From NCBI GenBank assembly GCA_001899145.1, contig MKVF01000021.1, positions 62,001-126,000 on the forward strand: a stretch of DNA of 64,000 nucleotides. Reading direction: 5' to 3'. Below are positions 1-64,000 of this stretch, piece by piece. The DNA is from Flavobacteriia bacterium 40-80 (GTDB lineage: Bacteria; Bacteroidota; Bacteroidia; Flavobacteriales_D; Crocinitomicaceae). The position numbers were made by a program, and so were the translations under genes. Each line of letters starts with the position of its first letter. Position 1 is the stretch's first letter. The notes under the pieces are model-generated. The model was not told the DNA's origin. It saw nothing but the letters and a program-made list of their open reading frames with translations, and ran no database searches.

Positions 1-350
1 AAATTAGAGAGAATAACACATTGATGTTATTGGTTCGAAATCGCTTATTTCTTTAGTTCATAAATAATTCGAGTGTTCTTTTCATATATCGCCGTATGGT
101 TTCAAATCTTCCATAAAAAGTTCGAAGTTTCCTCGCTTGAGGTCACAAGAGTAAAGCCAATCCGATTAGGGTTGGCTTTTTGTTTCATAATGTCAACAAA
201 AGACTTCACGAACGAGCAAGAGATCTTATTTTTTCTCTGGTAGGTAAACGTAATTGATTACAAATCTGGCTGTTCATAAAATAAAAGAATTAATTATATT
301 CGTCAATAAATAAGTTAGTACCAATTGTAAGATGACACATCCCGAAAAAA
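1..350. other. Intergenic stretch, no gene seen
   Basis: I see no credible coding region here. The one clear signal is a terminator at 153-181, which probably ends a transcript that starts upstream of the window. The rest is AT-rich sequence leading to the methyltransferase start at 351. Confidence 0.5.
153..181 (+). terminator. Rho-independent terminator
   Basis: AAAGCCAA (153-160) pairs with TTGGCTTT (172-179) around an 11-nt loop and runs into T residues. It would end a + strand transcript from before the window. Confidence 0.7.
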
Positions 351-1112
351 ATGGACGTTGTAAAACATAACAAATCAGCTTGGGACAGTTACGTTGACAA
401 GAAAGACCGTTGGACAATTCCCGTTTCCGAACAAGAATTAGAGAACGCAAAAAATGGAAACTGGAATATCGTTTTGACACCGAAAAAACACGTTCCTCAT
501 AATTGGTTTCCCGATCTGAAAGGATTAAAGATTTTAGGACTTGCTTCGGGCGGCGGGCAACAATGCCCGATTTTGGCAACTTTGGGAGCAGACGTTACAG
601 TTTTTGATAATTCCGAAAGACAATTACAGCAAGACAAGACTTTAAGCGACAAATTTGATCTTGGCATAAAAACAGTTCAAGGAGATATGAAAGACCTTTC
701 AGTGTTTGCAGACAATTCGTTTGACCTGATTTTTAATCCTTGCTCAATAGTTTTTGTTGACACTGTTTTACCTGTTTGGAAAGAATGTTTCCGAGTTTTA
801 AAACCAAACGGAATTTTAATGACAGGCTTAATCAATCCAATTTCATTTCAACTTGACGAAGAAAATTTGAAACTAATATACAAGCAACCATTTTCAGACC
901 TGCTCTCTTTGTCGGCAGAAAAATTAGAAGAATTGAAAAATAATAATGAAGCTTTGGTATTTGGACATAGTTTGACAGACCAAATTAGTGGACAATTAGA
1001 CGCAGGATTTAACTTGACAGATATGTATGAAGACGATTGGGGCGGAGAAAATAAAATAGATGATTTTTTCCCTTCATTTTTAGCGACAAGAGCAATAAAA
1101 CGACTACAATGA
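351..1112 (+). CDS. SAM-dependent methyltransferase (class I, Methyltransf_11-like)
   Basis: A 253-residue cytosolic protein with a class I methyltransferase fold. Motif I is visible as ILGLASGGGQQ near residues 63-73, followed by an acidic motif II (VTVFDNS) that would hold the SAM ribose. The motif IV-like stretch SFDLIFNPCS and the post-motif FRVLKPNG are typical of the Methyltransf_11 group. Motif I has an unusual SGGGQQ turn in place of the common GxGxG, as in a Bacteroidota/Firmicutes subgroup. The substrate cannot be told from sequence. It starts with ATG at 351 and is the first of a series of same-strand, single-gene units, so neighbours give no functional clue. Confidence 0.8.
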   Translation: MDVVKHNKSAWDSYVDKKDRWTIPVSEQELENAKNGNWNIVLTPKKHVPHNWFPDLKGLKILGLASGGGQQCPILATLGADVTVFDNSERQLQQDKTLSDKFDLGIKTVQGDMKDLSVFADNSFDLIFNPCSIVFVDTVLPVWKECFRVLKPNGILMTGLINPISFQLDEENLKLIYKQPFSDLLSLSAEKLEELKNNNEALVFGHSLTDQISGQLDAGFNLTDMYEDDWGGENKIDDFFPSFLATRAIKRLQ

Positions 1113-1133
1113 CAGATATAAAACAACTGATGT

Positions 1134-1220
1134 TAACAGCGATTTTGCGTGGCAAATTGAATATTGACTTTGGTGCAAACTTGGAACTTTGTGATTCTAA
1201 TCCCGCCCGAGCGTAAAGCC
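1134..1220 (+). repeat. Cassette-type spacer unit R1
   Basis: It begins with TAACAGCGATTTTGC, related to the TAACAYYGYATTG starts at 4027, 5549 and 32266. It carries TTGGAACTTTGTG (1181-1193) and CCCGCCCGAGCGTAAAGCC (1202-1220), which recur almost exactly at 6625-6637 and 6645-6663. It separates two unrelated same-strand genes. I read it as a degenerate member of the spacer family. Confidence 0.5.
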
Positions 1221-1358
1221 GCAGGAACATTGACGACCAGACAAAAAAACAAACACAGAATTTATTATGCGTTTCATGGTCACTTTTATTTATAAACAAA
1301 AAATCTCAAAATTTTAATTTCTAAATTTGAAACTCAATGAAACGCTCTACAATCTGAC

Positions 1359-2213
1359 GTGGTAAAGAAAACAAGACATATTCCCGAATATCAATTGCCA
1401 CCATCCGTAAATGACGGTGTTCACATTGTTTCTTACAAAGAATTTGGATTTAATGCTTTACACGATACTTCAGAACCTCATCGGGACGAACATTATTTGC
1501 TAATGGTTTCTTGCGGCGGCTCTGTGGAAGCCGTGATTGATTTTGATAATATAAACATTTCAAAACCCTTTATCGGGTTAATCAGCCCGGCACAAGTGCA
1601 TCACGTTATTAATGTAAATATAACCGAAGGATACGCGATAAGTTTTAATGAAGAACTAATGCCTCCCGCATTAAAACCCATTTTAGAAACTTACTTTTTA
1701 CAGGAAAGAATTTTTTCGGATAATACGCCACTTCTAAAAGACATCGTAACGATTATAAAAATAATGATGAAACCAAAGCAAAAGGACAAATTTTATCACT
1801 TGCCCGTTTCGCATTATTTATTGCATTCGTTGCTTGCTATGATAGCGACTGATATAGATTTACGACAAGATAAAAGCAAAGGTAGTAGAGCAAAACAAAT
1901 AGAACGTGATTTTCTGCTATTACTGCAACAACATTTTAAGGAATGGAAAAAACCAGCAGATTATGCCAAGGCTTTGCACATTACGGTTTCGCATCTTAAC
2001 GATACTATTAAAGCCAATTCCGGTAATTCCGTTTCCGCCCAGATACAGCGCTACATAGTAACCGAAGCCAAAAGAATGTTGTATCACACAGACAAAAATA
2101 TTCAGGAAATTGCGTATGGTTTGGGGTATGAAGACAATGCTTATTTCATAAGACTGTTCAAAAAAAATGCCGGAATAACGCCAGCCTTATTTCGTAAAAA
2201 AATCCGTGATTAG
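1359..2213 (+). CDS. AraC family transcriptional regulator
   Basis: A 284-residue DNA-binding regulator. The N-terminal half resembles an AraC cupin sensor (EPHRDEHYLLMV, then GLISPAQVHHV). The C-terminal ~100 residues form the double helix-turn-helix, with ALHITVSHLNDTIKANSG as first HTH and IQEIAYGLGYEDNAYFIRLF as the conserved second HTH signature. The first usable start after an in-frame stop at 1338 is GTG at 1359. It lies 81 bp upstream of a siderophore-interacting protein gene on the same strand. This AraC plus SIP pairing is common in Bacteroidota, so it may control that gene. The effector is unknown. Confidence 0.85.
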   Translation: MVKKTRHIPEYQLPPSVNDGVHIVSYKEFGFNALHDTSEPHRDEHYLLMVSCGGSVEAVIDFDNINISKPFIGLISPAQVHHVINVNITEGYAISFNEELMPPALKPILETYFLQERIFSDNTPLLKDIVTIIKIMMKPKQKDKFYHLPVSHYLLHSLLAMIATDIDLRQDKSKGSRAKQIERDFLLLLQQHFKEWKKPADYAKALHITVSHLNDTIKANSGNSVSAQIQRYIVTEAKRMLYHTDKNIQEIAYGLGYEDNAYFIRLFKKNAGITPALFRKKIRD

Positions 2214-2294
2214 TCCTGTTTTGTCCATTAAACGAACCACTTTATCATCTCTCTATTTTTTAATTTTGTTCTGTAAAATAATCCCAAAAGAATT

Positions 2295-2990
2295 ATGGTT
2301 GGACCAAAAGAAAAAAGAATATCGATATTTGAAAAAATTATCACAAAAACGGCAACAATAGCAAACGTTCGGCCCTGGAACAGCGGAAACATCAGCGAAG
2401 TTGATCTACATTTACCTCAAGTAGATTTTTCCAAATGGAATAAAACACCCGTCATAAAGTGTAGAACCTCGGCAATGCATTATACCGATTACACACCTTC
2501 TATGTGGGATAATAATGAACATATCTGCACATTATACATCGACACAAGCCATAGCGGAAAAGGCAGTGAATGGGTAAAAGAGATTAAAGAAAACGACACG
2601 TTGAACTATATACACATTGATTTTGAAAACCATTATCCTGTTGAAGATAAGCAACTTGTATTTTTGGGCGACCAAACCGCTATCGGACATTTTTGTGCTT
2701 TGCAACAATTAGCATCGACCAATGCAAAAATAAATGGCTATATCTGTTTCAACAACCAACAAACAGCCGAAGGTTTTACCAAAAATTGTCCTTGGCTTCC
2801 GTTGGAAACATTGACCGGATATGAAGAAACCAATCAAAAAACAGCACAATTATTGGAACAATTAGAGGACAAAGAAAACTGTATCTTCTACATAGTTGGC
2901 TATGCAAAAATGGTGGTTTCAATTCGGAAATATCTAAAATCACAAGGAATAGCAGGCGAACAAATCAAGTCAAAAGGATTTTGGCATTAA
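2295..2990 (+). CDS. Siderophore-interacting protein (SIP/ViuB-like flavoprotein)
   Basis: A 231-residue protein of the siderophore-interacting family, whose members are FAD-dependent reductases that release iron from ferric siderophores in the cytosol. The N-terminal part should form the flavin barrel (VIKCRTSAMHYTDYTP is near the usual RxYT flavin motif, here weakened). The C-terminal SIP half includes VFLGDQTAIGHFCAL and ends in KGFWH, close to the family's usual KGYW end. The weak RxYT motif leaves FAD binding uncertain. It follows an AraC regulator by 81 bp and probably shares its control. Confidence 0.8.
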   Translation: MVGPKEKRISIFEKIITKTATIANVRPWNSGNISEVDLHLPQVDFSKWNKTPVIKCRTSAMHYTDYTPSMWDNNEHICTLYIDTSHSGKGSEWVKEIKENDTLNYIHIDFENHYPVEDKQLVFLGDQTAIGHFCALQQLASTNAKINGYICFNNQQTAEGFTKNCPWLPLETLTGYEETNQKTAQLLEQLEDKENCIFYIVGYAKMVVSIRKYLKSQGIAGEQIKSKGFWH

Positions 2991-3051
2991 TTAACCTCTA
3001 ACTGACAATTACTGCAAGACGATAGATAATGGGAGACCCAACACCACAGCC

Positions 3052-3246
3052 TATAACATGGGTTTGGCGAAATGGCGGATTAAGTGCCAAAATCAACGTC
3101 AGCAATTCTATCATCGCATAATCCATATTTCTATTTCCTTTTTTGTAATTTGGCAAATAGAAAATGGATCATGCTACGGTAGTGCAAAATTGAAACTTAG
3201 TGCTTCTTTTCCGCCACTATCGCCAAGCCGTTTCCCGTTATTGGAC
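3052..3246 (+). repeat. Large imperfect palindrome R2, attC-like spacer
   Basis: An outer stem pairs GGTTTGGCGAAATGGCGGA (3061-3079) with 3210-3229. An inner stem pairs ATCCATATTTCTATTT (3121-3136) with AAATAGAAAATGGAT (3155-3169). The unit opens with TAAC (3054) and closes with GTTA (3237), the layout expected of integron attC sites. It lies between two unrelated same-strand genes. An ORF crossing it (from 3058) is a product of the palindrome, not a gene. Confidence 0.65.
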
Positions 3247-3268
3247 ATTTTAAGACCACACTTACAAA

Positions 3269-3769
3269 TTGACACGGACAACCAAAATATTAAATCTTGT
3301 TTACTGTTTAACAGTTTTGCTTTTCCTGTTAGACGGCTTGACAAGTTTTGACATCAAAAACCAGTTTCTAAAGTCGTTTGTTTACTTTAGTTTCTTAATC
3401 GGGACACCGACAATTCTACTTTGGAATTTATTTTCTATCTACACAAAAACTAAACGAATTATTGGGACAGTTTATCCAACAATTTTCTTGTTTTTAATTC
3501 TTGCCGTAAACCCATTGATAATTTTATCTTCGTCAGGTGCTTGGCGGACACAGACAATTTTATATCAAAACGGACATCTGACGTTTAAAAAAGTGGAGTT
3601 TCAAATGCAGGACATTGGAACAAGAGGCTACAACAACCGGACAGTTGAGGTAATTTATCTGACACCTTTGTTTATGCTGACAAAAGAAGTTCCAAACGAC
3701 ATTGACAAACGAGTAGAGTGGATAAAAGTTGAAAAAGACGTAAACGAACTTGGGCTTAAATTTCCATAA
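3269..3769 (+). CDS. Small hypothetical membrane protein
   Basis: A 166-residue protein I do not recognise. It has three hydrophobic segments near residues 8-23, 37-57 and 66-88 and a soluble C-terminal half with alternating polar and hydrophobic residues (HLTFKKVEFQMQD, RTVEVIYLTPLFML). The start used is TTG at 3269, just after the palindromic spacer; no better ATG lies nearby. It is followed within 4 bp by a decayed gene, so the two may once have been one unit. Confidence 0.55.
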   Translation: MTRTTKILNLVYCLTVLLFLLDGLTSFDIKNQFLKSFVYFSFLIGTPTILLWNLFSIYTKTKRIIGTVYPTIFLFLILAVNPLIILSSSGAWRTQTILYQNGHLTFKKVEFQMQDIGTRGYNNRTVEVIYLTPLFMLTKEVPNDIDKRVEWIKVEKDVNELGLKFP

Positions 3770-3772
3770 ACA

Positions 3773-3989
3773 ATGAGAGATTATAAATTGACAGGTCGGC
3801 AAGACTATTGGAAAATTTTTGACAAGTTGATGAACAATTGCTTTCCGAAAATAAATCAGAAATTATAGCTGAATTAAGGATGCACAGAAATATGTCAACG
3901 GATTGACAGACGGTTGGTATGAATTTAAGTTTGCGTTTGAAAAAGCCCTAAATTTAAACAGACAAAATATGATAGAAGATATTAAATAA
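3773..3989 (+). pseudogene. Decayed small gene with two frame changes
   Basis: An ATG at 3773 opens MRDYKLTGRQDYWKIF in one frame. The next frame, near 3823, gives QVDEQLLSENKSEIIAELR. The third, from 3879, gives DAQKYVNGLTDGWYEFKFAF and on to a TAA at 3987-3989. Joined together these read as one sensible small helical protein of about 70 residues, so I call it a pseudogene with two frameshifts. I do not recognise the family. Sequencing error is the alternative explanation. Confidence 0.55.
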
Positions 3990-4026
3990 ATCGTTGACAA
4001 ACAGACGAGAAGAAAAATACTGTAGA

Positions 4027-4085
4027 TAACACCGCATTGCCAAAAGCTGATCCGAAGCTTCGCAGAGCTGCCGGCACATTATCAT
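4027..4085 (+). repeat. Spacer unit R3 (short)
   Basis: It begins TAACACCGCATTGCCAAAAG, which nearly matches the start of the spacer at 32266 (TAACATTGTATTGCCAAAAG) and that at 5549. Internal short palindromes (CGAAGCTTCG) follow. It marks the boundary before the GNAT gene. Confidence 0.6.
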
Positions 4086-4107
4086 TAATTTTACAACAAC
4101 AGTTTTG

Positions 4108-4644
4108 ATGGAAAAAAAAATGACAAAAATTGAAACAGAAAGATTAAAATTAAATCAACCAAATATTGATGATTTAGAAAGAGTTTCTGAGATCTTGAAT
4201 AATGAAGTTTATTCAAAAAACACACTCAATATACCCTATCCTTACACAAGGAGTAATGCAGAATTTTGGTTACAACTTGCCAAAGATGGATTTGAAAATC
4301 AAAATCATTTTATTTTTGCAATACGTTTAAAAGAAAATGACGAAATAATCGGTGGAATTGATTTGGCAGTAAACAAGCGATTTAACAACGCAGAATTAGG
4401 TTATTGGTTAGATGAAAAATATTGGAACAAGGGTTTTACAACAGAAGCTGTGAAATCAATAATAAATTTTGGATTTGAAACTCTAAAGTTGAAAAAAATT
4501 TTCGCAACATATTTTGATTTCAATACTTCTTCGGGCAAAGTATTGGAAAAATCAGGAATGAAAAAAGAGGGAGTTCTGGAGTGCCATACTTACAAAAATG
4601 GTGAATATCAAAATCATATCTTATATGCAATAATAAATAAGTAA
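4108..4644 (+). CDS. GNAT acetyltransferase, RimJ/RimL type
   Basis: A 178-residue N-acetyltransferase of the RimJ/RimL-like branch (Acetyltransf_3). It opens with IETERLKLNQPNIDDLERV, the usual first strand and helix. It has the AELGYWLDEKYWNKGFTTEAV stretch, which corresponds to the acetyl-CoA pyrophosphate-binding segment. It ends with the typical SGKVLEKSGMKKEGVL helix-strand. The substrate could be a ribosomal protein N-terminus or a small amine. I place the start at ATG 4108; ATG 4120 is also possible, and a TTG directly precedes it. It is a stand-alone unit between two spacer repeats. Confidence 0.85.
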   Translation: MEKKMTKIETERLKLNQPNIDDLERVSEILNNEVYSKNTLNIPYPYTRSNAEFWLQLAKDGFENQNHFIFAIRLKENDEIIGGIDLAVNKRFNNAELGYWLDEKYWNKGFTTEAVKSIINFGFETLKLKKIFATYFDFNTSSGKVLEKSGMKKEGVLECHTYKNGEYQNHILYAIINK

Positions 4645-4741
4645 AATTGCGCTAAAGGCAGTTTAGCAACTAAAAATTACAGTTCAATTAATTAAATTTT
4701 CAAAATATAAAGAGCAAAAATATATTTGTATAAAAAACAAT

Positions 4742-5545
4742 ATGAAAGCAAAACTTTTATTACTGATTTTACTTGCTGTTAAAATCACTTTCGTGAACGC
4801 ACAAATGGACGACAAATTTTATTTTCCAAAAAAAGATATTCGCCTAAATGAATGGAAAAATACAACAGAACTAAATTTTAATGTAGAGAAAGACACCATT
4901 AATACTGTTTTTTTAAAGCCTGAACAAAAACCAAAAGCAACTATTTTTCTTTTCCACGGAGCTGGCGGAAATATTTCTTATTATTATCCAATTGCCATAA
5001 GACTGGTAAAAGCAGATTTTCAGGTAGTTATGGTAGACTTCAGGGGCTATGGAAAATCTACAGGTGTTCCTACACATAAAAATATTGCTGAAGATGGAAA
5101 ACTTGTTTTTGATGAATATTCAAAAATGCCGGAGATTAAAAAATTACCTATTATCATTTATGGATTATCAATTGGCACTCAAATAGCAACTCATATTGCA
5201 AAAGAAAATCAAAATAAAATTAAGGGATTAATTTTAGAAGGCGGAATGTCTTCCTTTGGTGACATTGCAGGATTTTATGCACCTCAATACAAAGATTTCT
5301 TAGAAAAAAGTTTTGTAAATCCTTACTCTTCAAAAGAAGATATTAAAAGTATCAATAAAGTTCCTAAACTTATTATCCACAGTTCGGAAGATAAGGAAGT
5401 TCCAATTGAGCAGTCAAAAGTAGTTTTTAATAATGCGAGTGAGCCGAAGGAATTTATGGAAGTAAAAGGGGAGCATATGCAGGGAACAGCATCTGAAGGA
5501 CCAAAAATTATTGAGAAAATCAACTATATGCTTAAGAAAAACTAA
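4742..5545 (+). CDS. Secreted alpha/beta hydrolase
   Basis: A 267-residue alpha/beta-hydrolase with an N-terminal signal peptide (KLLLLILLAVKITFVNAQ), so it acts in the periplasm or is exported. The oxyanion region is IFLFHGAGGN. The nucleophile elbow is YGLSIG, with the catalytic serine about residue 143. The likely acid is in LIIHSSEDKEVP and the catalytic histidine is in GEHMQG near the end. This is the BAAT/S33-like layout of esterases and peptidases with no lid domain obvious. The substrate is unknown. It is a stand-alone unit in the cassette-like region. Confidence 0.8.
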   Translation: MKAKLLLLILLAVKITFVNAQMDDKFYFPKKDIRLNEWKNTTELNFNVEKDTINTVFLKPEQKPKATIFLFHGAGGNISYYYPIAIRLVKADFQVVMVDFRGYGKSTGVPTHKNIAEDGKLVFDEYSKMPEIKKLPIIIYGLSIGTQIATHIAKENQNKIKGLILEGGMSSFGDIAGFYAPQYKDFLEKSFVNPYSSKEDIKSINKVPKLIIHSSEDKEVPIEQSKVVFNNASEPKEFMEVKGEHMQGTASEGPKIIEKINYMLKKN

Positions 5546-5548
5546 AGA

Positions 5549-5690
5549 TAACATCGCATTGGAAAAATGCAGGAAGAAGTGCTGAATTGAAAACTCCTGT
5601 GCTTTTTGCCGTTGCCACTTTTCAATTCTGTAGTTTTTTGTAAGTTTACTTCATTGAAAAAACATCATTTTACAGAATCGTCCGGCTGAG
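5549..5690 (+). repeat. Spacer unit R4
   Basis: It starts TAACATCGCATTGG four bases after the hydrolase stop. AGAAGTGCTGAATTG and CTGTGCTTTTTGCC follow, resembling the AAGTGC and TGCTT arm motifs of the spacers at 3052 and 32266. The right boundary is approximate. Confidence 0.55.
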
Positions 5691-5705
5691 ACAGAAATTA
5701 AAAAT

Positions 5706-6557
5706 ATGAGAATATCACCAATTATAGAAGTGGGCGAATTACTGAAAATTCATAAAGATTCCGAGGTGATGATTTTTGATGCAAGTAATAGTAAAAACGC
5801 TAAAGTGAACTACGAAACAGAGCATCTTGAAGGTGCGGTTTTTGTTGACTTAAATACTCAATTAGCAGACATTAAAAGTGACTTTTCAGAAGGAGGACGA
5901 CATCCATTGCCCAGAATAGAAACTTTTGCTGAAATTTTGACCGATCTAGGAATTTCAAAAAACAAGCATATTGTAATTTACGATGACAATAATGGCTCAA
6001 ATGCTTCTGCAAGATTTTGGTGGATGCTAAAATCAGCTGGACACAAAAAGGTTCAAGTTTTAAACGGAGGACTAAGTCAGGCTAAAGGAAATAATTTTCC
6101 TTTGAGTGCAAAGACGGAAATTATTAAAAGAGCTTCTGAACCATATCAAATTGACGAATGGAAATTACCTACAATCGAAATAAACGAGGTAGAAAATGTG
6201 TCGCAAAACCCGAATTATTTGATAGTTGATGTTCGAGACAAAGAACGATATGAAGGAAAATTTGAACCAATTGATTTAATTGCAGGACACATTCCTGGAG
6301 CAATAAATGTCCCATTTACAGAAAATTTAGACCAGATTGGATTATTCCTTAAACCAGACGAATTAAGAAATAAGTATATAACACTATTTGGTGAAATTAA
6401 GGCTGAAAATATTATTATCCATTGTGGCTCAGGAGTAACGGCTTGCCATACTTTATTAGCATTAGACTATGCAGGAATCGAAACACCCAAATTATATGTT
6501 GGTTCGTGGAGTGAATGGAGCAGAAACAATAAAATGATAGAAAAAACGAACGCCTGA
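5706..6557 (+). CDS. Sulfurtransferase with two rhodanese domains
   Basis: A 283-residue enzyme of the thiosulfate/3-mercaptopyruvate sulfurtransferase family. It has two tandem rhodanese domains: an inactive N-terminal one (EGAVFVDLN, GRHPLPRIETFAEIL, IVIYDD) and a catalytic C-terminal one (YLIVDVRDKERYEG, GHIPGAINVPF). The active-site loop is CGSGVTAC with the persulfide cysteine at residue 240. That loop is of the CGSGVTA type usually linked with 3-mercaptopyruvate use, so SseA-like activity is more likely than strict rhodanese activity. It lacks a signal peptide. It is a single-gene unit. Confidence 0.88.
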   Translation: MRISPIIEVGELLKIHKDSEVMIFDASNSKNAKVNYETEHLEGAVFVDLNTQLADIKSDFSEGGRHPLPRIETFAEILTDLGISKNKHIVIYDDNNGSNASARFWWMLKSAGHKKVQVLNGGLSQAKGNNFPLSAKTEIIKRASEPYQIDEWKLPTIEINEVENVSQNPNYLIVDVRDKERYEGKFEPIDLIAGHIPGAINVPFTENLDQIGLFLKPDELRNKYITLFGEIKAENIIIHCGSGVTACHTLLALDYAGIETPKLYVGSWSEWSRNNKMIEKTNA

Positions 6558-6680
6558 CACGGATTTTTCGTCAGGCGGTCTGACGTGCAAACTTGAAGTT
6601 TTGTACTTTTACTTTAGTAATAAATTGGAACTTTGTGTCCGAAACCCGCCCGAACGCAAAGCCCTAAATCGTTATCTGCC
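6551..6680 (+). repeat. Spacer unit R5 with inverted repeat
   Basis: CGCCTGAC (6551-6558) pairs with GTCAGGCG (6570-6577), overlapping the end of the sulfurtransferase gene. Then come GTGCAAACTTG (6585), TTGGAACTTTGTG (6625-6637) and AACCCGCCCGAACGCAAAGCC-type sequence, shared with the spacer at 1173-1220, and CGTTATCTGCC. No T run follows the stem, so I prefer a spacer palindrome to a terminator. Confidence 0.5.
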
Positions 6681-6686
6681 ATTTTA

Positions 6687-7436
6687 ATGAACGACACTGC
6701 TCAAAATAAAATACATATCGAAAGAACAATGGGAATGTTCGTTGGACAGTTTAACGACAACTCTTTGCATAAACATTATGCTTTACAAATCAGTGTCGCT
6801 TCGCAAGGAAAATTTGAAATTACAGGCGAGAAAAACAACCAAAATTCTTACTCAACTTGTTTCATTAACAGCAATGTTCAACACCAATTTAAAAGTAATG
6901 AAACATCTTTGATTATTCTTATAAACCCAATTAGCAGTATTGGTCATCAACTATACAACAAATACAGAAATATACAGATTACGAGTTTGAATGAAAACTT
7001 TGAACAGCTTGTAGAAATTTTTGATGATTATTTGCAAAATGGCTCTGATTTTACCAATTTGGCTCATAACATTAACGACTATTTCGTAAACTTCAAATGT
7101 CAATGTGAACTTGAGAATCACTTTGAAGACGAAAGAATTTACAAAGCCATTCAATATTTGGAACAAAATTTTGACCGAATTGTGTCGCTTGAAGAAATTT
7201 CGAGTGTTTGCTTTCTTTCCGAAACACGGTTTTTACATCTTTTCAAAGAGAAAACCAGTCTGAATTTCAGACGATACCAACTTTGGAACAAACTCATAAA
7301 ATCATTAATCTGCTTAAAAAAACAATCCATTACCGAAACCGCACATCAGTTTGGATTTACAGATAGTTCTCATTACAGCAGAACATTCAAAGAAACTTTT
7401 GGACTTTCGCCTAAATTTTTGTCATCGTTAAAATAG
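6687..7436 (+). CDS. AraC family transcriptional regulator
   Basis: A regulator of about 249 residues with an N-terminal cupin-like sensor (SLHKHYALQISVA, then VQHQFKSNE) and a C-terminal AraC double helix-turn-helix. The first HTH is VSLEEISSVCFLSETRFLHLF. The second is the canonical ITETAHQFGFTDSSHYSRTF followed by FGLSPKFL. I place the start at ATG 6687 because the longer frame from TTG 6633 runs through the shared spacer sequence. It precedes a transglutaminase-like gene by 59 bp. The target is unknown. Confidence 0.85.
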   Translation: MNDTAQNKIHIERTMGMFVGQFNDNSLHKHYALQISVASQGKFEITGEKNNQNSYSTCFINSNVQHQFKSNETSLIILINPISSIGHQLYNKYRNIQITSLNENFEQLVEIFDDYLQNGSDFTNLAHNINDYFVNFKCQCELENHFEDERIYKAIQYLEQNFDRIVSLEEISSVCFLSETRFLHLFKEKTSLNFRRYQLWNKLIKSLICLKKQSITETAHQFGFTDSSHYSRTFKETFGLSPKFLSSLK

Positions 7437-7495
7437 CCACTTTATACAAGTTTGTTTTATTGTTGCTTTTCATCTTTGCAGTATAAAAAAGCGAT

Positions 7496-8197
7496 ATGAA
7501 CAATTACCTTAAAGAAACTAAAGTTCTTGACTATTCTCACAATTCAATTCAGAAATTAGTAAAGGATAAAGAATGGAATCAACTTGACAGTATTTCAAGG
7601 ATAAAAGCCATTTATAATTTTGTAAGAGATGAAATAAAATTCGGTTATAATATTTCCGATAACATTTCAGCATCAGAAATATTAAAAGAAGGATATGGAC
7701 AATGCAACACAAAAGCCACATTGCTTATGGCCTTGCTGAGAGCTGCGAAAATACCAAATCGCATCCACGGTTTTACGATTGATAAAGCGTTACAAAAAGG
7801 AGCGATTACGGGAATTTGGTATAAACTTTCACCTAAAAATATTCTGCATAGCTGGGTTGAAATATTGGTCAACGAACAATGGTATTTTTTAGAGGGTGTG
7901 ATTTTGGATAAACCATACTTAACTAAACTACAAGAAAAAAACAGCGATTGTAAAACGACCTTTTGTGGCTACGGTGCATATACCGATAACTTCGAAAATC
8001 CACCAATAGAATGGAATCTAAATAGTACATTCATTCAGGACAAAGGAATCAATCAGGATTTTGGTTTATTCGATACACCTGACGAATTTTACGCAAAACA
8101 TCAACAAAAATTAAATTTCCTTGAGAAGTTTATTTTTCAAAATATTGTTAGACACACGATGAATAAAAACGTTGAGAAGATAAGAAACGGCAGGTAA
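7496..8197 (+). CDS. Transglutaminase-like cysteine peptidase family protein
   Basis: A 233-residue protein with a transglutaminase core. The catalytic cysteine lies in GYGQCNTKATLLMALLRAA and the histidine in ILHSWVEILVNEQWYFLEG, so the papain-like dyad is intact. A matching aspartate should lie shortly after (EGVILDKPYL). No signal peptide is present. Bacterial members of this fold act as peptidases or amidases more often than as protein cross-linkers. Its TAA stop (8195-8197) is the first three bases of the 12-bp attachment-site repeat of the genomic island, so the gene survives island insertion unchanged. Confidence 0.8.
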   Translation: MNNYLKETKVLDYSHNSIQKLVKDKEWNQLDSISRIKAIYNFVRDEIKFGYNISDNISASEILKEGYGQCNTKATLLMALLRAAKIPNRIHGFTIDKALQKGAITGIWYKLSPKNILHSWVEILVNEQWYFLEGVILDKPYLTKLQEKNSDCKTTFCGYGAYTDNFENPPIEWNLNSTFIQDKGINQDFGLFDTPDEFYAKHQQKLNFLEKFIFQNIVRHTMNKNVEKIRNGR

Positions 8198-8206
8198 CAT
8201 TGTATT
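8195..8206 (+). repeat. Left attachment-site core (attL)
   Basis: TAACATTGTATT, identical to 32266-32277. It overlaps the stop codon of the transglutaminase gene and corresponds to the first 12 bases of a cassette-type spacer. Confidence 0.8.
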
Positions 8207-8266
8207 ATTAAAAGTCTTATTATAACACATTGATTTTCAGTATAATTAATTACTACTTTTAAGACT

Positions 8267-8286
8267 AAGTACAACATAAGTACAAC
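8267..8286 (+). promoter_or_regulatory. Candidate integrase arm-type sites, left end
   Basis: AAGTACAAC is repeated at 8267-8275 and 8278-8286, an 11-bp period close to one helical turn. GGTACAAC (32145-32152) and GTTGTAC (32049-32055) occur near the right end. Repeats at both element ends are what arm-binding sites of tyrosine integrases look like. Confidence 0.45.
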
Positions 8287-8289
8287 TTT

Positions 8290-8781
8290 TTAGAACTTCT
8301 CTACAAAGGCATATAAACCTGCTTTTTGCATCTGTGCCTGCCTGTGTAATAACTGATATTCGGGTAACATTGAACAATAATAATCTCTGCTTGCTTTGGT
8401 GTAACCACTCGTCAAAAGAATTTCATTCAAACATTCCCCATTAGGTAAAATGATATATCCTAATTGCCGTTTCCAATAATCCAACTCGTTATTGATTTCT
8501 GTAAGAATTGTTACCCTTGTTCCGATGGGTGCAACCTGCAATAAAAATTCCCTGCTCATTAATCCATATTGAAGTAATAAAGCGGACGGAAGTCTGCTTT
8601 TTTCTTCGTCTTGTTTCATCTTTCTATTGATATGTACTTCGGGTGCATCTAAACCATAAAGACGGATTTCTTTACGCATTCGGGTGAACTCCTGCAATAC
8701 ATAAATGCTATCGGCATCTATAACTGCATCAATTTTATAGTGGGTTTCCACTCTGTACGGTGCTTTTGCTTTATATTGCAT
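8290..8781 (-). CDS. Thermonuclease-family protein (SNase-like)
   Basis: A 163-residue protein with a staphylococcal-nuclease OB fold. VIDADSIYV gives the first acidic residues, EIRLYGLDAPE the catalytic arginine and calcium-binding aspartate, and KRQLGYIILPNGECLNEIL the second arginine with the usual strand-helix. The catalytic set looks complete. Members hydrolyse DNA or RNA with calcium. There is no signal peptide, so it would act inside the cell unless it is released by lysis. It is the leftmost gene of the island and is divergent from the following five-gene stretch. Its role in element biology is unknown. Confidence 0.85.
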   Translation of the reverse strand: MQYKAKAPYRVETHYKIDAVIDADSIYVLQEFTRMRKEIRLYGLDAPEVHINRKMKQDEEKSRLPSALLLQYGLMSREFLLQVAPIGTRVTILTEINNELDYWKRQLGYIILPNGECLNEILLTSGYTKASRDYYCSMLPEYQLLHRQAQMQKAGLYAFVEKF

Positions 8782-8827
8782 TGATTTACAACTATTTAAG
8801 TATTGTCTATGCTAATTTATTAAAAGA

Positions 8828-8851
8828 ACTTTGTACCTGTTGCAACAAAGT
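8828..8851. promoter_or_regulatory. Inverted repeat in divergent promoter region
   Basis: ACTTTGT (8828-8834) and ACAAAGT (8845-8851) form a palindrome with a 10-bp spacer between the divergent nuclease and conserved-protein genes. It is a candidate operator or overlapping promoter. It was recognised by symmetry only. Confidence 0.35.
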
Positions 8852-8878
8852 ATTTTTTAACTTTTAAATCTTTTAAAA

Positions 8879-9682
8879 ATGGCAAGACAAAAAGGACTTA
8901 TGAAGTATGTTGGCACGATTGGCGATGTGCGACACTTCAAAATAAAAGGTCAACAAGGATTTTTCGCCGGAATGGTAGGCGGACCAACTGCTGAACAGGT
9001 TAAAACTGCTCCCGAATTTGAGCGTACCCGTGAAAATATGAATGAATTTGGCGGTTGTGCAAGGGCTGGTAAATCCATTCGTACCGCTTTATCAGCGTTA
9101 ATGTCGAAAATGGCAGATAGTCAAGTAACAGGACGTTTGACTTCTATAATGAAAAAAATCAATCTTGAAGACGGTACAGAAGCAAGGGGATACAGAAAGG
9201 TTGAAATCTCTACACAAAGAAATTACTTACTCGGTTTTGAGTTTGATAAAAAACTTTCTTTGAATGGTGTGTTCAATGCTCCGTATGACGTTACCCATAC
9301 CGTAGGTAGAGAAAGTTCTGATTTTACAATTACTGCATTTAATCCTGCCGACTTGGTTGCAGCTCCTTCAGGTTCTACCCACTTCCGTTTGATTAATGCA
9401 ATGGCGGTAGTCGCTGATTTTTCATACAATGCCACTACAGGAACGTATGAACCTGATGACATCCTAAACAATGAATTGAGCATAATTGAATATTCTGCTT
9501 ATATTCCGTTAAATGCAGCCTTTGCAGGAACTACCTTAACTGCTACGCTTCCGGGTGCTCCTGTACTTGGTGCGAATGTTACCGTTGTACAGTGCATCGG
9601 GATTGAGTTTTTCCAAGAGGTAAGCGGTAATTATTATTCGTTTGCATCGGGCAATTGTTTGAGAATTGAAGATGCGTTTTAA
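8879..9682 (+). CDS. Conserved Bacteroidota mobile-element protein of unknown function
   Basis: A 267-residue protein. Its first 90 residues follow a pattern I have seen in many Bacteroidota genomes: a MARQKGLMKYVGTIGDV start, a short strand (HFKIKGQQGFFA) and then FERTRENMNEFGGCARAGK before a helical stretch. The C-terminal part is rich in Ala, Thr and Asn and probably beta-structured. There is no signal peptide or membrane segment. No function is known to me; a structural or DNA-associated role is a guess. It is the first gene of a same-strand group with a DUF5675 protein and two small membrane proteins, and is followed by its own terminator. Confidence 0.6.
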   Translation: MARQKGLMKYVGTIGDVRHFKIKGQQGFFAGMVGGPTAEQVKTAPEFERTRENMNEFGGCARAGKSIRTALSALMSKMADSQVTGRLTSIMKKINLEDGTEARGYRKVEISTQRNYLLGFEFDKKLSLNGVFNAPYDVTHTVGRESSDFTITAFNPADLVAAPSGSTHFRLINAMAVVADFSYNATTGTYEPDDILNNELSIIEYSAYIPLNAAFAGTTLTATLPGAPVLGANVTVVQCIGIEFFQEVSGNYYSFASGNCLRIEDAF

Positions 9683-9695
9683 GCAAACAAAATCT

Positions 9696-9727
9696 AAAGC
9701 CTTCTTCATTCGGGAAGGCTTTTTTAT
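9696..9727 (+). terminator. Rho-independent terminator
   Basis: AGCCTTC (9698-9704) pairs with GAAGGCT (9714-9720) and is followed by a T run. It ends the transcript of the 8879-9682 gene, though read-through to the next genes is possible. Confidence 0.75.
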
Positions 9728-9750
9728 TTAACCCTTAAAATTATACTTCA

Positions 9751-10203
9751 ATGAAAACAAAAATTATAAGAGTTGCCGAAGGCAAACAAAGCACACTAAG
9801 CCAATTGTATATTGATGGCATCTTCCAATGCTATCTATTGGAAGATAAAATAAGAACCGTAAAGCTCCCAAAACAAACAGCCATACCAACGGGAAACTAT
9901 GCACTAAGGCTCAACACTTGGGGCGGTATGAATGCCGATTACAGACAAAAATTTCCTAATCTTCACAAAGGAATGATTGAGATAAACGGACTACCCAATT
10001 TCAGTTTTGTGTATATCCATATTGGCAACACATTCAAACAAACGGCAGGTTGTCCGTTGTGTGGTTTCGGTTTTGAAATGGTTGATGGCGATTATCAGGT
10101 AGTTCGCAGTAAAGATGCTTACCAAATGATTTATCCAAAGCTTGTAAACATTGCTAAAAGCAATGAAAATCAAATCAGCATTGAAAACAATTTCCAATTT
10201 TAA
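9751..10203 (+). CDS. DUF5675 family protein
   Basis: A 150-residue protein that I recognise as DUF5675 from the sequence order STLSQLYIDGIFQCYLLED, AIPTGNYALRLNTWGGMN, MIEINGLPNFSFVYIHIGN and TAGCPLCGF. The conserved His and Cys residues (IHIGN, GCPLCG) recall L,D-transpeptidase-like folds, but catalysis has not been shown to my knowledge. The family is often found beside phage or mobile-element lysis genes in Bacteroidota. Here two small membrane proteins follow within 13 bp, which fits a cell-wall or lysis role. There is no signal peptide. Confidence 0.75.
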   Translation: MKTKIIRVAEGKQSTLSQLYIDGIFQCYLLEDKIRTVKLPKQTAIPTGNYALRLNTWGGMNADYRQKFPNLHKGMIEINGLPNFSFVYIHIGNTFKQTAGCPLCGFGFEMVDGDYQVVRSKDAYQMIYPKLVNIAKSNENQISIENNFQF

Positions 10204-10215
10204 AAAAGCGGACTA

Positions 10216-10482
10216 ATGGAAAATGCAATCACATTAAATGTTGTATTCGGTTCTATTATCAGTATGCTATTGGCGATTGTTGCCTATTTCATCAAACAGC
10301 TTCACTCCGATTTTAAGAAAATGGAAAAGGATTTAACTGAAGTAAAAACAATGGCATTACTGATTAAAACCGAATTTAAAAACAGCTATGACCTACTCAA
10401 TCAAAAAGTAGATTATTTGGAACATCGTGTAAACATTATTGAACAAAATATTTTAAAAAATTTCAACAATGAAAAGCAATAG
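10216..10482 (+). CDS. Small membrane-anchored coiled-coil protein (XhlA-like)
   Basis: An 88-residue protein with one N-terminal membrane segment (VVFGSIISMLLAIVAYFI) and a long helical, likely coiled-coil tail (DFKKMEKDLTEVK, LLNQKVDYLEHRVNIIEQN). The layout resembles small phage hemolysin/XhlA-type accessory lysis proteins, but that is a resemblance in architecture only. It overlaps the next gene by 14 bp, which suggests translational coupling. Confidence 0.6.
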   Translation: MENAITLNVVFGSIISMLLAIVAYFIKQLHSDFKKMEKDLTEVKTMALLIKTEFKNSYDLLNQKVDYLEHRVNIIEQNILKNFNNEKQ

Positions 10483-10732
10483 TTTAAACTTAGTAGAGCG
10501 TGTAAAAGCTCCAACCCCGAAATGGTTTAAAATCATTCGGACAATAGGCATCACATTGACCGCCGTAGGCGGTGCAATCTTAGCCGCTCCTGTGGCTATT
10601 CCTGCCACTATTGTAACCATTGCCGGTTACGCTATGTTGGGCGGAACTGTGGCAACTGCCATAGCACAAACCGCAATGCAGACCGATAATGACGAAGAAA
10701 CAAAAGCTAATGAAAACTTTAATGAACCCTAA
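10469..10732 (+). CDS. Small holin-like membrane protein
   Basis: An 87-residue protein with a basic N-terminus (RVKAPTPKWFKIIRTIG) and two closely spaced hydrophobic segments rich in Ala and Gly (ITLTAVGGAILAAPVAIPAT and VTIAGYAMLGGTVATAIA), then an acidic tail. That size and layout is what small class II holins look like, though no sequence family is recognised. It overlaps the preceding gene by 14 bp and ends the group that starts with the DUF5675 gene. Confidence 0.6.
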   Translation: MKSNSLNLVERVKAPTPKWFKIIRTIGITLTAVGGAILAAPVAIPATIVTIAGYAMLGGTVATAIAQTAMQTDNDEETKANENFNEP

Positions 10733-10773
10733 AAAGAGTAAGTAAAAAGTTTTTTAGTATTGGCTAAATTTTC

Positions 10774-10802
10774 AAATCCTGTCCTTTGGGCAGGATTTTT
10801 TA
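10774..10802 (+). terminator. Rho-independent terminator
   Basis: AAATCCTG (10774-10781) pairs with CAGGATTT (10791-10798), then T residues. It closes the DUF5675/small membrane protein group. Confidence 0.75.
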
Positions 10803-10908
10803 TTGCTTACACCGCTTTGCACTCTATTTATAAATTGGTGCTTTCACATTGCCTTTATGTAGCTGACAAAGTGCCAATAACGGTCATTCAGTGGGAACGG
10901 TCAAGGCA

Positions 10909-10938
10909 AAAGAAAGTAGCCCGAAGGGCTACCTTTTT
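10909..10938. terminator. Bidirectional terminator
   Basis: GTAGCCC (10916-10922) pairs with GGGCTAC (10926-10932) around a GAA loop, with A-rich sequence before and T-rich sequence after. It lies between convergent genes and contains the stop codon of the DUF6943 gene (10929-10931). Confidence 0.7.
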
Positions 10939-11351
10939 AAATGCCTTGCAATGTAGATGCGTTTCAGTTCTGAAATCAAAAGCAACTGCTCGTACATTGC
11001 CCTTTCTTTTTGCTCTAAGGCTTTAACCTTGCCTACATCTTTTTTAAATGCAAGTTCTTTGCCTTGCAAATGGCTTGCCTGTTCAAAAACGAAGTTTTTA
11101 AAATCACTTATGCGGATAAATGGAATGACCGAACCGACAAAAAATTGATGAAATGCTTTTGTTTTCCATAAACCAAACAATAAACTACGGTAAACGTCCA
11201 TTTCCTGTGCATTACGGCAAGAAATCACAAAGGAATTAGGGCAAGGGGCATCCAACGGCTTACCACTGTTTAAACCTCTGGAAAGGGCGTAAAATTCAAA
11301 ATCAGATTTTTGATTTTTCGGACTGTAGGTGTAAATTTTTGGAGTGTACAT
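10929..11351 (-). CDS. DUF6943 family protein
   Basis: A 140-residue protein of a Bacteroidota family usually listed as DUF6943. Recognition rests on the order ALSRGLNSGKPLDAPCPNSF, FGLWKTKAFHQFFVGSVIPF and IRISDFKNFVFEQA. The C-terminal third is helical and charged. It is cytosolic and its function is unknown; family members sit on conjugative and integrative elements. It reads away from the gene-poor region and ends in a bidirectional terminator. Confidence 0.7.
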   Translation of the reverse strand: MYTPKIYTYSPKNQKSDFEFYALSRGLNSGKPLDAPCPNSFVISCRNAQEMDVYRSLLFGLWKTKAFHQFFVGSVIPFIRISDFKNFVFEQASHLQGKELAFKKDVGKVKALEQKERAMYEQLLLISELKRIYIARHLKR

Positions 11352-11491
11352 AATCCCGGCTTTAAAATTTTGCTCCGCCGAGATATTTTTAAAAGAAGAA
11401 AGAAAAAAAGGGAAAAAAAAGAAAAAAGAAAGCCGTTTGAAAGGCGGCGTGGCTAAAAAAGCAAAAGGAAACGGAATAAGTCCCGAAGGGT

Positions 11492-11537
11492 GAAAAAGGA
11501 AAAATTATTTTAATTTCTAATTAATTTTTCCTTTTTC
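11492..11537. repeat. Perfect 16-bp inverted repeat
   Basis: GAAAAAGGAAAAATTA (11492-11507) is the exact complement of 11522-11537, with a 14-nt loop. It follows a purine-only tract and a short GCCG/CGGC hairpin. It could be a terminator for the DUF6943 promoter side, or an origin element. Confidence 0.6.
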
Positions 11538-11568
11538 ATTATGCCGTAGTCTTTTGTCTTTTTTTCGA

Positions 11569-12466
11569 GCGTGGGCATCAGCAAGCCGCCTACCTTTGCT
11601 GTCTTTTTTTTATTTATTGACCGGGTACGGATAACCTATTCTTCTTTTATTCAATGAAAATCATTCAACTATTTATCACTTCAATTTCAATAAAAATTCA
11701 CTTCAGAATAGTTCAATTGAAAACGGAAATTTGTTTTTGAGCGTAGGCAACGGGGCAAACAATCCGCAGGGATAAAAAGGCATATCCAAAATTGTTAGCG
11801 GTGGGAAAAAGCAAGGGTATGCGGAACGCAATACGCTTGCTGTGCGGTGCTGAGGCGGGTGCAAATCAAGCGAAGTGTAATGCAATGGAAAAACGCTGTT
11901 TGCACCTGCCACAAGCACATTGGCAAACTACTACTTATGCCTTTTTATTCCCTGCACCGCTGAAATGGGTGGTGGGGAGCGTGGGAAAAAGCGTGTGCAA
12001 GGCGTTGGAAAGAAAAAATACGGCTTCCGATACCCGAAAAATATAAGCGTTGGGATTGTGCGTAGGGATATTTTTTCGGGGAGCGGACTATGGCATTGGC
12101 TATTTTACATAATGTTATTATAGGACATTTTTGCGTTGGCATAGCCGTCTATAAGCGTGGGGAAAATGTACTATAATGCCACATTATGTAACTTAGCTTC
12201 CGCCGATTTGCATACTGGCATAAACGGAACGGTGGTGGTGGTTGGAGTGAAGTGTCTTTTTGCTTTGTTTTTTTTGCATTGGTACAGCTCTATGCAACCG
12301 CAGGAACGAGGATTGCAATGTGCTGTTGAGCGTTGGCAAAAAACAACGCAAAAAGTATGACAGTTGCAAACGGTGGCAATGCCATAGAAGACAGGCTTAG
12401 CGTTGGCTTTGTGCGGTTGGGGTCTGGCTTAAGCCGTATTTTTTCTGTGCGTGGGCAGAGCGTGGG
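11569..12466 (+). repeat. Strand-biased GCGTDGG motif cluster
   Basis: GCGTGGG, GCGTTGG or GCGTAGG occurs at 11569, 11741, 11979, 12002, 12047, 12060, 12133, 12155, 12330, 12400, 12449 and 12460. All 12 are on the + strand and I found none on the other. Short ORFs that run through here have low-complexity, Gly/Val/Lys-rich translations and no start signals, so I do not call them genes. Confidence 0.5.
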
Positions 12467-12533
12467 CAAAAGGGTTCTGTCAATTCAAATTTTATACGCT
12501 GTTTATTCTACTCTGTTTTGCATCTGATTGAAA

Positions 12534-12770
12534 GGATAAGTAGGATAACTATATTTTTAGAAAACATATTTTTTGTATTTCGTAGAAATACAAAAACTGA
12601 TTTATCGGAATTATTGAAAGCAAAATAATGAAGTATAAGTGTCGGTTTGCTTTATTTCTGTTTGTTTTGGCTTGTTTTTTATCGCAGATAAAAAATAAAA
12701 AATCTTTTTGCCCGAAAAAGGTTATCCTACTTATCCCCTTAAACTAATGTAATGAGGTGCAGAATGCACC
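12534..12770. repeat. Structured repeat, copy 1
   Basis: It is bounded by GGATAAGTAGGATAAC (12534-12549) and its complement GTTATCCTACTTATCC (12721-12736), 203 bp end to end. Inside are a 12-bp hairpin (12570-12581/12585-12596), the box CTGATTTATCGG, a second stem (GAAAGCAAA with TTTGCTTT) and a third (12672-12683/12687-12698). A GGTGC/GCACC hairpin (12756-12770) follows. Copy 2 has the same layout at identical spacing, 330 bp downstream. Confidence 0.75.
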
Positions 12771-12863
12771 GAATAAATTTCAAAAAGCGAAGCGTATTTG
12801 AATGAACAATTTTTGTTAATTCTATACTGCTATTATAGTAATGCAAACTAAAGCAAAAGAAAA

Positions 12864-13100
12864 GGATAAGTAGGATAACTAAATTTCAGCAAAAGAATAT
12901 TTTTTTATTCCTGCGGAATAAAAAAACTGATTTATCGGGCTGATAAGGTGCAAAACGGTAAACCGTAGGTTTCCGTTTGCACTAAATAGATATATTTTGG
13001 CTTGTTTTTTTTCGTCAGAAAAAAACAAAAAATGTTTCTGCCCAAAAATGCTTATCCTACTTATCCACTTCAACCAATGAAAAAAGGTGCAAAATGCACC
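12864..13100. repeat. Structured repeat, copy 2
   Basis: The boundaries are GGATAAGTAGGATAAC (12864-12879) and CTTATCCTACTTATCC (13051-13066), again 203 bp. The first hairpin (12900-12911/12915-12926) differs from copy 1 by two compensatory base-pair changes. The middle stem is longer (GTGCAAAACGG with CCGTTTGCAC) and the third is kept with one bulge (13002-13028). The GGTGC/GCACC hairpin (13086-13100) sits at the 3' end of the VapE-type gene and may also act as its terminator. Confidence 0.75.
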
Positions 13101-13101
13101 T

Positions 13102-15285
13102 TTAAGAATTTCCAAATCTAAATGTAGTTTGCTCCGGTGGTTTGGGTTGTTCCGGTGGTGGTTCTTTTTCCCTGTTTTTACTATCCACTTCATCCCAACT
13201 CAATTCACGAACGGCATACACATAACCAGTCTTTTTTGATAATCGCAGATAAGCGTGTTTCTTTAATGCTTTGCCCAACTTCATTACTGTACCGTCTGTA
13301 ATATTCAATTTGGCTTTATCGGCTAATTTGGCTGCGATTTGTGAGGTGTTGAGAAATGCGTTTGCAGTATCTCTATCGGCTATTTCAAACCAGGTTAATA
13401 GCAATTCTTCTTCAGGACTTCGGAGTTGGTATTGCTCGTTGTTTTGGTTAATCTCTTTGATCTCTTCCTGGTTAAACCAATATCTGAAATTGTCTTTATA
13501 CAATTGCTTTGCCTGAGCATAAGCCAAATTAATGTCAATGTTGTGGGTGTACTCGATATGTTCCACTTCAAAGCACAAGAAACGGCGTGAGCCAGTTGTA
13601 TCATTTAGAAATTGGGCTGTGTTTACACTGCCTGCAAATGATGCCCTGCGTGGCAGGGTTTCATTATTGTGTCCGTATGCTTTACGCATACGGATATGCG
13701 TTTTTGTGATGAGCTCTTTTAGCGTACCGATTTCGGTACGGTTTAGGTTTTCTAATTCATCCAAATTAATCAACATACATTCTGCCAAATGGATTAAAGT
13801 GTCTTTATTGTTAGGATTGATTGTTCCCGAAAACATATAATCTTTCAAAGGTTTTGGGATGAGCTTTTCTATCCACGTTGTTTTTCCTACGCCTTGCTTA
13901 CCACTAAATACAATTACAGTTTGATTGATGGCTTTTTCATTGGTAACACAAGCCACCATTGCTACAAACCATTTTTTGAAACACACCTGCCATAAATCCT
14001 GCTTTGTCGTTGTTATGGTATTGGCAAGGTTCAGAATGTGGTCGGTTTCATCTTCATTGGTTTTTAAGTCATCAAAGTAATCTTTAAACGGGTCGTATTG
14101 TTCACAAAAATCAGAACGTAACAAATTGCGTAAGGTATTAATATTGCATTTTACTTTGGCTTTCATAATCTCACGCAGGATGGAGTTTTCAACGAAATCC
14201 GTTACTGGTTTCCAAAGCGTAGCTTTGGATGCCTTGTACTCTAATTTTCCGGTAACTACGTTATAGCGAAAGCTATAACGGTAGTTTAAGAAATTCTCCA
14301 ACTTGTCTATAAAACTTGGTCTTTCTTCTTCCTCGTCTGTATCATCTTCAGATGATTTATTGCTTTTGGATTGCTCGGAAATTTCGCCATTTGGCGAAAT
14401 AGATAAGTTGCTTTTGTTGTGTTCTACTACGTTTTTATAAGCACTGTTTACGGTTGCTGTTACTTCCTGCAAATTGTAGTTGTAATCAGAAAGGATATAG
14501 CCCATTGCCGCAGGCAATGGTACACCTTTACGATTGAGATTGCAAGCCAACAAATGCACAAAGTTGTTTCTATTGCCATTGATGTAGCTTTCTTTTTTCT
14601 CTGTAAACCTTACGCAATGTTCATATAATGGTAAATAATCGTTGCTGAATTTCTCGGTAGCAAAACCATTGCAAGCAATGGTTGTAAGCTCGTTGATAGC
14701 TTCTGAATTTTGTTTTTCCTCTCCTAAATCCTCTCCAAAGGAGAGGACTTTGAAAATGCTTGCATTTTCGTTCAGAAATAAATCCGTGTCGTAAGACACG
14801 AAGCAAAGGCGTGTAACGTCTTTGCCCGATTTGTCTATTGGCAAAGCCAATAGTTCTTCATAGTATTTTTGCAGTTTTAGAAAGGCTTCTTTGTGGTTTT
14901 CCTGCGATGAATTGACTTGTACAAATATCTTTAAACCATTTCCCGAAGGACTGATAAATGCACTGAAGGTATATTGGTTCTGAATTGCCAATGCTTTAGC
15001 ATTGGTTAATTGTTCTGTAGAAAGTTTATCAATATCCAACACAACCATTTGCGTGTAAGTTGTAATAAATTCTAATTTCCGTCCGCCCTTGAAAGAAGCC
15101 GAAGGCGTGAAAGCGGGCAAAGATTTCTTTGCCCTTTCGTATGCCTCCATTTTGCTTTCTGCCAAAGATTTCCGCAGGTATTTTATCACGTTAATATACT
15201 TACCTGTTTTAATGTCGTTTAATACCTCAATGATTTTTTGGTTTTGCACCACTTCATTGAAGTTTTGAAATATACTTACCACCAT
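13102..15285 (-). CDS. VapE-type primase-helicase of the island
   Basis: A 727-residue protein with a BT4734/BF3469-like N-terminal domain (about 1-180; QMVVLDIDKL, AFISPSGNGLKIFVQV), a linker with an acidic stretch, and a C-terminal VapE/D5-like helicase domain. Walker A is GKQGVGKTTW at 462-471 and Walker B is ECMLINLDELENL. The AGSVNTAQFLNDTTGSRRF stretch gives sensor and arginine-finger-like residues. The N-terminal DIDK and SGNGLK motifs match archaeo-eukaryotic primase-like domains, so it probably initiates element replication. It sits beside the structured repeats, a likely origin, and is preceded by a small HTH gene. Confidence 0.82.
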   Translation of the reverse strand: MVVSIFQNFNEVVQNQKIIEVLNDIKTGKYINVIKYLRKSLAESKMEAYERAKKSLPAFTPSASFKGGRKLEFITTYTQMVVLDIDKLSTEQLTNAKALAIQNQYTFSAFISPSGNGLKIFVQVNSSQENHKEAFLKLQKYYEELLALPIDKSGKDVTRLCFVSYDTDLFLNENASIFKVLSFGEDLGEEKQNSEAINELTTIACNGFATEKFSNDYLPLYEHCVRFTEKKESYINGNRNNFVHLLACNLNRKGVPLPAAMGYILSDYNYNLQEVTATVNSAYKNVVEHNKSNLSISPNGEISEQSKSNKSSEDDTDEEEERPSFIDKLENFLNYRYSFRYNVVTGKLEYKASKATLWKPVTDFVENSILREIMKAKVKCNINTLRNLLRSDFCEQYDPFKDYFDDLKTNEDETDHILNLANTITTTKQDLWQVCFKKWFVAMVACVTNEKAINQTVIVFSGKQGVGKTTWIEKLIPKPLKDYMFSGTINPNNKDTLIHLAECMLINLDELENLNRTEIGTLKELITKTHIRMRKAYGHNNETLPRRASFAGSVNTAQFLNDTTGSRRFLCFEVEHIEYTHNIDINLAYAQAKQLYKDNFRYWFNQEEIKEINQNNEQYQLRSPEEELLLTWFEIADRDTANAFLNTSQIAAKLADKAKLNITDGTVMKLGKALKKHAYLRLSKKTGYVYAVRELSWDEVDSKNREKEPPPEQPKPPEQTTFRFGNS
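14716..14756. repeat. Dispersed repeat inside a coding region
   Basis: It has CCTCTCCTAAATCC, then CCAAAGGAGAGGACTTTGAA, and forms a small hairpin. A diverged copy with the same two ends lies at 15694-15791. Here it is in frame within the VapE-type gene and encodes the FGEDLGEEKQ linker, so it is tolerated in an interdomain region. Confidence 0.5.
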
Positions 15286-15324
15286 TTTTATTAGACGTTA
15301 GATGTTAGACATTAGATTTCAGAC

Positions 15325-15612
15325 TTATTTCTTTGAAAAAGCCTTGTTATAATGTTCGTTTAATAACTTCTCTACATCTGAAAGTTTGTAGTAAATTTTG
15401 TTTCCGACCTGTGAGAATGAAATACGCCCTTCATCTCTCCAGGTTTGTGCGGTGCGTTTGGAAATTTTCATCAGGATAAGAAACTCCTGATTGTCTAAGA
15501 ATGTATCTTTCTTAGGTTCGTTTTTGGCGTTAAGACGTGTGGTGATTTCGTCTAATCTTGTAACCAATTCTGTGTATTGGTCTTTGGATAAAATAATTGC
15601 TTCCATTTTCAA
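15325..15612 (-). CDS. Helix-turn-helix (excisionase-like) protein
   Basis: A 95-residue protein with an N-terminal coiled-coil-like helix (QYTELVTRLDEITTRLN) and a C-terminal MerR/excisionase-type winged helix: FLILMKISKRTAQTWRDEGR, then ISFSQVGNKIYYKLSDVEKLL. This HTH_17 form is standard in Bacteroidota integrative elements, where it may act as excisionase or regulator. It lies 39 bp upstream of the VapE-type gene on the same strand and is likely co-transcribed with it. Confidence 0.8.
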   Translation of the reverse strand: MKMEAIILSKDQYTELVTRLDEITTRLNAKNEPKKDTFLDNQEFLILMKISKRTAQTWRDEGRISFSQVGNKIYYKLSDVEKLLNEHYNKAFSKK

Positions 15613-15693
15613 ATAATTTTATGATTATGAAAGCAAAGGACTGAAATGAAAAAAAGTCCGAAGGTTCCTAAATGGTTCCTTGGGACTAAAAAA

Positions 15694-15791
15694 GCCTCAC
15701 CCTAAATCCCTTTGCCTCAAATTGCATTATTTTATTTTATGGAATCGGCGAATCTTGTTCCTCGATTTCCAAAAGAGAGGGACTTTGAAGA
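15694..15791. repeat. Dispersed repeat, diverged copy
   Basis: CCTCACCCTAAATCCC at the left and CCAAAAGAGAGGGACTTTGAAG at the right correspond to the two ends of the 14716-14756 repeat, with about 55 bp of extra sequence between. It occupies the intergenic space between the HTH gene and the 15795-16697 gene. Confidence 0.4.
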
Positions 15792-15794
15792 ACC

Positions 15795-16697
15795 TTAAAG
15801 GAGCTTATCTATATCTATTCTTTTGTGGGGTTTGGGACGTTTGTCCGTTTTGGATGGCTTGAGCATTGTAGCAATACTGTCGGGACTTAAATCCCGTCCG
15901 TCCTTATCCGTAAAGCTGTTTACAATAACCGCAATAATGTCATTCACATTGCCATCAATAATGGGTTTGCCATCGGCAAACAATTCTCTGTGCAACTGGT
16001 AAAATATATCCACCAATTGATTTATGTTGCAGTTGATTTTCAGTTTGTTGAATGGAATACCTTCCGCATTTTCCCTCATTTGTTCTTTAGAAAATTCATC
16101 GGTTAAACGGATTAAATGCTGAATTTGGTCAATTTCTTTCTGACATTGATCAGAATAATCGGGTAATTTTGGATTAATAAAATCTATGCTGGCTTGTTCG
16201 TAATCGAACTTTTCATTAGTCAAAAACATAATTTTCTCTGTGTAGTCTTTCATTGCATTCACTTTACTTTTTACTTCCCTGAATGAAAAATATCTTTCCT
16301 CACATTCCGCATTGATGTATTGCATTGGCGGCTTGATATGTGTATGACGGTTTCTTAAAATCTCTAATTCTTTTCGCTTGCTTTCTATGATGGTGTAGCA
16401 TTTCATCATGCGCCCACGACTACTTGTACTTACAAATAATTCTTCATTTTCAGAGATTAGTTTTTCAAATTTATTGAGCCATTTAACCGGGTTTTCTACA
16501 TAATCACAGTGATGTGAAAAAAAGTCAGGCAATTTTGCATATGGAAGCTTAATAATTTTATTAATCAATTCTTTACAATAAGCTTCGTTATCCATTACAC
16601 TTTCTTGTAAAACATCAAATAAAGTATTGTTTAATTGCTCCTTAGATACAGAAGTTACCTCAGTAAATTGAACGAAGTTTTTTAATTTTGTAAACAT
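15795..16697 (-). CDS. Conserved hypothetical protein of integrative elements
   Basis: A 300-residue, mostly helical, charged protein. The C-terminal 90 residues (INQLVDIFYQLHRELFADGK, then FTDKDGRDLSPDSIATMLKP) follow a pattern seen in Bacteroidota conjugative and mobilizable elements, somewhat like the RteC C-terminal region, where it looks like a DNA-binding domain. The N-terminal part is not recognised. There are no membrane segments. It lies at the boundary between core and cargo genes, 15 bp from the VIT gene on the same strand. Function unknown; a regulatory role is inferred only from the C-terminal pattern. Confidence 0.6.
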   Translation of the reverse strand: MFTKLKNFVQFTEVTSVSKEQLNNTLFDVLQESVMDNEAYCKELINKIIKLPYAKLPDFFSHHCDYVENPVKWLNKFEKLISENEELFVSTSSRGRMMKCYTIIESKRKELEILRNRHTHIKPPMQYINAECEERYFSFREVKSKVNAMKDYTEKIMFLTNEKFDYEQASIDFINPKLPDYSDQCQKEIDQIQHLIRLTDEFSKEQMRENAEGIPFNKLKINCNINQLVDIFYQLHRELFADGKPIIDGNVNDIIAVIVNSFTDKDGRDLSPDSIATMLKPSKTDKRPKPHKRIDIDKLL

Positions 16698-16711
16698 TAT
16701 TCATTTATTTT

Positions 16712-17407
16712 TTAATCCAAATTAACCCCAAATACATGTCCAACAATTGCCGTTACCAACATCGCTACAGTTCCCCAAAAGCAAATTCTCGCCATTGCAA
16801 TTCCGATATTGGAACCCCCTGTTTTAGCAGATATTGCTCCTAATATCATCAGGAAAACAATGGAAAAACCATATTGATAATATACCATTTCACTTTCTGG
16901 TGCAAAAATCGCCAAAATCATTGGCAATGCCGCTCCGGCAAGAAAGGAAAAAAAAGATGCAACTGATGCCTGAAAAGGTTTTGCTACTGTAATTTCGTTG
17001 ATGCCCAATTCGTCTTTGGCGTGAACTTCCAAGGCATTGTGGTCGGAAAGTTCTTTGGCTACCTGTAACGCCGTTTCTTCGCTTACGCCTCGTTTTTCAT
17101 ATATTTTTGCCAGTTCATGCAATTCTACCTCCGGCATTTCTTCGAGTTCCCGTTTTTCTCTTTCAATATCCGCTTTTTCGGTGTCGGCTTGCGAACTGAC
17201 CGAAACGTATTCTCCTGCAGCCATTGACATCGCACCTGCAATAGTTCCTGCCAAAGCTGCTAAAATGATAGAATGCCGACTTGGATCAGCGGCAGCAACT
17301 CCAATCACAATGCTTGTGGTGGAAAGAAGCCCATCGTTGGCACCCAAAACTGCGGCACGAAGCCAACCCACTCTATTTACATAATGTTTTTCTAAAGGAT
17401 GTTTCAT
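16712..17407 (-). CDS. VIT1/CCC1 family divalent-metal transporter (island copy)
   Basis: A 231-residue membrane protein of the vacuolar iron transporter family, which moves Fe(II) or Mn(II) out of the cytosol. TM1 starts at WLRAAVLGANDGLLSTTS and TM2 at AGAMSMAAGEYVSVSSQ. The acidic cytoplasmic metal-binding domain is TEKADIEREKRELEEMPEVE and following helices. Three more membrane segments follow (ALPMILAIF, GFSIVFLMILGAI, GTVAMLVTAIVG). It is one of two VIT genes in the window; the other (32748-33461) lies just outside the island. It shares orientation with the metal-efflux genes. Confidence 0.88.
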   Translation of the reverse strand: MKHPLEKHYVNRVGWLRAAVLGANDGLLSTTSIVIGVAAADPSRHSIILAALAGTIAGAMSMAAGEYVSVSSQADTEKADIEREKRELEEMPEVELHELAKIYEKRGVSEETALQVAKELSDHNALEVHAKDELGINEITVAKPFQASVASFFSFLAGAALPMILAIFAPESEMVYYQYGFSIVFLMILGAISAKTGGSNIGIAMARICFWGTVAMLVTAIVGHVFGVNLD

Positions 17408-17514
17408 TTGTTAATATTTATTTGTTTTCAGTTCCAAGATAAAACGCCCATAAATATGTTCCTAAATGTGTAAGAATTCTTATAATTAGACGTTTCATCT
17501 TTGTTGTTTAAAAC

Positions 17515-17953
17515 TTAAGACATTCCCAAACCCATTGTTTTACTTTGGTAAAAAGGATAAACGAAAGCCGTATTTTTGGAATTAGGTTTGTGGAATATTT
17601 TACTTATTTTCGGAAATAACCAATATGCGGCTTCAGTTGACAAAATACCAATGCCCGCGCCGGCAACCACATCGCCCACCCAGTGTTTGTCGTTCAGTGT
17701 ACGGTAAATTCCGGTGAAAACGGCAAATGGATATCCTGTCTGGCTCAGCCAGAAATTATCGTCCTGATATTCCTGAAACATAAACTGCGCAGTTGCAAAG
17801 GCAAAAGCGGTATGCCCGGAAGGAAAGGAAAGATTGTTAGAACCATCCGGCCGTTCTTCTTTTACCAGATGTTTGGTGGGGAGTACAACCGCACTGGAGA
17901 TCAGAAGCGAGGTTCCCAGAATGATGCTCCGGTCTTTCAGGTTATGCTTCCAC
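17515..17953 (-). pseudogene. 5'-truncated PAP2 phosphatase gene, duplicate of 20065-20823
   Basis: The sequence is nearly identical to the 3' half of the intact PAP2 gene at 20065-20515. It keeps the frame KDRSIILGTSLLISSA, KHLVKEERPDGSNN, SFPSGHTAF and HWVGDVVAGAGIG, but the N-terminal half, the signal peptide and any start are missing. Similarity stops abruptly near 17953, where a second truncated ORF begins. An internal ATG (17781) would give only 88 residues without the first catalytic motif. It is a remnant of a duplication or recombination. Confidence 0.8.
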
Positions 17954-18256
17954 TATGATTCCAAAAAGTCCATAAAACACTTCTGTAGAATCATCTTTTT
18001 TGTCTCCGTGACTATTTACTGAATTGGTACTAAGTCCTAATTGTGAACACACAAATTGAAGCCAATTGGCCCTTTGAATCTTATTTTCGATTTTCTTGGA
18101 AAGTTTCTTTAAGGGAAAAGCAAAAACAGTTTTTTTATCAATGAGATTCAGGCAATTTTGTCTTGGCTCTCTCCTATTCAAAATCAGATAAAAACTCTCA
18201 AAAGAAAGACTCTCTTTTATGAAAATATTGTTCTCCTCGCAGATCATATTTATCAA
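17942..18256 (-). pseudogene. Probable truncated gene at duplication junction
   Basis: A 104-residue ORF (MINMICEENNIFIKESL and on) that I do not recognise. Its last residues (IIVEA then stop) are read through the junction with the truncated PAP2 copy, so the natural 3' end appears lost. The start is 3 bp from the stop of the P-type ATPase gene. It could be a real small gene, but the accidental stop argues for a fragment. Confidence 0.45.
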
Positions 18257-18259
18257 AAA

Positions 18260-20053
18260 TTAAGTCCTGTCCTTCAAAGCACGCAACGCTGAAGTGATGG
18301 AAATCACATCTACCACTTCCTGAAGCCCGGCTCCTAACAAAGCAGGCAATAAGCCGAAAGCAGCAATAAGCATCAATACGGTGCAAACTGCAATACCAAT
18401 AAAAACAGACTGGCGGGCAATCTTCATTGTTTCTCTGGAAATGATGACAGTGTCACTTACTTTTTCCAGATTGTCTTTCAAAATCACCACATCTGCAGAA
18501 TCACTGGCTGCGCTGGATCCTTTGGCTCCCATTGCAATTCCCACATCGGCAACAGTTAAAGATGGTGCGTCATTCACACCATCTCCCACCATTACAATTG
18601 GACGAAGATCATCACTTACGCTTTTCAGGATTTTCAGTTTGTCTTCCGGCAAACATCCCGCATACACTTCCGAAATGCCTATTTCTTTAGCTATCGTTTC
18701 AGAAATACTTTGTTTATCACCGGAAATCATCATGATTTTCCGAATACCCATTTTCATTAACTGGGCAATGGTTTGTCTGGCTTCCGGACGGACTTCATCG
18801 GAAAACGTAATTTCTCCTACATATTGGTCATTAACCGAAACAAACAGAGAAGTTTTTTCTGATTTTATCTGAATGGACTGATTGGTAACAAAATTCAGTT
18901 TTCCTACTTTTATCAATTTTCCATTTACTTTTCCCTCAACTCCTTTTCCTTCAATTTCTTTTAAATCTGTTGCTAGAGGGATATTTTTGGAGCCAATATT
19001 TTTCATTATCGAAATTGCCAGAACGTGCGAGGATTGCTGTTCCACGCTGGCTACCAAATCTATCAGTTCTTCTTTGGAAAAAAGATTTTCAGGCAGTATT
19101 TCATCCATCGCGAGATCTCCTTTGGTTAAAGTACCTGTTTTATCAAACGCAATGGCTTTCATTTTGTCCAGCTTTTCAATAACGGTTCCGGATTTAATCA
19201 CCACACCATTCCTACTGGAGCGACTCATTCCCGAAATCAGTGCGATAGGTGCAGCGAGAATGAGCGGACAAGGCGAAGCAACCACTAAAACTTCGGCAAT
19301 ACGATTGGGGTCTCTGGTAATCAAATAGGAAATTCCGGCTATAAGAAAGGCTACAATGGTAAATGGAAGGGCATAGCGGTCTGCCATTCTCACAAAATGT
19401 GCGGGCTCTTTTTCAGAATTATGAACCAACTGAACGAGCTGCTGATACTGGCTGTCTTTGGCGAGTTTGGATACCTGAATGGTAATAGCTCCCGAGCCGT
19501 TCAACGAACCCGACCACAAACTGTTGCCTTTCAGTTTACTGACAGGTTTTGATTCTCCCGTAAGTGAAGATTCGTCCAGCAGCACCTCATCACTCAAAAG
19601 AATTCCATCAACAGGAACAGTTTCTTTTGGTTTTACGATGATGATGTCTCCGATTTGTATGTCATCAACAGGAACGTCGTTAAGGTCATTACCTATTTTT
19701 TTATGGGCAATCCTCGGCGTGTTATCAAGCAGTGATTTTAAATCTTTCCGGGCTTTTTTCTGGGCATAATCTTCCAGAGAATCACCTCCCGTAATCATAA
19801 TGAGAATGATGAGTGCTGCCCAGTAATTTCCCACAGCCAATGTTGCGGCAATAGCAGAAATCGCCAAAATATCCACTCCGAAATTCCCGGAGCGAAGAAC
19901 ATCGATCATCCCTTTCAAAAGAATGACTGACATTATAATTCCGGTAACAGTTATTAAAATTTTAGCATAATAAGGCTCTTTCAGGATAAATTCCAGAAGT
20001 AGTGCCACTACTGCAATACTGAGTACTGTAATGAATTTATTTATGTTTTTCAT
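18260..20053 (-). CDS. Heavy-metal P1B-type ATPase, SPC-motif subgroup
   Basis: A 597-residue metal-exporting P-type ATPase of the inner membrane. The N-terminus lacks an HMA metal-binding domain and goes straight into membrane helices. The actuator TGES loop is in SSLTGESKP. The transmembrane metal motif is SPCPLILAAP with Cys262, and the phosphorylation site is DKTGT with Asp304. The GDGVND hinge is present as MVGDGVNDAPS. The SPC rather than CPC motif places it in the P1B-4 group (Co, Zn, Cd or Fe). It lies in a same-strand run with PAP2, cytochrome b and CzcBA-type genes, which fits divalent-metal resistance. Confidence 0.9.
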   Translation of the reverse strand: MKNINKFITVLSIAVVALLLEFILKEPYYAKILITVTGIIMSVILLKGMIDVLRSGNFGVDILAISAIAATLAVGNYWAALIILIMITGGDSLEDYAQKKARKDLKSLLDNTPRIAHKKIGNDLNDVPVDDIQIGDIIIVKPKETVPVDGILLSDEVLLDESSLTGESKPVSKLKGNSLWSGSLNGSGAITIQVSKLAKDSQYQQLVQLVHNSEKEPAHFVRMADRYALPFTIVAFLIAGISYLITRDPNRIAEVLVVASPCPLILAAPIALISGMSRSSRNGVVIKSGTVIEKLDKMKAIAFDKTGTLTKGDLAMDEILPENLFSKEELIDLVASVEQQSSHVLAISIMKNIGSKNIPLATDLKEIEGKGVEGKVNGKLIKVGKLNFVTNQSIQIKSEKTSLFVSVNDQYVGEITFSDEVRPEARQTIAQLMKMGIRKIMMISGDKQSISETIAKEIGISEVYAGCLPEDKLKILKSVSDDLRPIVMVGDGVNDAPSLTVADVGIAMGAKGSSAASDSADVVILKDNLEKVSDTVIISRETMKIARQSVFIGIAVCTVLMLIAAFGLLPALLGAGLQEVVDVISITSALRALKDRT

Positions 20054-20064
20054 TGATTTTAAAT

Positions 20065-20823
20065 TTAAAAATTAAAAGACATTCCCAATCCTATTGTTTT
20101 ACTTTGATAAAAAGGATAGACAAAAGCCGTATTTTGGGAATTAGGTTTGTGGAATATTTTACTTATTTTTGGAAACAGCCAATAGGCCGCTTCGGTGGAG
20201 AGTATACCTATGCCGGCTCCTGCCACCACGTCACCTACCCAATGTTTGTCGTTCAAAGTTCGGTAAATTCCAGTAAAAACTGCAAATGGATACCCTGCCA
20301 AACTCAACCAAAAATGATCCTCTTGATATTCCCGAAACATAAACTGCGCAGTTGCAAAAGCAAAAGCGGTATGCCCGGAAGGAAAGGAAAGATTGTTAGA
20401 ACCATCCGGCCGATCTTCTTTTACTAGATGTTTGGTGGGGAGTACAACAGCACTGGAGATCAGAAGCGAGGTTCCCAGAATGATGCTCCGGTCTTTCAGG
20501 CTATGCTTCCCCTTTATACCGAAGGCGTTCAGACCATACACGGCTGCCGCCGGAGCAAACTGCGTATAATTGTCCAGCTTGATTTTATCCGGCTGATGTT
20601 CATTAATTTCATGTTTTGTTGATGTATTCAATTGTTTTAAACCATCGGATGTCAGACTCAGAATGCCATAACCGATAAACACGGAAGGAACCAGCAGTTT
20701 CTGATATTTAAACAGATACACTGCAGAATCTGCATCCGGTTTTCCGATCAATTGCAACGAATCCGTCTGTGCAGAAATCAGATGAATGAACATTATCAAC
20801 AAAAACAAGAGGTTTCTTTTCAT
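20065..20823 (-). CDS. PAP2 superfamily membrane phosphatase
   Basis: A phosphatase of about 252 residues with a signal peptide (LLFLLIMFIHLISAQ). The acid phosphatase signature is complete: KEDRPDGSNN, SFPSGHTAF and YRTLNDKHWVGD. I start at ATG 20823 because it gives a clean signal peptide and leaves 10 bp after the cytochrome b gene; a longer frame reaches 20850. Substrates of such proteins include undecaprenyl pyrophosphate and phosphatidic acid. Its place in a metal-resistance run is common in Bacteroidota but unexplained. A 3' fragment is duplicated at 17515. Confidence 0.88.
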   Translation of the reverse strand: MKRNLLFLLIMFIHLISAQTDSLQLIGKPDADSAVYLFKYQKLLVPSVFIGYGILSLTSDGLKQLNTSTKHEINEHQPDKIKLDNYTQFAPAAAVYGLNAFGIKGKHSLKDRSIILGTSLLISSAVVLPTKHLVKEDRPDGSNNLSFPSGHTAFAFATAQFMFREYQEDHFWLSLAGYPFAVFTGIYRTLNDKHWVGDVVAGAGIGILSTEAAYWLFPKISKIFHKPNSQNTAFVYPFYQSKTIGLGMSFNF

Positions 20824-20833
20824 CTTAAAAAAG

Positions 20834-21403
20834 TTAATCATCTCCACCAATCATTTTGGATGCAATTCCTTTTTTTACACCTTTTTCAGCCAGCCAAATG
20901 CCACCAAAATGCAAGATAACAAAAACAGGAAACCAATAAATTGCCCATTTGTGCACGGCTTCCATCGGTTCTTTCAGACTGCCATCACCCCATTTCAGAT
21001 AAGCTCCGGTAATGGAAGAAACGATTACAAACAGATAAAACAGCAGATAAGTAAAGCCCTGCAAACGTTCCTTCACGGCAATTCCGGAAGCAAAAGGATT
21101 CGGGAAACGGATGCCTTTGGCCAGCATATAAACAATTCTCACTGCAATCGCAACAAAAAAGACATACGCTGCGTATTCGTGCCATTCCCACATAGGATGT
21201 ATAATTGTTTTTACCGTTCCGATGCTCTGTTCCTTTGTTAAAGATACACCCTGCATATTTTTTTCGATGGCAGACAGAATGCTTCGTTTACTCATCCAGT
21301 ACATCCGCAGAAATCCGGTAATAAAAAGTACTGTCATCAATATAGCCATTATCCAGTGTAACCCTCTGTGCAGGGATGTATATATTTTGTTTGAATTTTT
21401 CAT
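20834..21403 (-). CDS. Cytochrome b561-like membrane protein
   Basis: A protein of about 189 residues with four hydrophobic segments and histidines placed for heme b binding: YTSLHRGLHWIMAILM in the first, IHPMWEWHEYAAYVFF in the second, AVHKWAIYWFPVFVILHF in the last. This is the Ni/Fe-hydrogenase-type or bacterial b561 layout. It would carry electrons in the inner membrane. I place the start at ATG 21403, where the sequence becomes family-like, rather than 21436. It is in the metal-efflux run between the CzcB and PAP2 genes. Its partner is not visible. Confidence 0.82.
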   Translation of the reverse strand: MKNSNKIYTSLHRGLHWIMAILMTVLFITGFLRMYWMSKRSILSAIEKNMQGVSLTKEQSIGTVKTIIHPMWEWHEYAAYVFFVAIAVRIVYMLAKGIRFPNPFASGIAVKERLQGFTYLLFYLFVIVSSITGAYLKWGDGSLKEPMEAVHKWAIYWFPVFVILHFGGIWLAEKGVKKGIASKMIGGDD

Positions 21404-21442
21404 TTTTTTTAAATTTTGAATTAATATTGAATTCATGACGTT

Positions 21443-22597
21443 TTATTCTTCATCTTCACTTGTGTTTTTCAGCTTCATCAATAAGGTATAAGCATTTTTT
21501 GTGACAATTTTTTTCCCTTCAAAGTCGGAGAAATTCAGCACTTCGATAAAACCGTTTTCGGAATTGCCCACCGTAATAGGAGTCATCCTGTAGGTTTGTT
21601 TTTTCTCTTCAACAAAAACATAGCTTTTACCTTCAAAATCTACCACACTTTCCTCTGGGACAGCATTCGAAAAAGAGGTTTCGGTCTCGACTTCCGCATT
21701 CATATACATTCCCGGAATCAGTTCGGGATGGTATTTTTCAAAATGACAATGGACATCGGCAATTCCGTTTCCGTCCAGATCTTTGCCTGTGAGGAGAATT
21801 TCGCCATCATATTTTTTGTCCGGATTGATATTGCTGTAAGCCACAATCCGCTGTCCTGTTTTCAGCATCGCAAGGTCTTTTTCATAGACTTTGAGATTGA
21901 GATGAATATCCGCAGGATTGATGAGTTCGAACAAAACATCGGAAGGATTGACGTATTTCCCAATATTCACATTCACTTTGCTTACAAAACCATTGATACT
22001 GCTGTAAACAGGAACACTTTTACGGATATTCCCGGCTGTTACGCTTCCTGCATTGATGTTCACCAGCTGCAGTTGCTGCGCAATGGCATTCATCATAATT
22101 TGCTGGCTGTTCATCTCCGATTGTGCCATCTGCATCACCTTATCGCTGCTTGCCTGGCTTTGGTTGAGCTTTTTTTGGCGGTTATAATCCAGCTGAGCAA
22201 AATGATATTTGGATTTTGCCATCAGGTAATCCTGCTGCAGCTGTACAAACTGAGGGTTTTCAATCACGGCAATCACTTGTCCCTTGGAAACTTTCATTCC
22301 CGGGAGTAGTCCGGTACTTTTCACGTAACCGCCCAAAGGTGTGCTTACGGAAACGAGATTTTGTGGCGGAACGTCAATTTTACCGTTTAATTTAAGAACC
22401 GTCGAGATTGACTGCATCGAAAGTTCTGTGGTTTCTACCGGCGCATTCCGGAGTTGGGCATCGGTTAAGCTAACGGTATTTTCGTCTTTTGGGGCTCCGG
22501 TTTTGGGAGCAGATTCTTCTTTCTGCGTGCATTGCACCGCCGAAAATATCCACAACAAAACCAAAATCCATTGATATTTTATTTTTACTGTCTTCAT
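21443..22597 (-). CDS. RND efflux periplasmic adaptor (CzcB/CusB-like lipoprotein)
   Basis: A 384-residue membrane-fusion protein. The N-terminus has a lipoprotein signal (LLWIFSAVQC, acylated Cys about 23). The beta-barrel, lipoyl and helical hairpin domains follow: GGYVKSTGLLPGMKVSKGQV is the first lipoyl half, the coiled-coil hairpin spans about 115-180, and KSVPVYSSINGFVSKVNVN is the second half. It joins the inner-membrane RND pump to the outer-membrane channel. It ends 39 bp upstream of the cytochrome gene and starts 3 bp after the CzcA-TolC fusion gene, so they are surely one transcript. Confidence 0.9.
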   Translation of the reverse strand: MKTVKIKYQWILVLLWIFSAVQCTQKEESAPKTGAPKDENTVSLTDAQLRNAPVETTELSMQSISTVLKLNGKIDVPPQNLVSVSTPLGGYVKSTGLLPGMKVSKGQVIAVIENPQFVQLQQDYLMAKSKYHFAQLDYNRQKKLNQSQASSDKVMQMAQSEMNSQQIMMNAIAQQLQLVNINAGSVTAGNIRKSVPVYSSINGFVSKVNVNIGKYVNPSDVLFELINPADIHLNLKVYEKDLAMLKTGQRIVAYSNINPDKKYDGEILLTGKDLDGNGIADVHCHFEKYHPELIPGMYMNAEVETETSFSNAVPEESVVDFEGKSYVFVEEKKQTYRMTPITVGNSENGFIEVLNFSDFEGKKIVTKNAYTLLMKLKNTSEDEE

Positions 22598-22599
22598 TT

Positions 22600-25500
22600 T
22601 TATTGATTTAAAGTGAGGTATTGAAGCTCGATTGCGCTTTCGTTCAGTTTCAAAAGAGCATCCGTGTAATTGCTTTTGAGGGCAAGCGTTTGGTTGATGA
22701 GCATAACAAATTCCAGATAATTGATTTCTCCATTCGTGAATTGCTTCTGAGCTGTTTCGGTAATGATTTCTGCATTTTTCAGCTCCGAAACTTCATAACG
22801 GTTTACAATTTCCAGGTTGGTTTGATAAATTTGCCGGAGTTGCGTTGCTTTTATATTCAGAGAAAATTCGGTATTTATCCTATCATTTTCGGCAATATTT
22901 TCCGCCACTTTAGAAGCTTCAATTCTGGCTTTTTGCCCGCCCGAGAAAATCGGAATGCCGACTCCAAGCATTACCGAATGAAATTGTGGCGTTGCATTGT
23001 AGATTTTATCGTCTGCTCCTGTTCCTTTGAATGAATTAAGATTGTACGCCAATTGAAGCCCGGGAAGCAATCTGGACTTTTCGACTTCCGTTTGTTTTTC
23101 AGCAACCGTTTTCTGCTGTTCCAACATTTTTAGTAAAGGATGCGAAGAAATTTCTGGATTTGAAAGATTAGTTTTGGATGTTTCCAAAGGAAGATATTCT
23201 ACCTCAGAATTCAGCAACCATTGGAACTGCAACTGTAGCGTTTTGACTTCCTGCTGAATTTGTTTTAACTGAATATCAATCGCCGATTTCTGGTTGGACG
23301 CTGTTGCTTTTTCCAGAACGTTGCTTTCTCCGGCTTTTAAACGAAGGCTTGCCTTCTCCAGAAAATTAGAATATAATTGTAAGGCTTCATTCAGCAATTT
23401 TTCCTTTTCTTTCCAATACACCAATTGAAAATAAGTCTGGCTTACCAATTTTTTCAATTCAAATTCTTTCAGAGAAACATTTAACTGGCTTTTTTTCCAT
23501 TCTTCGGTATACAGATTTTTCTGTTTTTTATAGACCGTCGGAAAAGCAATGCTTTGCGAAACCCCGAATTTCATATCCTTATAGGCACTGTTAATCTGTC
23601 CGTATTCTGCGCTAACCGAGGTTTGCGGAATATCGGCAGTGGATGTTTTTATCAGTGCTTTGGCAAAATCAGAACGCAGCTTTTCGTTTTTCAGATTCCG
23701 GTTATTCTGAACGGCAAGATTTATGGCTTCATCCAGAGAAATCGTAGTTTGCGCATTGAGTTTCACGCTTCCAATCATTAGGATGAATATTAAAATCGGC
23801 GTGATAGTTTTAATTTTTGGTTTTTTCATCTTAAATCCATTTTCGATATTGATGTACAAAAGCGGCAAAACAAACAGTGTGAGAAAGGTTGCGAGGATTA
23901 GTCCGCCAATGACTACCGTTGCCAAAGGTCTTTGTACTTCTGCTCCTGCCCCGTTGCTGACTGCCATCGGGATAAAGCCAAGCGATGCCACACAAGCCGT
24001 CATCAGAACCGGGCGTAAACGGCTTTCGCCACCATCTACCACAATTCTTACGATATTTCTGATTCCTGATTTGTGAAGCCGGTTAAATTCTGAAATCAGG
24101 ACAATCCCATTGAGAACCGCAACACCGAACAGGGCGATAAATCCGACTGCTGCACTGATACTGAAAGGCATTCCTCTCGCATTCAGCAGAAAAACGCCGC
24201 CAATAATGGAAAGCGGAATAGCGGTGTAAATCAGCAGGCTTTCTTTGATGGATTTAAAAGCCAAAAACAGCAGTACAAAAATCAATGCTAAAGCCAGCGG
24301 AACTGCGACCATCAGACGTTGTTTGGCATTGTTGAGGTTTTCAAACGAACCACCATAGGTCATAGAATAACCAGCAGGTAATTTAATTTGTTTGTCCACT
24401 TTTTGTTGTAATTCTTCCACAATGCTTTGCACATCCCTATTTTTGATATTAAAACCGACCACAATTCTGCGTTGTGCGTTTTCCCGCTGAATCTGGTTCG
24501 GACCTTGTACAATATCAACCTTGGCAAGCTGGTTTAAAGGAATCTGATTGCCTGCGGGCGTTGGGACAAGAAGATTTCTAATATCATTGATATTTTTCCG
24601 GTCATTGGAATTAAGCCGAACCACCATATCAAAACGTTTTTCACCTTCGAAAACCAAACCTGTGCTTTGTCCTGCAAAAGCCGTATTGATGATACGATTG
24701 ACATCCGCCACAGAAAGATGATACTGGGCAATGGCAGGGCGATTGTATTCCACCACCACTTGTGGAAGCCCGGAAACCGGCTCTATATAAAGGTTTTGCG
24801 TTCCCTTTACGGTTTCGATGATTTTACCGAGTTTATTGGCATTCTGAACCAAAGAATCCAGGTTATCTCCGAAAATTTTGATGACCACATCCTGTCTCGC
24901 TCCTGTCATCAGCTCATTAAACCGCATGGCTACCGGATATTGGAAACCAACCGTAATACCGGGAACATCTTCCAGGGCTTTGGACATTTTTTCCGACAAT
25001 TCGGGGAAAGTTTTGGCAGAAGTCCATTCTTTTTTGTCTTTCAGAATGACCATCATATCCGAAGCATCCATCGGCATCGGGTCGGTAGGGACTTCGCCAC
25101 TTCCGATTTTGGTCACCACTTTTTCCACTTCCGGAAAACGTGTTTTCAGGATATGAGCGGCTTTTTGGGTGCTTTCAATCGTAGTCGTCAGATTACTTCC
25201 GGGCAAAACCCTTGTATCTACTGCAAAATCACCTTCTTCCAGGGACGGAATAAATTCGCCTCCCATTCTGCTCATTAAAATAATGGCCGCAATGAAAAGA
25301 ACAGAGATAACGGCAAAAATCGTTTTCGGAATTTTGATGACTTTCAGCAATGTTTTTACATAAACCCCTTCAATTTTTTTCATCATCCTGTCCGAAAAGG
25401 AAGGTTTTAAGCTTCGTTTTTTCAATAAAACCGAACTCATCATCGGAATATAAGTAAGCGAAAGCAGGAACGCTCCAAGCAAAGCAAAAGCGACGGTTTC

Positions 25501-26943
25501 TGCCATTGGGCGAAACATTTTCCCTTCGATTCCCTGCAATGTGAGAATCGGAATATAGACTATGAAAATGATAATTTGCCCGAAAACGGCACTGTTCATC
25601 ATTCTTCCGGCAGATTCTGTAACCATACCATCCATTTCTTCTGTGGGAATTTTTGCCAGATTCCTGAATTTTTTATTGAGCATCAACTGGTGTAAAACCG
25701 ATTCTACAATGATGACCGCTCCATCGATAATCAATCCGAAATCCAAAGCACCCAAGCTCATCAGATTTCCGCTTACGCCGAAAAGATTCATCATACAAAT
25801 GGCAAAAAGCATCGCCAACGGAATAACTGATGCCACTAAAAGTCCGGCTCTGAAATTTCCAAGAAATAAAACCAGCACAAAAACAACAATTAAAGCGCCT
25901 TCCAAAAGATTCCTTTCTACGGTGCTGATGGCGTTGTTCACCATTTTGGTACGGTCTAGGAATGGCTCAAGAACGACACCTTCGGGAAGTGTTTTCTGGA
26001 TTTGAGCCACTTTGGATTTGACATCTTTGATGACCTGGCTGCTGTTAGCACCTTTCAGCATCATCACCACCGCTCCGGAAACTTCGCCATTATCGTTATA
26101 GGTCATCGCACCGTAACGGGTGGCGTAACCTGTTTTTACATCTGCCACATCACGAATGAAAAGCGGAACATCGTTATTTTTATTGGTAATAGAAATATTT
26201 TGAATGTCTTCTATATTTCCCACCAAACCTTCGCTTCGGATATACAAAACTGTTGGTCCTTTTTCGATATAAGCGCCGCCTGTATTTTGATTGTTGGCAT
26301 TGAGCGCATCAAAAACATCGTTGATGGTAATGCCGTAAGCGTTAAGTTTATCAGGGTTTACAGCAATTTCATATTGTTTGAGCTTTCCTCCGAAACTGCT
26401 GACCTCGGCTACGCCTTTTACCTGAAGCAATTGCCTGCGGACAATCCAGTCCTGAATGGTTCTGAGTTCTGTAATGTTATATTTCTGTTCGAAGCCTTTT
26501 TTCGGACGGACAACGTATTGGTAAATTTCACCCAAACCTGTGGAAATAGGTCCCAATTGTGGATTCCCTATCCCTTGCGGGATTTCTGACTGTACCTGCT
26601 GCAATCGTTCTGCAACCTGTTGCCTTGCCCAATAGACATCGACGCCATCGTCAAAAACAATGGTCACAAGTGAAAGTCCGAATCGGGAAAAACTGCGGAT
26701 TTCTTTCAGTCCGGCAATATTGGAATTGGCCTGCTCGATGGGGAATGTGACCAACCGTTCTATATCTGTTGCGCCAAAAGACGGCGCAATGGTAATAACC
26801 TGCACCTGATTGTTGGTAATATCCGGCACGGCATCTATCGGCAACTTTGTTACCTGATAGGAACCTACACCAATCAAACCAAGAATCAGTAATGCTATAA
26901 TGAGTTTGTTCTTTACAGAAAACTCAATGATTTTTGTAAGCAT
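22600..26943 (-). CDS. CzcA/CusA-type RND metal pump fused to a TolC-like outer-membrane factor
   Basis: A 1447-residue fusion. Residues 1-1030 are a heavy-metal RND pump (VTKLPIDAVPDITNNQVQV; ALDFGLIIDGAVIIVES in TM4 with the proton-relay acidic residues; GGEFIPSLEEGDFAV). From about 1039 the chain restarts like a separate outer-membrane factor: MKKPKIKTITPILIFILMIG then a NAQ cleavage-like site and TISLDEAINLAVQNNRNLKN, a TolC/CzcC pattern to the end. Such fusions recur in Bacteroidota. How one chain spans both membranes, or whether it is cleaved at the internal signal, is unknown. The adaptor follows directly, so all efflux parts are encoded by two genes. Confidence 0.9.
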   Translation of the reverse strand: MLTKIIEFSVKNKLIIALLILGLIGVGSYQVTKLPIDAVPDITNNQVQVITIAPSFGATDIERLVTFPIEQANSNIAGLKEIRSFSRFGLSLVTIVFDDGVDVYWARQQVAERLQQVQSEIPQGIGNPQLGPISTGLGEIYQYVVRPKKGFEQKYNITELRTIQDWIVRRQLLQVKGVAEVSSFGGKLKQYEIAVNPDKLNAYGITINDVFDALNANNQNTGGAYIEKGPTVLYIRSEGLVGNIEDIQNISITNKNNDVPLFIRDVADVKTGYATRYGAMTYNDNGEVSGAVVMMLKGANSSQVIKDVKSKVAQIQKTLPEGVVLEPFLDRTKMVNNAISTVERNLLEGALIVVFVLVLFLGNFRAGLLVASVIPLAMLFAICMMNLFGVSGNLMSLGALDFGLIIDGAVIIVESVLHQLMLNKKFRNLAKIPTEEMDGMVTESAGRMMNSAVFGQIIIFIVYIPILTLQGIEGKMFRPMAETVAFALLGAFLLSLTYIPMMSSVLLKKRSLKPSFSDRMMKKIEGVYVKTLLKVIKIPKTIFAVISVLFIAAIILMSRMGGEFIPSLEEGDFAVDTRVLPGSNLTTTIESTQKAAHILKTRFPEVEKVVTKIGSGEVPTDPMPMDASDMMVILKDKKEWTSAKTFPELSEKMSKALEDVPGITVGFQYPVAMRFNELMTGARQDVVIKIFGDNLDSLVQNANKLGKIIETVKGTQNLYIEPVSGLPQVVVEYNRPAIAQYHLSVADVNRIINTAFAGQSTGLVFEGEKRFDMVVRLNSNDRKNINDIRNLLVPTPAGNQIPLNQLAKVDIVQGPNQIQRENAQRRIVVGFNIKNRDVQSIVEELQQKVDKQIKLPAGYSMTYGGSFENLNNAKQRLMVAVPLALALIFVLLFLAFKSIKESLLIYTAIPLSIIGGVFLLNARGMPFSISAAVGFIALFGVAVLNGIVLISEFNRLHKSGIRNIVRIVVDGGESRLRPVLMTACVASLGFIPMAVSNGAGAEVQRPLATVVIGGLILATFLTLFVLPLLYINIENGFKMKKPKIKTITPILIFILMIGSVKLNAQTTISLDEAINLAVQNNRNLKNEKLRSDFAKALIKTSTADIPQTSVSAEYGQINSAYKDMKFGVSQSIAFPTVYKKQKNLYTEEWKKSQLNVSLKEFELKKLVSQTYFQLVYWKEKEKLLNEALQLYSNFLEKASLRLKAGESNVLEKATASNQKSAIDIQLKQIQQEVKTLQLQFQWLLNSEVEYLPLETSKTNLSNPEISSHPLLKMLEQQKTVAEKQTEVEKSRLLPGLQLAYNLNSFKGTGADDKIYNATPQFHSVMLGVGIPIFSGGQKARIEASKVAENIAENDRINTEFSLNIKATQLRQIYQTNLEIVNRYEVSELKNAEIITETAQKQFTNGEINYLEFVMLINQTLALKSNYTDALLKLNESAIELQYLTLNQ

Positions 26944-27110
26944 ATTTAATTCTGTTAATCGTAAAAAATAATTGAATGTGATTTTATAACCGCCAATGAA
27001 TTATTGACAGAAAACCCGACACCTAAAAAAATGTATAGATGCTGCTTTCCGAATTTTTTCAAAAACAGTAATATCAGATGAATGAACTCACCTGAAAAAA
27101 TCAAAAAAGA

Positions 27111-27506
27111 TTAACAGAATTTCGGAGGCTGCCAGATGGCATTGATGATTTCCCTACTCAAATATGCATCATTGTATGAAGCAATTTTCCGTTTAACGAC
27201 GGGTAAATTATGATTTTCAATTTCAAACCATACCGCAGAACCCGGGGTAAAAACAATGGTTAAAAAATCATGATGGCTAATAAAAGGCAATTTCTGATCC
27301 TGTTCGTAGTCATCATCATGCGGATGATTTTGCAAATGATTCCCTGCATAGTGAAGCTTCAGAAAATCCAAAACAGATATATTGGAATTTTTAGCTTTAT
27401 GTTCAAAAAAGTGTTCTACCAAAACGGGAAATTTCAGCAACTGGTACAGCTCTGTTGTAGCACAGAGATATAAGGAAAGTAATATGACCGCCAAACACTT
27501 TTTCAC
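27111..27506 (-). CDS. Small exported His/Asp-containing protein of the metal-efflux locus
   Basis: A 131-residue protein with an N-terminal signal-like segment (CLAVILLSLYLCATTELY) and a His/Asp-rich stretch NHLQNHPHDDDYEQDQ that could bind metal ions. It has the conserved-looking tail SREIINAIWQPPKFC. Small proteins of this kind commonly precede czcA in Bacteroidota, but I know no function. It is the first gene of the metal run, 167 bp upstream of the CzcA-TolC fusion. A metal-sensing or chaperone role is only inferred. Confidence 0.6.
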   Translation of the reverse strand: MKKCLAVILLSLYLCATTELYQLLKFPVLVEHFFEHKAKNSNISVLDFLKLHYAGNHLQNHPHDDDYEQDQKLPFISHHDFLTIVFTPGSAVWFEIENHNLPVVKRKIASYNDAYLSREIINAIWQPPKFC

Positions 27507-27602
27507 TTTACAAAGGTATTAATAATCAGGTATTTTTTATTAAGTTTTTCTATTTTATAATATTTCTAAAGAAGGTAATACTATTAAGAATTAGTAATTT
27601 CT

Positions 27603-28634
27603 TTAATCATAGTATTTTTTCTTTAACCATAAACTTGCCCTTACTAATAATATCAGTACAGGAACTTCTACCAATGGCCCTATAACGCCTACAAATGCCT
27701 GTGGGGAATGAATACCAAATACTGCTATTGCTACGGCTATTGCCAATTCAAAATTGTTTCCTGTGGCTGTAAATGCGATGGATGCGTTTTTATCGTAGGG
27801 AACTTTCAGCCATTTATTGATAAAGAAACTAACGAAAAACATCAGTACAAAATAGATGATTAACGGTATGGCTACTTTTACCACATCGATTGGCAACTCT
27901 ACTATTTTATCGCCTTTCAGACTGAACATCAATACGATTGTAAACAATAAAGCATATAATGTAATGGGCGATATTCTGGGTACAAATTTTCTATTATACC
28001 ATTCTATACCTTTTGATTTTACCAATGTGTAACGGCTTATAAAACCTGCTAAAAATGGAATGCCTAAGTATATCAATACACTTTCTGTAACATCTTTCAT
28101 TGATACAGTTACATTGAAATTTGCCAATCCTAATTTGCTTGGTAATACGTTGATGAATAACCACACTAAGAAGCTGTAAGAAAGGACTTGAAAAACGCTA
28201 TTTAACGCAACTAACATCGCTGTATATTCTCTGTTGGCTTTCGCTAAATCACTCCAAACAATTACCATTGCGATACATCTCGCCAGACCTATCAGTATCA
28301 AGCCTGTCATATAACCGAGTTCGTTCCGTAAAAACAAAATGGCTAATATGAACATCAAAACAGGCCCTATAACCCAATTGAGCAATAAGGATATTACAAT
28401 TACTTTTTTATCCTTAAATGCTTGTGGCAATAATGAATAATCAACTTTTGCCAATGGTGGGTACATCATCAGTATTAAACCTATTGCCAATGGAATATTT
28501 GTAGTGCCTACGGATAAAGCATTTGTGATTTTTGAAATGCCCGGAAAGAAATATCCTAAACCTATGCCTACTGCCATTGCAAGGAATATCCATAAGGTTA
28601 GGTACCTGTCTAAGAATTTTAGTTTTGGTTGCAT
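27603..28634 (-). CDS. acr3: ACR3-family arsenite efflux transporter
   Basis: A 343-residue inner-membrane carrier with ten hydrophobic segments. The ACR3 hallmarks are present: [20 protein letters not shown] at the start, the cysteine-bearing [19 protein letters not shown] in TM4, and [19 protein letters not shown] near the end. It exports arsenite using the proton gradient. It is the last gene of the arsenic operon, 3 bp after the arsenate-reductase gene. Confidence 0.93.
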
Positions 28635-28637
28635 GGG

Positions 28638-29249
28638 TTATTGACTGATTTTTGAAAAAACATAAAACATTTCCGTTGCTATCTGCAAACTTCTTTCTGC
28701 ATATACCTGTGGTTGCTCCGGTGTATTGTCTGAAATTTTTGGATCTTCAAATGTGACAGGTATTCTTTTTTCCGCACCTGCAATAAAAGGGCATCCAGCG
28801 TCTGCCTGTGAACAGGTCATAATGGCTGCAAACGCTGATACAGGATTAAAAGGGTTATCGTATTTTTTTGAAAAACCAATTATAGGTAAAGCATTATCGC
28901 TGTACTTTATAGCATATACAGGATTATTATTTTCTGAAATTTTGAAAATGCTAAAACCCTGATTAATCAATGTTTCTGCAACTTTCGGGAATAGTGCGGT
29001 TTCTTCTGTACCGCCCGAATAGCAATGTACGTTTGGAATATTAAAATGTGCCGACGCTGCCTGTGCCCAAACCTGTGACAAATGGCTTCTTCGGGAATTG
29101 TGGGTACATATGAAATTGATATTTATATCCTGCCTGTCGTTTACTTTTTGTTGTATAAAATCTATCAACGGTTGTAATATGGTTTTACGTCCTTCGCTGA
29201 TATTTTGTAGTGCTAATTGCTCTATTGTTTTTGATAATGTTGGATACAT
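28638..29249 (-). CDS. arsC: Low-molecular-weight tyrosine-phosphatase-like arsenate reductase
   Basis: A 203-residue protein of the LMW-PTP fold. The P-loop is CTHNSRRS with nucleophile Cys48 and Arg54 (CX5R), and the downstream Cys pair lies in TCSQADAGCPF. The length exceeds the usual 130-150 residues because of a ~40-residue helical N-terminus and an insertion. Placed directly before acr3, it most likely reduces arsenate to arsenite for export. Cys in the TCSQADAGC loop may serve the redox cycle, as in thioredoxin-linked enzymes. Confidence 0.87.
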   Translation of the reverse strand: MYPTLSKTIEQLALQNISEGRKTILQPLIDFIQQKVNDRQDININFICTHNSRRSHLSQVWAQAASAHFNIPNVHCYSGGTEETALFPKVAETLINQGFSIFKISENNNPVYAIKYSDNALPIIGFSKKYDNPFNPVSAFAAIMTCSQADAGCPFIAGAEKRIPVTFEDPKISDNTPEQPQVYAERSLQIATEMFYVFSKISQ

Positions 29250-29272
29250 AGTCTTTTGTTTTTTAATACTAA

Positions 29273-29764
29273 TTAGTCTATCCCAATATTTTTAATTCTG
29301 TATTCCATTAGTATATTGTCTTTCCAAATGCCGTTTTTCTTTCCTATTTTTTCTCTATAACCTACCATTCTGAAACCGCATTTTTCGTGTAACTTGATAC
29401 TGCTTTGATTTTCGGAGAATATACCGGATTGCAACATCCATATTCCGTTGGCTTCGCTTTGTTTAATCAATTCATTCAATAAGATTTTTCCAATGCCTTT
29501 ACCTCTTTCTTTTTGTGCTATGTAAACACTTACTTCTGCAACTCCTGCATATACGCATCGGCTTGAAACTGGTGTTAAAGCCGTCCAACCAAGCATTTTA
29601 TTATTTTCATAAATGCTAATCCTGCAAAAGTCAAGATGTCCTTTGTTCCAATCTTCCCATTGTGGTAAATCATTTTGAAAAGTGGCTATATTGGTTGCTA
29701 ATCCCTGTTTATAGATTTCTACAACTTCTGAAAAATTATCTTTGGTAATTGGTCTAATCTCCAT
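29273..29764 (-). CDS. GNAT acetyltransferase of the arsenic operon (ArsN/phosphinothricin type)
   Basis: A 163-residue N-acetyltransferase like those named phosphinothricin acetyltransferase. It has EIRPITKDNFSEVVEIYKQG at the start, the acetyl-CoA loop QKERGKGIGKILL, and the late helix SIKLHEKCGFRMVGYRE. In arsenic operons this group (ArsN) can acetylate arsinothricin-like organoarsenicals; that substrate is inferred from context. I start at ATG 29764 because the upstream frame overlaps the previous gene. It lies 11 bp after the DUF6428 gene and 23 bp before arsC. Confidence 0.82.
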   Translation of the reverse strand: MEIRPITKDNFSEVVEIYKQGLATNIATFQNDLPQWEDWNKGHLDFCRISIYENNKMLGWTALTPVSSRCVYAGVAEVSVYIAQKERGKGIGKILLNELIKQSEANGIWMLQSGIFSENQSSIKLHEKCGFRMVGYREKIGKKNGIWKDNILMEYRIKNIGID

Positions 29765-29775
29765 TGTTACGGTAT

Positions 29776-30285
29776 TTAGCAACATCCCGAATTAGGTGTA
29801 CAGCAAGCATTATTCAAGTCTGATAATTTTACTTTCTGTTTTTCGAAAGGAATACCGCAAGCATCTTGAGCTAAACAGGCGGTTTGTTTGTTCTTCAGTA
29901 TAAAATGATTTCCGTTAAAATCCAAATCGTATTTACCAATCGTTTGCAAACCATTTATTGTTTGATTTGGCGTTTGAGAATCTGCGATTGCGCTTTGGTA
30001 TTCTACTTCTATCTCCGCATCTTCAATACCTAATTTTTCTTCGGATAGTTTGATGATGTTTAATAGTTTGGCTGGTTTTAATCTGTGTTCAAAGTCGTTA
30101 GCATTCCATAATTGGAAATTGACAACTTTTTCGTTTCTTATGGTTCCGCCACAATCAATAAAATGTTTTGTGATTACACCTACTTCTGTAACGTGGAAAT
30201 GCTCCGGTACAAATGTTCCGTCCTCTAATTGAAATTCAACATTATCTAATGCTGGTAAGATTTCTTTGATGTTTGATAGTTTCAT
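29776..30285 (-). CDS. DUF6428 family protein of the arsenic operon
   Basis: A 169-residue cytosolic protein, recognised as the DUF6428 type found in Bacteroidota ars operons. Its N-terminal two thirds look like a compact alpha/beta domain with conserved PEHFHVTEVG and IDCGGTIR. The C-terminus has several cysteines (QTACLAQDACGIPF, NACCTPNSGCC), which suits As(III) binding. A role as arsenic chaperone or regulator is an inference. It is the first structural gene of the operon, after a candidate ArsR operator. Confidence 0.78.
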   Translation of the reverse strand: MKLSNIKEILPALDNVEFQLEDGTFVPEHFHVTEVGVITKHFIDCGGTIRNEKVVNFQLWNANDFEHRLKPAKLLNIIKLSEEKLGIEDAEIEVEYQSAIADSQTPNQTINGLQTIGKYDLDFNGNHFILKNKQTACLAQDACGIPFEKQKVKLSDLNNACCTPNSGCC

Positions 30286-30365
30286 AAAATTTCTATTTTA
30301 TTATGATATTCTGTTACGCTTTATAATTCTGTATTTAAGGCACTATTATTAAGATATGTTACATT

Positions 30366-30378
30366 GCAATATAACGAT
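30366..30378. promoter_or_regulatory. Candidate ArsR operator 1
   Basis: GCAATATAACGAT, differing by one base from 30751-30763 upstream of arsR itself. It lies between arsR and the DUF6428 gene, where it could control a second, internal promoter. Confidence 0.5.
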
Positions 30379-30402
30379 ATTAAGAGATCTAAAAAAATGC
30401 TT

Positions 30403-30732
30403 TTAACAGCATTGATTTACTTTTACTTCCTGCTCAAAGAATTGATTAAAAAGCCCTTGTACTTCTTTCCACTTCTTTTCTTCTATGCAATAACAAACAG
30501 ATTTTCCTTCTATTGTTCCCTTAATAATACCTATGTTTTTTAACTCCTTTAGGTGTTGCGAAATAGTTGCCTGTGCCAAACCCAATTCATCCACCAAATC
30601 ATTGCAAATACAGGCTTTCTGATTGATAATATATTGAAGTATGGCGATCCTTGCAGGATGCCCCAATACTTTAAACAAAGAAGCCAATTTATTTTGTTCA
30701 TCCGAAAATATATCTGATTTAGTAAGTCCCAT
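30403..30732 (-). CDS. arsR: ArsR-family metalloregulator
   Basis: A 109-residue winged-helix repressor. The recognition helix region is GLAQATISQHLKELKNIGII. A cysteine pair in KACICNDL near residues 49-51 matches the alpha-3 As(III) site of classical ArsR, and the C-terminus ends with QCC. It should repress the arsenic operon and release DNA on binding arsenite. It starts the operon, with a candidate operator (CATCG-N8-CGATG at 30747-30764) just upstream. Confidence 0.9.
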   Translation of the reverse strand: MGLTKSDIFSDEQNKLASLFKVLGHPARIAILQYIINQKACICNDLVDELGLAQATISQHLKELKNIGIIKGTIEGKSVCYCIEEKKWKEVQGLFNQFFEQEVKVNQCC

Positions 30733-30746
30733 AGCTCATATTTTAT

Positions 30747-30764
30747 CATCGCAATATTACGATG
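30747..30764. promoter_or_regulatory. Candidate ArsR operator 2
   Basis: CATCGCAATATTACGATG is an interrupted palindrome 15 bp upstream of the arsR start. It contains GCAATATTACGAT, nearly repeated at 30366. This would allow autoregulation. Confidence 0.55.
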
Positions 30765-30811
30765 TTATTTTTTAACTGCAAAATGTTTTCTGAAAAAAAA
30801 TTGTATTGAGT

Positions 30812-32029
30812 TTAGTTGATGTATTGTTCAACTGCTTTATCCAACTCCTCGCTGATTACCTTGGCGTAAATCTGCGTGATGCCAATATCTGAATGGTCTA
30901 AGAGTTTTGAAACATATTCTATCCGCATTCCATTATTTAAAGCATTGGTAGCAAAAGTATGACGGCTTAAATGGAAGGAAAGTGAAAAAGGCAATTCCAT
31001 ATCCTTACCCAATCTTCGCAATTTCTGACCACACAAAATATTTTTAGCATTGATGATGTGTGCCTGGTATTCTTCGTTGGCTTCAAACAACTCTACATCT
31101 TCAATTATCGGGAAAACAAAATCCGATGGTTGCGAAAATTCGGTTTTGTATTGGTGCAAAATACCCAATGCTACCTGTCCGATTTTAAAAGTGTGGGTTC
31201 TTCTGGTTTTACGTATTTCCTTGGTGATGCGTTGTTCTTTCTCGTTAAAGTGTTCCCATTTCAGACTCACCACATCGCTAAAACGTAAACCGCCTGCATA
31301 CACCGCAAAAATGAACATATCTCTAAATATTTCGTCTTTTCCGGTATATTCAATTTTTAGGGTTCTTAGCTTTTCAATCTGCTCTTTGTTCAGATATAAA
31401 CGTTTGCCTTTATCTCTTTTTACTTTCACTTTTGAAAATGGATAAATAGCTTCTGAAATAATATCTTCCCTTTGTGCATCCCGAAACATAACCGATAAAA
31501 TCAGCAATGAATAATGTATCGTGGTGCCGCCATTTTTCAACGTATTGGAAAGATAGTTTACGTAGTCTTTCAACATTGTAACTGTAATATCATCGAAATA
31601 CACATCTCTATGCCCAACAAATTTTTCAAACTTAGCTACGTACTGTTTGTAGTTTTTATAAGTAGCAACCGATACCGTTCCTTTTATACGCTCACAACGG
31701 TTGTAAGCATATTCAAAGAAGTTTGCCATATCCTTACCCTTTATTGCTTCCTTTAGTTTTCTTGCTGATACAGATTGGCGTTTGCGTTCGTGGTCTGCTA
31801 CAGTTCCTTCAGCATCAGCAATTTTTTGAGAGAGAAAAGCATTCATCCTTGCACTATTTGGGTGGTTCTTTTTGATTTTCTGCTTTTCATCATCCCATTC
31901 TGTTTGCTTCAGCTTTACTCCTGTAGCTACAAATTTGGCTTTTCTATCCTTTATAACCCTTATGTATAAAGGACTATGACCTGTTTTATCTTCTTGATTT
32001 GTTCTAAGAACTAACTTAATTGATGCCAT
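30812..32029 (-). CDS. int: Tyrosine recombinase (integrase) of the island
   Basis: A protein of about 405 residues with the three domains of Bacteroidota element integrases: an N-terminal arm-binding domain (KLVLRTNQEDKTGHSPLYIR), a SAM-like core-binding domain (FFEYAYNRCERIKGTVSVAT to SVMFRDAQRE), and a C-terminal catalytic domain. Catalytic residues are visible in YAGGLRFSDVVSLKW (Arg), SFHLSRHTFAT (HxxR) and LLDHSDIGITQIYAK (His and the nucleophilic Tyr). I start at ATG 32029, where the family sequence begins; a longer frame reaches 32077. It starts 237 bp inside the right attachment site. Confidence 0.9.
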   Translation of the reverse strand: MASIKLVLRTNQEDKTGHSPLYIRVIKDRKAKFVATGVKLKQTEWDDEKQKIKKNHPNSARMNAFLSQKIADAEGTVADHERKRQSVSARKLKEAIKGKDMANFFEYAYNRCERIKGTVSVATYKNYKQYVAKFEKFVGHRDVYFDDITVTMLKDYVNYLSNTLKNGGTTIHYSLLILSVMFRDAQREDIISEAIYPFSKVKVKRDKGKRLYLNKEQIEKLRTLKIEYTGKDEIFRDMFIFAVYAGGLRFSDVVSLKWEHFNEKEQRITKEIRKTRRTHTFKIGQVALGILHQYKTEFSQPSDFVFPIIEDVELFEANEEYQAHIINAKNILCGQKLRRLGKDMELPFSLSFHLSRHTFATNALNNGMRIEYVSKLLDHSDIGITQIYAKVISEELDKAVEQYIN

Positions 32030-32048
32030 AAAAAAAAGTATTAAGTTT

Positions 32049-32152
32049 GTTGTACTAAATAAATGAAACGAGTGCAATTTGATGAAACCCTTTATTTATC
32101 AGCTATTTCAAAGCGGTGCAACCTGATACAAAGATACAACATTTGGTACAAC
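32049..32152. promoter_or_regulatory. Candidate integrase arm-type sites, right end
   Basis: GTTGTAC (32049-32055), GATACAAC (32133-32140) and GGTACAAC (32145-32152) resemble the AAGTACAAC pair near the left end. They overlap the integrase promoter region, so the integrase may also control its own expression. Confidence 0.4.
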
Positions 32153-32265
32153 AATACTATCTTTTCATTGCTTTTTTATGCTTTATTTTATCCCTGTCAT
32201 TTTTATAACTAATTGATAAATAAGTATTTTAGTGCAAATAGTGACATACGATTTAATACTTTTAA

Positions 32266-32277
32266 TAACATTGTATT
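32266..32277 (+). repeat. Right attachment-site core (attR)
   Basis: TAACATTGTATT, identical to 8195-8206. Sequence to its left (ACTTTTAA) complements the arm to the right of attL. Sequence to its right continues the cassette-type spacer. Confidence 0.8.
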
Positions 32278-32457
32278 GCCAAAAGCGTGGCTGAAAGTGC
32301 AATCCTCAACTTTTCTTCTATTCCGTAAAAACCATTTTTTATCTGCTTTAAAAAATGTAAATTAGTAAACAAAAAAATGGTTTTGTTTACTGCGGTGCTG
32401 AACTCAGCATTTGTACCTTAATTCCCCGGCCTTCGGCAATACCCGAAACGTTGTACG
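32266..32457 (+). repeat. Cassette-type spacer R6, split by the island
   Basis: It opens TAACATTGTATTGCCAAAAG. GTATTGCC (32273-32280) pairs with GGCAATAC (32435-32442). An inner 13-bp stem pairs AAAACCATTTTTT (32328-32340) with 32372-32384, and the unit ends near GTTGTAC (32450-32456). The nested-stem form matches the palindrome at 3052-3246. In the island-free state it would directly follow the transglutaminase stop. Confidence 0.65.
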
Positions 32458-32747
32458 GATTTTAAAAACATTGCTACCCAAAAAACAAATATTTTGACTA
32501 TTCAATTAATATATCAGCTCATACAAAACAGAAAGAAACGGAGTTTTATAATCACTGCTTGTATTCTATTATTTGCTTGTACAAACGTGATTTTGGATTT
32601 TTCTTTTACATAATAGTGTGTTTTACATTTCAGAATCTTTATTGTTTAGCTCTTATTGGATTCTATTCCTTCCTCTTTTGACAGTCATTGCAAAACAATC
32701 CAAAAAATCAGAAAGAACCGAAGTAAAATTAAGTAATAATATACATT
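32458..32747. other. Intergenic stretch, no gene seen
   Basis: AT-rich sequence between the split spacer and the VIT gene. I see no ORF, strong hairpin or repeat. A promoter for the VIT gene must lie here. Confidence 0.4.
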
Positions 32748-33461
32748 ATGGATGATAAAATGATAACGATTGACAATTATTTAGACAATCATTACATACA
32801 CAGGAGCAATTGGTTGAGAGCTGCAGTGCTTGGAGCCAATGATGGGATAATTTCTATTTCCAGTTTGGCAATAGGTGTTGCTGCTGCGAGCTCAACAAGA
32901 GAACCGATTGTTTTGGCAACAGTTGCAGGATTAGTGGCCGGAGCTTTGTCAATGGCAGCTGGAGAATACGTTTCAGTAAGTTCTCAGACAGATACCGAAA
33001 AAGCAGACATCGAACGAGAGAAAAAGGAATTGGCAGAAATGCCCGAAGAAGAACTAAAAATATTAGCACAAATCTATGAGAAGAGAGGACTCGGAAGAGA
33101 AACCGCAATGCAAGTAGCAATTGAACTTACTGAAAAAGATGCTTTGGGAACTCATATTCGTGATGAATTGGGTCTTAATGAAATGAGCAAGGCAAATCCT
33201 ATTCAGGCAGCATTGGCTTCCGGAGCATCATTTACGGTTGGTGGCATTTTGCCACTATTGGTGATACTTTTTTCTCCAGTTGCAGGAATGGAATACTGGC
33301 TTTATGGATTTACAATCATATTTTTAATTATCTTGGGAATTGCATCTGCAAAAACCGGAGGTTCGAGTATTTTGAAAGCGATCATTCGGATTACAGTTTG
33401 GGGAACAATCGCGATGATCCTTTCTGCATTCGTTGGCTATCTTTTCGGAGTAAATGTTTAG
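32748..33461 (+). CDS. VIT1/CCC1 family divalent-metal transporter (chromosomal copy)
   Basis: A 237-residue homologue of the island VIT protein, with the same order: SNWLRAAVLGANDGIISISS, AGALSMAAGEYVSVSSQ, TEKADIEREKKELAEMPEEE, then three membrane segments ending AMILSAFVGYLFGVNV. By eye it is roughly 60% identical to the 16712-17407 protein. It probably exports Fe(II) or Mn(II). It lies 0.5 kb outside the island, so host and island each bring a copy. It is followed by a pseudogene and a DUF1003 gene on the same strand. Confidence 0.88.
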   Translation: MDDKMITIDNYLDNHYIHRSNWLRAAVLGANDGIISISSLAIGVAAASSTREPIVLATVAGLVAGALSMAAGEYVSVSSQTDTEKADIEREKKELAEMPEEELKILAQIYEKRGLGRETAMQVAIELTEKDALGTHIRDELGLNEMSKANPIQAALASGASFTVGGILPLLVILFSPVAGMEYWLYGFTIIFLIILGIASAKTGGSSILKAIIRITVWGTIAMILSAFVGYLFGVNV

Positions 33462-33480
33462 TTTTTAAAATACGATAATT

Positions 33481-33715
33481 ATGAACGGAGCACATTGGCA
33501 TTTAGCAGTAAATCATTTACCAATTATTTTTTCCTGTTGTAGGAGTAATTGGAATGACTACAGGATTAATTTTTAAATCAGAAGCAGTTAAACGCACTGC
33601 ATTTATAGTTTTATTTTTTGCTAAACAGACTGGTACGATTGGTGGAAAAATAAGATATATTGAAATCAGAAGTGGAAATGATATTCCATTGATAGAAAAC
33701 AGCGACAGCTACTAA
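33481..33715 (+). pseudogene. Remnant of a small membrane-protein gene
   Basis: MNGAHWHLAVNHLPII starts at 33481. A frame change near 33530 leads to VVGVIGMTTGLIFKSEAVKR, and a further break near 33622 joins to FAKQTGTIGGKIRYIEIRSG and the end at 33715. The two ends fit a family of about 150-residue, four-helix membrane proteins that starts with NHxPI and ends with ETGGxIRHxEI, so the middle seems deleted. It is not likely to make a functional protein. Confidence 0.7.
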
Positions 33716-33727
33716 AAACTATTTCAA

Positions 33728-34420
33728 ATGCCCATAAGTCACATTAGTAAACAAGAGATACCAAGAGGAGAAGATGTAAAAGCTCAAGACATCAGAGAAG
33801 GGATTTTTAGCTTAATTCAGGCTGATCATCCGGACTTTAACAGAGAATGTTACATCACATTAGCCGAACTTAATCAGTATAGGCGGCTATACTTAGCATC
33901 ACTGATTATTCAGGAGAAAGGAGAATTGGCAATCATTGACAGAGATGTTATGGATGCAATTAAAAACAATTCGATACTTTCTGAAAATATCCAGGATGAA
34001 ATGGAGGCTGAGCTGACTATCGGGCAAAAAATCGCTGATAGAGTTGCTGCATTTGGTGGTAGTTGGACTTTTATAATTACCTTCTTCTCATTTATTATTG
34101 TTTGGATGTCAATAAATGTTTGGTGTTTGACAACTAAATCTTTTGATCCGTATCCTTTTATTTTATTAAATCTTATACTTTCTTGTTTGGCAGCAATACA
34201 AGCGCCAATAATTATGATGAGCCAAAACAGGCAAGAACAAAAAGACAGACAACGAAGTGAGCACGATTATAAAATTAACCTTAAAGCTGAACTTGAAATC
34301 AAATTGTTAAGCGAGAAGATAGACCACTTACTTGTCCATCAAAATAATAAGTTATTAGAAATCCAAGAAGTTCAGATTGATTATTTAGAAGACTTGATGA
34401 AAGAAATAAAAAAGAAATGA
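33728..34420 (+). CDS. DUF1003 family membrane protein
   Basis: A 230-residue protein with a soluble N-terminal half, two membrane helices (GSWTFIITFFSFIIVWMSIN and PFILLNLILSCLAAIQAPII) and a charged C-terminal helix. MSQNRQEQKDRQRSEHDYKI is the diagnostic DUF1003 signature. The function of the family is unknown; it is often placed with metal or cyclophilin-type genes. It starts 13 bp after the pseudogene remnant. Confidence 0.85.
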   Translation: MPISHISKQEIPRGEDVKAQDIREGIFSLIQADHPDFNRECYITLAELNQYRRLYLASLIIQEKGELAIIDRDVMDAIKNNSILSENIQDEMEAELTIGQKIADRVAAFGGSWTFIITFFSFIIVWMSINVWCLTTKSFDPYPFILLNLILSCLAAIQAPIIMMSQNRQEQKDRQRSEHDYKINLKAELEIKLLSEKIDHLLVHQNNKLLEIQEVQIDYLEDLMKEIKKK

Positions 34421-34878
34421 AGCGGAGGAATATCACAAACCCATACTTCAGTACTTACTGCATTTTATAAGGGACATTATAAATTGTTGCTCTTGGACTG
34501 ATCATTATCCAGGTGATAATCGAGACTTGAATTGTCAGATGACTACCATAAATAAGACAATTATTCTCTGAGAAAAAAATACCGTGTATTAATTGTATTA
34601 TTTTATCGTTTGAAATTACTCTGTAAACTTCTTTGGCTGTGATATCGCTGCTTAACAAATCTAAAATGGTAACAACATCTGAAGCAGGGTTGCGTGAACC
34701 ACTAAAGGAAATGGCAGAATTACAATTTCTCTGTGCAATACCAGGATTTATAACGGTTTGCGTCGCAACATAATGCTGATTTCTTCAATGACTACATTTT
34801 TCAAAATCAAACTAACATCAAAGGTACATCAGCATTGTTTTTATAAGAGTTATTCTCGCATATAGCTGGTAAGAGTTG
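34421..34878. other. Intergenic stretch, no gene supported
   Basis: About 460 bp between the DUF1003 gene and the convergent cold-shock-domain gene. A 67-codon frame on the - strand at 34455-34658 has no family resemblance or start signal. I see no clear terminator. It may hold decayed sequence. Confidence 0.4.
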
Positions 34879-35313
34879 TCACTCAATTACCACACGTACT
34901 GCTGCCCATCCTTTTGCCCCTTTTTCCTTTTCAAATCGTACTTTTTTCCCTTTTGCAGGCTCTCCTGAAATGTTGTTCTGGTGGACAAAGAAATTTTCAT
35001 CATCAGCGGTTTTGATGAACCCATATCCTTTGGTATCATCAAAATAATTGATAACTCCTCTCAGTATAGGATCAATTTCTTCTTTCTCACGCTTTGGTAT
35101 CCCGATTTCAATGTGCTTTGCTTTAATCTCTTTTTTCGCTTTCGGATCCGGCGGCGTATCGCGGAGGATTCCGTTTTCATCCACATAAGCCATCATGCTT
35201 TCCCAACCTCCTCCGGTAGCACCTTCTTTACGCGCTTCCTTTTTGGATTGTTTTTCTTTTCTGCGTTGTGATTTCTTTTTTTCTCTTTCTTTTTTATTAA
35301 AGGTTTCTGCCAT
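34879..35313 (-). CDS. Cold-shock-domain protein with basic N-terminal extension
   Basis: A 144-residue protein. The first 35 residues are extremely Lys/Arg/Glu-rich (KKEREKKKSQRRKEKQSKKE) and probably disordered. A linker with GGWESMMAYVDENGILRDTP follows, then a C-terminal cold-shock domain: GVINYFDDTKGYGFIKT with RNP1, ENFFVHQNNI with RNP2, and KVRFEKEKGAKGWAAVRV. It should bind single-stranded RNA or DNA as a chaperone. This larger form recurs in Bacteroidota. It lies next to a desaturase and near a DEAD-box helicase and a CspA, which together suggest a cold-response neighbourhood. Confidence 0.87.
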   Translation of the reverse strand: MAETFNKKEREKKKSQRRKEKQSKKEARKEGATGGGWESMMAYVDENGILRDTPPDPKAKKEIKAKHIEIGIPKREKEEIDPILRGVINYFDDTKGYGFIKTADDENFFVHQNNISGEPAKGKKVRFEKEKGAKGWAAVRVVIE

Positions 35314-35336
35314 AATTTATGTATATATTAAAATTT

Positions 35337-36446
35337 TTATTGTTGAAGTGTTTTCATTCTTCCGAGCAGGCGCAAAGTTCTTATATGTCCTGAAACAGCT
35401 GAAAAAAGTGTCTTGTTGACATAATAAGGTACCTGAAAATCTTTCGCTGTGCGTGCAACGATTTTACTGATAGTACGATAATGAACATGACAGATATTCG
35501 GAAATAAATGATGTTCTATCTGGTTGGTTAGTCCTCCCAAATACCAGAAAAGAAGCCTGTTTTTAGGAGCAAAATTGCTCGTTGTCTGCAATTGATGAGT
35601 GTACCAATTGGCATTCATTTGCTTATTTTCATCGGGCTGCGGAAACTGCATATCAGGCACCACATGTGCCAACTGAAATACAACACTTAGCAGAATGCCT
35701 GCCAACAAGTGCATTAGCACAAATCCGGTTAAAATCCAATAAACGGAAAACGGAGCAAAGATCATCGGTAGCACCAAAGCGTACGTGAAATAAAACGCTT
35801 TCAACGGTATTAATTTCAGCAACCGGATATAGTATTCTTTCTTTGTACGGATCAATCCCATTTTGTAGTAATCTCCTGCTTTCTTAAAGTCTTTCACCGT
35901 CACCCAGTACAGTGTCAGCACCCCATAAAAGAGCCACACATAATAATGCTGGAAACGATGGATTTTATAGCTTTTGCTGTATGGCGAAAAGCGCAGCAGA
36001 AATAAAGGAGCATCTATATCTTCATCATGCCCGTGAATGTTGGTGTAAGTATGGTGAAGCACATTGTGCTGCAATTTCCACATTTCACTGCTGCACCCCA
36101 TATAATCCAGAGTATGACTAAGCATGTGGCTCAATCGCGAGCGCTTCGTGTAAGCACCGTGATTGGCATCATGCATGATTCCCATCCCTATTCCCGCTAT
36201 GCCAAATCCACTGATAAGGTAGAGAAAGATGGCAATAACAGGTGATGTAATACTACCGCAACTCAATAAAACAACCGGTATTGTATAAACAAGCAACATC
36301 ACAATGGTTTTCAAAACCATATTGGCATTTGCCCGTTTATGTGCTTTGCTCAGTTTGAAATACAGGTTTACTCTTCGTTTAAGTGCTTTGGAAAATTCCT
36401 GTTCAACAGTCTGAGAAAATTTAAGATGTCTGATACGCTCCGGTAT
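35337..36446 (-). CDS. Acyl-CoA/phospholipid fatty-acid desaturase (start uncertain)
   Basis: A membrane di-iron desaturase. The three histidine boxes are intact: HDANHGAY, HNVLHHTYTN and QIEHHLFP, with hydrophobic pairs between them. The first ATG (36320) gives 327 residues. The frame stays open another 42 codons to about 36446 and encodes HLKFSQTVEQEFSKALKRRV and YFKLSKAHKRANAN, which look like the normal family N-terminus, for a total near 369. No ATG, GTG or TTG suits that extension, so a rare start or a small 5' lesion is possible. It likely introduces a front-end or mid-chain double bond to keep membranes fluid. Confidence 0.85.
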   Translation of the reverse strand: MPERIRHLKFSQTVEQEFSKALKRRVNLYFKLSKAHKRANANMVLKTIVMLLVYTIPVVLLSCGSITSPVIAIFLYLISGFGIAGIGMGIMHDANHGAYTKRSRLSHMLSHTLDYMGCSSEMWKLQHNVLHHTYTNIHGHDEDIDAPLFLLRFSPYSKSYKIHRFQHYYVWLFYGVLTLYWVTVKDFKKAGDYYKMGLIRTKKEYYIRLLKLIPLKAFYFTYALVLPMIFAPFSVYWILTGFVLMHLLAGILLSVVFQLAHVVPDMQFPQPDENKQMNANWYTHQLQTTSNFAPKNRLLFWYLGGLTNQIEHHLFPNICHVHYRTISKIVARTAKDFQVPYYVNKTLFSAVSGHIRTLRLLGRMKTLQQ

Positions 36447-37288
36447 TTAATTATTATGAAAATTAAACCTTTTTCTTCTGTGCAAGAGATAAAATGTCTG
36501 TATTTCCTGAGAACAAACAGTACTGAATCCCCAAATAAAATGATATAAAACAGAAAGAAAAAACGATAAACGTTTCGACAAGACTAAATTACAGCACCAA
36601 TTTATTTTACAGATGTATTTGGCTGTACAAAGATAATACTTTTATTTTAAATTTGGCGGAAGCAGCCCGAAAGAAAATAAATCTGCTGGTATCAGAAATT
36701 TCCGTATCTTTGTTCCCGAACAAGTTAATTCTGCTTTTTGGAAACAACTTACATGTGGTTGTTTCAAAGGTTTTAAATCGTAGTACAACAACCTTATCAT
36801 CTTTCAGAATTTTCATGTAAATAACCGGCCATAATAGATTGATGGCTAAGGATGATGGCTCAGGCAAATAGCCGCCTGCCGGAAATTGTTATTGAAATTA
36901 AGAAATAGAAAATCAGGTTCTCCGCCTGAATTTAAAAAACGAATCTGAATCAGCAGCTGTGGATTCGTGAATTGATTAGTAAGAGGTAGCTCCTCGTTCA
37001 CAACAGATTTTCGGAATTTTTATACCTGCTCTGATTTTAAAATAGCCTGGACTGTTTTTAAGATTAGCAGAGTAGCAAATGCCAATGCGGTAACTGTTTA
37101 AACAATAAAGGCGAAGCTGATATTGGATTTTACGGATTTGCTTTTGGTGTTATTATACCCCGGCAGGGAGTAAATCTGCCGGAAAGACAGAGATGTTATC
37201 AGAACAAACAGCTCTGTCTATACAAAACAAGTCGGGAAAATCCCGCTGATTTTAACAAAAGCACCCGAAAGGGTAGGAAAAGAAAATT
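36447..37288. other. Long intergenic region before the DEAD-box gene
   Basis: About 840 bp with no credible gene (an 86-codon - strand frame at 36607-36867 is unsupported). The last part carries small hairpins, CGGGA/TCCCG (37232-37244) and ACCC-GAAA-GGGT (about 37263-37274), shortly before the helicase start, so a long structured 5' leader is likely, as in cold-regulated mRNAs. Confidence 0.45.
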
Positions 37289-38488
37289 ATGCAAACAAGT
37301 ATAAATAAACGTACACCTGCCAGAACAAACCGAACAAGAGTTTCCGGCCAACAGCAAAGAAATAACAATTCAAAAAAATCAACGCTGAACCCGGAATTGC
37401 TTATTCAACAGGCAGTAGTTTCTTCTGTAAAAGCAATTACAGTCGCAACACGCTTTGAAGAGATGGATTTACAACGCCAGCTCAAAGCTAACATTCAAAA
37501 AATGGGGTTCATTTCACCTACTGAGATTCAGGATAAAACCTTTGATAAGTTGGTGAACGGGGCAAACCTGATCGGGATTGCCAACACCGGAACAGGAAAA
37601 ACAGGCGCTTTCCTTATTCCTATCCTGGAGAACCTGCTCCGTAATAACGACCGTAAATTTCAATCATTGATTATCGTTCCTACACGAGAGCTGGCTTTAC
37701 AGGTTTATGATGAATTTAAAAAGCTGTCCGAAGGGCTGAAGCTAAGAGCTGCTTGCTATATCGGCGGAACAAATATTGAAAAGGACATCCTGAGCCTGAA
37801 CAATTATTTTGATTTGGTGATCGGTACTCCGGGACGTTTACTGGATCTGAGGAACAGAGGAAATTTAAAGCTCAGCAAATTTGAGGTGCTGGTGCTGGAT
37901 GAATTTGATAAAATGCTTGATATGGGCTTTATCCGTGATATCCGTGAGCTGGTGGGAGGAATGAAGCAACGTAAACAAACATTGTTGTTTTCTGCGACAA
38001 AAGACCCGAAACAGCAAACCATCATCAATGAAATTGTAAGCAATCCGTTTGTTGTGGAAATTCACTCAGGAGATCAAAGCTCCAAAAATGTGGAGCAGGA
38101 TATTATCAAAATCCCGGAAGGACAGGATAAATTCAAAATTTTACTTGATTTACTGGCAGATAAGGATTTCGACAAAGTCATTTTGTTTACGGAAACAAAG
38201 CACCTGGCGAATCGCTTATCAAAAAAGCTTAATAATTCCGGGGTCAAATCCGATCAGATCCACGGAAACAAGTCACAAAATTACAGGATAAACGCACTGG
38301 AAAAATTTAAAAAGGGAAGTATCAGGGTATTGGTTGCGACAGACGTCGCTGCAAGAGGAATTGACGTGAACAATGTTTCACTGGTTGTCAATTATCAGCT
38401 CCCAAAAGACTTTGATACTTATATCCACCGGGTTGGAAGAACCGGAAGAGCAGGAAAAACAGGAACAGCCTACACATTTGTAGATTGA
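37289..38488 (+). CDS. DEAD-box-type RNA helicase with DEFD motif II
   Basis: A 399-residue ATP-dependent RNA helicase. It has a basic, disordered N-terminus (about 1-50), then FEEMDLQRQL and the Q motif, Walker A ANTGTGKT (98-105), PTRELA, TPGRLL, motif II as DEFD (204-207), SAT in LFSATKD, and HRVGRTGRAGKTG as motif VI. The Ala-to-Phe change in DEAD is seen in a Bacteroidota group and should not abolish ATPase function. The chain ends right after motif VI with no long C-terminal tail. A CspA gene follows 37 bp downstream, so joint expression in cold is likely. Confidence 0.9.
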   Translation: MQTSINKRTPARTNRTRVSGQQQRNNNSKKSTLNPELLIQQAVVSSVKAITVATRFEEMDLQRQLKANIQKMGFISPTEIQDKTFDKLVNGANLIGIANTGTGKTGAFLIPILENLLRNNDRKFQSLIIVPTRELALQVYDEFKKLSEGLKLRAACYIGGTNIEKDILSLNNYFDLVIGTPGRLLDLRNRGNLKLSKFEVLVLDEFDKMLDMGFIRDIRELVGGMKQRKQTLLFSATKDPKQQTIINEIVSNPFVVEIHSGDQSSKNVEQDIIKIPEGQDKFKILLDLLADKDFDKVILFTETKHLANRLSKKLNNSGVKSDQIHGNKSQNYRINALEKFKKGSIRVLVATDVAARGIDVNNVSLVVNYQLPKDFDTYIHRVGRTGRAGKTGTAYTFVD

Positions 38489-38525
38489 TCCTATTTCAAA
38501 TAGTAACATAATAATTTAAAGTAAA

Positions 38526-38720
38526 ATGCAAGAAGGAACAGTAAAATTCTTCAATGAAACAAAAGGTTTTGGTTTCATTAATGACTCAAACAGCGGAAAA
38601 GACATTTTCGTACATTTATCAGGTTTGGTAAATAAAATCAGAGAAAACGATAAAGTTAGCTATGATGTTGAGGAAACTCCAAAAGGATTGAGCGCGATAA
38701 ATGTGAAAGTGATTAACTGA
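38526..38720 (+). CDS. Cold-shock protein, CspA family
   Basis: A 64-residue single cold-shock domain: GTVKFFNETKGFGFI with RNP1, KDIFVHLSGL with RNP2, and KVSYDVEETPKGLSAINVKV at the end. It is a nucleic-acid chaperone that melts RNA structure. The ORF follows the DEAD-box gene by 37 bp and is closed by a strong terminator. Confidence 0.93.
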   Translation: MQEGTVKFFNETKGFGFINDSNSGKDIFVHLSGLVNKIRENDKVSYDVEETPKGLSAINVKVIN

Positions 38721-38752
38721 TCAGCATTAAAATCTGCTCCCTTCACCGGGAG

Positions 38753-38782
38753 AAAAAGCCTGGCAAATGTCAGGCTTTTTTA
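38753..38782 (+). terminator. Rho-independent terminator
   Basis: AAAAAGCCTG (38753-38762) pairs with CAGGCTTTTT (38771-38780) around an 8-nt loop. It ends the helicase-CspA transcript. Confidence 0.85.
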
Positions 38783-38954
38783 TTTACATTCATCTTGATT
38801 AATTGTATGGGCTCCTGTTTGCTAAAGCCGGATAAGAAAAACGGAAGGTTTTTTTTAAGAAAACTTAAGACCTTTAAAATTTTATATTCTATCATTTATT
38901 TGATACATTTGAGAATATACTATTAAGTACTTTTTTAACCTTAATTTTTATAGC

Positions 38955-39431
38955 ATGAAACCAAACATCGGAATTACAGACAAAAATTTAAAGGAAATAT
39001 GTGCACTTCTGAACAATAGCCTGGCAGATTCACATATTCTATATTTCAAGCTTCGTAAGTACCACTGGAATCTCAAAGGAGATAACTTTATGGAACTTCA
39101 TAAATTGTTTGAAAGCCAATATACCGAAGTGCAGGAAGCAATTGATGAGATTGCTGAACGAGTGAGCCAGCTGGGAGGCGTGGCGATAGGCACTACTTCC
39201 GAATTTTCAAAGTTGTCTTCTCTTAAAGAGAGCCCCGGAAAGAACCCCGAAGACAATATGAACATGATAAAAGAGCTGCTTGGGGATCACGAAACGATCA
39301 TTCGTAGCCTGAGGGAAAGCATAGATGCGATAAGTGAAAAATTCGGAGATGAAGGTACCGCTGATTTTCTTACGGGACTGATGGAAGATCACGAGAAGAT
39401 GGCTTGGATCTTAAGAAGATATTTTAAATAA
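38955..39431 (+). CDS. dps: Dps-family ferritin-like protein
   Basis: A 158-residue four-helix DNA-protection protein. The ferroxidase residues are in the first helices: YFKLRKYHWNLKGDNFMELH, and EVQEAIDEIAERVSQLGG. The last helix is EDHEKMAWILRRYF. It forms dodecamers that oxidise and store iron and may coat DNA under starvation or peroxide stress. It is a single gene with its own upstream region of about 170 bp after the CspA terminator. Confidence 0.92.
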   Translation: MKPNIGITDKNLKEICALLNNSLADSHILYFKLRKYHWNLKGDNFMELHKLFESQYTEVQEAIDEIAERVSQLGGVAIGTTSEFSKLSSLKESPGKNPEDNMNMIKELLGDHETIIRSLRESIDAISEKFGDEGTADFLTGLMEDHEKMAWILRRYFK

Positions 39432-39525
39432 CTGCTCTTTAAATAAAGCACGATTGAAAGTCCGGATTTACAGAAATTGCGGACTTCATTTATTTTTTCG
39501 GAAAAATATTTATACCCTAAAGAAC

Positions 39526-39858
39526 ATGATTATGAGCAGCGAAACACCTTACAATTACGATACATTAAGCGAAGCAGTGAATGATCTGATCAGACGCGGC
39601 TATACGGCGGATTTCTTAATTATGAACGAAAAAGACTGTCTGATATGCCATAACAATAATCTGGAGCTTTCCCCTGAAGAATTTGTAATCGACGAGGTAC
39701 ACCGCTTTGAAGGAATGACAGATCCCGCGGATGAAAGTATCCTCTTTGCCATTTCATCTTCCGTGCACAATCTGAAAGGATTGGTAATTAACAGCTACGG
39801 AGCCGATTTCGGTTATCGCTCTTCAAAATTAGTAGAACATTTGCGCAAGTACCTGTGA
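39526..39858 (+). CDS. Small conserved Bacteroidota protein
   Basis: A protein of about 110 residues matching a family with the pattern NYDTLSEAVNDLIRRGYTADF, LSPEEFVIDEVHRFEGMTDP, ESILFAISS and KGLVINSYG. Database entries often call this family phosphoribosylpyrophosphate synthetase, but it is far too short and lacks a PRPP-binding loop, so I reject that name. It is soluble. I start at ATG 39526 (ATG 39532 also possible); the frame upstream to 39454 lacks a good start. It ends 3 bp from the convergent gene. Confidence 0.72.
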   Translation: MIMSSETPYNYDTLSEAVNDLIRRGYTADFLIMNEKDCLICHNNNLELSPEEFVIDEVHRFEGMTDPADESILFAISSSVHNLKGLVINSYGADFGYRSSKLVEHLRKYL

Positions 39859-39861
39859 AGC

Positions 39862-40761
39862 TTATCTTTGTAAGAAATTCCAGCGTAATTCGTCCAGCTT
39901 TTCTTTTAAGGAACGTTTCAGGTTCCTGCCCTCCATCCGGAAGTAATTCTTAGTGAACAAAGCCGGGTTTAAAGTATGTTTCAAAGCCCTTTTCACGGAG
40001 CTTTCATTGGAGTAGGGAAATTTCCGGATGTCGAAATGAGATTTTAACCGGGGTTCGATCTTTTCAAAATAAACCGTCCGGTTGTGCCAGTAAAACGGAT
40101 TTTGCTTTCTTGGTACCAGCACTTCCATACCGATATGAAAAGTCAGATGCGCATCCGGAACATATAACGGTTTTTCTGCAAAAGCAAGCAGATTGTGAAT
40201 CAGGCTGACCTCCAGAAATGATATTCCGACACAGATGTTGTCAAGAATTAATTTGTCCAATAAGCTTTTATGAAAAATAAAGCAGTCAAATCCGGGATGT
40301 GATTTCCCCGGATCGGCGTACATTAACGGTAACTCTTCAATTTTAGAATACGTATTTTTCAGTCGTCTCCGGTTAATGATAACCGCATCGTGGCCAAGCC
40401 CGGTTATTTGCCGGACACTTTCATAAAAAAAGGGCATCAGGGCAATGTCAACATTAGTAAAAATGTAATAATCACCATCGGTTTCTTTCAGCTTCTGCAG
40501 AATATCATGAATAAGCGGGAGCTTACGCTGGGATAATTTTGCATTAACATCCAGCACAGAGCGCGTTAGGTTGCTGAGCTGACGGAACCCTTCCGGAATG
40601 ATCGTCTTGTCTTCTTCAAACTGCGTAGTAACGATTTGTACATTCGTTTCTGTAAAACGTTTAGCCGTCAGCATACTTTGAAAAGTGATAGGCTGCGCGA
40701 TGCTTAATTCCGATTTTTCACTTAACTTTACGGGATTGATAATATGGACGAAACGAATCAA
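39862..40761 (-). CDS. Glycosyltransferase-like protein of unknown specificity
   Basis: A 299-residue protein at the left edge of the glycan locus. The first strand IRFVHIINPV and the later YYIFTNVDIALMPFFYE (an NxD in place of DxD) suggest a nucleotide-sugar GT-A-like fold. GFDCFIFHKSLLDKLIL follows, as in proteins that read another sugar or address. The C-terminus is basic. It is divergent from the aminotransferase gene with no spacing between the two starts (40761 and 40762). Confidence 0.55.
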   Translation of the reverse strand: MIRFVHIINPVKLSEKSELSIAQPITFQSMLTAKRFTETNVQIVTTQFEEDKTIIPEGFRQLSNLTRSVLDVNAKLSQRKLPLIHDILQKLKETDGDYYIFTNVDIALMPFFYESVRQITGLGHDAVIINRRRLKNTYSKIEELPLMYADPGKSHPGFDCFIFHKSLLDKLILDNICVGISFLEVSLIHNLLAFAEKPLYVPDAHLTFHIGMEVLVPRKQNPFYWHNRTVYFEKIEPRLKSHFDIRKFPYSNESSVKRALKHTLNPALFTKNYFRMEGRNLKRSLKEKLDELRWNFLQR

Positions 40762-41883
40762 ATGAAGGTAAAATTTAATGATATTTTCAAATCTATTAAT
40801 TATTTGAATTACGTTGAAGATTTATTTTCGGATTATGATCATTTTCGTTCAAAAAAATATTCGCTGCTATCATTAGAATTGCTCCGAAAACGTTTTCCAG
40901 CTTCCGGATTATGGCTCACACATTCTGCCACCGGAGCTTTGGAGATGATAGCAAAAGCCATTAAAATTCAGGCCGGAGACGAGATAATAATGTCTTCCTT
41001 TACATTTGTTTCAACAGCGAATGCTTTTGTAAATTACGGAGCAAAACCTGTATTTGTAGATATTTCAGAGGAAGATTTCAATATTGATATTCGCAAAATT
41101 GAAGATAAAATAACGAAAAATACAAAAGCCATTGTTATTACTCATTATGGAGGACATGCAACTGATCTTGAATTCCTGAAGCAATTGTGTAAAAAATACC
41201 AGTTGTTCCTGATCGAAGATGCAGCAATGGCGTATGGAAATTCATATCAGGGAGAACAATTAGGCAGTATTGGTGATTTTGGAGTGATTAGCTTTGATAT
41301 TACGAAACAAATTTCTGCCGTTCAGGGAGGGCTTTTGATCTGTAACCGTCCGGAATTTCAAGACACATTGGACCACATTTACCATATCGGGACAAACCGG
41401 ACGCAGTTCATGCAGCAGAGCAAACCTTATTACGAATGGGTGAACGTTGGCTCTAAGTATCAGATGAATGAACTGAATGCGGTAGCATTATATGATAACC
41501 TGCTGAACGAAGAAGAAATTCTTTCCCGCAGAAATGCGATTTCAACGTTATATTATGACGGACTGCAATCACTAAAAGAAAAAGGTATCAATTTGATTTC
41601 AGCAGAAAAGCTTGCAGCAAATATTCATCTCTTTTACCTGCTTTTACCGACTGCCGGGGAAAGGAATGAGCTAATCGCTCATTTGAATGAAAGAGGCATT
41701 GAAGCGTTATTCCACTATATTCCGTTGCACAACTCTGAAATGGGAAGAACGTTCGGCGAACAAGATTTACCGGTTACTGAAAGCGTTTCGGAAAGACTGG
41801 TTCGTCTGCCGCTGCACGTTAACTTAGAGGATGAAACCGTTTTAAGAGTAATCAGAGAGGTAAATCTTTTTGGAAATGAGTAG
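40762..41883 (+). CDS. DegT/DnrJ/EryC1-type sugar aminotransferase
   Basis: A PLP enzyme of about 373 residues that aminates a keto-sugar nucleotide. HSATGALEMIAKAI is the cofactor phosphate region, EIIMSSFTFVSTANAFVNYG follows, and FLIEDAAMAYGNSY holds the aspartate that binds the PLP nitrogen. SFDITKQISAVQGG holds the Schiff-base lysine. I start at ATG 40762, which avoids overlap with the divergent gene; ATG 40744 is in frame too. It overlaps the exporter permease gene at its stop (ATGAGTAG), so translation is coupled. Confidence 0.87.
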   Translation: MKVKFNDIFKSINYLNYVEDLFSDYDHFRSKKYSLLSLELLRKRFPASGLWLTHSATGALEMIAKAIKIQAGDEIIMSSFTFVSTANAFVNYGAKPVFVDISEEDFNIDIRKIEDKITKNTKAIVITHYGGHATDLEFLKQLCKKYQLFLIEDAAMAYGNSYQGEQLGSIGDFGVISFDITKQISAVQGGLLICNRPEFQDTLDHIYHIGTNRTQFMQQSKPYYEWVNVGSKYQMNELNAVALYDNLLNEEEILSRRNAISTLYYDGLQSLKEKGINLISAEKLAANIHLFYLLLPTAGERNELIAHLNERGIEALFHYIPLHNSEMGRTFGEQDLPVTESVSERLVRLPLHVNLEDETVLRVIREVNLFGNE

Positions 41884-42703
41884 AAGTGAAGAAATACACA
41901 TAATGACTTCCGAGCCAGACAGCTTTGTGGATTATTTCCGGAAAATATGGAAATACCGGAATCTGATCCGGGTGTTTGCAAAGCGTGATTTGCAGGTAAA
42001 ATATTCCCAGACAATCATCGGATTGGGATGGACACTTTTACAGCCGTTAACAGCCTTGATTATTTATACGTTTTTCTTTGGTTTTTTGCTCAACTGGAAA
42101 ACAGAAGGAATTCCTTATCCGGTATATGTTTTATCGGGATTGCTGGGCTGGAATTTTTTCTCCTACATTGTTAATGCCGGTACTTTTGGATTGCAGGAAT
42201 CTTCTCATTTAATTAAAAAGATTTATTTTCCGAAGAGTGTTATCCCGTTATCAAAAATGTTGATCGCGCTGGTAGAGCTGGTAATTAGCTTACTATTGCT
42301 TATTCCGTTGATGTTCTATTTCGGGCAGGAACTATCCTGGAAAATAATTTTTTTGCCACTCGTATTATTCTATAATACAGCCTGTGCGCTTTGCCTGGTG
42401 TTCTGGATTTCCGTCTTTGCATATAAAAAACGGGATTTGCTGCACCTGATACCATTTTTACTTTATTTCGGGATCTGGTTTTCCCCGGTATTTTTCAGCA
42501 ATGATATTTTACCATCCAGATATGCTTTTGCTTTGGATCTTAACCCGATGGCAAATGTAATACAGGCCTGGAGATGGTCATTGTTCGGATTTGGAGAATT
42601 CAGGTGGATCTGGGGAGTAAATTTTATGATTGTTGCGGGACTGCTTTTTTTGGGAATGTATGTCTATAACAGGAGAGAAAGCAGTTTTTCAGATCGTATT
42701 TAA
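41876..42703 (+). CDS. wzm: ABC-2 polysaccharide exporter permease (Wzm-like)
   Basis: An integral membrane protein of about 275 residues. The cytoplasmic N-terminus has YRNLIRVFAKRDLQVKYSQT, then the family hallmark GLGWTLLQPLTALIIYTFFF, and six membrane segments ending with GVNFMIVAGLLFLGMYVYNR. It pairs with the downstream ATPase to export a polyprenyl-linked glycan across the inner membrane. The ATG at 41876 overlaps the aminotransferase stop; ATG 41903 is also possible. Confidence 0.88.
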   Translation: MSRSEEIHIMTSEPDSFVDYFRKIWKYRNLIRVFAKRDLQVKYSQTIIGLGWTLLQPLTALIIYTFFFGFLLNWKTEGIPYPVYVLSGLLGWNFFSYIVNAGTFGLQESSHLIKKIYFPKSVIPLSKMLIALVELVISLLLLIPLMFYFGQELSWKIIFLPLVLFYNTACALCLVFWISVFAYKKRDLLHLIPFLLYFGIWFSPVFFSNDILPSRYAFALDLNPMANVIQAWRWSLFGFGEFRWIWGVNFMIVAGLLFLGMYVYNRRESSFSDRI

Positions 42704-42713
42704 AACTTGAGGA

Positions 42714-43970
42714 ATGGACTCTGAGATCGTAATAAAAGTTGAAAACCTTTCAAAGGTATATTCGCTTCGTCAGCCGAAAGTTGAGGAAAATGGAAATATT
42801 ATTCCGGAACATTGGGCGCTGAAAGATGTTTCATTTGAGATCAGGAGAGGAGAAACCGTGGGGATCACCGGCCCTAACGGAAGCGGAAAAAGTACACTTT
42901 TAAAGATACTGGCAGGAGTAACCAAACCAACAGCAGGGAAAATTACTATGCGTGGAAAAGTTGCCAGCATTTTGGATATAGGAGCGGGATTTCATCCGGA
43001 GCTGAGTGGACGGGAAAATGTATTTCTGAACGGTCAGATTCATGGATTTACTAAAAAAGAAATTGAAAGCAAATTTGATGAGATCGTAGCTTTTTCAGGA
43101 ATAGAGAAATTTATTGATGAGCCGGTAAAGAATTATTCAAACGGAATGTACCTTCGATTGGCTTTTTCAATAATGACACACCTGGATTTTGATGTTTATT
43201 TGTTGGATGAGGTGCTGAGTGTGGGAGATCTTGAGTTTGGATATACTATCCGGCAGAAAATCGATCAGCTGAAAAGAGAAAAGAAGACCTTAATTATCGT
43301 CAGCCATAATTTAAGTGAAATTCAAAGCGCCGATACTTTTGTCTTGATGCAACAGGGCAGTATTAAGTCAATTAACAATAAAGCAAATATCTTATCAGAC
43401 TATTCAGAAAAAGCATTTGCTAAAAATTTCACCGGCCGGCTATATACAAACAATTGCTGTAGAACAGATTTTACACACTACAAAATAAGTGCTGCTCTTG
43501 TGCTGAAAAAAGTAGAACTTTTACAAGACAATGGAGAGAAAGAAAACTTTAAAACCAATAAAGAGTTTATTTTAAATATTGAATTTGATCAGATAACTTC
43601 TGACCAGGAGATCTATCCGATCTTAAACATAAAAGATTTAGATGATAATATGATTCTGTCTTCCGCATACTTCATTTCAAAAAAAACAGAGATACAGCGT
43701 GAAAAAGGAAATTATAAATGGACCTGCGTTTTCCCTGCAAATTTATTTAATGCACAATCGTATAAAATTTGCCTGATATTTATTAAATCTGTCATTGAAG
43801 ACCGAAGATTGGTATCTCAGGAAAATGAAGTTGAAAAAATAGGCGCTCTGGACGATGTCTTGATTTTTAAAGCTGAGCTGAACAGCACTGATTATGATTA
43901 CTCCGAATTGAATTTGCCGGGCAATTTATTTATGGGATTTGAATGGAACCTGGACTATACAAAGACTTAA
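42714..43970 (+). CDS. wzt: ABC polysaccharide exporter ATPase (Wzt-like)
   Basis: A 418-residue ATP-binding protein. Walker A is GPNGSGKST (53-61), the signature is YSNGMYLRLAFS, Walker B is YLLDEVLSVGD, and the H-loop is IIVSHN. After about residue 245 a beta-rich domain (KVELLQDNGEKENFKTNKEF to YKWTCVFPANLFNAQSYKIC) resembles the Wzt carbohydrate-binding domain that recognises the end-capped polymer. This suggests export coupled to a terminal modification. It sits 10 bp after the permease gene. Confidence 0.9.
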   Translation: MDSEIVIKVENLSKVYSLRQPKVEENGNIIPEHWALKDVSFEIRRGETVGITGPNGSGKSTLLKILAGVTKPTAGKITMRGKVASILDIGAGFHPELSGRENVFLNGQIHGFTKKEIESKFDEIVAFSGIEKFIDEPVKNYSNGMYLRLAFSIMTHLDFDVYLLDEVLSVGDLEFGYTIRQKIDQLKREKKTLIIVSHNLSEIQSADTFVLMQQGSIKSINNKANILSDYSEKAFAKNFTGRLYTNNCCRTDFTHYKISAALVLKKVELLQDNGEKENFKTNKEFILNIEFDQITSDQEIYPILNIKDLDDNMILSSAYFISKKTEIQREKGNYKWTCVFPANLFNAQSYKICLIFIKSVIEDRRLVSQENEVEKIGALDDVLIFKAELNSTDYDYSELNLPGNLFMGFEWNLDYTKT

Positions 43971-43985
43971 CCAAATAGAAACGGC

Positions 43986-45704
43986 ATGCTATTTCGATTT
44001 AACGAGTGGAAAGACAATAACTTAAATATATTAGTTACCTACTACTATGTCTGGAGTCTGGTTTATCAGCCTGAGTTTTCGGTCTTTGTTACCAATTTAC
44101 TTTTTTTAATAACACTATTTACATTTATCGGCTCGCTGGGCTACTATTTCAATGACATCTGTGATATTGAAAAAGACAGACTGGTTAATAAAGTGAACCG
44201 CGCCAAAGACCATAGTGTACTCAAACGATCTTTCATTTTATCCTGCCTGGTAACAGCTATTGTAGCTTTATGGTATGTTTTTTCTAAGGAGAGGGAAATA
44301 ATAGTATTAATTCTCCTGGAATTTCTATTAATTTTTACCTACAGCTCTCCTCTTGCCCGTTTTAAAGAAAAACCGTTGCTTTCTGTCATTAATGATTCAT
44401 TTGCCGCACAGGTAAATTTAAGCCTGATTCTGCTGTTTACCGTATCTGAGAGCTTTTATTCCGAACACCTTACAGCAAGCATCTTATTTTTATCCTGGGT
44501 TTTCATCCAGGGAGTAAAATGGATTACCGGGCACCACCTGAAGGATGCGAACAATGATGTGATCTCTTCCACGTACACTTCTGTCACAAAATATGGTTTC
44601 AGGAATATATTACTACTTAACAAAATAGTGCTTCCGGGCATTGAAATAGTGTTGTTTTCCTGCTTCTTATATTCAGTAAACACTTTACTGCTCCTGTTTT
44701 ATATTTTTTATTTGCTATATACTTTTTTAAATATAAAATCCGAGCTGTCCTCCTTTCTTACATTTGAATATAACCCGGTAAAAGATTTGGGATATCGGAT
44801 TTTAAACCTGTTTTATGTAAGATATTTAGGAATTATTACCCTTTCCATTTTAGCATTTCAGTCATATCTTTACGTATATATCTTACTTTTCCATCTGATC
44901 TTCTTTTATAAAAATACCATTCATTTATACCATGATACTTTGTACAGATTATCAAGGCTTTTCCGGTATTTACCTTTGGTGTTTAACTATATGCTCTATT
45001 ATACTTTTTTGATCTTTGGTATTAACTTAAAGCAATTTAACGACCGTCCTTTCTTTGAAAAGCTATTGTTGATCAAAAACAGCAAGATCCGAAAACCATA
45101 CGGACAGAAACATCCGTTGTCTGCTTCAGACCTGCAATCACATGTCGATGTAATTATTCAGGAATGGAAAAATTATGTTTCTGCTACCTCTTCCCATGGT
45201 CAGCCAATCGATCAGATTTCTAAAGAACAAACCCATTTGAATGAGGATAAGAAATGGAAGTCTTATTTCCTGTATGTGTATGGAGAATTAAATGCGGATG
45301 CATTAAAGCACTTTCCCGAGACACTAAAACTGATTCAAAAGTGGAAAAATGAAGTCCAGCTGGTATTTTTCTCCCATCTTGAACCAGGTAAGCATATTCC
45401 CGCTCATCATGGAAATAACCAGAGTGTCATACGTACCCAGATTGGAATAGACATTCCCGAGCCGGAGAAAACAGGATTGCGTGTTGCTGATAAAACGGTA
45501 CAATTAAGGGAAAAGGAAATCTTTACTTTTGATGATACATTTGAGCACGAAGCCTGGAATAACGGAAATAGCGTAAGAACTGTGATTATAATTGATACCT
45601 GTAAAAAATTTCCTTATTTTTATCATATCATTAATCGTTTTCAGTTAAAAAAAATAAAGAATACGGCGTATGTTAAATCTGTGCTTAAACAATTAAATGG
45701 TTAA
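43986..45704 (+). CDS. UbiA-type prenyltransferase fused to aspartyl/asparaginyl beta-hydroxylase domain
   Basis: A 572-residue fusion. Residues 1-~300 form a multi-pass UbiA domain with NDICDIEKDRLVNKVNR (56-72), the first Asp-rich motif, and GHHLKDANNDV as the likely second. After two more membrane segments, residues ~390-572 form a soluble Fe(II)/2-oxoglutarate domain of the Asp-Arg-hydroxylase type. PAHHG gives His475, FEHEAWN gives His521 and Arg531 lies 10 further on, the same spacing as the catalytic His-His-Arg of animal AspH. I know no described protein of this design. A polyprenyl-linked substrate later hydroxylated is an inference. It lies in the glycan export locus. Confidence 0.82.
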   Translation: MLFRFNEWKDNNLNILVTYYYVWSLVYQPEFSVFVTNLLFLITLFTFIGSLGYYFNDICDIEKDRLVNKVNRAKDHSVLKRSFILSCLVTAIVALWYVFSKEREIIVLILLEFLLIFTYSSPLARFKEKPLLSVINDSFAAQVNLSLILLFTVSESFYSEHLTASILFLSWVFIQGVKWITGHHLKDANNDVISSTYTSVTKYGFRNILLLNKIVLPGIEIVLFSCFLYSVNTLLLLFYIFYLLYTFLNIKSELSSFLTFEYNPVKDLGYRILNLFYVRYLGIITLSILAFQSYLYVYILLFHLIFFYKNTIHLYHDTLYRLSRLFRYLPLVFNYMLYYTFLIFGINLKQFNDRPFFEKLLLIKNSKIRKPYGQKHPLSASDLQSHVDVIIQEWKNYVSATSSHGQPIDQISKEQTHLNEDKKWKSYFLYVYGELNADALKHFPETLKLIQKWKNEVQLVFFSHLEPGKHIPAHHGNNQSVIRTQIGIDIPEPEKTGLRVADKTVQLREKEIFTFDDTFEHEAWNNGNSVRTVIIIDTCKKFPYFYHIINRFQLKKIKNTAYVKSVLKQLNG

Positions 45705-45710
45705 AATGGT

Positions 45711-46316
45711 ATGCTTATAGTTGGGACAGGCGGATTAGCAAGAGATGTAATTACATCATGGGAAATTGACGAAGCGAATCGCAATCATACCTTGTTCCTC
45801 TTTGATGATGTAAATGTTCATAAGGATTTGCTTTATGAAAAATATGTCATCTATCATACCTTTGAACAGGTCGAAAAGCACTTCCGGACAATAGACAATC
45901 GATTTTTTGTTTGTATCGGAAATCCCTTAAAGAGAAAAAGAATCACGGAGAAGTTTGAATCATTGGGCGGAGAGCTCTCTCCCTTTGTCTCTTGTAAAGT
46001 AACTATTGTAAGCCCGTTTACACCTTTGGGAAAAGGCGTTGTAATTGAACCCGGAGTTGTTGTTTCAAAAGATGTTATTCTGGAAAAAGGTGTTTTTGTG
46101 AATGCAGGAAGTATCCTGGGACATGATGCTATACTTCGTGAATACGTTTCCCTTGGTCCGGGAGTCAGAATTTTAGGAGGAGCAGAGATTGGAGCCTTTT
46201 CGTATATCGGCTGCAATGCTGTTATAATGCCAGGCGTAAAAATTGGGAAAAAGGTACGGATTGGCGTTGGAAAAATCATTGATAAGGATGTTCCTGATAA
46301 CGCGAAAATCATGTAG
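45711..46316 (+). CDS. NeuD/PglD-type sugar acyltransferase
   Basis: A 201-residue protein with a Rossmann-like N-terminal domain (LIVGTGGLARDVI) and a left-handed beta-helix of hexapeptide repeats (GKGVVIEPGVVVSKDVILEK, then GHDAILREYVSLGPGVRILG). The active-site histidine of PglD-like enzymes would be in LGHDAIL. It acetylates an amino-sugar, presumably the product of the DegT-type aminotransferase upstream. It lies 6 bp after the UbiA fusion gene. Confidence 0.86.
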   Translation: MLIVGTGGLARDVITSWEIDEANRNHTLFLFDDVNVHKDLLYEKYVIYHTFEQVEKHFRTIDNRFFVCIGNPLKRKRITEKFESLGGELSPFVSCKVTIVSPFTPLGKGVVIEPGVVVSKDVILEKGVFVNAGSILGHDAILREYVSLGPGVRILGGAEIGAFSYIGCNAVIMPGVKIGKKVRIGVGKIIDKDVPDNAKIM

Positions 46317-46318
46317 AT

Positions 46319-47086
46319 ATGAAGTTTTTTACACAGTTCACGCAAGGCCGGGATACTTTTTCTGGAGTATTCAAACAGCATAAAGTTGTTCATGTATTAG
46401 AGAATAAGCTGACGGATGTTGATTCCTACTTCAGATCTCTCTCAAAAGAATGCGGGATTCCCCTGATTTATGAAGAAGATCCTGTTACGGGCTATATTGG
46501 TGTAAATAAATGGACAGAAATCAAATACGAGCCTGAAAAATCAAAGGATGCCTATAAAAGCAGTAACAAATCGCAACCGTTGCATACAGACTACGGTTAT
46601 TTCTCTTTTGAGATTTATGCTGCCTTTTTTTATTGTGTAACACAGGCTGAGTTCGGAGGCGCAACCACATTCGTTGATATTGACACGGTGGTAAATGTGC
46701 TGGAAAACGTGAATCCGCAGTTATTATATCATATTCAAAATCAAAAAATTCATTTCGGAAGAAAAGATAATCCGCTGGCTCATAACGATGATTTTATTCT
46801 GCAGAAAGATCAGCTGGGCTGGAAGATTAACTGGAATTATTACCGTGCGCTTAACGACATTAAGAATAAAACATTGATTGAAGATTTTAAAGACTTTCTG
46901 GACAATTACATAGAAAAAAGCGGAGAGTTAAAAGAGCTGAAGTTAAAGCCCGGTGAAGGTGTATTTTTCCAGGATCGCAGAGTTTTACACGGCCGTAATT
47001 CTTTTGTCGGAAACAGGCAGTTGAATAAAGGAGGAATTGCAGTTGCAGTTCCGGAAGAAGTTGTACAATTGATTACCGGAGCATAA
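46319..47086 (+). CDS. TauD-like Fe(II)/2-oxoglutarate dioxygenase
   Basis: A 255-residue oxygenase of the TauD/TfdA or clavaminate synthase-like group. The iron site is HTD (His89, Asp91) in QPLHTDYGYF, the distal histidine is in RRVLHGRNSF, and a nearby Arg would bind 2-oxoglutarate. It should hydroxylate or otherwise oxidise a small substrate or a glycan component. Two 2OG enzymes in a row, this one and the AspH-like domain two genes upstream, are unusual for a glycan locus. It overlaps the next gene by one base (TAATG). Confidence 0.8.
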   Translation: MKFFTQFTQGRDTFSGVFKQHKVVHVLENKLTDVDSYFRSLSKECGIPLIYEEDPVTGYIGVNKWTEIKYEPEKSKDAYKSSNKSQPLHTDYGYFSFEIYAAFFYCVTQAEFGGATTFVDIDTVVNVLENVNPQLLYHIQNQKIHFGRKDNPLAHNDDFILQKDQLGWKINWNYYRALNDIKNKTLIEDFKDFLDNYIEKSGELKELKLKPGEGVFFQDRRVLHGRNSFVGNRQLNKGGIAVAVPEEVVQLITGA

Positions 47087-47991
47087 TGTCCGTTAAAGTA
47101 ACGATAGTTGTACTGACTTATAATCATGAACGTTTTATTGCTAAAGCGCTGGAAAGTATTCTTGCTCAGAATACAGATTTCACTTTTCAGATATTGGTGG
47201 CAGATGACGGCTCGACCGATGCTACGCTCACTATCATAAATGATTTTTACCAAAAGAATCCGGATAAGTTCATTATTAAAAATAATACGATAAATCAAGG
47301 CATTAAGGCTAACATCCTGAACAGCTTTTCTGAAATTGACGGAGAATATATAGCGATTCTGGATGGAGATGATTACTGGCAATACACGGAAAAGCTCCGG
47401 AAACAAATAGAATTTTTAGAAAATCATCCGGATTTTAACGGTGTTTTTCACGATGCTGAAATTGTGCATATAGACGATTCCAAAGAAGTATTATACAACC
47501 AGAAAAAATATTATTCTCAGGCATATACATTCGATGAAATGATCCATCCGGTGCAGCTGATTTCGAGAAAAATGATTTTCCCGTCTTCCTCCGTGCTTCT
47601 GAGAGCATCTGCGCTCAATTTGATTGAGGCAAAGCTATTGAAAGATCAATATTCTTTATTGTGGAAGCTTACCTGTTTTGTCATTAAAAATTCAAAATTT
47701 TATTTCATTAATGAACCCTGGAGCGTTTATCATAATCACACGAAAGGAATTTCCAAAAGCGATAACACACAGTTTCACTTTTCCCATATAACATTCCTGG
47801 AAGACCTTCTGAGAGATGAGTACTATAAATATTACAAATACGAAATATATGCTTCCATATCCGGTGAATATAAGATCCTGTTGGATACTAAACAAACACC
47901 TGGAAAAAGGAAATTGTTCCGGAAATACCTGAATTGTGAGCTGAAGAAGCTGTGGTATTACCGGAAACGAATTAAAGCAAATGACCTGTAA
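47086..47991 (+). CDS. Glycosyltransferase family 2
   Basis: A 301-residue GT-A glycosyltransferase. It begins VTIVVLTYNHERFIAKALES and has the nucleotide-binding LVADDGSTDAT and the metal-binding DGDDYW. It transfers a sugar to a lipid-linked acceptor in the cytosol. It overlaps by 1 bp both the upstream and the downstream genes (TAATG junctions), which suggests strict co-translation. Confidence 0.9.
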   Translation: MSVKVTIVVLTYNHERFIAKALESILAQNTDFTFQILVADDGSTDATLTIINDFYQKNPDKFIIKNNTINQGIKANILNSFSEIDGEYIAILDGDDYWQYTEKLRKQIEFLENHPDFNGVFHDAEIVHIDDSKEVLYNQKKYYSQAYTFDEMIHPVQLISRKMIFPSSSVLLRASALNLIEAKLLKDQYSLLWKLTCFVIKNSKFYFINEPWSVYHNHTKGISKSDNTQFHFSHITFLEDLLRDEYYKYYKYEIYASISGEYKILLDTKQTPGKRKLFRKYLNCELKKLWYYRKRIKANDL

Positions 47992-49760
47992 TGTGCGGAA
48001 TAACCGGATATATTAACCTGAAGGAAACCGTTGCTCCTGAAATCATTCAACGAATGACGGATTCGCTTATTCACCGAGGGCCGGACGGGAGCGGCACATA
48101 CATTTCGGAAGACGGACATTATGGATTAGGACATCGCAGGCTGTCATTTCTGGACTTATCGGAACAGGGAAAACAGCCGATGAAGGATAATTCAGATAAA
48201 GTCATTATCACTTTCAACGGGGAAATTTACAATTTTCAGGAGCTGAAAAAGGAGCTTTCAGGTGATTACAGCTTCAAAACGAATACGGATACCGAAATAA
48301 TTCTTGCCGGCTATCATAAATGGGGAATTGATGTCATCAATCACCTGAAAGGAATGTTTGCCTTTGCCTTGCTGGATGAAGAAAGACAACTGCTTTACCT
48401 GGTGCGTGACCGGTTCGGGATCAAACCCTTGTATTACACGCTTCAGGATTCAAAGCTATTGTTTGCCTCAGAACTGAAAGCGGTGCATGCAGCGGAGATC
48501 ATCCCGAAAGAAATTGATTTTTCAGCCTTTGCAGACTATTTTGTATATCGCTATATCCCTTCTCCAAAGACAATCTGGAAAAATATTCAAAAGCTGCCTC
48601 CGGCTCATTATGCAAAGATCGATTTGACGAATATGTCTTCCGAATTGACCGAATACTGGAAATTATTTACCGATAACAAGCGGATCCCGGAACAGGAAAT
48701 AATTCATAATGTCGGAAACAGCTTAAAAAAATCCGTGCAGCAGCACATCTATGCAGATGTTCCTGTCGGCGCATTTTTGAGTGGAGGATACGACAGCAGC
48801 AGTCTGGTTTATTATATGAATCAGCTGAACCAAAAGCCGAATACTTTCTCCATTGGTTTTTCCAGATGGGAAAAAAGCGAAGACCAGTTTGCTAAAATTG
48901 TAGCCGACTATCTCAATGTTCCGAATGAATCAGTTATTGCAGATGAAACAAGCCTGCAGCTCGTTGACCGGATGCCGGTGGTGTATGATGAGCCGATTGC
49001 CGATATTTCCATTGTTCCAACCTATATGGTCAGCAGATTAGCTCACAATCGTGTGAAAGCTGTTGTAAGCGGAGAAGGTGCGGATGAGCTGTTCGGAGGA
49101 TATACCTGGCAGCATGATTTTTTCAATCAGAGTTATCCGGAATCAATACTGGGCAAGCTCAGACAAAAGCTGTTTAAAAATGATCCGGTTGCTTATTATG
49201 CAAACGCCATGGCAATGGGCTGGTTTGATGAGGAAGAGCTGAAAAAAATGCTGCATCCCAATCTGCATCAGCATATTCCGGAAGATGTGCACTGGTTCTA
49301 CCGTAAACATTTTGACAAGAGCTTATCCCCGTTAAAGTCCATACAGATGATGGATATCAAATGTTTTATGGGCGAGCTGGTATTAACAAAAGTTGACCGG
49401 GCAAGCATGGCAAATTCGCTGGAAGTCCGTGTTCCGTTTCTGGATCACGAACTGTTCGGGTTTGTTTTTGGGTTGGATGAAAAGAGCTATTTCAGAAGAA
49501 ACCAAACCAAATACTTACTGTACAGGCAAATTGAGAATCATCTGCCGGAAGATATCTTAGCGCGTAAAAAACAGGGTTTTGTGGGGCCGGATACTTACTA
49601 CATGAATTTAGACTGGTATAAAAATCAATTAAAAAACAGTAAATTAGTAGAATTAAATATTGTCAGCCGGCAATACGTTGACGATCTGCTGAAAGAAACA
49701 TATAACTGGAAATTGTGGAAGCTGCTTATTATGGAGAAGTGGTTTCAGAGATGGGTTTGA
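47991..49760 (+). CDS. AsnB-family glutamine-hydrolysing amidotransferase
   Basis: A 589-residue class II amidotransferase. The N-terminal glutaminase starts at MCGITGYI with nucleophile Cys2. The ATP-pyrophosphatase domain has LSGGYDSSSLVYY and SGEGADELFGGY. In glycan loci such proteins amidate uronic-acid sugars rather than make asparagine, and that fits here; the sequence alone cannot decide. It ends 2 bp before the next start at 49763. Confidence 0.87.
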   Translation: MCGITGYINLKETVAPEIIQRMTDSLIHRGPDGSGTYISEDGHYGLGHRRLSFLDLSEQGKQPMKDNSDKVIITFNGEIYNFQELKKELSGDYSFKTNTDTEIILAGYHKWGIDVINHLKGMFAFALLDEERQLLYLVRDRFGIKPLYYTLQDSKLLFASELKAVHAAEIIPKEIDFSAFADYFVYRYIPSPKTIWKNIQKLPPAHYAKIDLTNMSSELTEYWKLFTDNKRIPEQEIIHNVGNSLKKSVQQHIYADVPVGAFLSGGYDSSSLVYYMNQLNQKPNTFSIGFSRWEKSEDQFAKIVADYLNVPNESVIADETSLQLVDRMPVVYDEPIADISIVPTYMVSRLAHNRVKAVVSGEGADELFGGYTWQHDFFNQSYPESILGKLRQKLFKNDPVAYYANAMAMGWFDEEELKKMLHPNLHQHIPEDVHWFYRKHFDKSLSPLKSIQMMDIKCFMGELVLTKVDRASMANSLEVRVPFLDHELFGFVFGLDEKSYFRRNQTKYLLYRQIENHLPEDILARKKQGFVGPDTYYMNLDWYKNQLKNSKLVELNIVSRQYVDDLLKETYNWKLWKLLIMEKWFQRWV

Positions 49761-49762
49761 TC

Positions 49763-50209
49763 ATGAAAGGAGTGATAAAAAAATGTAGTGCTGTTATCAA
49801 AAAATATCCAATCTATTTTGGTGTTCTCTTTCTGACACTTTTAATCAGGGAGTTCTACCCTTTTTCCCGTTACCCGATGTATGATAATTTTCCTAACTGG
49901 TCTTACACTTTCTATTTTGAAGATGAAGCGGGCAACAACTTAAAAAAGATCCTTCCCATTTCACATGGCGCGTTCAGCCATTTATATTTTACAGAATGTC
50001 ATAATAAATGTGTTCCCTGCGGATATGGCCAGGAAACATCCGCAGAACTTGAACTGATAGGAGAAAAAACAACGAAACAGGTTTTTGATCTCGCAACGCT
50101 GAAAGAGAAGGGTATATCCGAAATTTCACTTTTCAGAATCCATAATTACATGAAAAAGGGCAGAATAATATCCGACACTGCCAAAATTGCAACTACTCAT
50201 GTGGAATAA
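49763..50209 (+). CDS. Small hypothetical membrane-anchored protein
   Basis: A protein of about 148 residues with one N-terminal membrane segment (IYFGVLFLTLLIREFYPFS) and a periplasmic-looking domain that contains a cysteine pair (CHNKCVPCGYG). I do not recognise the family. It overlaps the following multi-pass membrane protein gene by 8 bp. Pairs of this sort, a small membrane protein plus an HTTM-like protein, occur in Bacteroidota. The start is ATG 49763; the frame from 49715 overlaps the amidotransferase gene. Confidence 0.55.
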   Translation: MKGVIKKCSAVIKKYPIYFGVLFLTLLIREFYPFSRYPMYDNFPNWSYTFYFEDEAGNNLKKILPISHGAFSHLYFTECHNKCVPCGYGQETSAELELIGEKTTKQVFDLATLKEKGISEISLFRIHNYMKKGRIISDTAKIATTHVE

Positions 50210-51065
50210 TCTTAAAACAACAAGCAAAGACACTACTATTGAATGGATATGTATCAAGGTTCCCTTTGTATTGTCCTGTTATTTTTGGATAAAACATTCA
50301 CTCGAAGCGACAACTTCAATAGCAACTCAGAAAGGAATGTGTTATCTGTTTGATTGTAATCCGTTGGTAATAGATTCTGTAAAAATATTCCTCATGGTTC
50401 TGACAGTGGTTCTTTCAACACTTTACGTTCTGGAAAAGAAAATGCTTCTCGTAACTTTCCTGTTGTTTTTAATTTGCTTTATCGTTTTTTCTGCCCATGA
50501 ATCCTTTGGCGTGCAAGACAGGACAGGCATTGTTACCTTAATCTGGCTGGTACAATTTTTAGCATATTTCCTGAAATGGAAAAATCCTGATTTTAATTTA
50601 AGTAAAAACAGGATTTCTTTCCCCGTGCAGGTAATCGTTGCCTGTTATACACTTTCCGCCCTGTCTAAGCTATATGTTTCAGGGCCTTCCTGGTTTCTGG
50701 ACAGTCAGTCCGTTATATTGCAGATGTTAAAGTCTAATCAGACACAGTACCTGGATGGAGAGATTCCATTCGGGGAGGTAATGTCTCCCAAAATCGGTTT
50801 TGTAGCTCAGTACGGCAAAACAATGTCGGTCTTGCTGTTCGGAGCATTGATGATAGAATTAAGCTCTGGTCTGGGGCTGATCAATAAAAAAATGCGGCTG
50901 CTCTACGGATGTTTGCTTTTATTTCTTCATTTTGGAATTGATTTTTTCTTTGGCATTGTAATCAGCGCTTTTTACAAATCAATGATTATTTTTATGATCA
51001 ATCCTTTTTATCTGCTTTATCTCCTGATCCGTAAAATCCCCATATTCCAACCGAAAACAACATGA
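50202..51065 (+). CDS. Multi-pass membrane protein, HTTM-like
   Basis: A protein of about 287 residues with about seven hydrophobic segments and a recognisable YTLSALSKLYVSGPSWFLDS stretch that recalls HTTM/vitamin K-dependent carboxylase-like membrane proteins. The catalytic residues of the carboxylase cannot be confirmed by eye, so I keep the call tentative. The substrate is unknown. The start is ATG 50202; it overlaps the next gene by 4 bp (ATGA). Confidence 0.5.
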   Translation, partial: WNNLKTTSKDTTIEWICIKVPFVLSCYFWIKHSLEATTSIATQKGMCYLFDCNPLVIDSVKIFLMVLTVVLSTLYVLEKKMLLVTFLLFLICFIVFSAHESFGVQDRTGIVTLIWLVQFLAYFLKWKNPDFNLSKNRISFPVQVIVACYTLSALSKLYVSGPSWFLDSQSVILQMLKSNQTQYLDGEIPFGEVMSPKIGFVAQYGKTMSVLLFGALMIELSSGLGLINKKMRLLYGCLLLFLHFGIDFFFGIVISAFYKSMIIFMINPFYLLYLLIRKIPIFQPKTT

Positions 51066-51991
51066 AAAAAATCTTCATTACAGGAGCAGCAGGATTCATT
51101 GGTTCACACTTGCAAAATGAGCTGCAACCGCACTTTTCAGTTACCGGAATGGATAATTTGCATTCCGGGGCATCAAAGGATCGGGCGAAATCAATGTCCG
51201 GCTTAATTCATCAATCCATCCATTCGGGGTTTTTGGATGAACGAAGCGAAAAACCTGAAATTTTAATTCATCTTGCTGCTGAAACAGGAATTTCCGGTTC
51301 GCTGACAGATCCTGCTCTTTATTTTCAGCAGAATGTGGAAGGAACATTCAATGTGCTGGAGCAGTGCCGTACTAATGGAGTCAAGTACCTGATTTATGCA
51401 AGCAGCTCCTCCGTTTATGAGCCGGGCGAAGTAATGAAAGAGGATGCTCCCCACAATAAACAATTATCGTTTTACGGCACGAGTAAACGAATGACCGAAA
51501 TAATGACCGAAAATTACTGCCGCCAGTTTGGCATTACTGCAATTGGACTGAGATTTTTCACTGTTTATGGCTCATGGACGCGGCCGGATATGGCAGCCTA
51601 TAAGTTTATGACTGCGATTGACGGAGGAAAACCAGTTACGTTGTATAATAATAATAATGGTGATGTGTACCGTGATTTTACACACGTCAGTGATGTTGTC
51701 AGGTCAATCCGGCTGCTGACAGATAAAATTATCATGGAACCGGCAGGAAGACATCAGATTTTCAATATCGGATACGGTTCTCCCGTTTCAGTGAAACATT
51801 ATGCCGGGTTAATAGCAGATAATCTGGGAAAAAGCATCATCATCGAGAGCAGGCCTTTACCGGAAAATGAACTGGAATCTACTCATTGTGACACCGGCAG
51901 GCTGGAAGCCTATATCGGTTACAAGCCCGTTTGCCCTGTGGAAAAAGGAATTAAAGAAATGACGGATTGGTTTAAAGAAATGAGATATTGA
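51062..51991 (+). CDS. NAD-dependent sugar-nucleotide epimerase/dehydratase
   Basis: A 309-residue extended SDR. The NAD-binding loop is GAAGFIGSH (8-16), the catalytic triad is supported by SSSSVYE and YGTSKRMTE (Tyr-X3-Lys), and it ends KPVCPVEKGIKEMTDWF, as usual for GalE/uronate epimerases. It probably interconverts UDP-sugars or UDP-uronates, which would agree with the AsnB-type amidotransferase nearby. It overlaps the following gene by 4 bp. Confidence 0.88.
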   Translation: MKKIFITGAAGFIGSHLQNELQPHFSVTGMDNLHSGASKDRAKSMSGLIHQSIHSGFLDERSEKPEILIHLAAETGISGSLTDPALYFQQNVEGTFNVLEQCRTNGVKYLIYASSSSVYEPGEVMKEDAPHNKQLSFYGTSKRMTEIMTENYCRQFGITAIGLRFFTVYGSWTRPDMAAYKFMTAIDGGKPVTLYNNNNGDVYRDFTHVSDVVRSIRLLTDKIIMEPAGRHQIFNIGYGSPVSVKHYAGLIADNLGKSIIIESRPLPENELESTHCDTGRLEAYIGYKPVCPVEKGIKEMTDWFKEMRY

Positions 51992-53211
51992 AATCTTTGT
52001 CCGTTAAGAATTCAATTCCTAATTTTACAATACATAAAATCAGTGTGAAAAAAAATAGCTTCATTTTTGTAGTTTGCGGTGCCAGAGAACATATTGACAC
52101 ACTTCATTATTCCTTAGAATACCTGAAAAAATACTCCGGGAATGAGATCTGGGTTCTGACCGATTCTAATCGAAATGAAATTCCGGTTGTTCATGACAAA
52201 ATTGTTGATATTCGGACACCGGAAGAATTTAATCACCATCAGGCAAGTATTTACCTGAAAACAGGAATTCATAAATTTTTCCCGAAAGGAAACAGGTATT
52301 GCTATCTGGATACCGACATTATTGCGCTTTCCGGAGAAGTAGATGCTATTTTCAATGAATATCAGGCTCCGGTAACATTTGCACCTGATCATTGCAGAAT
52401 GAACCAGTTTTCACCCTATGCTGTCAACTGTGGATGTACAGATCTGTATGAAAAGTATAATAAAAGAATTGAAGCTTGTTTAATTGAAATAGACCCGTTA
52501 AGAAACTCAACGAAGCCTTCTGTTATAGAAAACCGGAAAAAAATGGTTGCATTCTATCAGGCCAATAATTCCATTACCGGAAAAATCAAAACCGGTCTGA
52601 GATTTCTGTTTTCTCCGAAACGCTTTTTCCTTGTGGATGATATCTATTTTGATAAAAAGGAGAAAACCTGGAAAGATAAAACAGGAGAAGTGTTTATGCA
52701 CCATTTCCGCTGGCCGCAAATCAGCAGGAAAAACGGGCTGAGGTGGAATTATTTAAACAGCCATCCTCTGCTTCCTGACGGCCGCTCTCTTTGGGAGCTG
52801 AAATGTAATCATCTGGCAGAGGCAATAGAAAACAAATTTAAAACCCCGAAACCTTCCGGAAATTTTCAGCATTGGAATGGAGGAGTCTTCTTATTTGACG
52901 ATAATTCCCATACCTTTTTAGATAAATGGTTTGATTCAACCATGGAAATTTTTAAAGATCCATACTGGAAAACCCGAGACCAGGGAACATTAATAAAGAC
53001 CGTTTGGGAAATGGGATTGCAAAATCATCCGACCCTGCATAAAAAATGGAATGCCATTGCAGATTATCATGATCCGTATCTCAAATGGATAGATAACAAA
53101 ACAGTCCAGTTAAACAAGGAAGACATTATCCAGCCTGCGCTGCTTCATGTGTATCATCATTTTGGAGATGAGACCTGGAATTTTTGGAATGAAATACCGG
53201 AAATAGAATGA
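51988..53211 (+). CDS. Nucleotide-sugar transferase-like protein
   Basis: A 407-residue protein of GT-A-like design. After FIFVVCGAREHIDTLHYSLE the metal-binding motif appears as RYCYLDTDIIAL (DTD). NGGVFLFDDNSHTFLDKWFD and KTRDQGTLIKTVWE follow as typical acceptor-side elements. It is likely a glycosyltransferase of the lipid- or protein-linked glycan. The start is a TTG (51988) overlapping the epimerase stop as TTGA; no ATG lies near. It overlaps the next gene by 4 bp. Confidence 0.72.
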   Translation: MKSLSVKNSIPNFTIHKISVKKNSFIFVVCGAREHIDTLHYSLEYLKKYSGNEIWVLTDSNRNEIPVVHDKIVDIRTPEEFNHHQASIYLKTGIHKFFPKGNRYCYLDTDIIALSGEVDAIFNEYQAPVTFAPDHCRMNQFSPYAVNCGCTDLYEKYNKRIEACLIEIDPLRNSTKPSVIENRKKMVAFYQANNSITGKIKTGLRFLFSPKRFFLVDDIYFDKKEKTWKDKTGEVFMHHFRWPQISRKNGLRWNYLNSHPLLPDGRSLWELKCNHLAEAIENKFKTPKPSGNFQHWNGGVFLFDDNSHTFLDKWFDSTMEIFKDPYWKTRDQGTLIKTVWEMGLQNHPTLHKKWNAIADYHDPYLKWIDNKTVQLNKEDIIQPALLHVYHHFGDETWNFWNEIPEIE

Positions 53212-54107
53212 AAACAGCTGTTTGTACCATATCAACAAAGAGTCATTTATTCAAGAGCTTTGCACTTCTCGAATCGGCAGGACAATACAGCCGGACGGAT
53301 TTATTTTGTCTGGTAACGGATACTTCCGAAGTTGAAAAACATTCACTGTTCCGCTTTAATTATTTAGCAGATTTAACCTCCGGAATTGCCGAAAAGCTTA
53401 AAAAGAAATATAAAGGAGATAAGCTTCGCTGGTCGCTCAAGCCGGTGTACGTAAAATACTTGCTGGAACAAGGATACGATCAGGTGATTTATGTTGATAA
53501 CGACATCTTTTTCTATTCTTCACCGGATTTTCTTTTTGAAAAATTAGAAACGTCTGATTTTCTGTTAACGCCTCATTTTTATAAGTCTAATCCGGTTAAA
53601 GAGCAGAACTGGCTGGAAGCTAATTTTCGGGTGGGATTATATAACGCTGGTTTTTTTGGTGTCAGTCAAAATGCGATTCCGGTTTTGGACTGGTGGTCTG
53701 AATGTTGTCTTTACGCCGTGGAAAAATCTTCCTGGCGTGGTTTGTATGATGATCAGAAATACCTGGATTTAGTTCCCGTTTTATTTAATAGAGTGGAGAT
53801 TGTCAAACATCCCGGCTGCAATCTGGCCGGATGGAACGATGAAAATTATACAGTTTCACATAAGGAAGATACATTCTTTGTAAACGGATATCCTGTTGTT
53901 TTTATTCATTTTGCTGAATTGACAATGGAGCGATTCAGAGATAAAAACCATCCGCTCTACCTTTTATATCGGCAATATGCTGCTGTGCTGAATAGGTACA
54001 ACAGCGGATTTCGCTGGAGAAAAAAACGTTTCACAAAACTTTATTTAAGCAATGTATTGTATTATCTTCGCTGGAGATTGGCACAGATTTTAAATAAAAC
54101 AGAATGA
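53208..54107 (+). CDS. Nucleotide-sugar transferase-like protein
   Basis: A 299-residue protein with a GT-A-like core. VIYVDNDIFFYSSPDFLFE gives a DxD motif (DND), GLYNAGFFGVSQNAIPVLDW is the acceptor loop, and GRGLYDDQKYLDLVP-like elements (here WRGLYDDQKYLD) follow. It probably adds a further sugar. It is translationally coupled at its stop (ATGA) to a now-broken gene. Confidence 0.74.
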   Translation: MKTAVCTISTKSHLFKSFALLESAGQYSRTDLFCLVTDTSEVEKHSLFRFNYLADLTSGIAEKLKKKYKGDKLRWSLKPVYVKYLLEQGYDQVIYVDNDIFFYSSPDFLFEKLETSDFLLTPHFYKSNPVKEQNWLEANFRVGLYNAGFFGVSQNAIPVLDWWSECCLYAVEKSSWRGLYDDQKYLDLVPVLFNRVEIVKHPGCNLAGWNDENYTVSHKEDTFFVNGYPVVFIHFAELTMERFRDKNHPLYLLYRQYAAVLNRYNSGFRWRKKRFTKLYLSNVLYYLRWRLAQILNKTE

Positions 54108-54241
54108 AAGCATTAGTACTTTCATAGCGGAACAATAGAAGAAAAGTTAAACCGGAACCTCGTTATTCGCTTGAACAAGGAATGAAGAGATTAAACGAGT
54201 GGATAAAACATCAATTAGGCATTCATGAAAAAAAACAATAA
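54104..54241 (+). pseudogene. Remnant of an SDR epimerase gene (internal deletion)
   Basis: ATG at 54104 overlaps the previous stop (ATGA) and opens MKALVLS before a stop. From 54149 a different frame gives KPEPRYSLEQGMKRLNEWIK then HQLGIHEKKQ and TAA (54239-54241), which is the C-terminal pattern of sugar epimerases (compare VEKGIKEMTDWFKEM of the gene at 51062). The middle ~900 bp appears to be deleted. The remnant overlaps the next gene start by 17 bp. Confidence 0.7.
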
Positions 54242-56612
54242 CGAGCCGGCTGTTACGATTACACCTGAATTAGCTGCACAAGGCACTTCCTCCTGGATTA
54301 AACGATTCAGATGGATCTTATTTGCCATCGCTTTTTTGGTATATGGAAACAGCCTGAATAACGGTTACAATATGGATGATCAGTTAGTGACACGAAATCA
54401 CAAGCTGACATCTCAGGGATTAAGCGGGATCAAAGAAATTTTTACCTCACCTTATTACAGCGATGACATGGGGTACAGTTATGGCTACAGGCCTGTGGTA
54501 CATCTGTCCTTTGCGCTGGAACATCAAATTTTCGGGGAAAGCCCTAAGACCGGTCATTTTATGAATGTGCTGTTATTTGCCTTCAGTACGTTTTTTCTGT
54601 ACCGCTTTTTAATCTTGCTGTTTGGAGAGAAAAATTACCTGTATTCTTTTCTGATTTGTTTGTTATTTGCCATACATCCGATTCATGCAGAGGTGGTTGA
54701 CAGCTTAAAAAACAGGGATGAAATGCTGTCCTTTCTGTTTCTGGTATTGTCGGGAATTCAACTGTTGAGATATGCGGAGAAGTATGGTACGAAACATTTT
54801 TTATTATGCACATTATTTTTCCTCTTGGCGCTGCTTTCCAAAAAGAGTGTGTATCCCATGGTCTTTGTTCTGCCTGCTGCGGTATTATTGTTAAAAAATA
54901 TTTCCTTTAAAAGACTGTTCTTTTTGGCCATTATTTTAACATTCCCGGCGGCTGTGCTGGCATCAGAATTGCAGACAGCACGCCTGATAGTGTTGTTTTG
55001 CTTTCCGCTGGCCGCACTCTTTCTGGTTCATATTTTAAATAATTTTTCATACGAAAAGGATAAAAAATACGTATGGATTGTCCCGGCAATTGCGATCATA
55101 CTGATTTCGGCGCTTTGTGTAGTTAAAAACACCCCTGAACTATTGATTTTAATAATCCCTTTTTTCATCTGGTTGTTTCGCCTGGATTTCAATAAAGGTA
55201 TCTGGGGAAGCGCTATTCTTTTTTTAGGACTGGGAGTTTACTTTGATGAAGAGATTTTTTACAGGCTGAGCATCATGCTTTCTTTAGGAATGTCATTATT
55301 CTTATACTATTTCAAAAAGGAAAAAAACATCCCGTTATTTATTTTTTTCTGCATTACACTAATTGGGTTTTTTATTTTAAAACAAAAATTTGGCACTTTA
55401 ATAGTAACCCTACACTTTTGGGCTTTTATATGGCTGTTATATAAATATCCGAGATGGTCTGTAGTGTTCTCTTTCCTTTCATTGATTTTAATTATTTTAT
55501 TTTCCGAAAACAGGATGGCCGGTGGATCATTTTATACCATTTCTATTTCCCTGGCAGCGTTGCTTTGGTTCATTTATGATAAAACGAATAAAAAATACTT
55601 GATAAAATATATTCCGGTTATTACCATGATAATAGCCGTTTCCATGACTTCTTACAATTATTATCTCAACTCGAAACAACAAAAGCATTTAGTGGCTAAA
55701 AATACTGTTGAAGAGACTGAGCTTAAAAAAACAAAGCCGAACGATGGTAAAAATATCTTTAAAGAAGGGCGTGATCTGGAATATGTGGAAAATCCGCTGG
55801 TAAAGAAACATACAAAATCAGAAACGGTCGCTACGGGATTTTATACCTTGGGAACCTATTTTAACTTAATGATTTTCCCTAAAGATTTGAGCTTTTACTA
55901 TGGATATGCGACAATTGATATTCAAAAAATATCTTCTTCCGGCGTTATTATTTCAATTGTTATCCATTTAGCGATGGTATTTTTAATACTGTTCTATTTC
56001 AGGAAAAACCTGCTCATTTCGATTGGTTTCACCTGGTATCTGAGTTGTATCTTGCTCTTCAGTAACTGGCTGGAGTTAGTTGCGGGAGTTGTAGGTGAAC
56101 GTCTGGCGTTTTTAGCTTCTGCAGGCTTTTTTATAGGTATCGCGGGATTGATGCAGGAGTTCAGACTGATTGAAAAATGGAAAAAGCCGGCGCTCGTGTC
56201 ATTGGCTGTTATAGGGATTTTGCTTGCGGGCAGAACATGGGTACGGAATGCGGACTGGAAGGATCAATACACATTGATGAAACATGATATCAGGCATCTG
56301 GATAAGTCAGCGCAGGCAAATAACCTGTATGCAACTAATCTGATGAGGGAAGGAATAGAAAACCAGCAGCTGACCAGTGAGCAAAAAGCACTTTTCTTTA
56401 AAGCCGGCGTGAAGCATTTTCGTAAAGCGACAGAGATTTACCCGGATTTTTTCAATGCACAATATGATCTGGGAAGATCTGCCATGTATATCAGTGATAC
56501 GCTTGGAGCCATAAATGCGTTTAAAGAGTGCATAAGAATTGATTCTGTTTTCTCACCTGCTAAGGAACATGTCGCATTTCTGGAAAGTCATTATTCCGGG
56601 GGCGCTAAATAA
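54225..56612 (+). CDS. GT-C-type membrane glycosyltransferase with C-terminal TPR
   Basis: A 795-residue multi-pass protein with about 14 hydrophobic segments. The first loop has NSLNNGYNMDDQLVTRN, with the acidic pair of GT-C/TMTC-type mannosyltransferases, followed by GYRPVVHLSFALEHQIF. The C-terminal 110 residues form tetratricopeptide-like helices (HFRKATEIYPDFFNAQYDLG, INAFKECIRIDS). It likely uses a polyprenyl-phosphate sugar donor on the periplasmic side. It closes the glycan locus; a divergent gene group follows. Confidence 0.75.
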   Translation: MKKNNNEPAVTITPELAAQGTSSWIKRFRWILFAIAFLVYGNSLNNGYNMDDQLVTRNHKLTSQGLSGIKEIFTSPYYSDDMGYSYGYRPVVHLSFALEHQIFGESPKTGHFMNVLLFAFSTFFLYRFLILLFGEKNYLYSFLICLLFAIHPIHAEVVDSLKNRDEMLSFLFLVLSGIQLLRYAEKYGTKHFLLCTLFFLLALLSKKSVYPMVFVLPAAVLLLKNISFKRLFFLAIILTFPAAVLASELQTARLIVLFCFPLAALFLVHILNNFSYEKDKKYVWIVPAIAIILISALCVVKNTPELLILIIPFFIWLFRLDFNKGIWGSAILFLGLGVYFDEEIFYRLSIMLSLGMSLFLYYFKKEKNIPLFIFFCITLIGFFILKQKFGTLIVTLHFWAFIWLLYKYPRWSVVFSFLSLILIILFSENRMAGGSFYTISISLAALLWFIYDKTNKKYLIKYIPVITMIIAVSMTSYNYYLNSKQQKHLVAKNTVEETELKKTKPNDGKNIFKEGRDLEYVENPLVKKHTKSETVATGFYTLGTYFNLMIFPKDLSFYYGYATIDIQKISSSGVIISIVIHLAMVFLILFYFRKNLLISIGFTWYLSCILLFSNWLELVAGVVGERLAFLASAGFFIGIAGLMQEFRLIEKWKKPALVSLAVIGILLAGRTWVRNADWKDQYTLMKHDIRHLDKSAQANNLYATNLMREGIENQQLTSEQKALFFKAGVKHFRKATEIYPDFFNAQYDLGRSAMYISDTLGAINAFKECIRIDSVFSPAKEHVAFLESHYSGGAK

Positions 56613-56629
56613 CCTCTGACCAACAATTC

Positions 56630-57268
56630 CTATTTAAGGATCTTCGCAAAGATGCTTCTGACTACGTAAATCAAAGGAGTAAGCAAAATAGCGATGACCA
56701 GCTTTGTTGCATAACCGGTAATTCCAAACATGAGAAATTCCTGAAAATTAATTTTTCCGGGAATAAGGAAGCCGATTCCCAGCACAACATACGAATCGAC
56801 TAACTGAGAAACAACCGTTGAACCCGTACTTCTCAGCCAGATCATCTTCTCGCCCGTTAAATTTTTAAAGAATTCAAACAAACGGATATCAATGAGCTGA
56901 GACAGGATAAACGCGGTAATGCTGCCAGCCATTACCCATAGTGAATTTCCGAAGATGTTTTTGAACTGAATATCATCAACAGGAGAATTTTCAGTGGCGG
57001 GAAGGAGTGTGGCAACTCCAATGATAACAAAGCAGAAGCCGATTAGTCCCATTGTGATCCAGCTGAGGCGTTTAATGGCCTGCTTTCCGAACTGCTCATT
57101 CATTACATCTGTCAGCAGAAAAACAACCGGCCAGGGAACAATGCCTGCAATAATGGGGTAGAGACCTATGTCCACGATTTTACAGGAAATTAGTTCCGCG
57201 ACAATCGCAGAAGTGATAAAAATCCCTGCTAAGATCAGGAAGACGACTTCCCGGCGTGTTTGTAACAT
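56630..57268 (-). CDS. Queuosine precursor transporter (YhhQ/VUT family)
   Basis: A 212-residue membrane protein with six segments: VVFLILAGIFITSAIVAELI, the VVFLLTDVMNEQFGKQAIKR loop that is diagnostic for the family, and AGSITAFILSQLIDIRLFEF. It imports queuine or preQ-type bases for tRNA modification. It is convergent with the glycan locus and divergent from the RNase P RNA gene, which is a housekeeping position. Confidence 0.88.
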   Translation of the reverse strand: MLQTRREVVFLILAGIFITSAIVAELISCKIVDIGLYPIIAGIVPWPVVFLLTDVMNEQFGKQAIKRLSWITMGLIGFCFVIIGVATLLPATENSPVDDIQFKNIFGNSLWVMAGSITAFILSQLIDIRLFEFFKNLTGEKMIWLRSTGSTVVSQLVDSYVVLGIGFLIPGKINFQEFLMFGITGYATKLVIAILLTPLIYVVRSIFAKILK

Positions 57269-57313
57269 CTTATAAGATTTTATTTACAAGCATAAAAGTA
57301 CAGTATTTTGACG

Positions 57314-57321
57314 TATTTTTG
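57314..57321 (+). promoter_or_regulatory. Bacteroidota-type -7 box of rnpB
   Basis: TATTTTTG fits TAnnTTTG. It lies 5 bp before the inferred RNase P RNA 5' end (57326). The -33 element is not clear. Confidence 0.6.
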
Positions 57322-57325
57322 CAAG

Positions 57326-57720
57326 GTGCAAACCGGCTTATCGCTTTGATGCAGATCAGGGAGGAAAGTCCGGGCAGTGCAGAGCATCGTGCTTCCTAAC
57401 AGGAAGGCTTTGGGTTGGTGACGATTCAGGGACAGAAAGTGCCACAGAAAGGGAAACTACTCAGGTAAAAACATTGTTTTTATCTGAGAAAAGGTGAAAA
57501 GGTGAGGTAAGAGCTCACCGGGTAATTGGTAACAAGTGCCGCATGGTAAACCTCACGAACTGAAAGACCATGTAAACTGGGGATGTCCGTCAATGGCGGA
57601 TGAGAGGGCTGCTCGTCCGATCTCAGAGGGTAGGTCGATAGACATTGACGGTGACGTCAATGCCAGATAAATGATAAGCATTTCGTATTGAAATACAGAA
57701 CCCGGCTTATAGGTTTGCAC
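57326..57720 (+). ncRNA. rnpB: RNase P RNA (class A)
   Basis: The RNA subunit that cleaves pre-tRNA 5' leaders. P1 pairs GTGCAAACC (57326-57334) with GGTTTGCAC (57712-57720). The universal GAGGAAAGTCCGGGC lies at 57361-57375, GAGGGCTGCTCGTCC near 57603, and ACAGAACCCGGCTTAT near 57695 completes the P4 partner. Length is about 395 nt, in the normal range. Its last 14 bases overlap the 3' end of the convergent gene. Confidence 0.95.
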
Positions 57721-58216
57721 TTTTTTCTTTGCCGGTAGTATTTACCTGATGAAGATCCTGGAGTAATTCGATCACTTTTTTGTTATGTTTCCGCCGGCGC
57801 TTAATAAACATTGCACGCTTTGTTGAGCCATTATAATCATAACGGATAAAAGTAAATACATTGTTCAGGAAACTGACGGATTTAATGCTGACCAGCTCTT
57901 CAACCGAAATAACACGGCAAGGGATAAAAAAATGATTGATGAATACGATATCTTTCCTGATACCGATGTCAGCAATCCTTATGGAAAGGAACAAAAGCAG
58001 CAGACATACCAAAGCCAGCCCTGCTATTAATCCTGGTAAGCCGACAGGAATAAGGTTAAGAATAACCCGGTTGAAATATAATCCACTGAATAAAATGGCA
58101 AGAGTCAGAATAAAAAGGAAAAAGGCCAAATACTGATGCGTTCCCGAGGTAATTGCAATTTTTTCGCCCTTAGATAACCTGTTTTGTAACAACGTTTCAT
58201 TATCCGTTCCCATCAC
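57707..58216 (-). CDS. Small two-helix membrane protein, possibly PH-like
   Basis: A 169-residue protein with two membrane segments (YLAFFLFILTLAILFSGLYF and GLIAGLALVCLLLLFLSI). A C-terminal beta-rich stretch follows (DIVFINHFFIPCRVISVEEL, SVSFLNNVFTFIRYDYNG), as in bacterial PH-domain membrane proteins. I do not recognise a named family. Its stop codon lies inside the end of rnpB on the opposite strand. Confidence 0.6.
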   Translation of the reverse strand: MMGTDNETLLQNRLSKGEKIAITSGTHQYLAFFLFILTLAILFSGLYFNRVILNLIPVGLPGLIAGLALVCLLLLFLSIRIADIGIRKDIVFINHFFIPCRVISVEELVSIKSVSFLNNVFTFIRYDYNGSTKRAMFIKRRRKHNKKVIELLQDLHQVNTTGKEKSANL

Positions 58217-58647
58217 ATCTAAGTTTTGCGTTTTGTACGGTAAAGTAGGGATTTATTAACAATCAATAACTATTCAGGATACCGTTTTTAATATTGACCA
58301 AGGATTAATGAACATTTAAAGGAATGTGTCGATAATTGCCCTGTACCAATTGTTAATAGCATTTTTCTTACACGCTTTCCGGTTAAAGAAATGTGAAAAT
58401 TTCTGTCCGGCCTAAAATCAGGCGCAAACATCCAAAAAATTAACATTTTCAAACTACTGATATTGAATTGTTTAATTGAATAGTAGATTTCCGACTCCAA
58501 GATAGATGAAGAAGGAAGTTGTTTTTGTGCTGAGAATCAATGGTTTTGTTTTTTTCAATGTCTAAAAAAATCAGCTTTTCGGATAGTTATGGAAATCAAA
58601 ATAATTATTATTTTTGCACTCTTAATTATTGTTCAAAAAAATATAAA
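58217..58647. other. Intergenic region upstream of metK
   Basis: AT-rich sequence with promoter signals at both ends. A 70-codon - strand frame (58288-58500) has no support. The metK promoter is at 58609. I saw no SAM-riboswitch-like structure, but I could not fold the region. Confidence 0.45.
58609..58616 (+). promoter_or_regulatory. Bacteroidota-type -7 box of metK
   Basis: TATTTTTG fits TAnnTTTG and is followed by CAC, as often seen in flavobacterial promoters. It gives a 5' leader of about 25 nt before ATG 58648, which supports that start over 58540. Confidence 0.6.
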
Positions 58648-59904
58648 ATGTCATATTTGTTTACATCAGAATCAGTTTCTGAAGGGCATCCGGATAAAGT
58701 TGCAGATCAAATTTCTGATTCTTTGATTGATTATTTCATGGCGTATGATCCGACATCGAAAGTTGCCTGTGAAACATTAGTAACAACAGGACAGGTAGTA
58801 TTGGCCGGAGAAGTAAAATCTTCTGCTTATCTGGATGTTCAGAATATCGCAAGAGATGTGATTGCCAAGATCGGTTACACGAAATCTGAATATATGTTTG
58901 ATGCGAATTCCTGTGGGATTCTTTCCGCTATTCATGAGCAGTCATCTGATATTAATCAGGGTGTGGACAAAGCAAAACCTGAAGAGCAGGGAGCCGGCGA
59001 TCAGGGGATGATGTTTGGCTATGCTACTAAAGAAACTGATAATTACATGCCTTTGGCATTGGACTTATCGCATAAAATTTTACAGGAGCTTTCTTTTATC
59101 AGAAATAATGAGCCTGAATTGATCGGTTACCTGAGACCGGATGCAAAATCCCAGGTGACGATTGAATATTCGGACGACAATGTGCCTCAAAGAATCGATA
59201 CAATCGTTGTTTCAACACAACATGATGATTTCGGTACGGAAGCAGAAATGCTGAAAAAAATCAAAGAGGATTTGGTTAATATTGTTGTTCCCAGAGTAAA
59301 ATCGAAACTGAAACCTGAAATTCAAGCCTTGTTTAATGATAAAATTACCTATCATATTAATCCGACAGGTAAGTTTGTTATAGGAGGCCCCCACGGAGAT
59401 ACAGGTCTGACAGGAAGAAAAATTATTGTAGATACATACGGAGGTAAAGGAGCTCACGGAGGAGGTGCATTTTCCGGAAAAGATCCGAGCAAAGTAGATA
59501 GATCAGCAGCTTATGCGACACGTCATATCGCCAAAAATTTAGTGGCATCGGGCGTATGTGATGAAGCGCTGGTTCAGGTTTCATATGCTATTGGTGTTGC
59601 AGAGCCATGTGGTTTGTACGTGAATACTTATGGCACATCAAAAGTGAATAAAACGGACGGAGAGATCGCGAAGATCTTAGCTGAAATTTTTGATATGAGA
59701 CCTTACTTTATAGAGCAGCGTCTGAAGCTTAGAAATCCGATTTATTCTGAAACTGCTGCTTACGGACACATGGGACGTAAAAATGAAGTGGTGAAAAAAG
59801 TGTTTAACAAAGGAAAGCAAAACGAAAAAACAATTGAGGTAGAATTGTTTACGTGGGAAAAGCTGGATTTTGTAGATAAAATTAAAGCCGCTTTCGGAGT
59901 TTGA
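58648..59904 (+). CDS. metK: S-adenosylmethionine synthase
   Basis: A 418-residue enzyme that makes SAM from methionine and ATP in the cytosol. It begins [20 protein letters not shown] with the catalytic His and the metal site, has the [15 protein letters not shown] hexapeptide region, the P-loop-like [20 protein letters not shown] and the [12 protein letters not shown] motif. An in-frame extension from 58540 crosses the promoter and lacks family similarity. The gene stands alone, with a terminator at 59926. Confidence 0.97.
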
Positions 59905-59925
59905 TTTTTTCATAAATGATAGAGC

Positions 59926-59952
59926 AGCCCGGCCTTCCAGCCGGGTTTTTTA
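59926..59952 (+). terminator. Rho-independent terminator of metK
   Basis: CCCGGC (59928-59933) pairs with GCCGGG (59940-59945) around CTTCCA, followed by six T residues. Confidence 0.85.
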
Positions 59953-60234
59953 GTTGTATAAATTAACGTATGTTAAAAAATATAAAAACACGATCATCAG
60001 GATAGGTGTGATTCGTGATACAATTTATGAATGTTGTTTAAATCTTTTTTCGTTGTTTTTACTTAAATAAGTATTTTATTTATAGCACTTTAAATTATTT
60101 GTTATTTCTTTTTGCGAATAAGAATTACCGAACAGGACAAGAAGATAATTCCCAATAATTGATTAAAAAGTATAATTTATTTATTTAAAATATTTTTTTA
60201 CTTTAGCAATTAGTAATAAATTAAAAACAACAAA

Positions 60235-63200
60235 ATGAAACAACAGTTTACAAATCGACTATGGGTCTTTTTGTGTCTTTTCGGCACGTTTCTCTTTTTC
60301 GGGAGAGGCTCAATCAATGCGCAGATTTCTGCCTCCTACAACTGGAACTCAGGAGGATTAGTCTGGACCTCAGATGATTTTGAGGTGGACACCGATTCTC
60401 CATGTGAGGGAGCAGGATCAGCAATCGTAAATTATTTTTACGGATATTCTTTTGATGCTGTATCGCCGGCCCTTTCCGGGAATAACGGAGGGATATTAAC
60501 AGTAAATTTTCAGTATAAGATTACTGAATATGCTGATCCGGGGACGGAAGGTTCTCTTACTTATTTGGGGACGGTTAAGCTTCAGTGGGCTACTTCGGCA
60601 ACAGGTCCGTGGACAGATATCTATACGATAGATAATACAAATCATGTGGAAAGTACTTCTTGTGCGACTATCAATGCAACAGCGAATGGCTTGCCGGCAA
60701 CAGGAGATATCTACTTAAGATTTTTAGCCATAGCTGACGAAGATGCGGATTATGATTTATATATTGATGATGTTCAGGTTTCTCAGTCAGCACCACCTTC
60801 TTGCTTTGCTGTTTCCGGGTTGTCCCTTTCGGTATTACAGGCAGACGCAGCAACAGTTACCTGGAACCCATCTTCATCTTCCCCTGCAAACGGATATGTG
60901 TACTATTACAATACTACAAATACTGTTCCGGCAGCTCCGAGTGGGACGGCAACAGGAACTACAGCTAATTTATCATCTCTAACAACCAGCACGACCTATT
61001 ATTTCTGGGCGGCGGCAGTTTGTGGAGCAGGTGATACAAGTACTTTAACGGGCCCGATCACTTTTGTAACTCCTTGTGCTGCGACAAATATTCCTTATTT
61101 AGAGGATTTTGAAAGCGCAAGCTTACCTGCTATCCCAACATGTACATCGGTTGAAAATGTTGGCCAGGGAAATGTGTGGACCACCGCTGCTCTTAGCGGA
61201 TTCAGTAATGTAATGACTTACGTTTATAACAGTTCTTATGCAGCAAATACCTGGTTCTATACACAAGGGATCAATTTAACAGCAGGAACAGTATATCGTA
61301 TATCTTATAAATACGCCAATAATTCAACTGCTTACGTAGAGAAATTCAAAGTAGCTTATGGCCAGGCTCCTGTTGCGACTGCAATGACAACTCCATTAGC
61401 TGATCATCCAAATGTAACTGGTGCAGTACTAAGTTCTAACGATGTGGATTTCACACCGTCTACATCCGGAGTTTATTATTTTGGATTTAATGCCTATTCA
61501 GGTATAAATCAGTACGAGCTGTATGTAGATGATATCAGTGTGGATTTAGCACCGTCTTGTGTAGCACCGACGAATCTGGTTACTTCAGGAATTACAGCAA
61601 ATGAAGCTACGGTAAAATGGAACCAGTCCTTGTCTTTACCTGCTGACGGATATGTGTATTACTATAATACGACAAATACAGCCCCATCAGTTCCAAATGG
61701 CGCAACAGCAGCCGGTGATACGACAGCAGATCTGTCTTCTCTGACGGAGAATACAATGTATTATGTATGGGCAGCAGCCGTTTGCGGATCTGGTGATACA
61801 AGTAATTTAGCAGGACCGATCAGCTTTACAACTCCTTGTATTGCGACAAATATTCCTTATTACCAGGATTTTGAAACCGCAACTACTCCTGACTTACCTT
61901 CTTGTACATCCAGAGAAAACCTGGGGCAGGGGAATAACTGGAACACAACGAATACAACATCTTATGGTTTTTCCAGCAATGTGCTGAGATATAGCTATAA
62001 TTCCAATTATGCAGCCAATGCGTGGTTTTATACACAGGGTGTAAATCTGACATCCGGTACTTCTTACAGAATTAAATACAAGTATGCTACATCTTCTACA
62101 TCTTCTGTTGAAAAACTGAAAATAGCGTATGGAACAGCTGCATCAGCAGCATCTATGACAACTATTTTAGCAGATCATCCGAGCATTAGTAATAATGTTG
62201 CAGTAGAAAATTATTTGGATTTTGTACCATCTGCGTCCGGAGTTTATTATTTTGGATTTAATGTTTACTCAGCCGCGGATCAATATACTTTATACGTAGA
62301 TGATATTTCAGTAGAGCTTTCACCTTCCTGTGTTAACCCGCTTAACCTGGCTGTTTCAGGGGTAACGACAAATGAAGCTACGGTAAAATGGAATCAGTCC
62401 TTGTCTTTGCCTGCTGACGGATATGTGTATTACTACAATACAACAAATACAGCTCCAACGGCACCAAGCGGCACAACAGCAGCCGGAGATACGACAATAG
62501 ATCTGTCTTCTCTGACAGCTAATACAATGTATTATGTATGGGCAGCAGCGGTTTGTGGTGCTGGTGATACAAGTGCTTTAACAGGACCGATGAGCTTTAC
62601 AACTCTTTGTGATGCGATTACTGCTCTTCCGTGGACGGAAAATTTCGACGGAGTAGCGGCAAATGCAACTTATACTCAGGGCAGAGTACCTGATTGCTGG
62701 TTGGGTGTGGATAAAGTAAGTGTTATGAGTGATGCTTCCAGTTATATAATACCAAGCAGCCCATCGAATGCCTTGGCTTTCCAGTACGCAACTTCTTCCA
62801 CAACCGGCGCATGGGCATTTACACCTCAGTTTGAGCTGCAGGCAGGTACATCTTATCGTTTCAAGTTTAGCTACAGAAACTATAATACCAGTGCTTTTGA
62901 TACTTTGCGTATTGGTCTGGGAATAAACGCTTCTGTCGGAGCTATGACAATCATTGGAACACCTCTTTATGACATTACTAATACAACTTATAGTGAATAT
63001 TATGTAGATTTCACGGTTCCTTCAACAGGAAACTATAATTTAGGTATTAATGTGTGGGAGGTCTCTACTTCACCGTGGTATTTACTTGTGGATGATGTTT
63101 CATTAGATTTGACTCCTACTTGTGAAGTTCCGACGAATATTGTTGTTTCAGGCATTACAACGGATAACGCAACAATTACCTGGCAACAATCATCATCCTT

Positions 63201-64000
63201 GCCGGCTGATGGTTATGTGTACTATTACAATACATCAAACACGGCACCGGGATCTTCCTACAGCGGAGCAACTGCAGCGGGAGATACAACAACAGATTTA
63301 TCTTCTCTGACAGCTAATACAACGTATTATGTCTGGGTAAAAGCCGCTTGTGCTTCTTCAGATTCCAGTACATGGACAGGTCCTGTAAGCTTCACAACTT
63401 TGTGTAATGCTACAAATATTCCTTATTATCTGGATTTTGAAAGTGTTACAACTCCTGCGATTCCGGGATGTACTTCTATCGAAAATGCAGGAACAGGAAA
63501 CAACTGGCGAACTGCTTCAAATCCGGGATATGGCTTTACCGGCCAGGTGCTGAATTATCCTTATAATAGTTCTAATCCTGCCAATGCATGGTTCTATACA
63601 CAAGGACTTAACCTGACAGCAGGAACATCCTACCGTTTGAGATTCAGATATGGTAATAACTCTTTAAGTTATACAGAAAGCCTGAAAGTTGCTTATGGAA
63701 CGTCTGTTTCCAATACATCAATGACGACTGTTCTTGCAGATTTCCCTTCCATTTCATTAGAAGGCTCTAACCTGTATTTTATAGATTTCATACCTGCGTC
63801 CTCAGGAGTGTATTACATTGGTTTCAACGCTTATTCTTCCACTAACCAGTACCAATTGTATGTGGATGATATTTCTGTTGAACTGACACCTTCTTGTTCA
63901 GAACCGATGAATTTAACAGCAACAGCTACATCTCAGAATTCTGCAACTGTTGAATGGGGGCAATCCGTTTCATCACCATCTTTAGGTTATGAGTACTATT
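60235..64000 (+). CDS. Giant secreted FN3/jelly-roll repeat protein (3' end outside window)
   Basis: An open frame of 1255 residues with no stop. ATG 60235 starts a signal peptide (LWVFLCLFGTFLFFGRGSIN, then AQ). A first MAM-like jelly-roll domain follows. Then FN3 domains begin at 60796, 61552, 62323, 63115 and 63889, each opening with PSC or PTC and containing ATVxW and a YVYYYNT stretch. Each is followed by a jelly-roll domain (IPYLEDFE, WFYTQGINL, YVDDIS). The repeat length is 252-264 residues. Large proteins of this design in Bacteroidota are surface adhesins or hydrolases, usually with a type IX secretion tail, which would lie beyond the window. Confidence 0.85.
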   Translation, partial: MKQQFTNRLWVFLCLFGTFLFFGRGSINAQISASYNWNSGGLVWTSDDFEVDTDSPCEGAGSAIVNYFYGYSFDAVSPALSGNNGGILTVNFQYKITEYADPGTEGSLTYLGTVKLQWATSATGPWTDIYTIDNTNHVESTSCATINATANGLPATGDIYLRFLAIADEDADYDLYIDDVQVSQSAPPSCFAVSGLSLSVLQADAATVTWNPSSSSPANGYVYYYNTTNTVPAAPSGTATGTTANLSSLTTSTTYYFWAAAVCGAGDTSTLTGPITFVTPCAATNIPYLEDFESASLPAIPTCTSVENVGQGNVWTTAALSGFSNVMTYVYNSSYAANTWFYTQGINLTAGTVYRISYKYANNSTAYVEKFKVAYGQAPVATAMTTPLADHPNVTGAVLSSNDVDFTPSTSGVYYFGFNAYSGINQYELYVDDISVDLAPSCVAPTNLVTSGITANEATVKWNQSLSLPADGYVYYYNTTNTAPSVPNGATAAGDTTADLSSLTENTMYYVWAAAVCGSGDTSNLAGPISFTTPCIATNIPYYQDFETATTPDLPSCTSRENLGQGNNWNTTNTTSYGFSSNVLRYSYNSNYAANAWFYTQGVNLTSGTSYRIKYKYATSSTSSVEKLKIAYGTAASAASMTTILADHPSISNNVAVENYLDFVPSASGVYYFGFNVYSAADQYTLYVDDISVELSPSCVNPLNLAVSGVTTNEATVKWNQSLSLPADGYVYYYNTTNTAPTAPSGTTAAGDTTIDLSSLTANTMYYVWAAAVCGAGDTSALTGPMSFTTLCDAITALPWTENFDGVAANATYTQGRVPDCWLGVDKVSVMSDASSYIIPSSPSNALAFQYATSSTTGAWAFTPQFELQAGTSYRFKFSYRNYNTSAFDTLRIGLGINASVGAMTIIGTPLYDITNTTYSEYYVDFTVPSTGNYNLGINVWEVSTSPWYLLVDDVSLDLTPTCEVPTNIVVSGITTDNATITWQQSSSLPADGYVYYYNTSNTAPGSSYSGATAAGDTTTDLSSLTANTTYYVWVKAACASSDSSTWTGPVSFTTLCNATNIPYYLDFESVTTPAIPGCTSIENAGTGNNWRTASNPGYGFTGQVLNYPYNSSNPANAWFYTQGLNLTAGTSYRLRFRYGNNSLSYTESLKVAYGTSVSNTSMTTVLADFPSISLEGSNLYFIDFIPASSGVYYIGFNAYSSTNQYQLYVDDISVELTPSCSEPMNLTATATSQNSATVEWGQSVSSPSLGYEYY

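Follow-up and report, generated by a model that had tools for sequence, protein, structure and literature searches.

The crr site of satellite phage P4 consists of two long direct repeats and is bound by a fused primase-helicase. This site is named in PMC6092414, the available text of which describes the origins of PICIs from Gram-negative and Gram-positive hosts as lying immediately downstream of the initiator gene, with an AT-rich region between two sets of iterons. For SaPIs, the available text of PMC7581432 describes recognition of an iteron origin, directly downstream of the rep gene, by the C-terminal domain of Rep. According to the same text, the SCCmec Cch2 origin is an intergenic region that follows the helicase gene on its 3' side and contains direct repeats as well as inverted repeats able to form hairpins; binding was abolished when the direct repeats were deleted, but not when the inverted repeats were. 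No described origin was found for Bacteroidota VapE relatives in the literature searched, which excluded most subscription journals.

Here, a 64,000-nucleotide stretch of the genome of Flavobacteriia bacterium 40-80 (the window) was analysed, together with loci from other genomes (L numbers). The window contains a doubled noncoding element which, judged from sequence comparison and structure prediction, is most likely the replication origin of a VapE-encoding integrative mobile island, built on the PICI plan.

Anatomy of the doubled element

Two copies of the element, A (12531-12799) and B (12861-13129), are spaced by 330 bp; their alignable 269 nt are 72% identical without gaps. Each element is approximately 240 bp in length, and both lie 3' of a VapE-type primase-helicase gene (minus strand, 13102-15285). 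The left ends begin at 12534 and 12864 and the inverted right ends finish at 12736 and 13066. A preliminary description had given two copies 330 bp apart with inverted ends spanning 203 bp, and the coordinates of both copies agree with this. Each end comprises two tandem iterons (GGATAA), inverted at the opposite end, with an AT-rich core between them, giving four iterons per element in two inverted sets. The VapE gene has a GC content of 38%, compared with the lower values of the cores given below. The parts of the element are as follows.

12534-12548, plus strand: left iteron pair of copy A, GGATAA twice with a period of 9; outer arm of helix P1
12549-12721, no strand: AT-rich core of copy A, 25% GC, containing hairpins; proposed melting region (GC content, hairpin analysis)
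12570-12596, plus strand: hairpin P2 of copy A
12597-12608, plus strand: small hairpin P3 of copy A; GATTTATCGG in 8 of 10 copies
12617-12653, plus strand: hairpin P4 of copy A, exchangeable central stem
12672-12698, plus strand: hairpin P5 of copy A
12722-12736, minus strand: right iteron pair of copy A, inverted (TTATCC twice)
12756-12770, no strand: GGTGC/GCACC hairpin of copy A, with no T run after it
12864-12878, plus strand: left iteron pair of copy B
12879-13051, no strand: AT-rich core of copy B, 31% GC, containing hairpins P2 to P5
12900-12926, 12927-12938, 12947-12983 and 13003-13027: hairpins P2, P3, P4 and P5 of copy B
13052-13066, minus strand: right iteron pair of copy B, inverted
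13083-13103, minus strand: terminator-like site at the VapE 3' end, formed by the GGTGC hairpin of copy B

The 14-mer GATAAGTAGGATAA occurs on the plus strand of the window at 12535 and 12865 only. In copy B, the last C of the left arm stands opposite another C, which costs the end helix one pair. The GGTGC/GCACC hairpin noted previously was recovered in both copies; the minus-strand form of the copy B hairpin is the sole terminator-like site in 12300-13300 (1 found vs 0.8 expected from shuffles, weak alone).

The VapE-type protein and the island

The annotated genes are given below.

13102-15285, minus strand: VapE-type primase-helicase, proposed initiator, with BT4734-like_N, a VapE-like domain and a C-terminal winged-helix-like part
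15325-15612, minus strand: small HTH_17 protein, excisionase-like
15795-16697, minus strand: island protein kept in related islands, with no Pfam match at E 0.01
30812-32077, minus strand: tyrosine recombinase (integrase), likely of the island

The adjoining gene had been called VapE-type beforehand, and its VapE-like domain was matched in Pfam (2.9e-42). A weak profile match at positions 294-362 was to an arginine repressor (0.0013), a protein whose N-terminal part is a winged helix. BT4734-like proteins are treated as a family of archaeo-eukaryotic primases in the available text of PMC5862659. An AlphaFold2 model of VapE residues 325-727 (27 sequences, pLDDT 87.1) was used for the fold search; the full-length model (nine sequences) was poor, with a pLDDT of 48.3. 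VapE alignment A5 contained 27 of 34 sequences, seven with internal stops being excluded. The solved structure nearest to the C half of VapE was PriRep1 with dsDNA (7pds; Z 26.3, rmsd 4.3, 363 of 403 residues). The next structure scored Z 15.4, and the SaPI5 primase-helicase Z 13.2. The profile of VapE also matched 7pds_A, a molecule named 'Similar to D. nodosus vapE', at 2.3e-29.

The protein encoded at 15795-16697 may be RteC-like. Candidate attachment sites were seen at the likely island ends as similar 20-nt stretches at 8195-8214 and 32266-32285 (85%, E 0.25, weak); a second island in the same genome has a better candidate pair (90%, E 0.009). Repeats, presumably attC-like, lie between small unrelated genes, and a 374-aa integrase has sub-cutoff similarity to integron integrases (97 vs 265 bits), a model that also gave hits below its cut-off in 14 of 14 control genomes. 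The stretches concerned are 6550-6705 of the window, L010 11930-12080 and 12765-12920, and C21:429137-429946; a cassette array may thus surround both islands.

Comparison with described origins

In the available text of PMC6092414 and PMC7581432, SaPI and PICI origins resemble the element in lying directly 3' of the initiator gene and in having two sets of short iterons around an AT-rich stretch. The initiator in these systems is a helicase, often with a fused primase (PMC6092414, PMC7581432, as available), and the C half of the window VapE is nearest to PriRep1 on dsDNA. Three features of PICI-type origins, namely the place 3' of the initiator, the plan of two iteron sets and a helicase of Pri-Rep type, were found in the window. 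Unlike SaPIs and PICIs, relatives of the window element occur in Bacteroidota hosts and are doubled in 3 of 10 islands. The element also differs from PICI origins, as described in the available text of the same two sources, in having several conserved core hairpins with an exchangeable central stem; hairpins and doubling together exceed the plan given there. The element likewise resembles the SCCmec Cch2 origin, as far as this is described in the available text of PMC7581432, in being intergenic, 3' of a helicase gene and composed of direct and inverted repeats; that origin has three iterons, whereas the window element has four in two inverted sets.

Relatives of the element

The second island of the same genome carries the same pair, at C21:448664 and 448992, and both members of this pair share 81% identity with copy A; all four copies in this genome are 3' of VapE. 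Scanning of bacterial genomes with VapE returned six close relatives (81-87% identical; two Chryseobacterium MAGs, Pedobacter, Parapedobacter, Paenimyroides and a Bacteroidetes MAG) and one distant match. The element was found 3' of VapE in five of the six contigs, as two copies in L019 and as one copy in each of the others; the sixth contig stops within VapE.

A covariance model built from the first ten copies was run on 395 Bacteroidota genomes, with few candidates scored per genome and stricter filters, such that weak copies can be missed. It matched the own genome and two further genomes, in both of which the element lies approximately 85 bp beyond the VapE match. A VapE search of 395 genomes, apparently the same draw, returned as the sole other relatives above 45% identity the same two genomes (65% and 61%). 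VapE relatives are widespread in Bacteroidota, being present at E 1e-40 or better in 27 of 385 genomes. Among viral contigs, scanning with the single VapE protein gave 23 stretches, none confirmed; scanning with alignment A4 gave 24 loci and added L077, whose VapE is 58% identical and which carries the element. The exact two-arm pattern had no match in viral contigs, and DNA similarity searches with the element gave no match in plasmids or phages.

In total, 13 copies were collected from 10 islands. The layout, which the preliminary description had proposed looking for in other Bacteroidota islands, recurs: the element lies 3' of VapE in all ten islands for which downstream DNA was available and in which VapE is uninterrupted and has 58% identity or more. 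Left out of the island counts were L005 to L008 (weak matches), L024 (contig ends inside VapE), L025 (30%, partial) and a second plasmid, H4. A broken VapE on a Flavobacterium plasmid (L026 8001-8707, NZ_CP110003.1; 79.5% identical over 32% of the query) is without the element. This plasmid was typed as non-mobilizable, yet carries a traM annotation. The VapE-type genes of L043, L044, L045, L047 and L050, from four genomes and one family, have one or two in-frame TGA codons, and are either pseudogenes or read in another code.

Iteron letters and the strict iteron test

Iterons of the GGATAA type are found where VapE is 81-87% identical to that of the window. The outer left-arm iteron is degenerate in L009_A, L019_A, L022 and L023. 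GTAAG repeats serve as iterons in L039, whose VapE is 65% identical to the window VapE. GGGTGTA iterons are found in L040 and L077; the VapEs of these two islands share 80% identity, and their identity to the window VapE is 58-61%. As read from these loci, the iteron letters change where VapE changes and the tandem-plus-inverted plan is constant.

Of 18 loci scanned 3' of VapE for plain inverted repeats, only five (L020, L023, L040, L046 and L048) scored above all 20 shuffles, and known elements such as those of L009 and L022 were missed. The scan was replaced by a strict iteron test: a 5-mer had to recur at a distance of 5-10 nt, and 30-320 nt away its reverse complement had to recur in the same manner, no more than 450 nt from the VapE stop. 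The criterion was written after two distant examples, L046 and L048, had been seen. L017, L064, L066 and L067 were excluded due to short downstream DNA.

The test was passed 3' of 17 of 34 VapE-type genes, compared with 0.16 expected from first-order Markov shuffles. Controls passed at the ends of 2 of 219 other ORFs (one place, two overlapping loci) and in 7 of 555 tiles, both control sets containing overlapping loci (L012 and the window). Applied by position in 27 loci, it was passed directly 3' of VapE in 13 of 27 cases, inside the gene in 1 of 81 and further on in 0 of 88. Among distant loci (VapE at most 44% identical), 11 of 26 passed, or 9 of 24 without L046 and L048; nine distant loci already viewed when the criterion was framed gave 0 of 9 on retest. 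The 17 failures are 15 of the 26 distant loci plus L022 and L023, in which the element is present with one arm degenerate.

Held-out viral contigs gave 0 passes in 20, many of them near-identical (L079, L092 and L093 were excluded for short downstream DNA). Of eight held-out viral proteins compared with Pfam, only those of L078 and L080 have a VapE domain, and both loci fail; the viral set therefore tests mainly other primase-helicases. The viral-contig outcome limits the layout claim to VapE-type genes from the scans of bacterial genomes, about half of which pass.

Hairpins, and the structured RNA alternative

Two compensatory changes reported previously in the first stem are correct: G12575-C12591 is replaced by T12905-A12921, and T12580-A12586 by C12910-G12916. 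The end helix and the P4 stem bear out the accompanying statement that structure rather than sequence is conserved; much of the sequence is nonetheless kept too (mean column identity 82%). Across ten copies from seven islands, 93.9% of 509 cells are pairing. Covariation in these ten copies was compared with shuffles, with a divided outcome. Double-change cells (19 vs 8.9 ± 2.5; 0 of 500 shuffles as high) and the covariation score (0.177 vs 0.126; 0 of 500) exceeded the shuffles, whereas pairs with a double change (7 vs 5.3; 81 of 500) and further pair types (22 vs 22.0; 325 of 500) did not, leaving two of five measures not above shuffles. Conservation of hairpin structure between copies is moderately supported by these alignments. 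Beyond the closest group, the hairpins are only partly kept: in L040 and L077, P4 keeps its position with different letters (GAATGCA/TGCATTC and AAGCAAA/TTTGCTT), and P5 is absent by eye.

The main rival of the origin reading is a structured RNA: a noncoding, multi-branched transcript of approximately 200 nt, closed by helix P1, that would be produced twice from the plus strand and would act on the island's replication or on cargo genes. The element has in common with the structured RNAs of mobile elements its compensatory stem changes, noncoding nature and place next to a mobile gene, and the excess of double-change cells over shuffles fits an RNA. The plus strand folded to -77.3 and the minus strand to -56.7, a difference of -20.6 that none of 150 column shuffles reached (mean -5.1, sd 3.8, lowest -15.0) and is not predicted by a pure double-strand binding site. 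In the fitted structure, 57 of 509 cells are G-U and 11 are A-C. With G-U pairs barred, however, the strands folded alike (-54.9 plus, -54.0 minus), so much of the asymmetry stems from fitting an RNA structure; as G-U and A-C cells then numbered 13 and 13, strand asymmetry was dropped as proof of RNA. A promoter-like match (10/12) on the plus strand at 12528-12555 overlaps the start of copy A, but promoter-like sites numbered 3 vs 2.6 in shuffles, from a consensus possibly ill-suited to Bacteroidota. On the plus strand, eight single copies gave interior fold z-scores of -2.8 to +0.2, P5 is missing from two islands as described above, and an RNA would leave the tandem repeats inside each arm unexplained. 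Unlike known structured RNAs, the element had no credible match among 4227 Rfam families at gathering or relaxed thresholds. An RNA of this kind is judged improbable. The paired structured RNAs suggested initially are possible and come second best, given the Rfam outcome, promoter-like sites at chance level and hairpins only partly kept.

P4 exists as two types, swapped between window copies A and B relative to L009 and L019. Window copy A is nearest to L009 copy A in P2 plus P3, P5 and the right end (92, 95 and 94%), while its P4 is nearest to L009 copy B (74%, vs 49% to copy A). Window copy B is nearest to L009 copy B in the left end and P2 plus P3 (94 and 90%), and to L009 copy A in P4 (77% vs 53%) and the right end (86% vs 77%). 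The same P4 swap is seen relative to L019; as the copies of L019 and L009 are nearly identical, a single event may underlie both. The pattern points to exchange between the two copies. A less probable reading is that the core hairpins work as a folded single strand, of plus-strand DNA or of RNA, and control or prime initiation at the doubled origin, with P4 as an exchangeable module distinguishing the copies. If so, a single primase-helicase would read both iterons and a folded strand in this class of origin.

Proposed initiation and remaining alternatives

The origin of replication suggested at the outset is well supported by the PICI-like place and plan, by iterons that differ with VapE and by a PriRep1-like predicted fold, and it draws further on recurrence of the layout at other VapE-type genes. 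Counting against it are the failure of 17 of 34 loci in the strict test, the 0 of 20 viral contigs and the broken plasmid VapE without the element. Under the origin reading, after excision of the island the C-terminal winged-helix-like part of VapE would bind the tandem iterons at each element end. Through the two inverted iteron sets, a pair of helicase rings would come to face one another on either side of the AT-rich core. The core would melt, and on the strands laid bare synthesis would be primed by the fused BT4734-type primase domain. Hairpins of the core would form once the strand is single, and may hold it open or act as priming signals. If the island does replicate from the element, the doubling may also have a role. 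The layout makes putative origins beside VapE-type genes findable by computer.

A transfer or packaging signal, either oriT or the cos/pac site of a phage satellite, is very improbable. Conserved noncoding palindromes in a mobile island, with an excisionase-like protein and a fused primase-helicase, would suit such a site. Against this, searches of 10 window proteins (Pfam, PHROGs) gave no relaxase or terminase match and no recognised packaging gene, the element follows VapE instead of a mobilisation gene, and the noncoding region at 11560-12480 is an equally good candidate; nothing in the analysis bears out the initial suggestion of such a signal. A MITE, a small non-autonomous transposable element inserted twice, would account for the inverted ends and four copies in one genome, but was rejected as scarcely credible because own-genome copies occur only beside VapE (four of four, 3' of the gene) with none at unrelated sites, while a DNA search of 99 genomes matched only four (the own genome and three with stretches of 25-54 nt) and the element ends diverge together with VapE. 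Autoregulation of VapE is unlikely because the sites follow the gene and the 14-mer iteron pair is nowhere else in the window.

Cargo site and adjoining noncoding region

Two further features adjoin copy A.

11560-12480, no strand: noncoding region that borders the cargo site on the left, carries GCGTTGGC-like repeats and is conserved in related islands
12481-12530, no strand: cargo site of approximately 50 bp, flanked by the noncoding region and copy A; empty in the window

All nine other islands have defence-like genes next to the element, on its VapE-distal side. These are similarity calls on selected ORFs, only selected cargo ORFs having been submitted to PADLOC.

L009: IetAS
L019: Pycsar cyclase and effector, RmrA-like
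L020: McrBC-like, PDC-S02
L021: type IIG-like RM, PDC-M38
L022: type II methylase, GHKL protein
L023: NsnAB
L039: fused RM enzyme, PDC-S56
L040: SspA/SspD, PbeA/PbeC
L077: type II RM set

A cargo site beside a putative origin offers a handle for finding new defence systems, and its occupation in all nine raises the question of why origin and defence travel together. The noncoding region at 11560-12480 had no DNA match in plasmids. It contains many same-direction GCGTTGGC/GCGTGGGCA-like repeats and is conserved in the window, L009, L019, L020 and the covered part of L021, its last approximately 300 nt being nearly invariant by eye.
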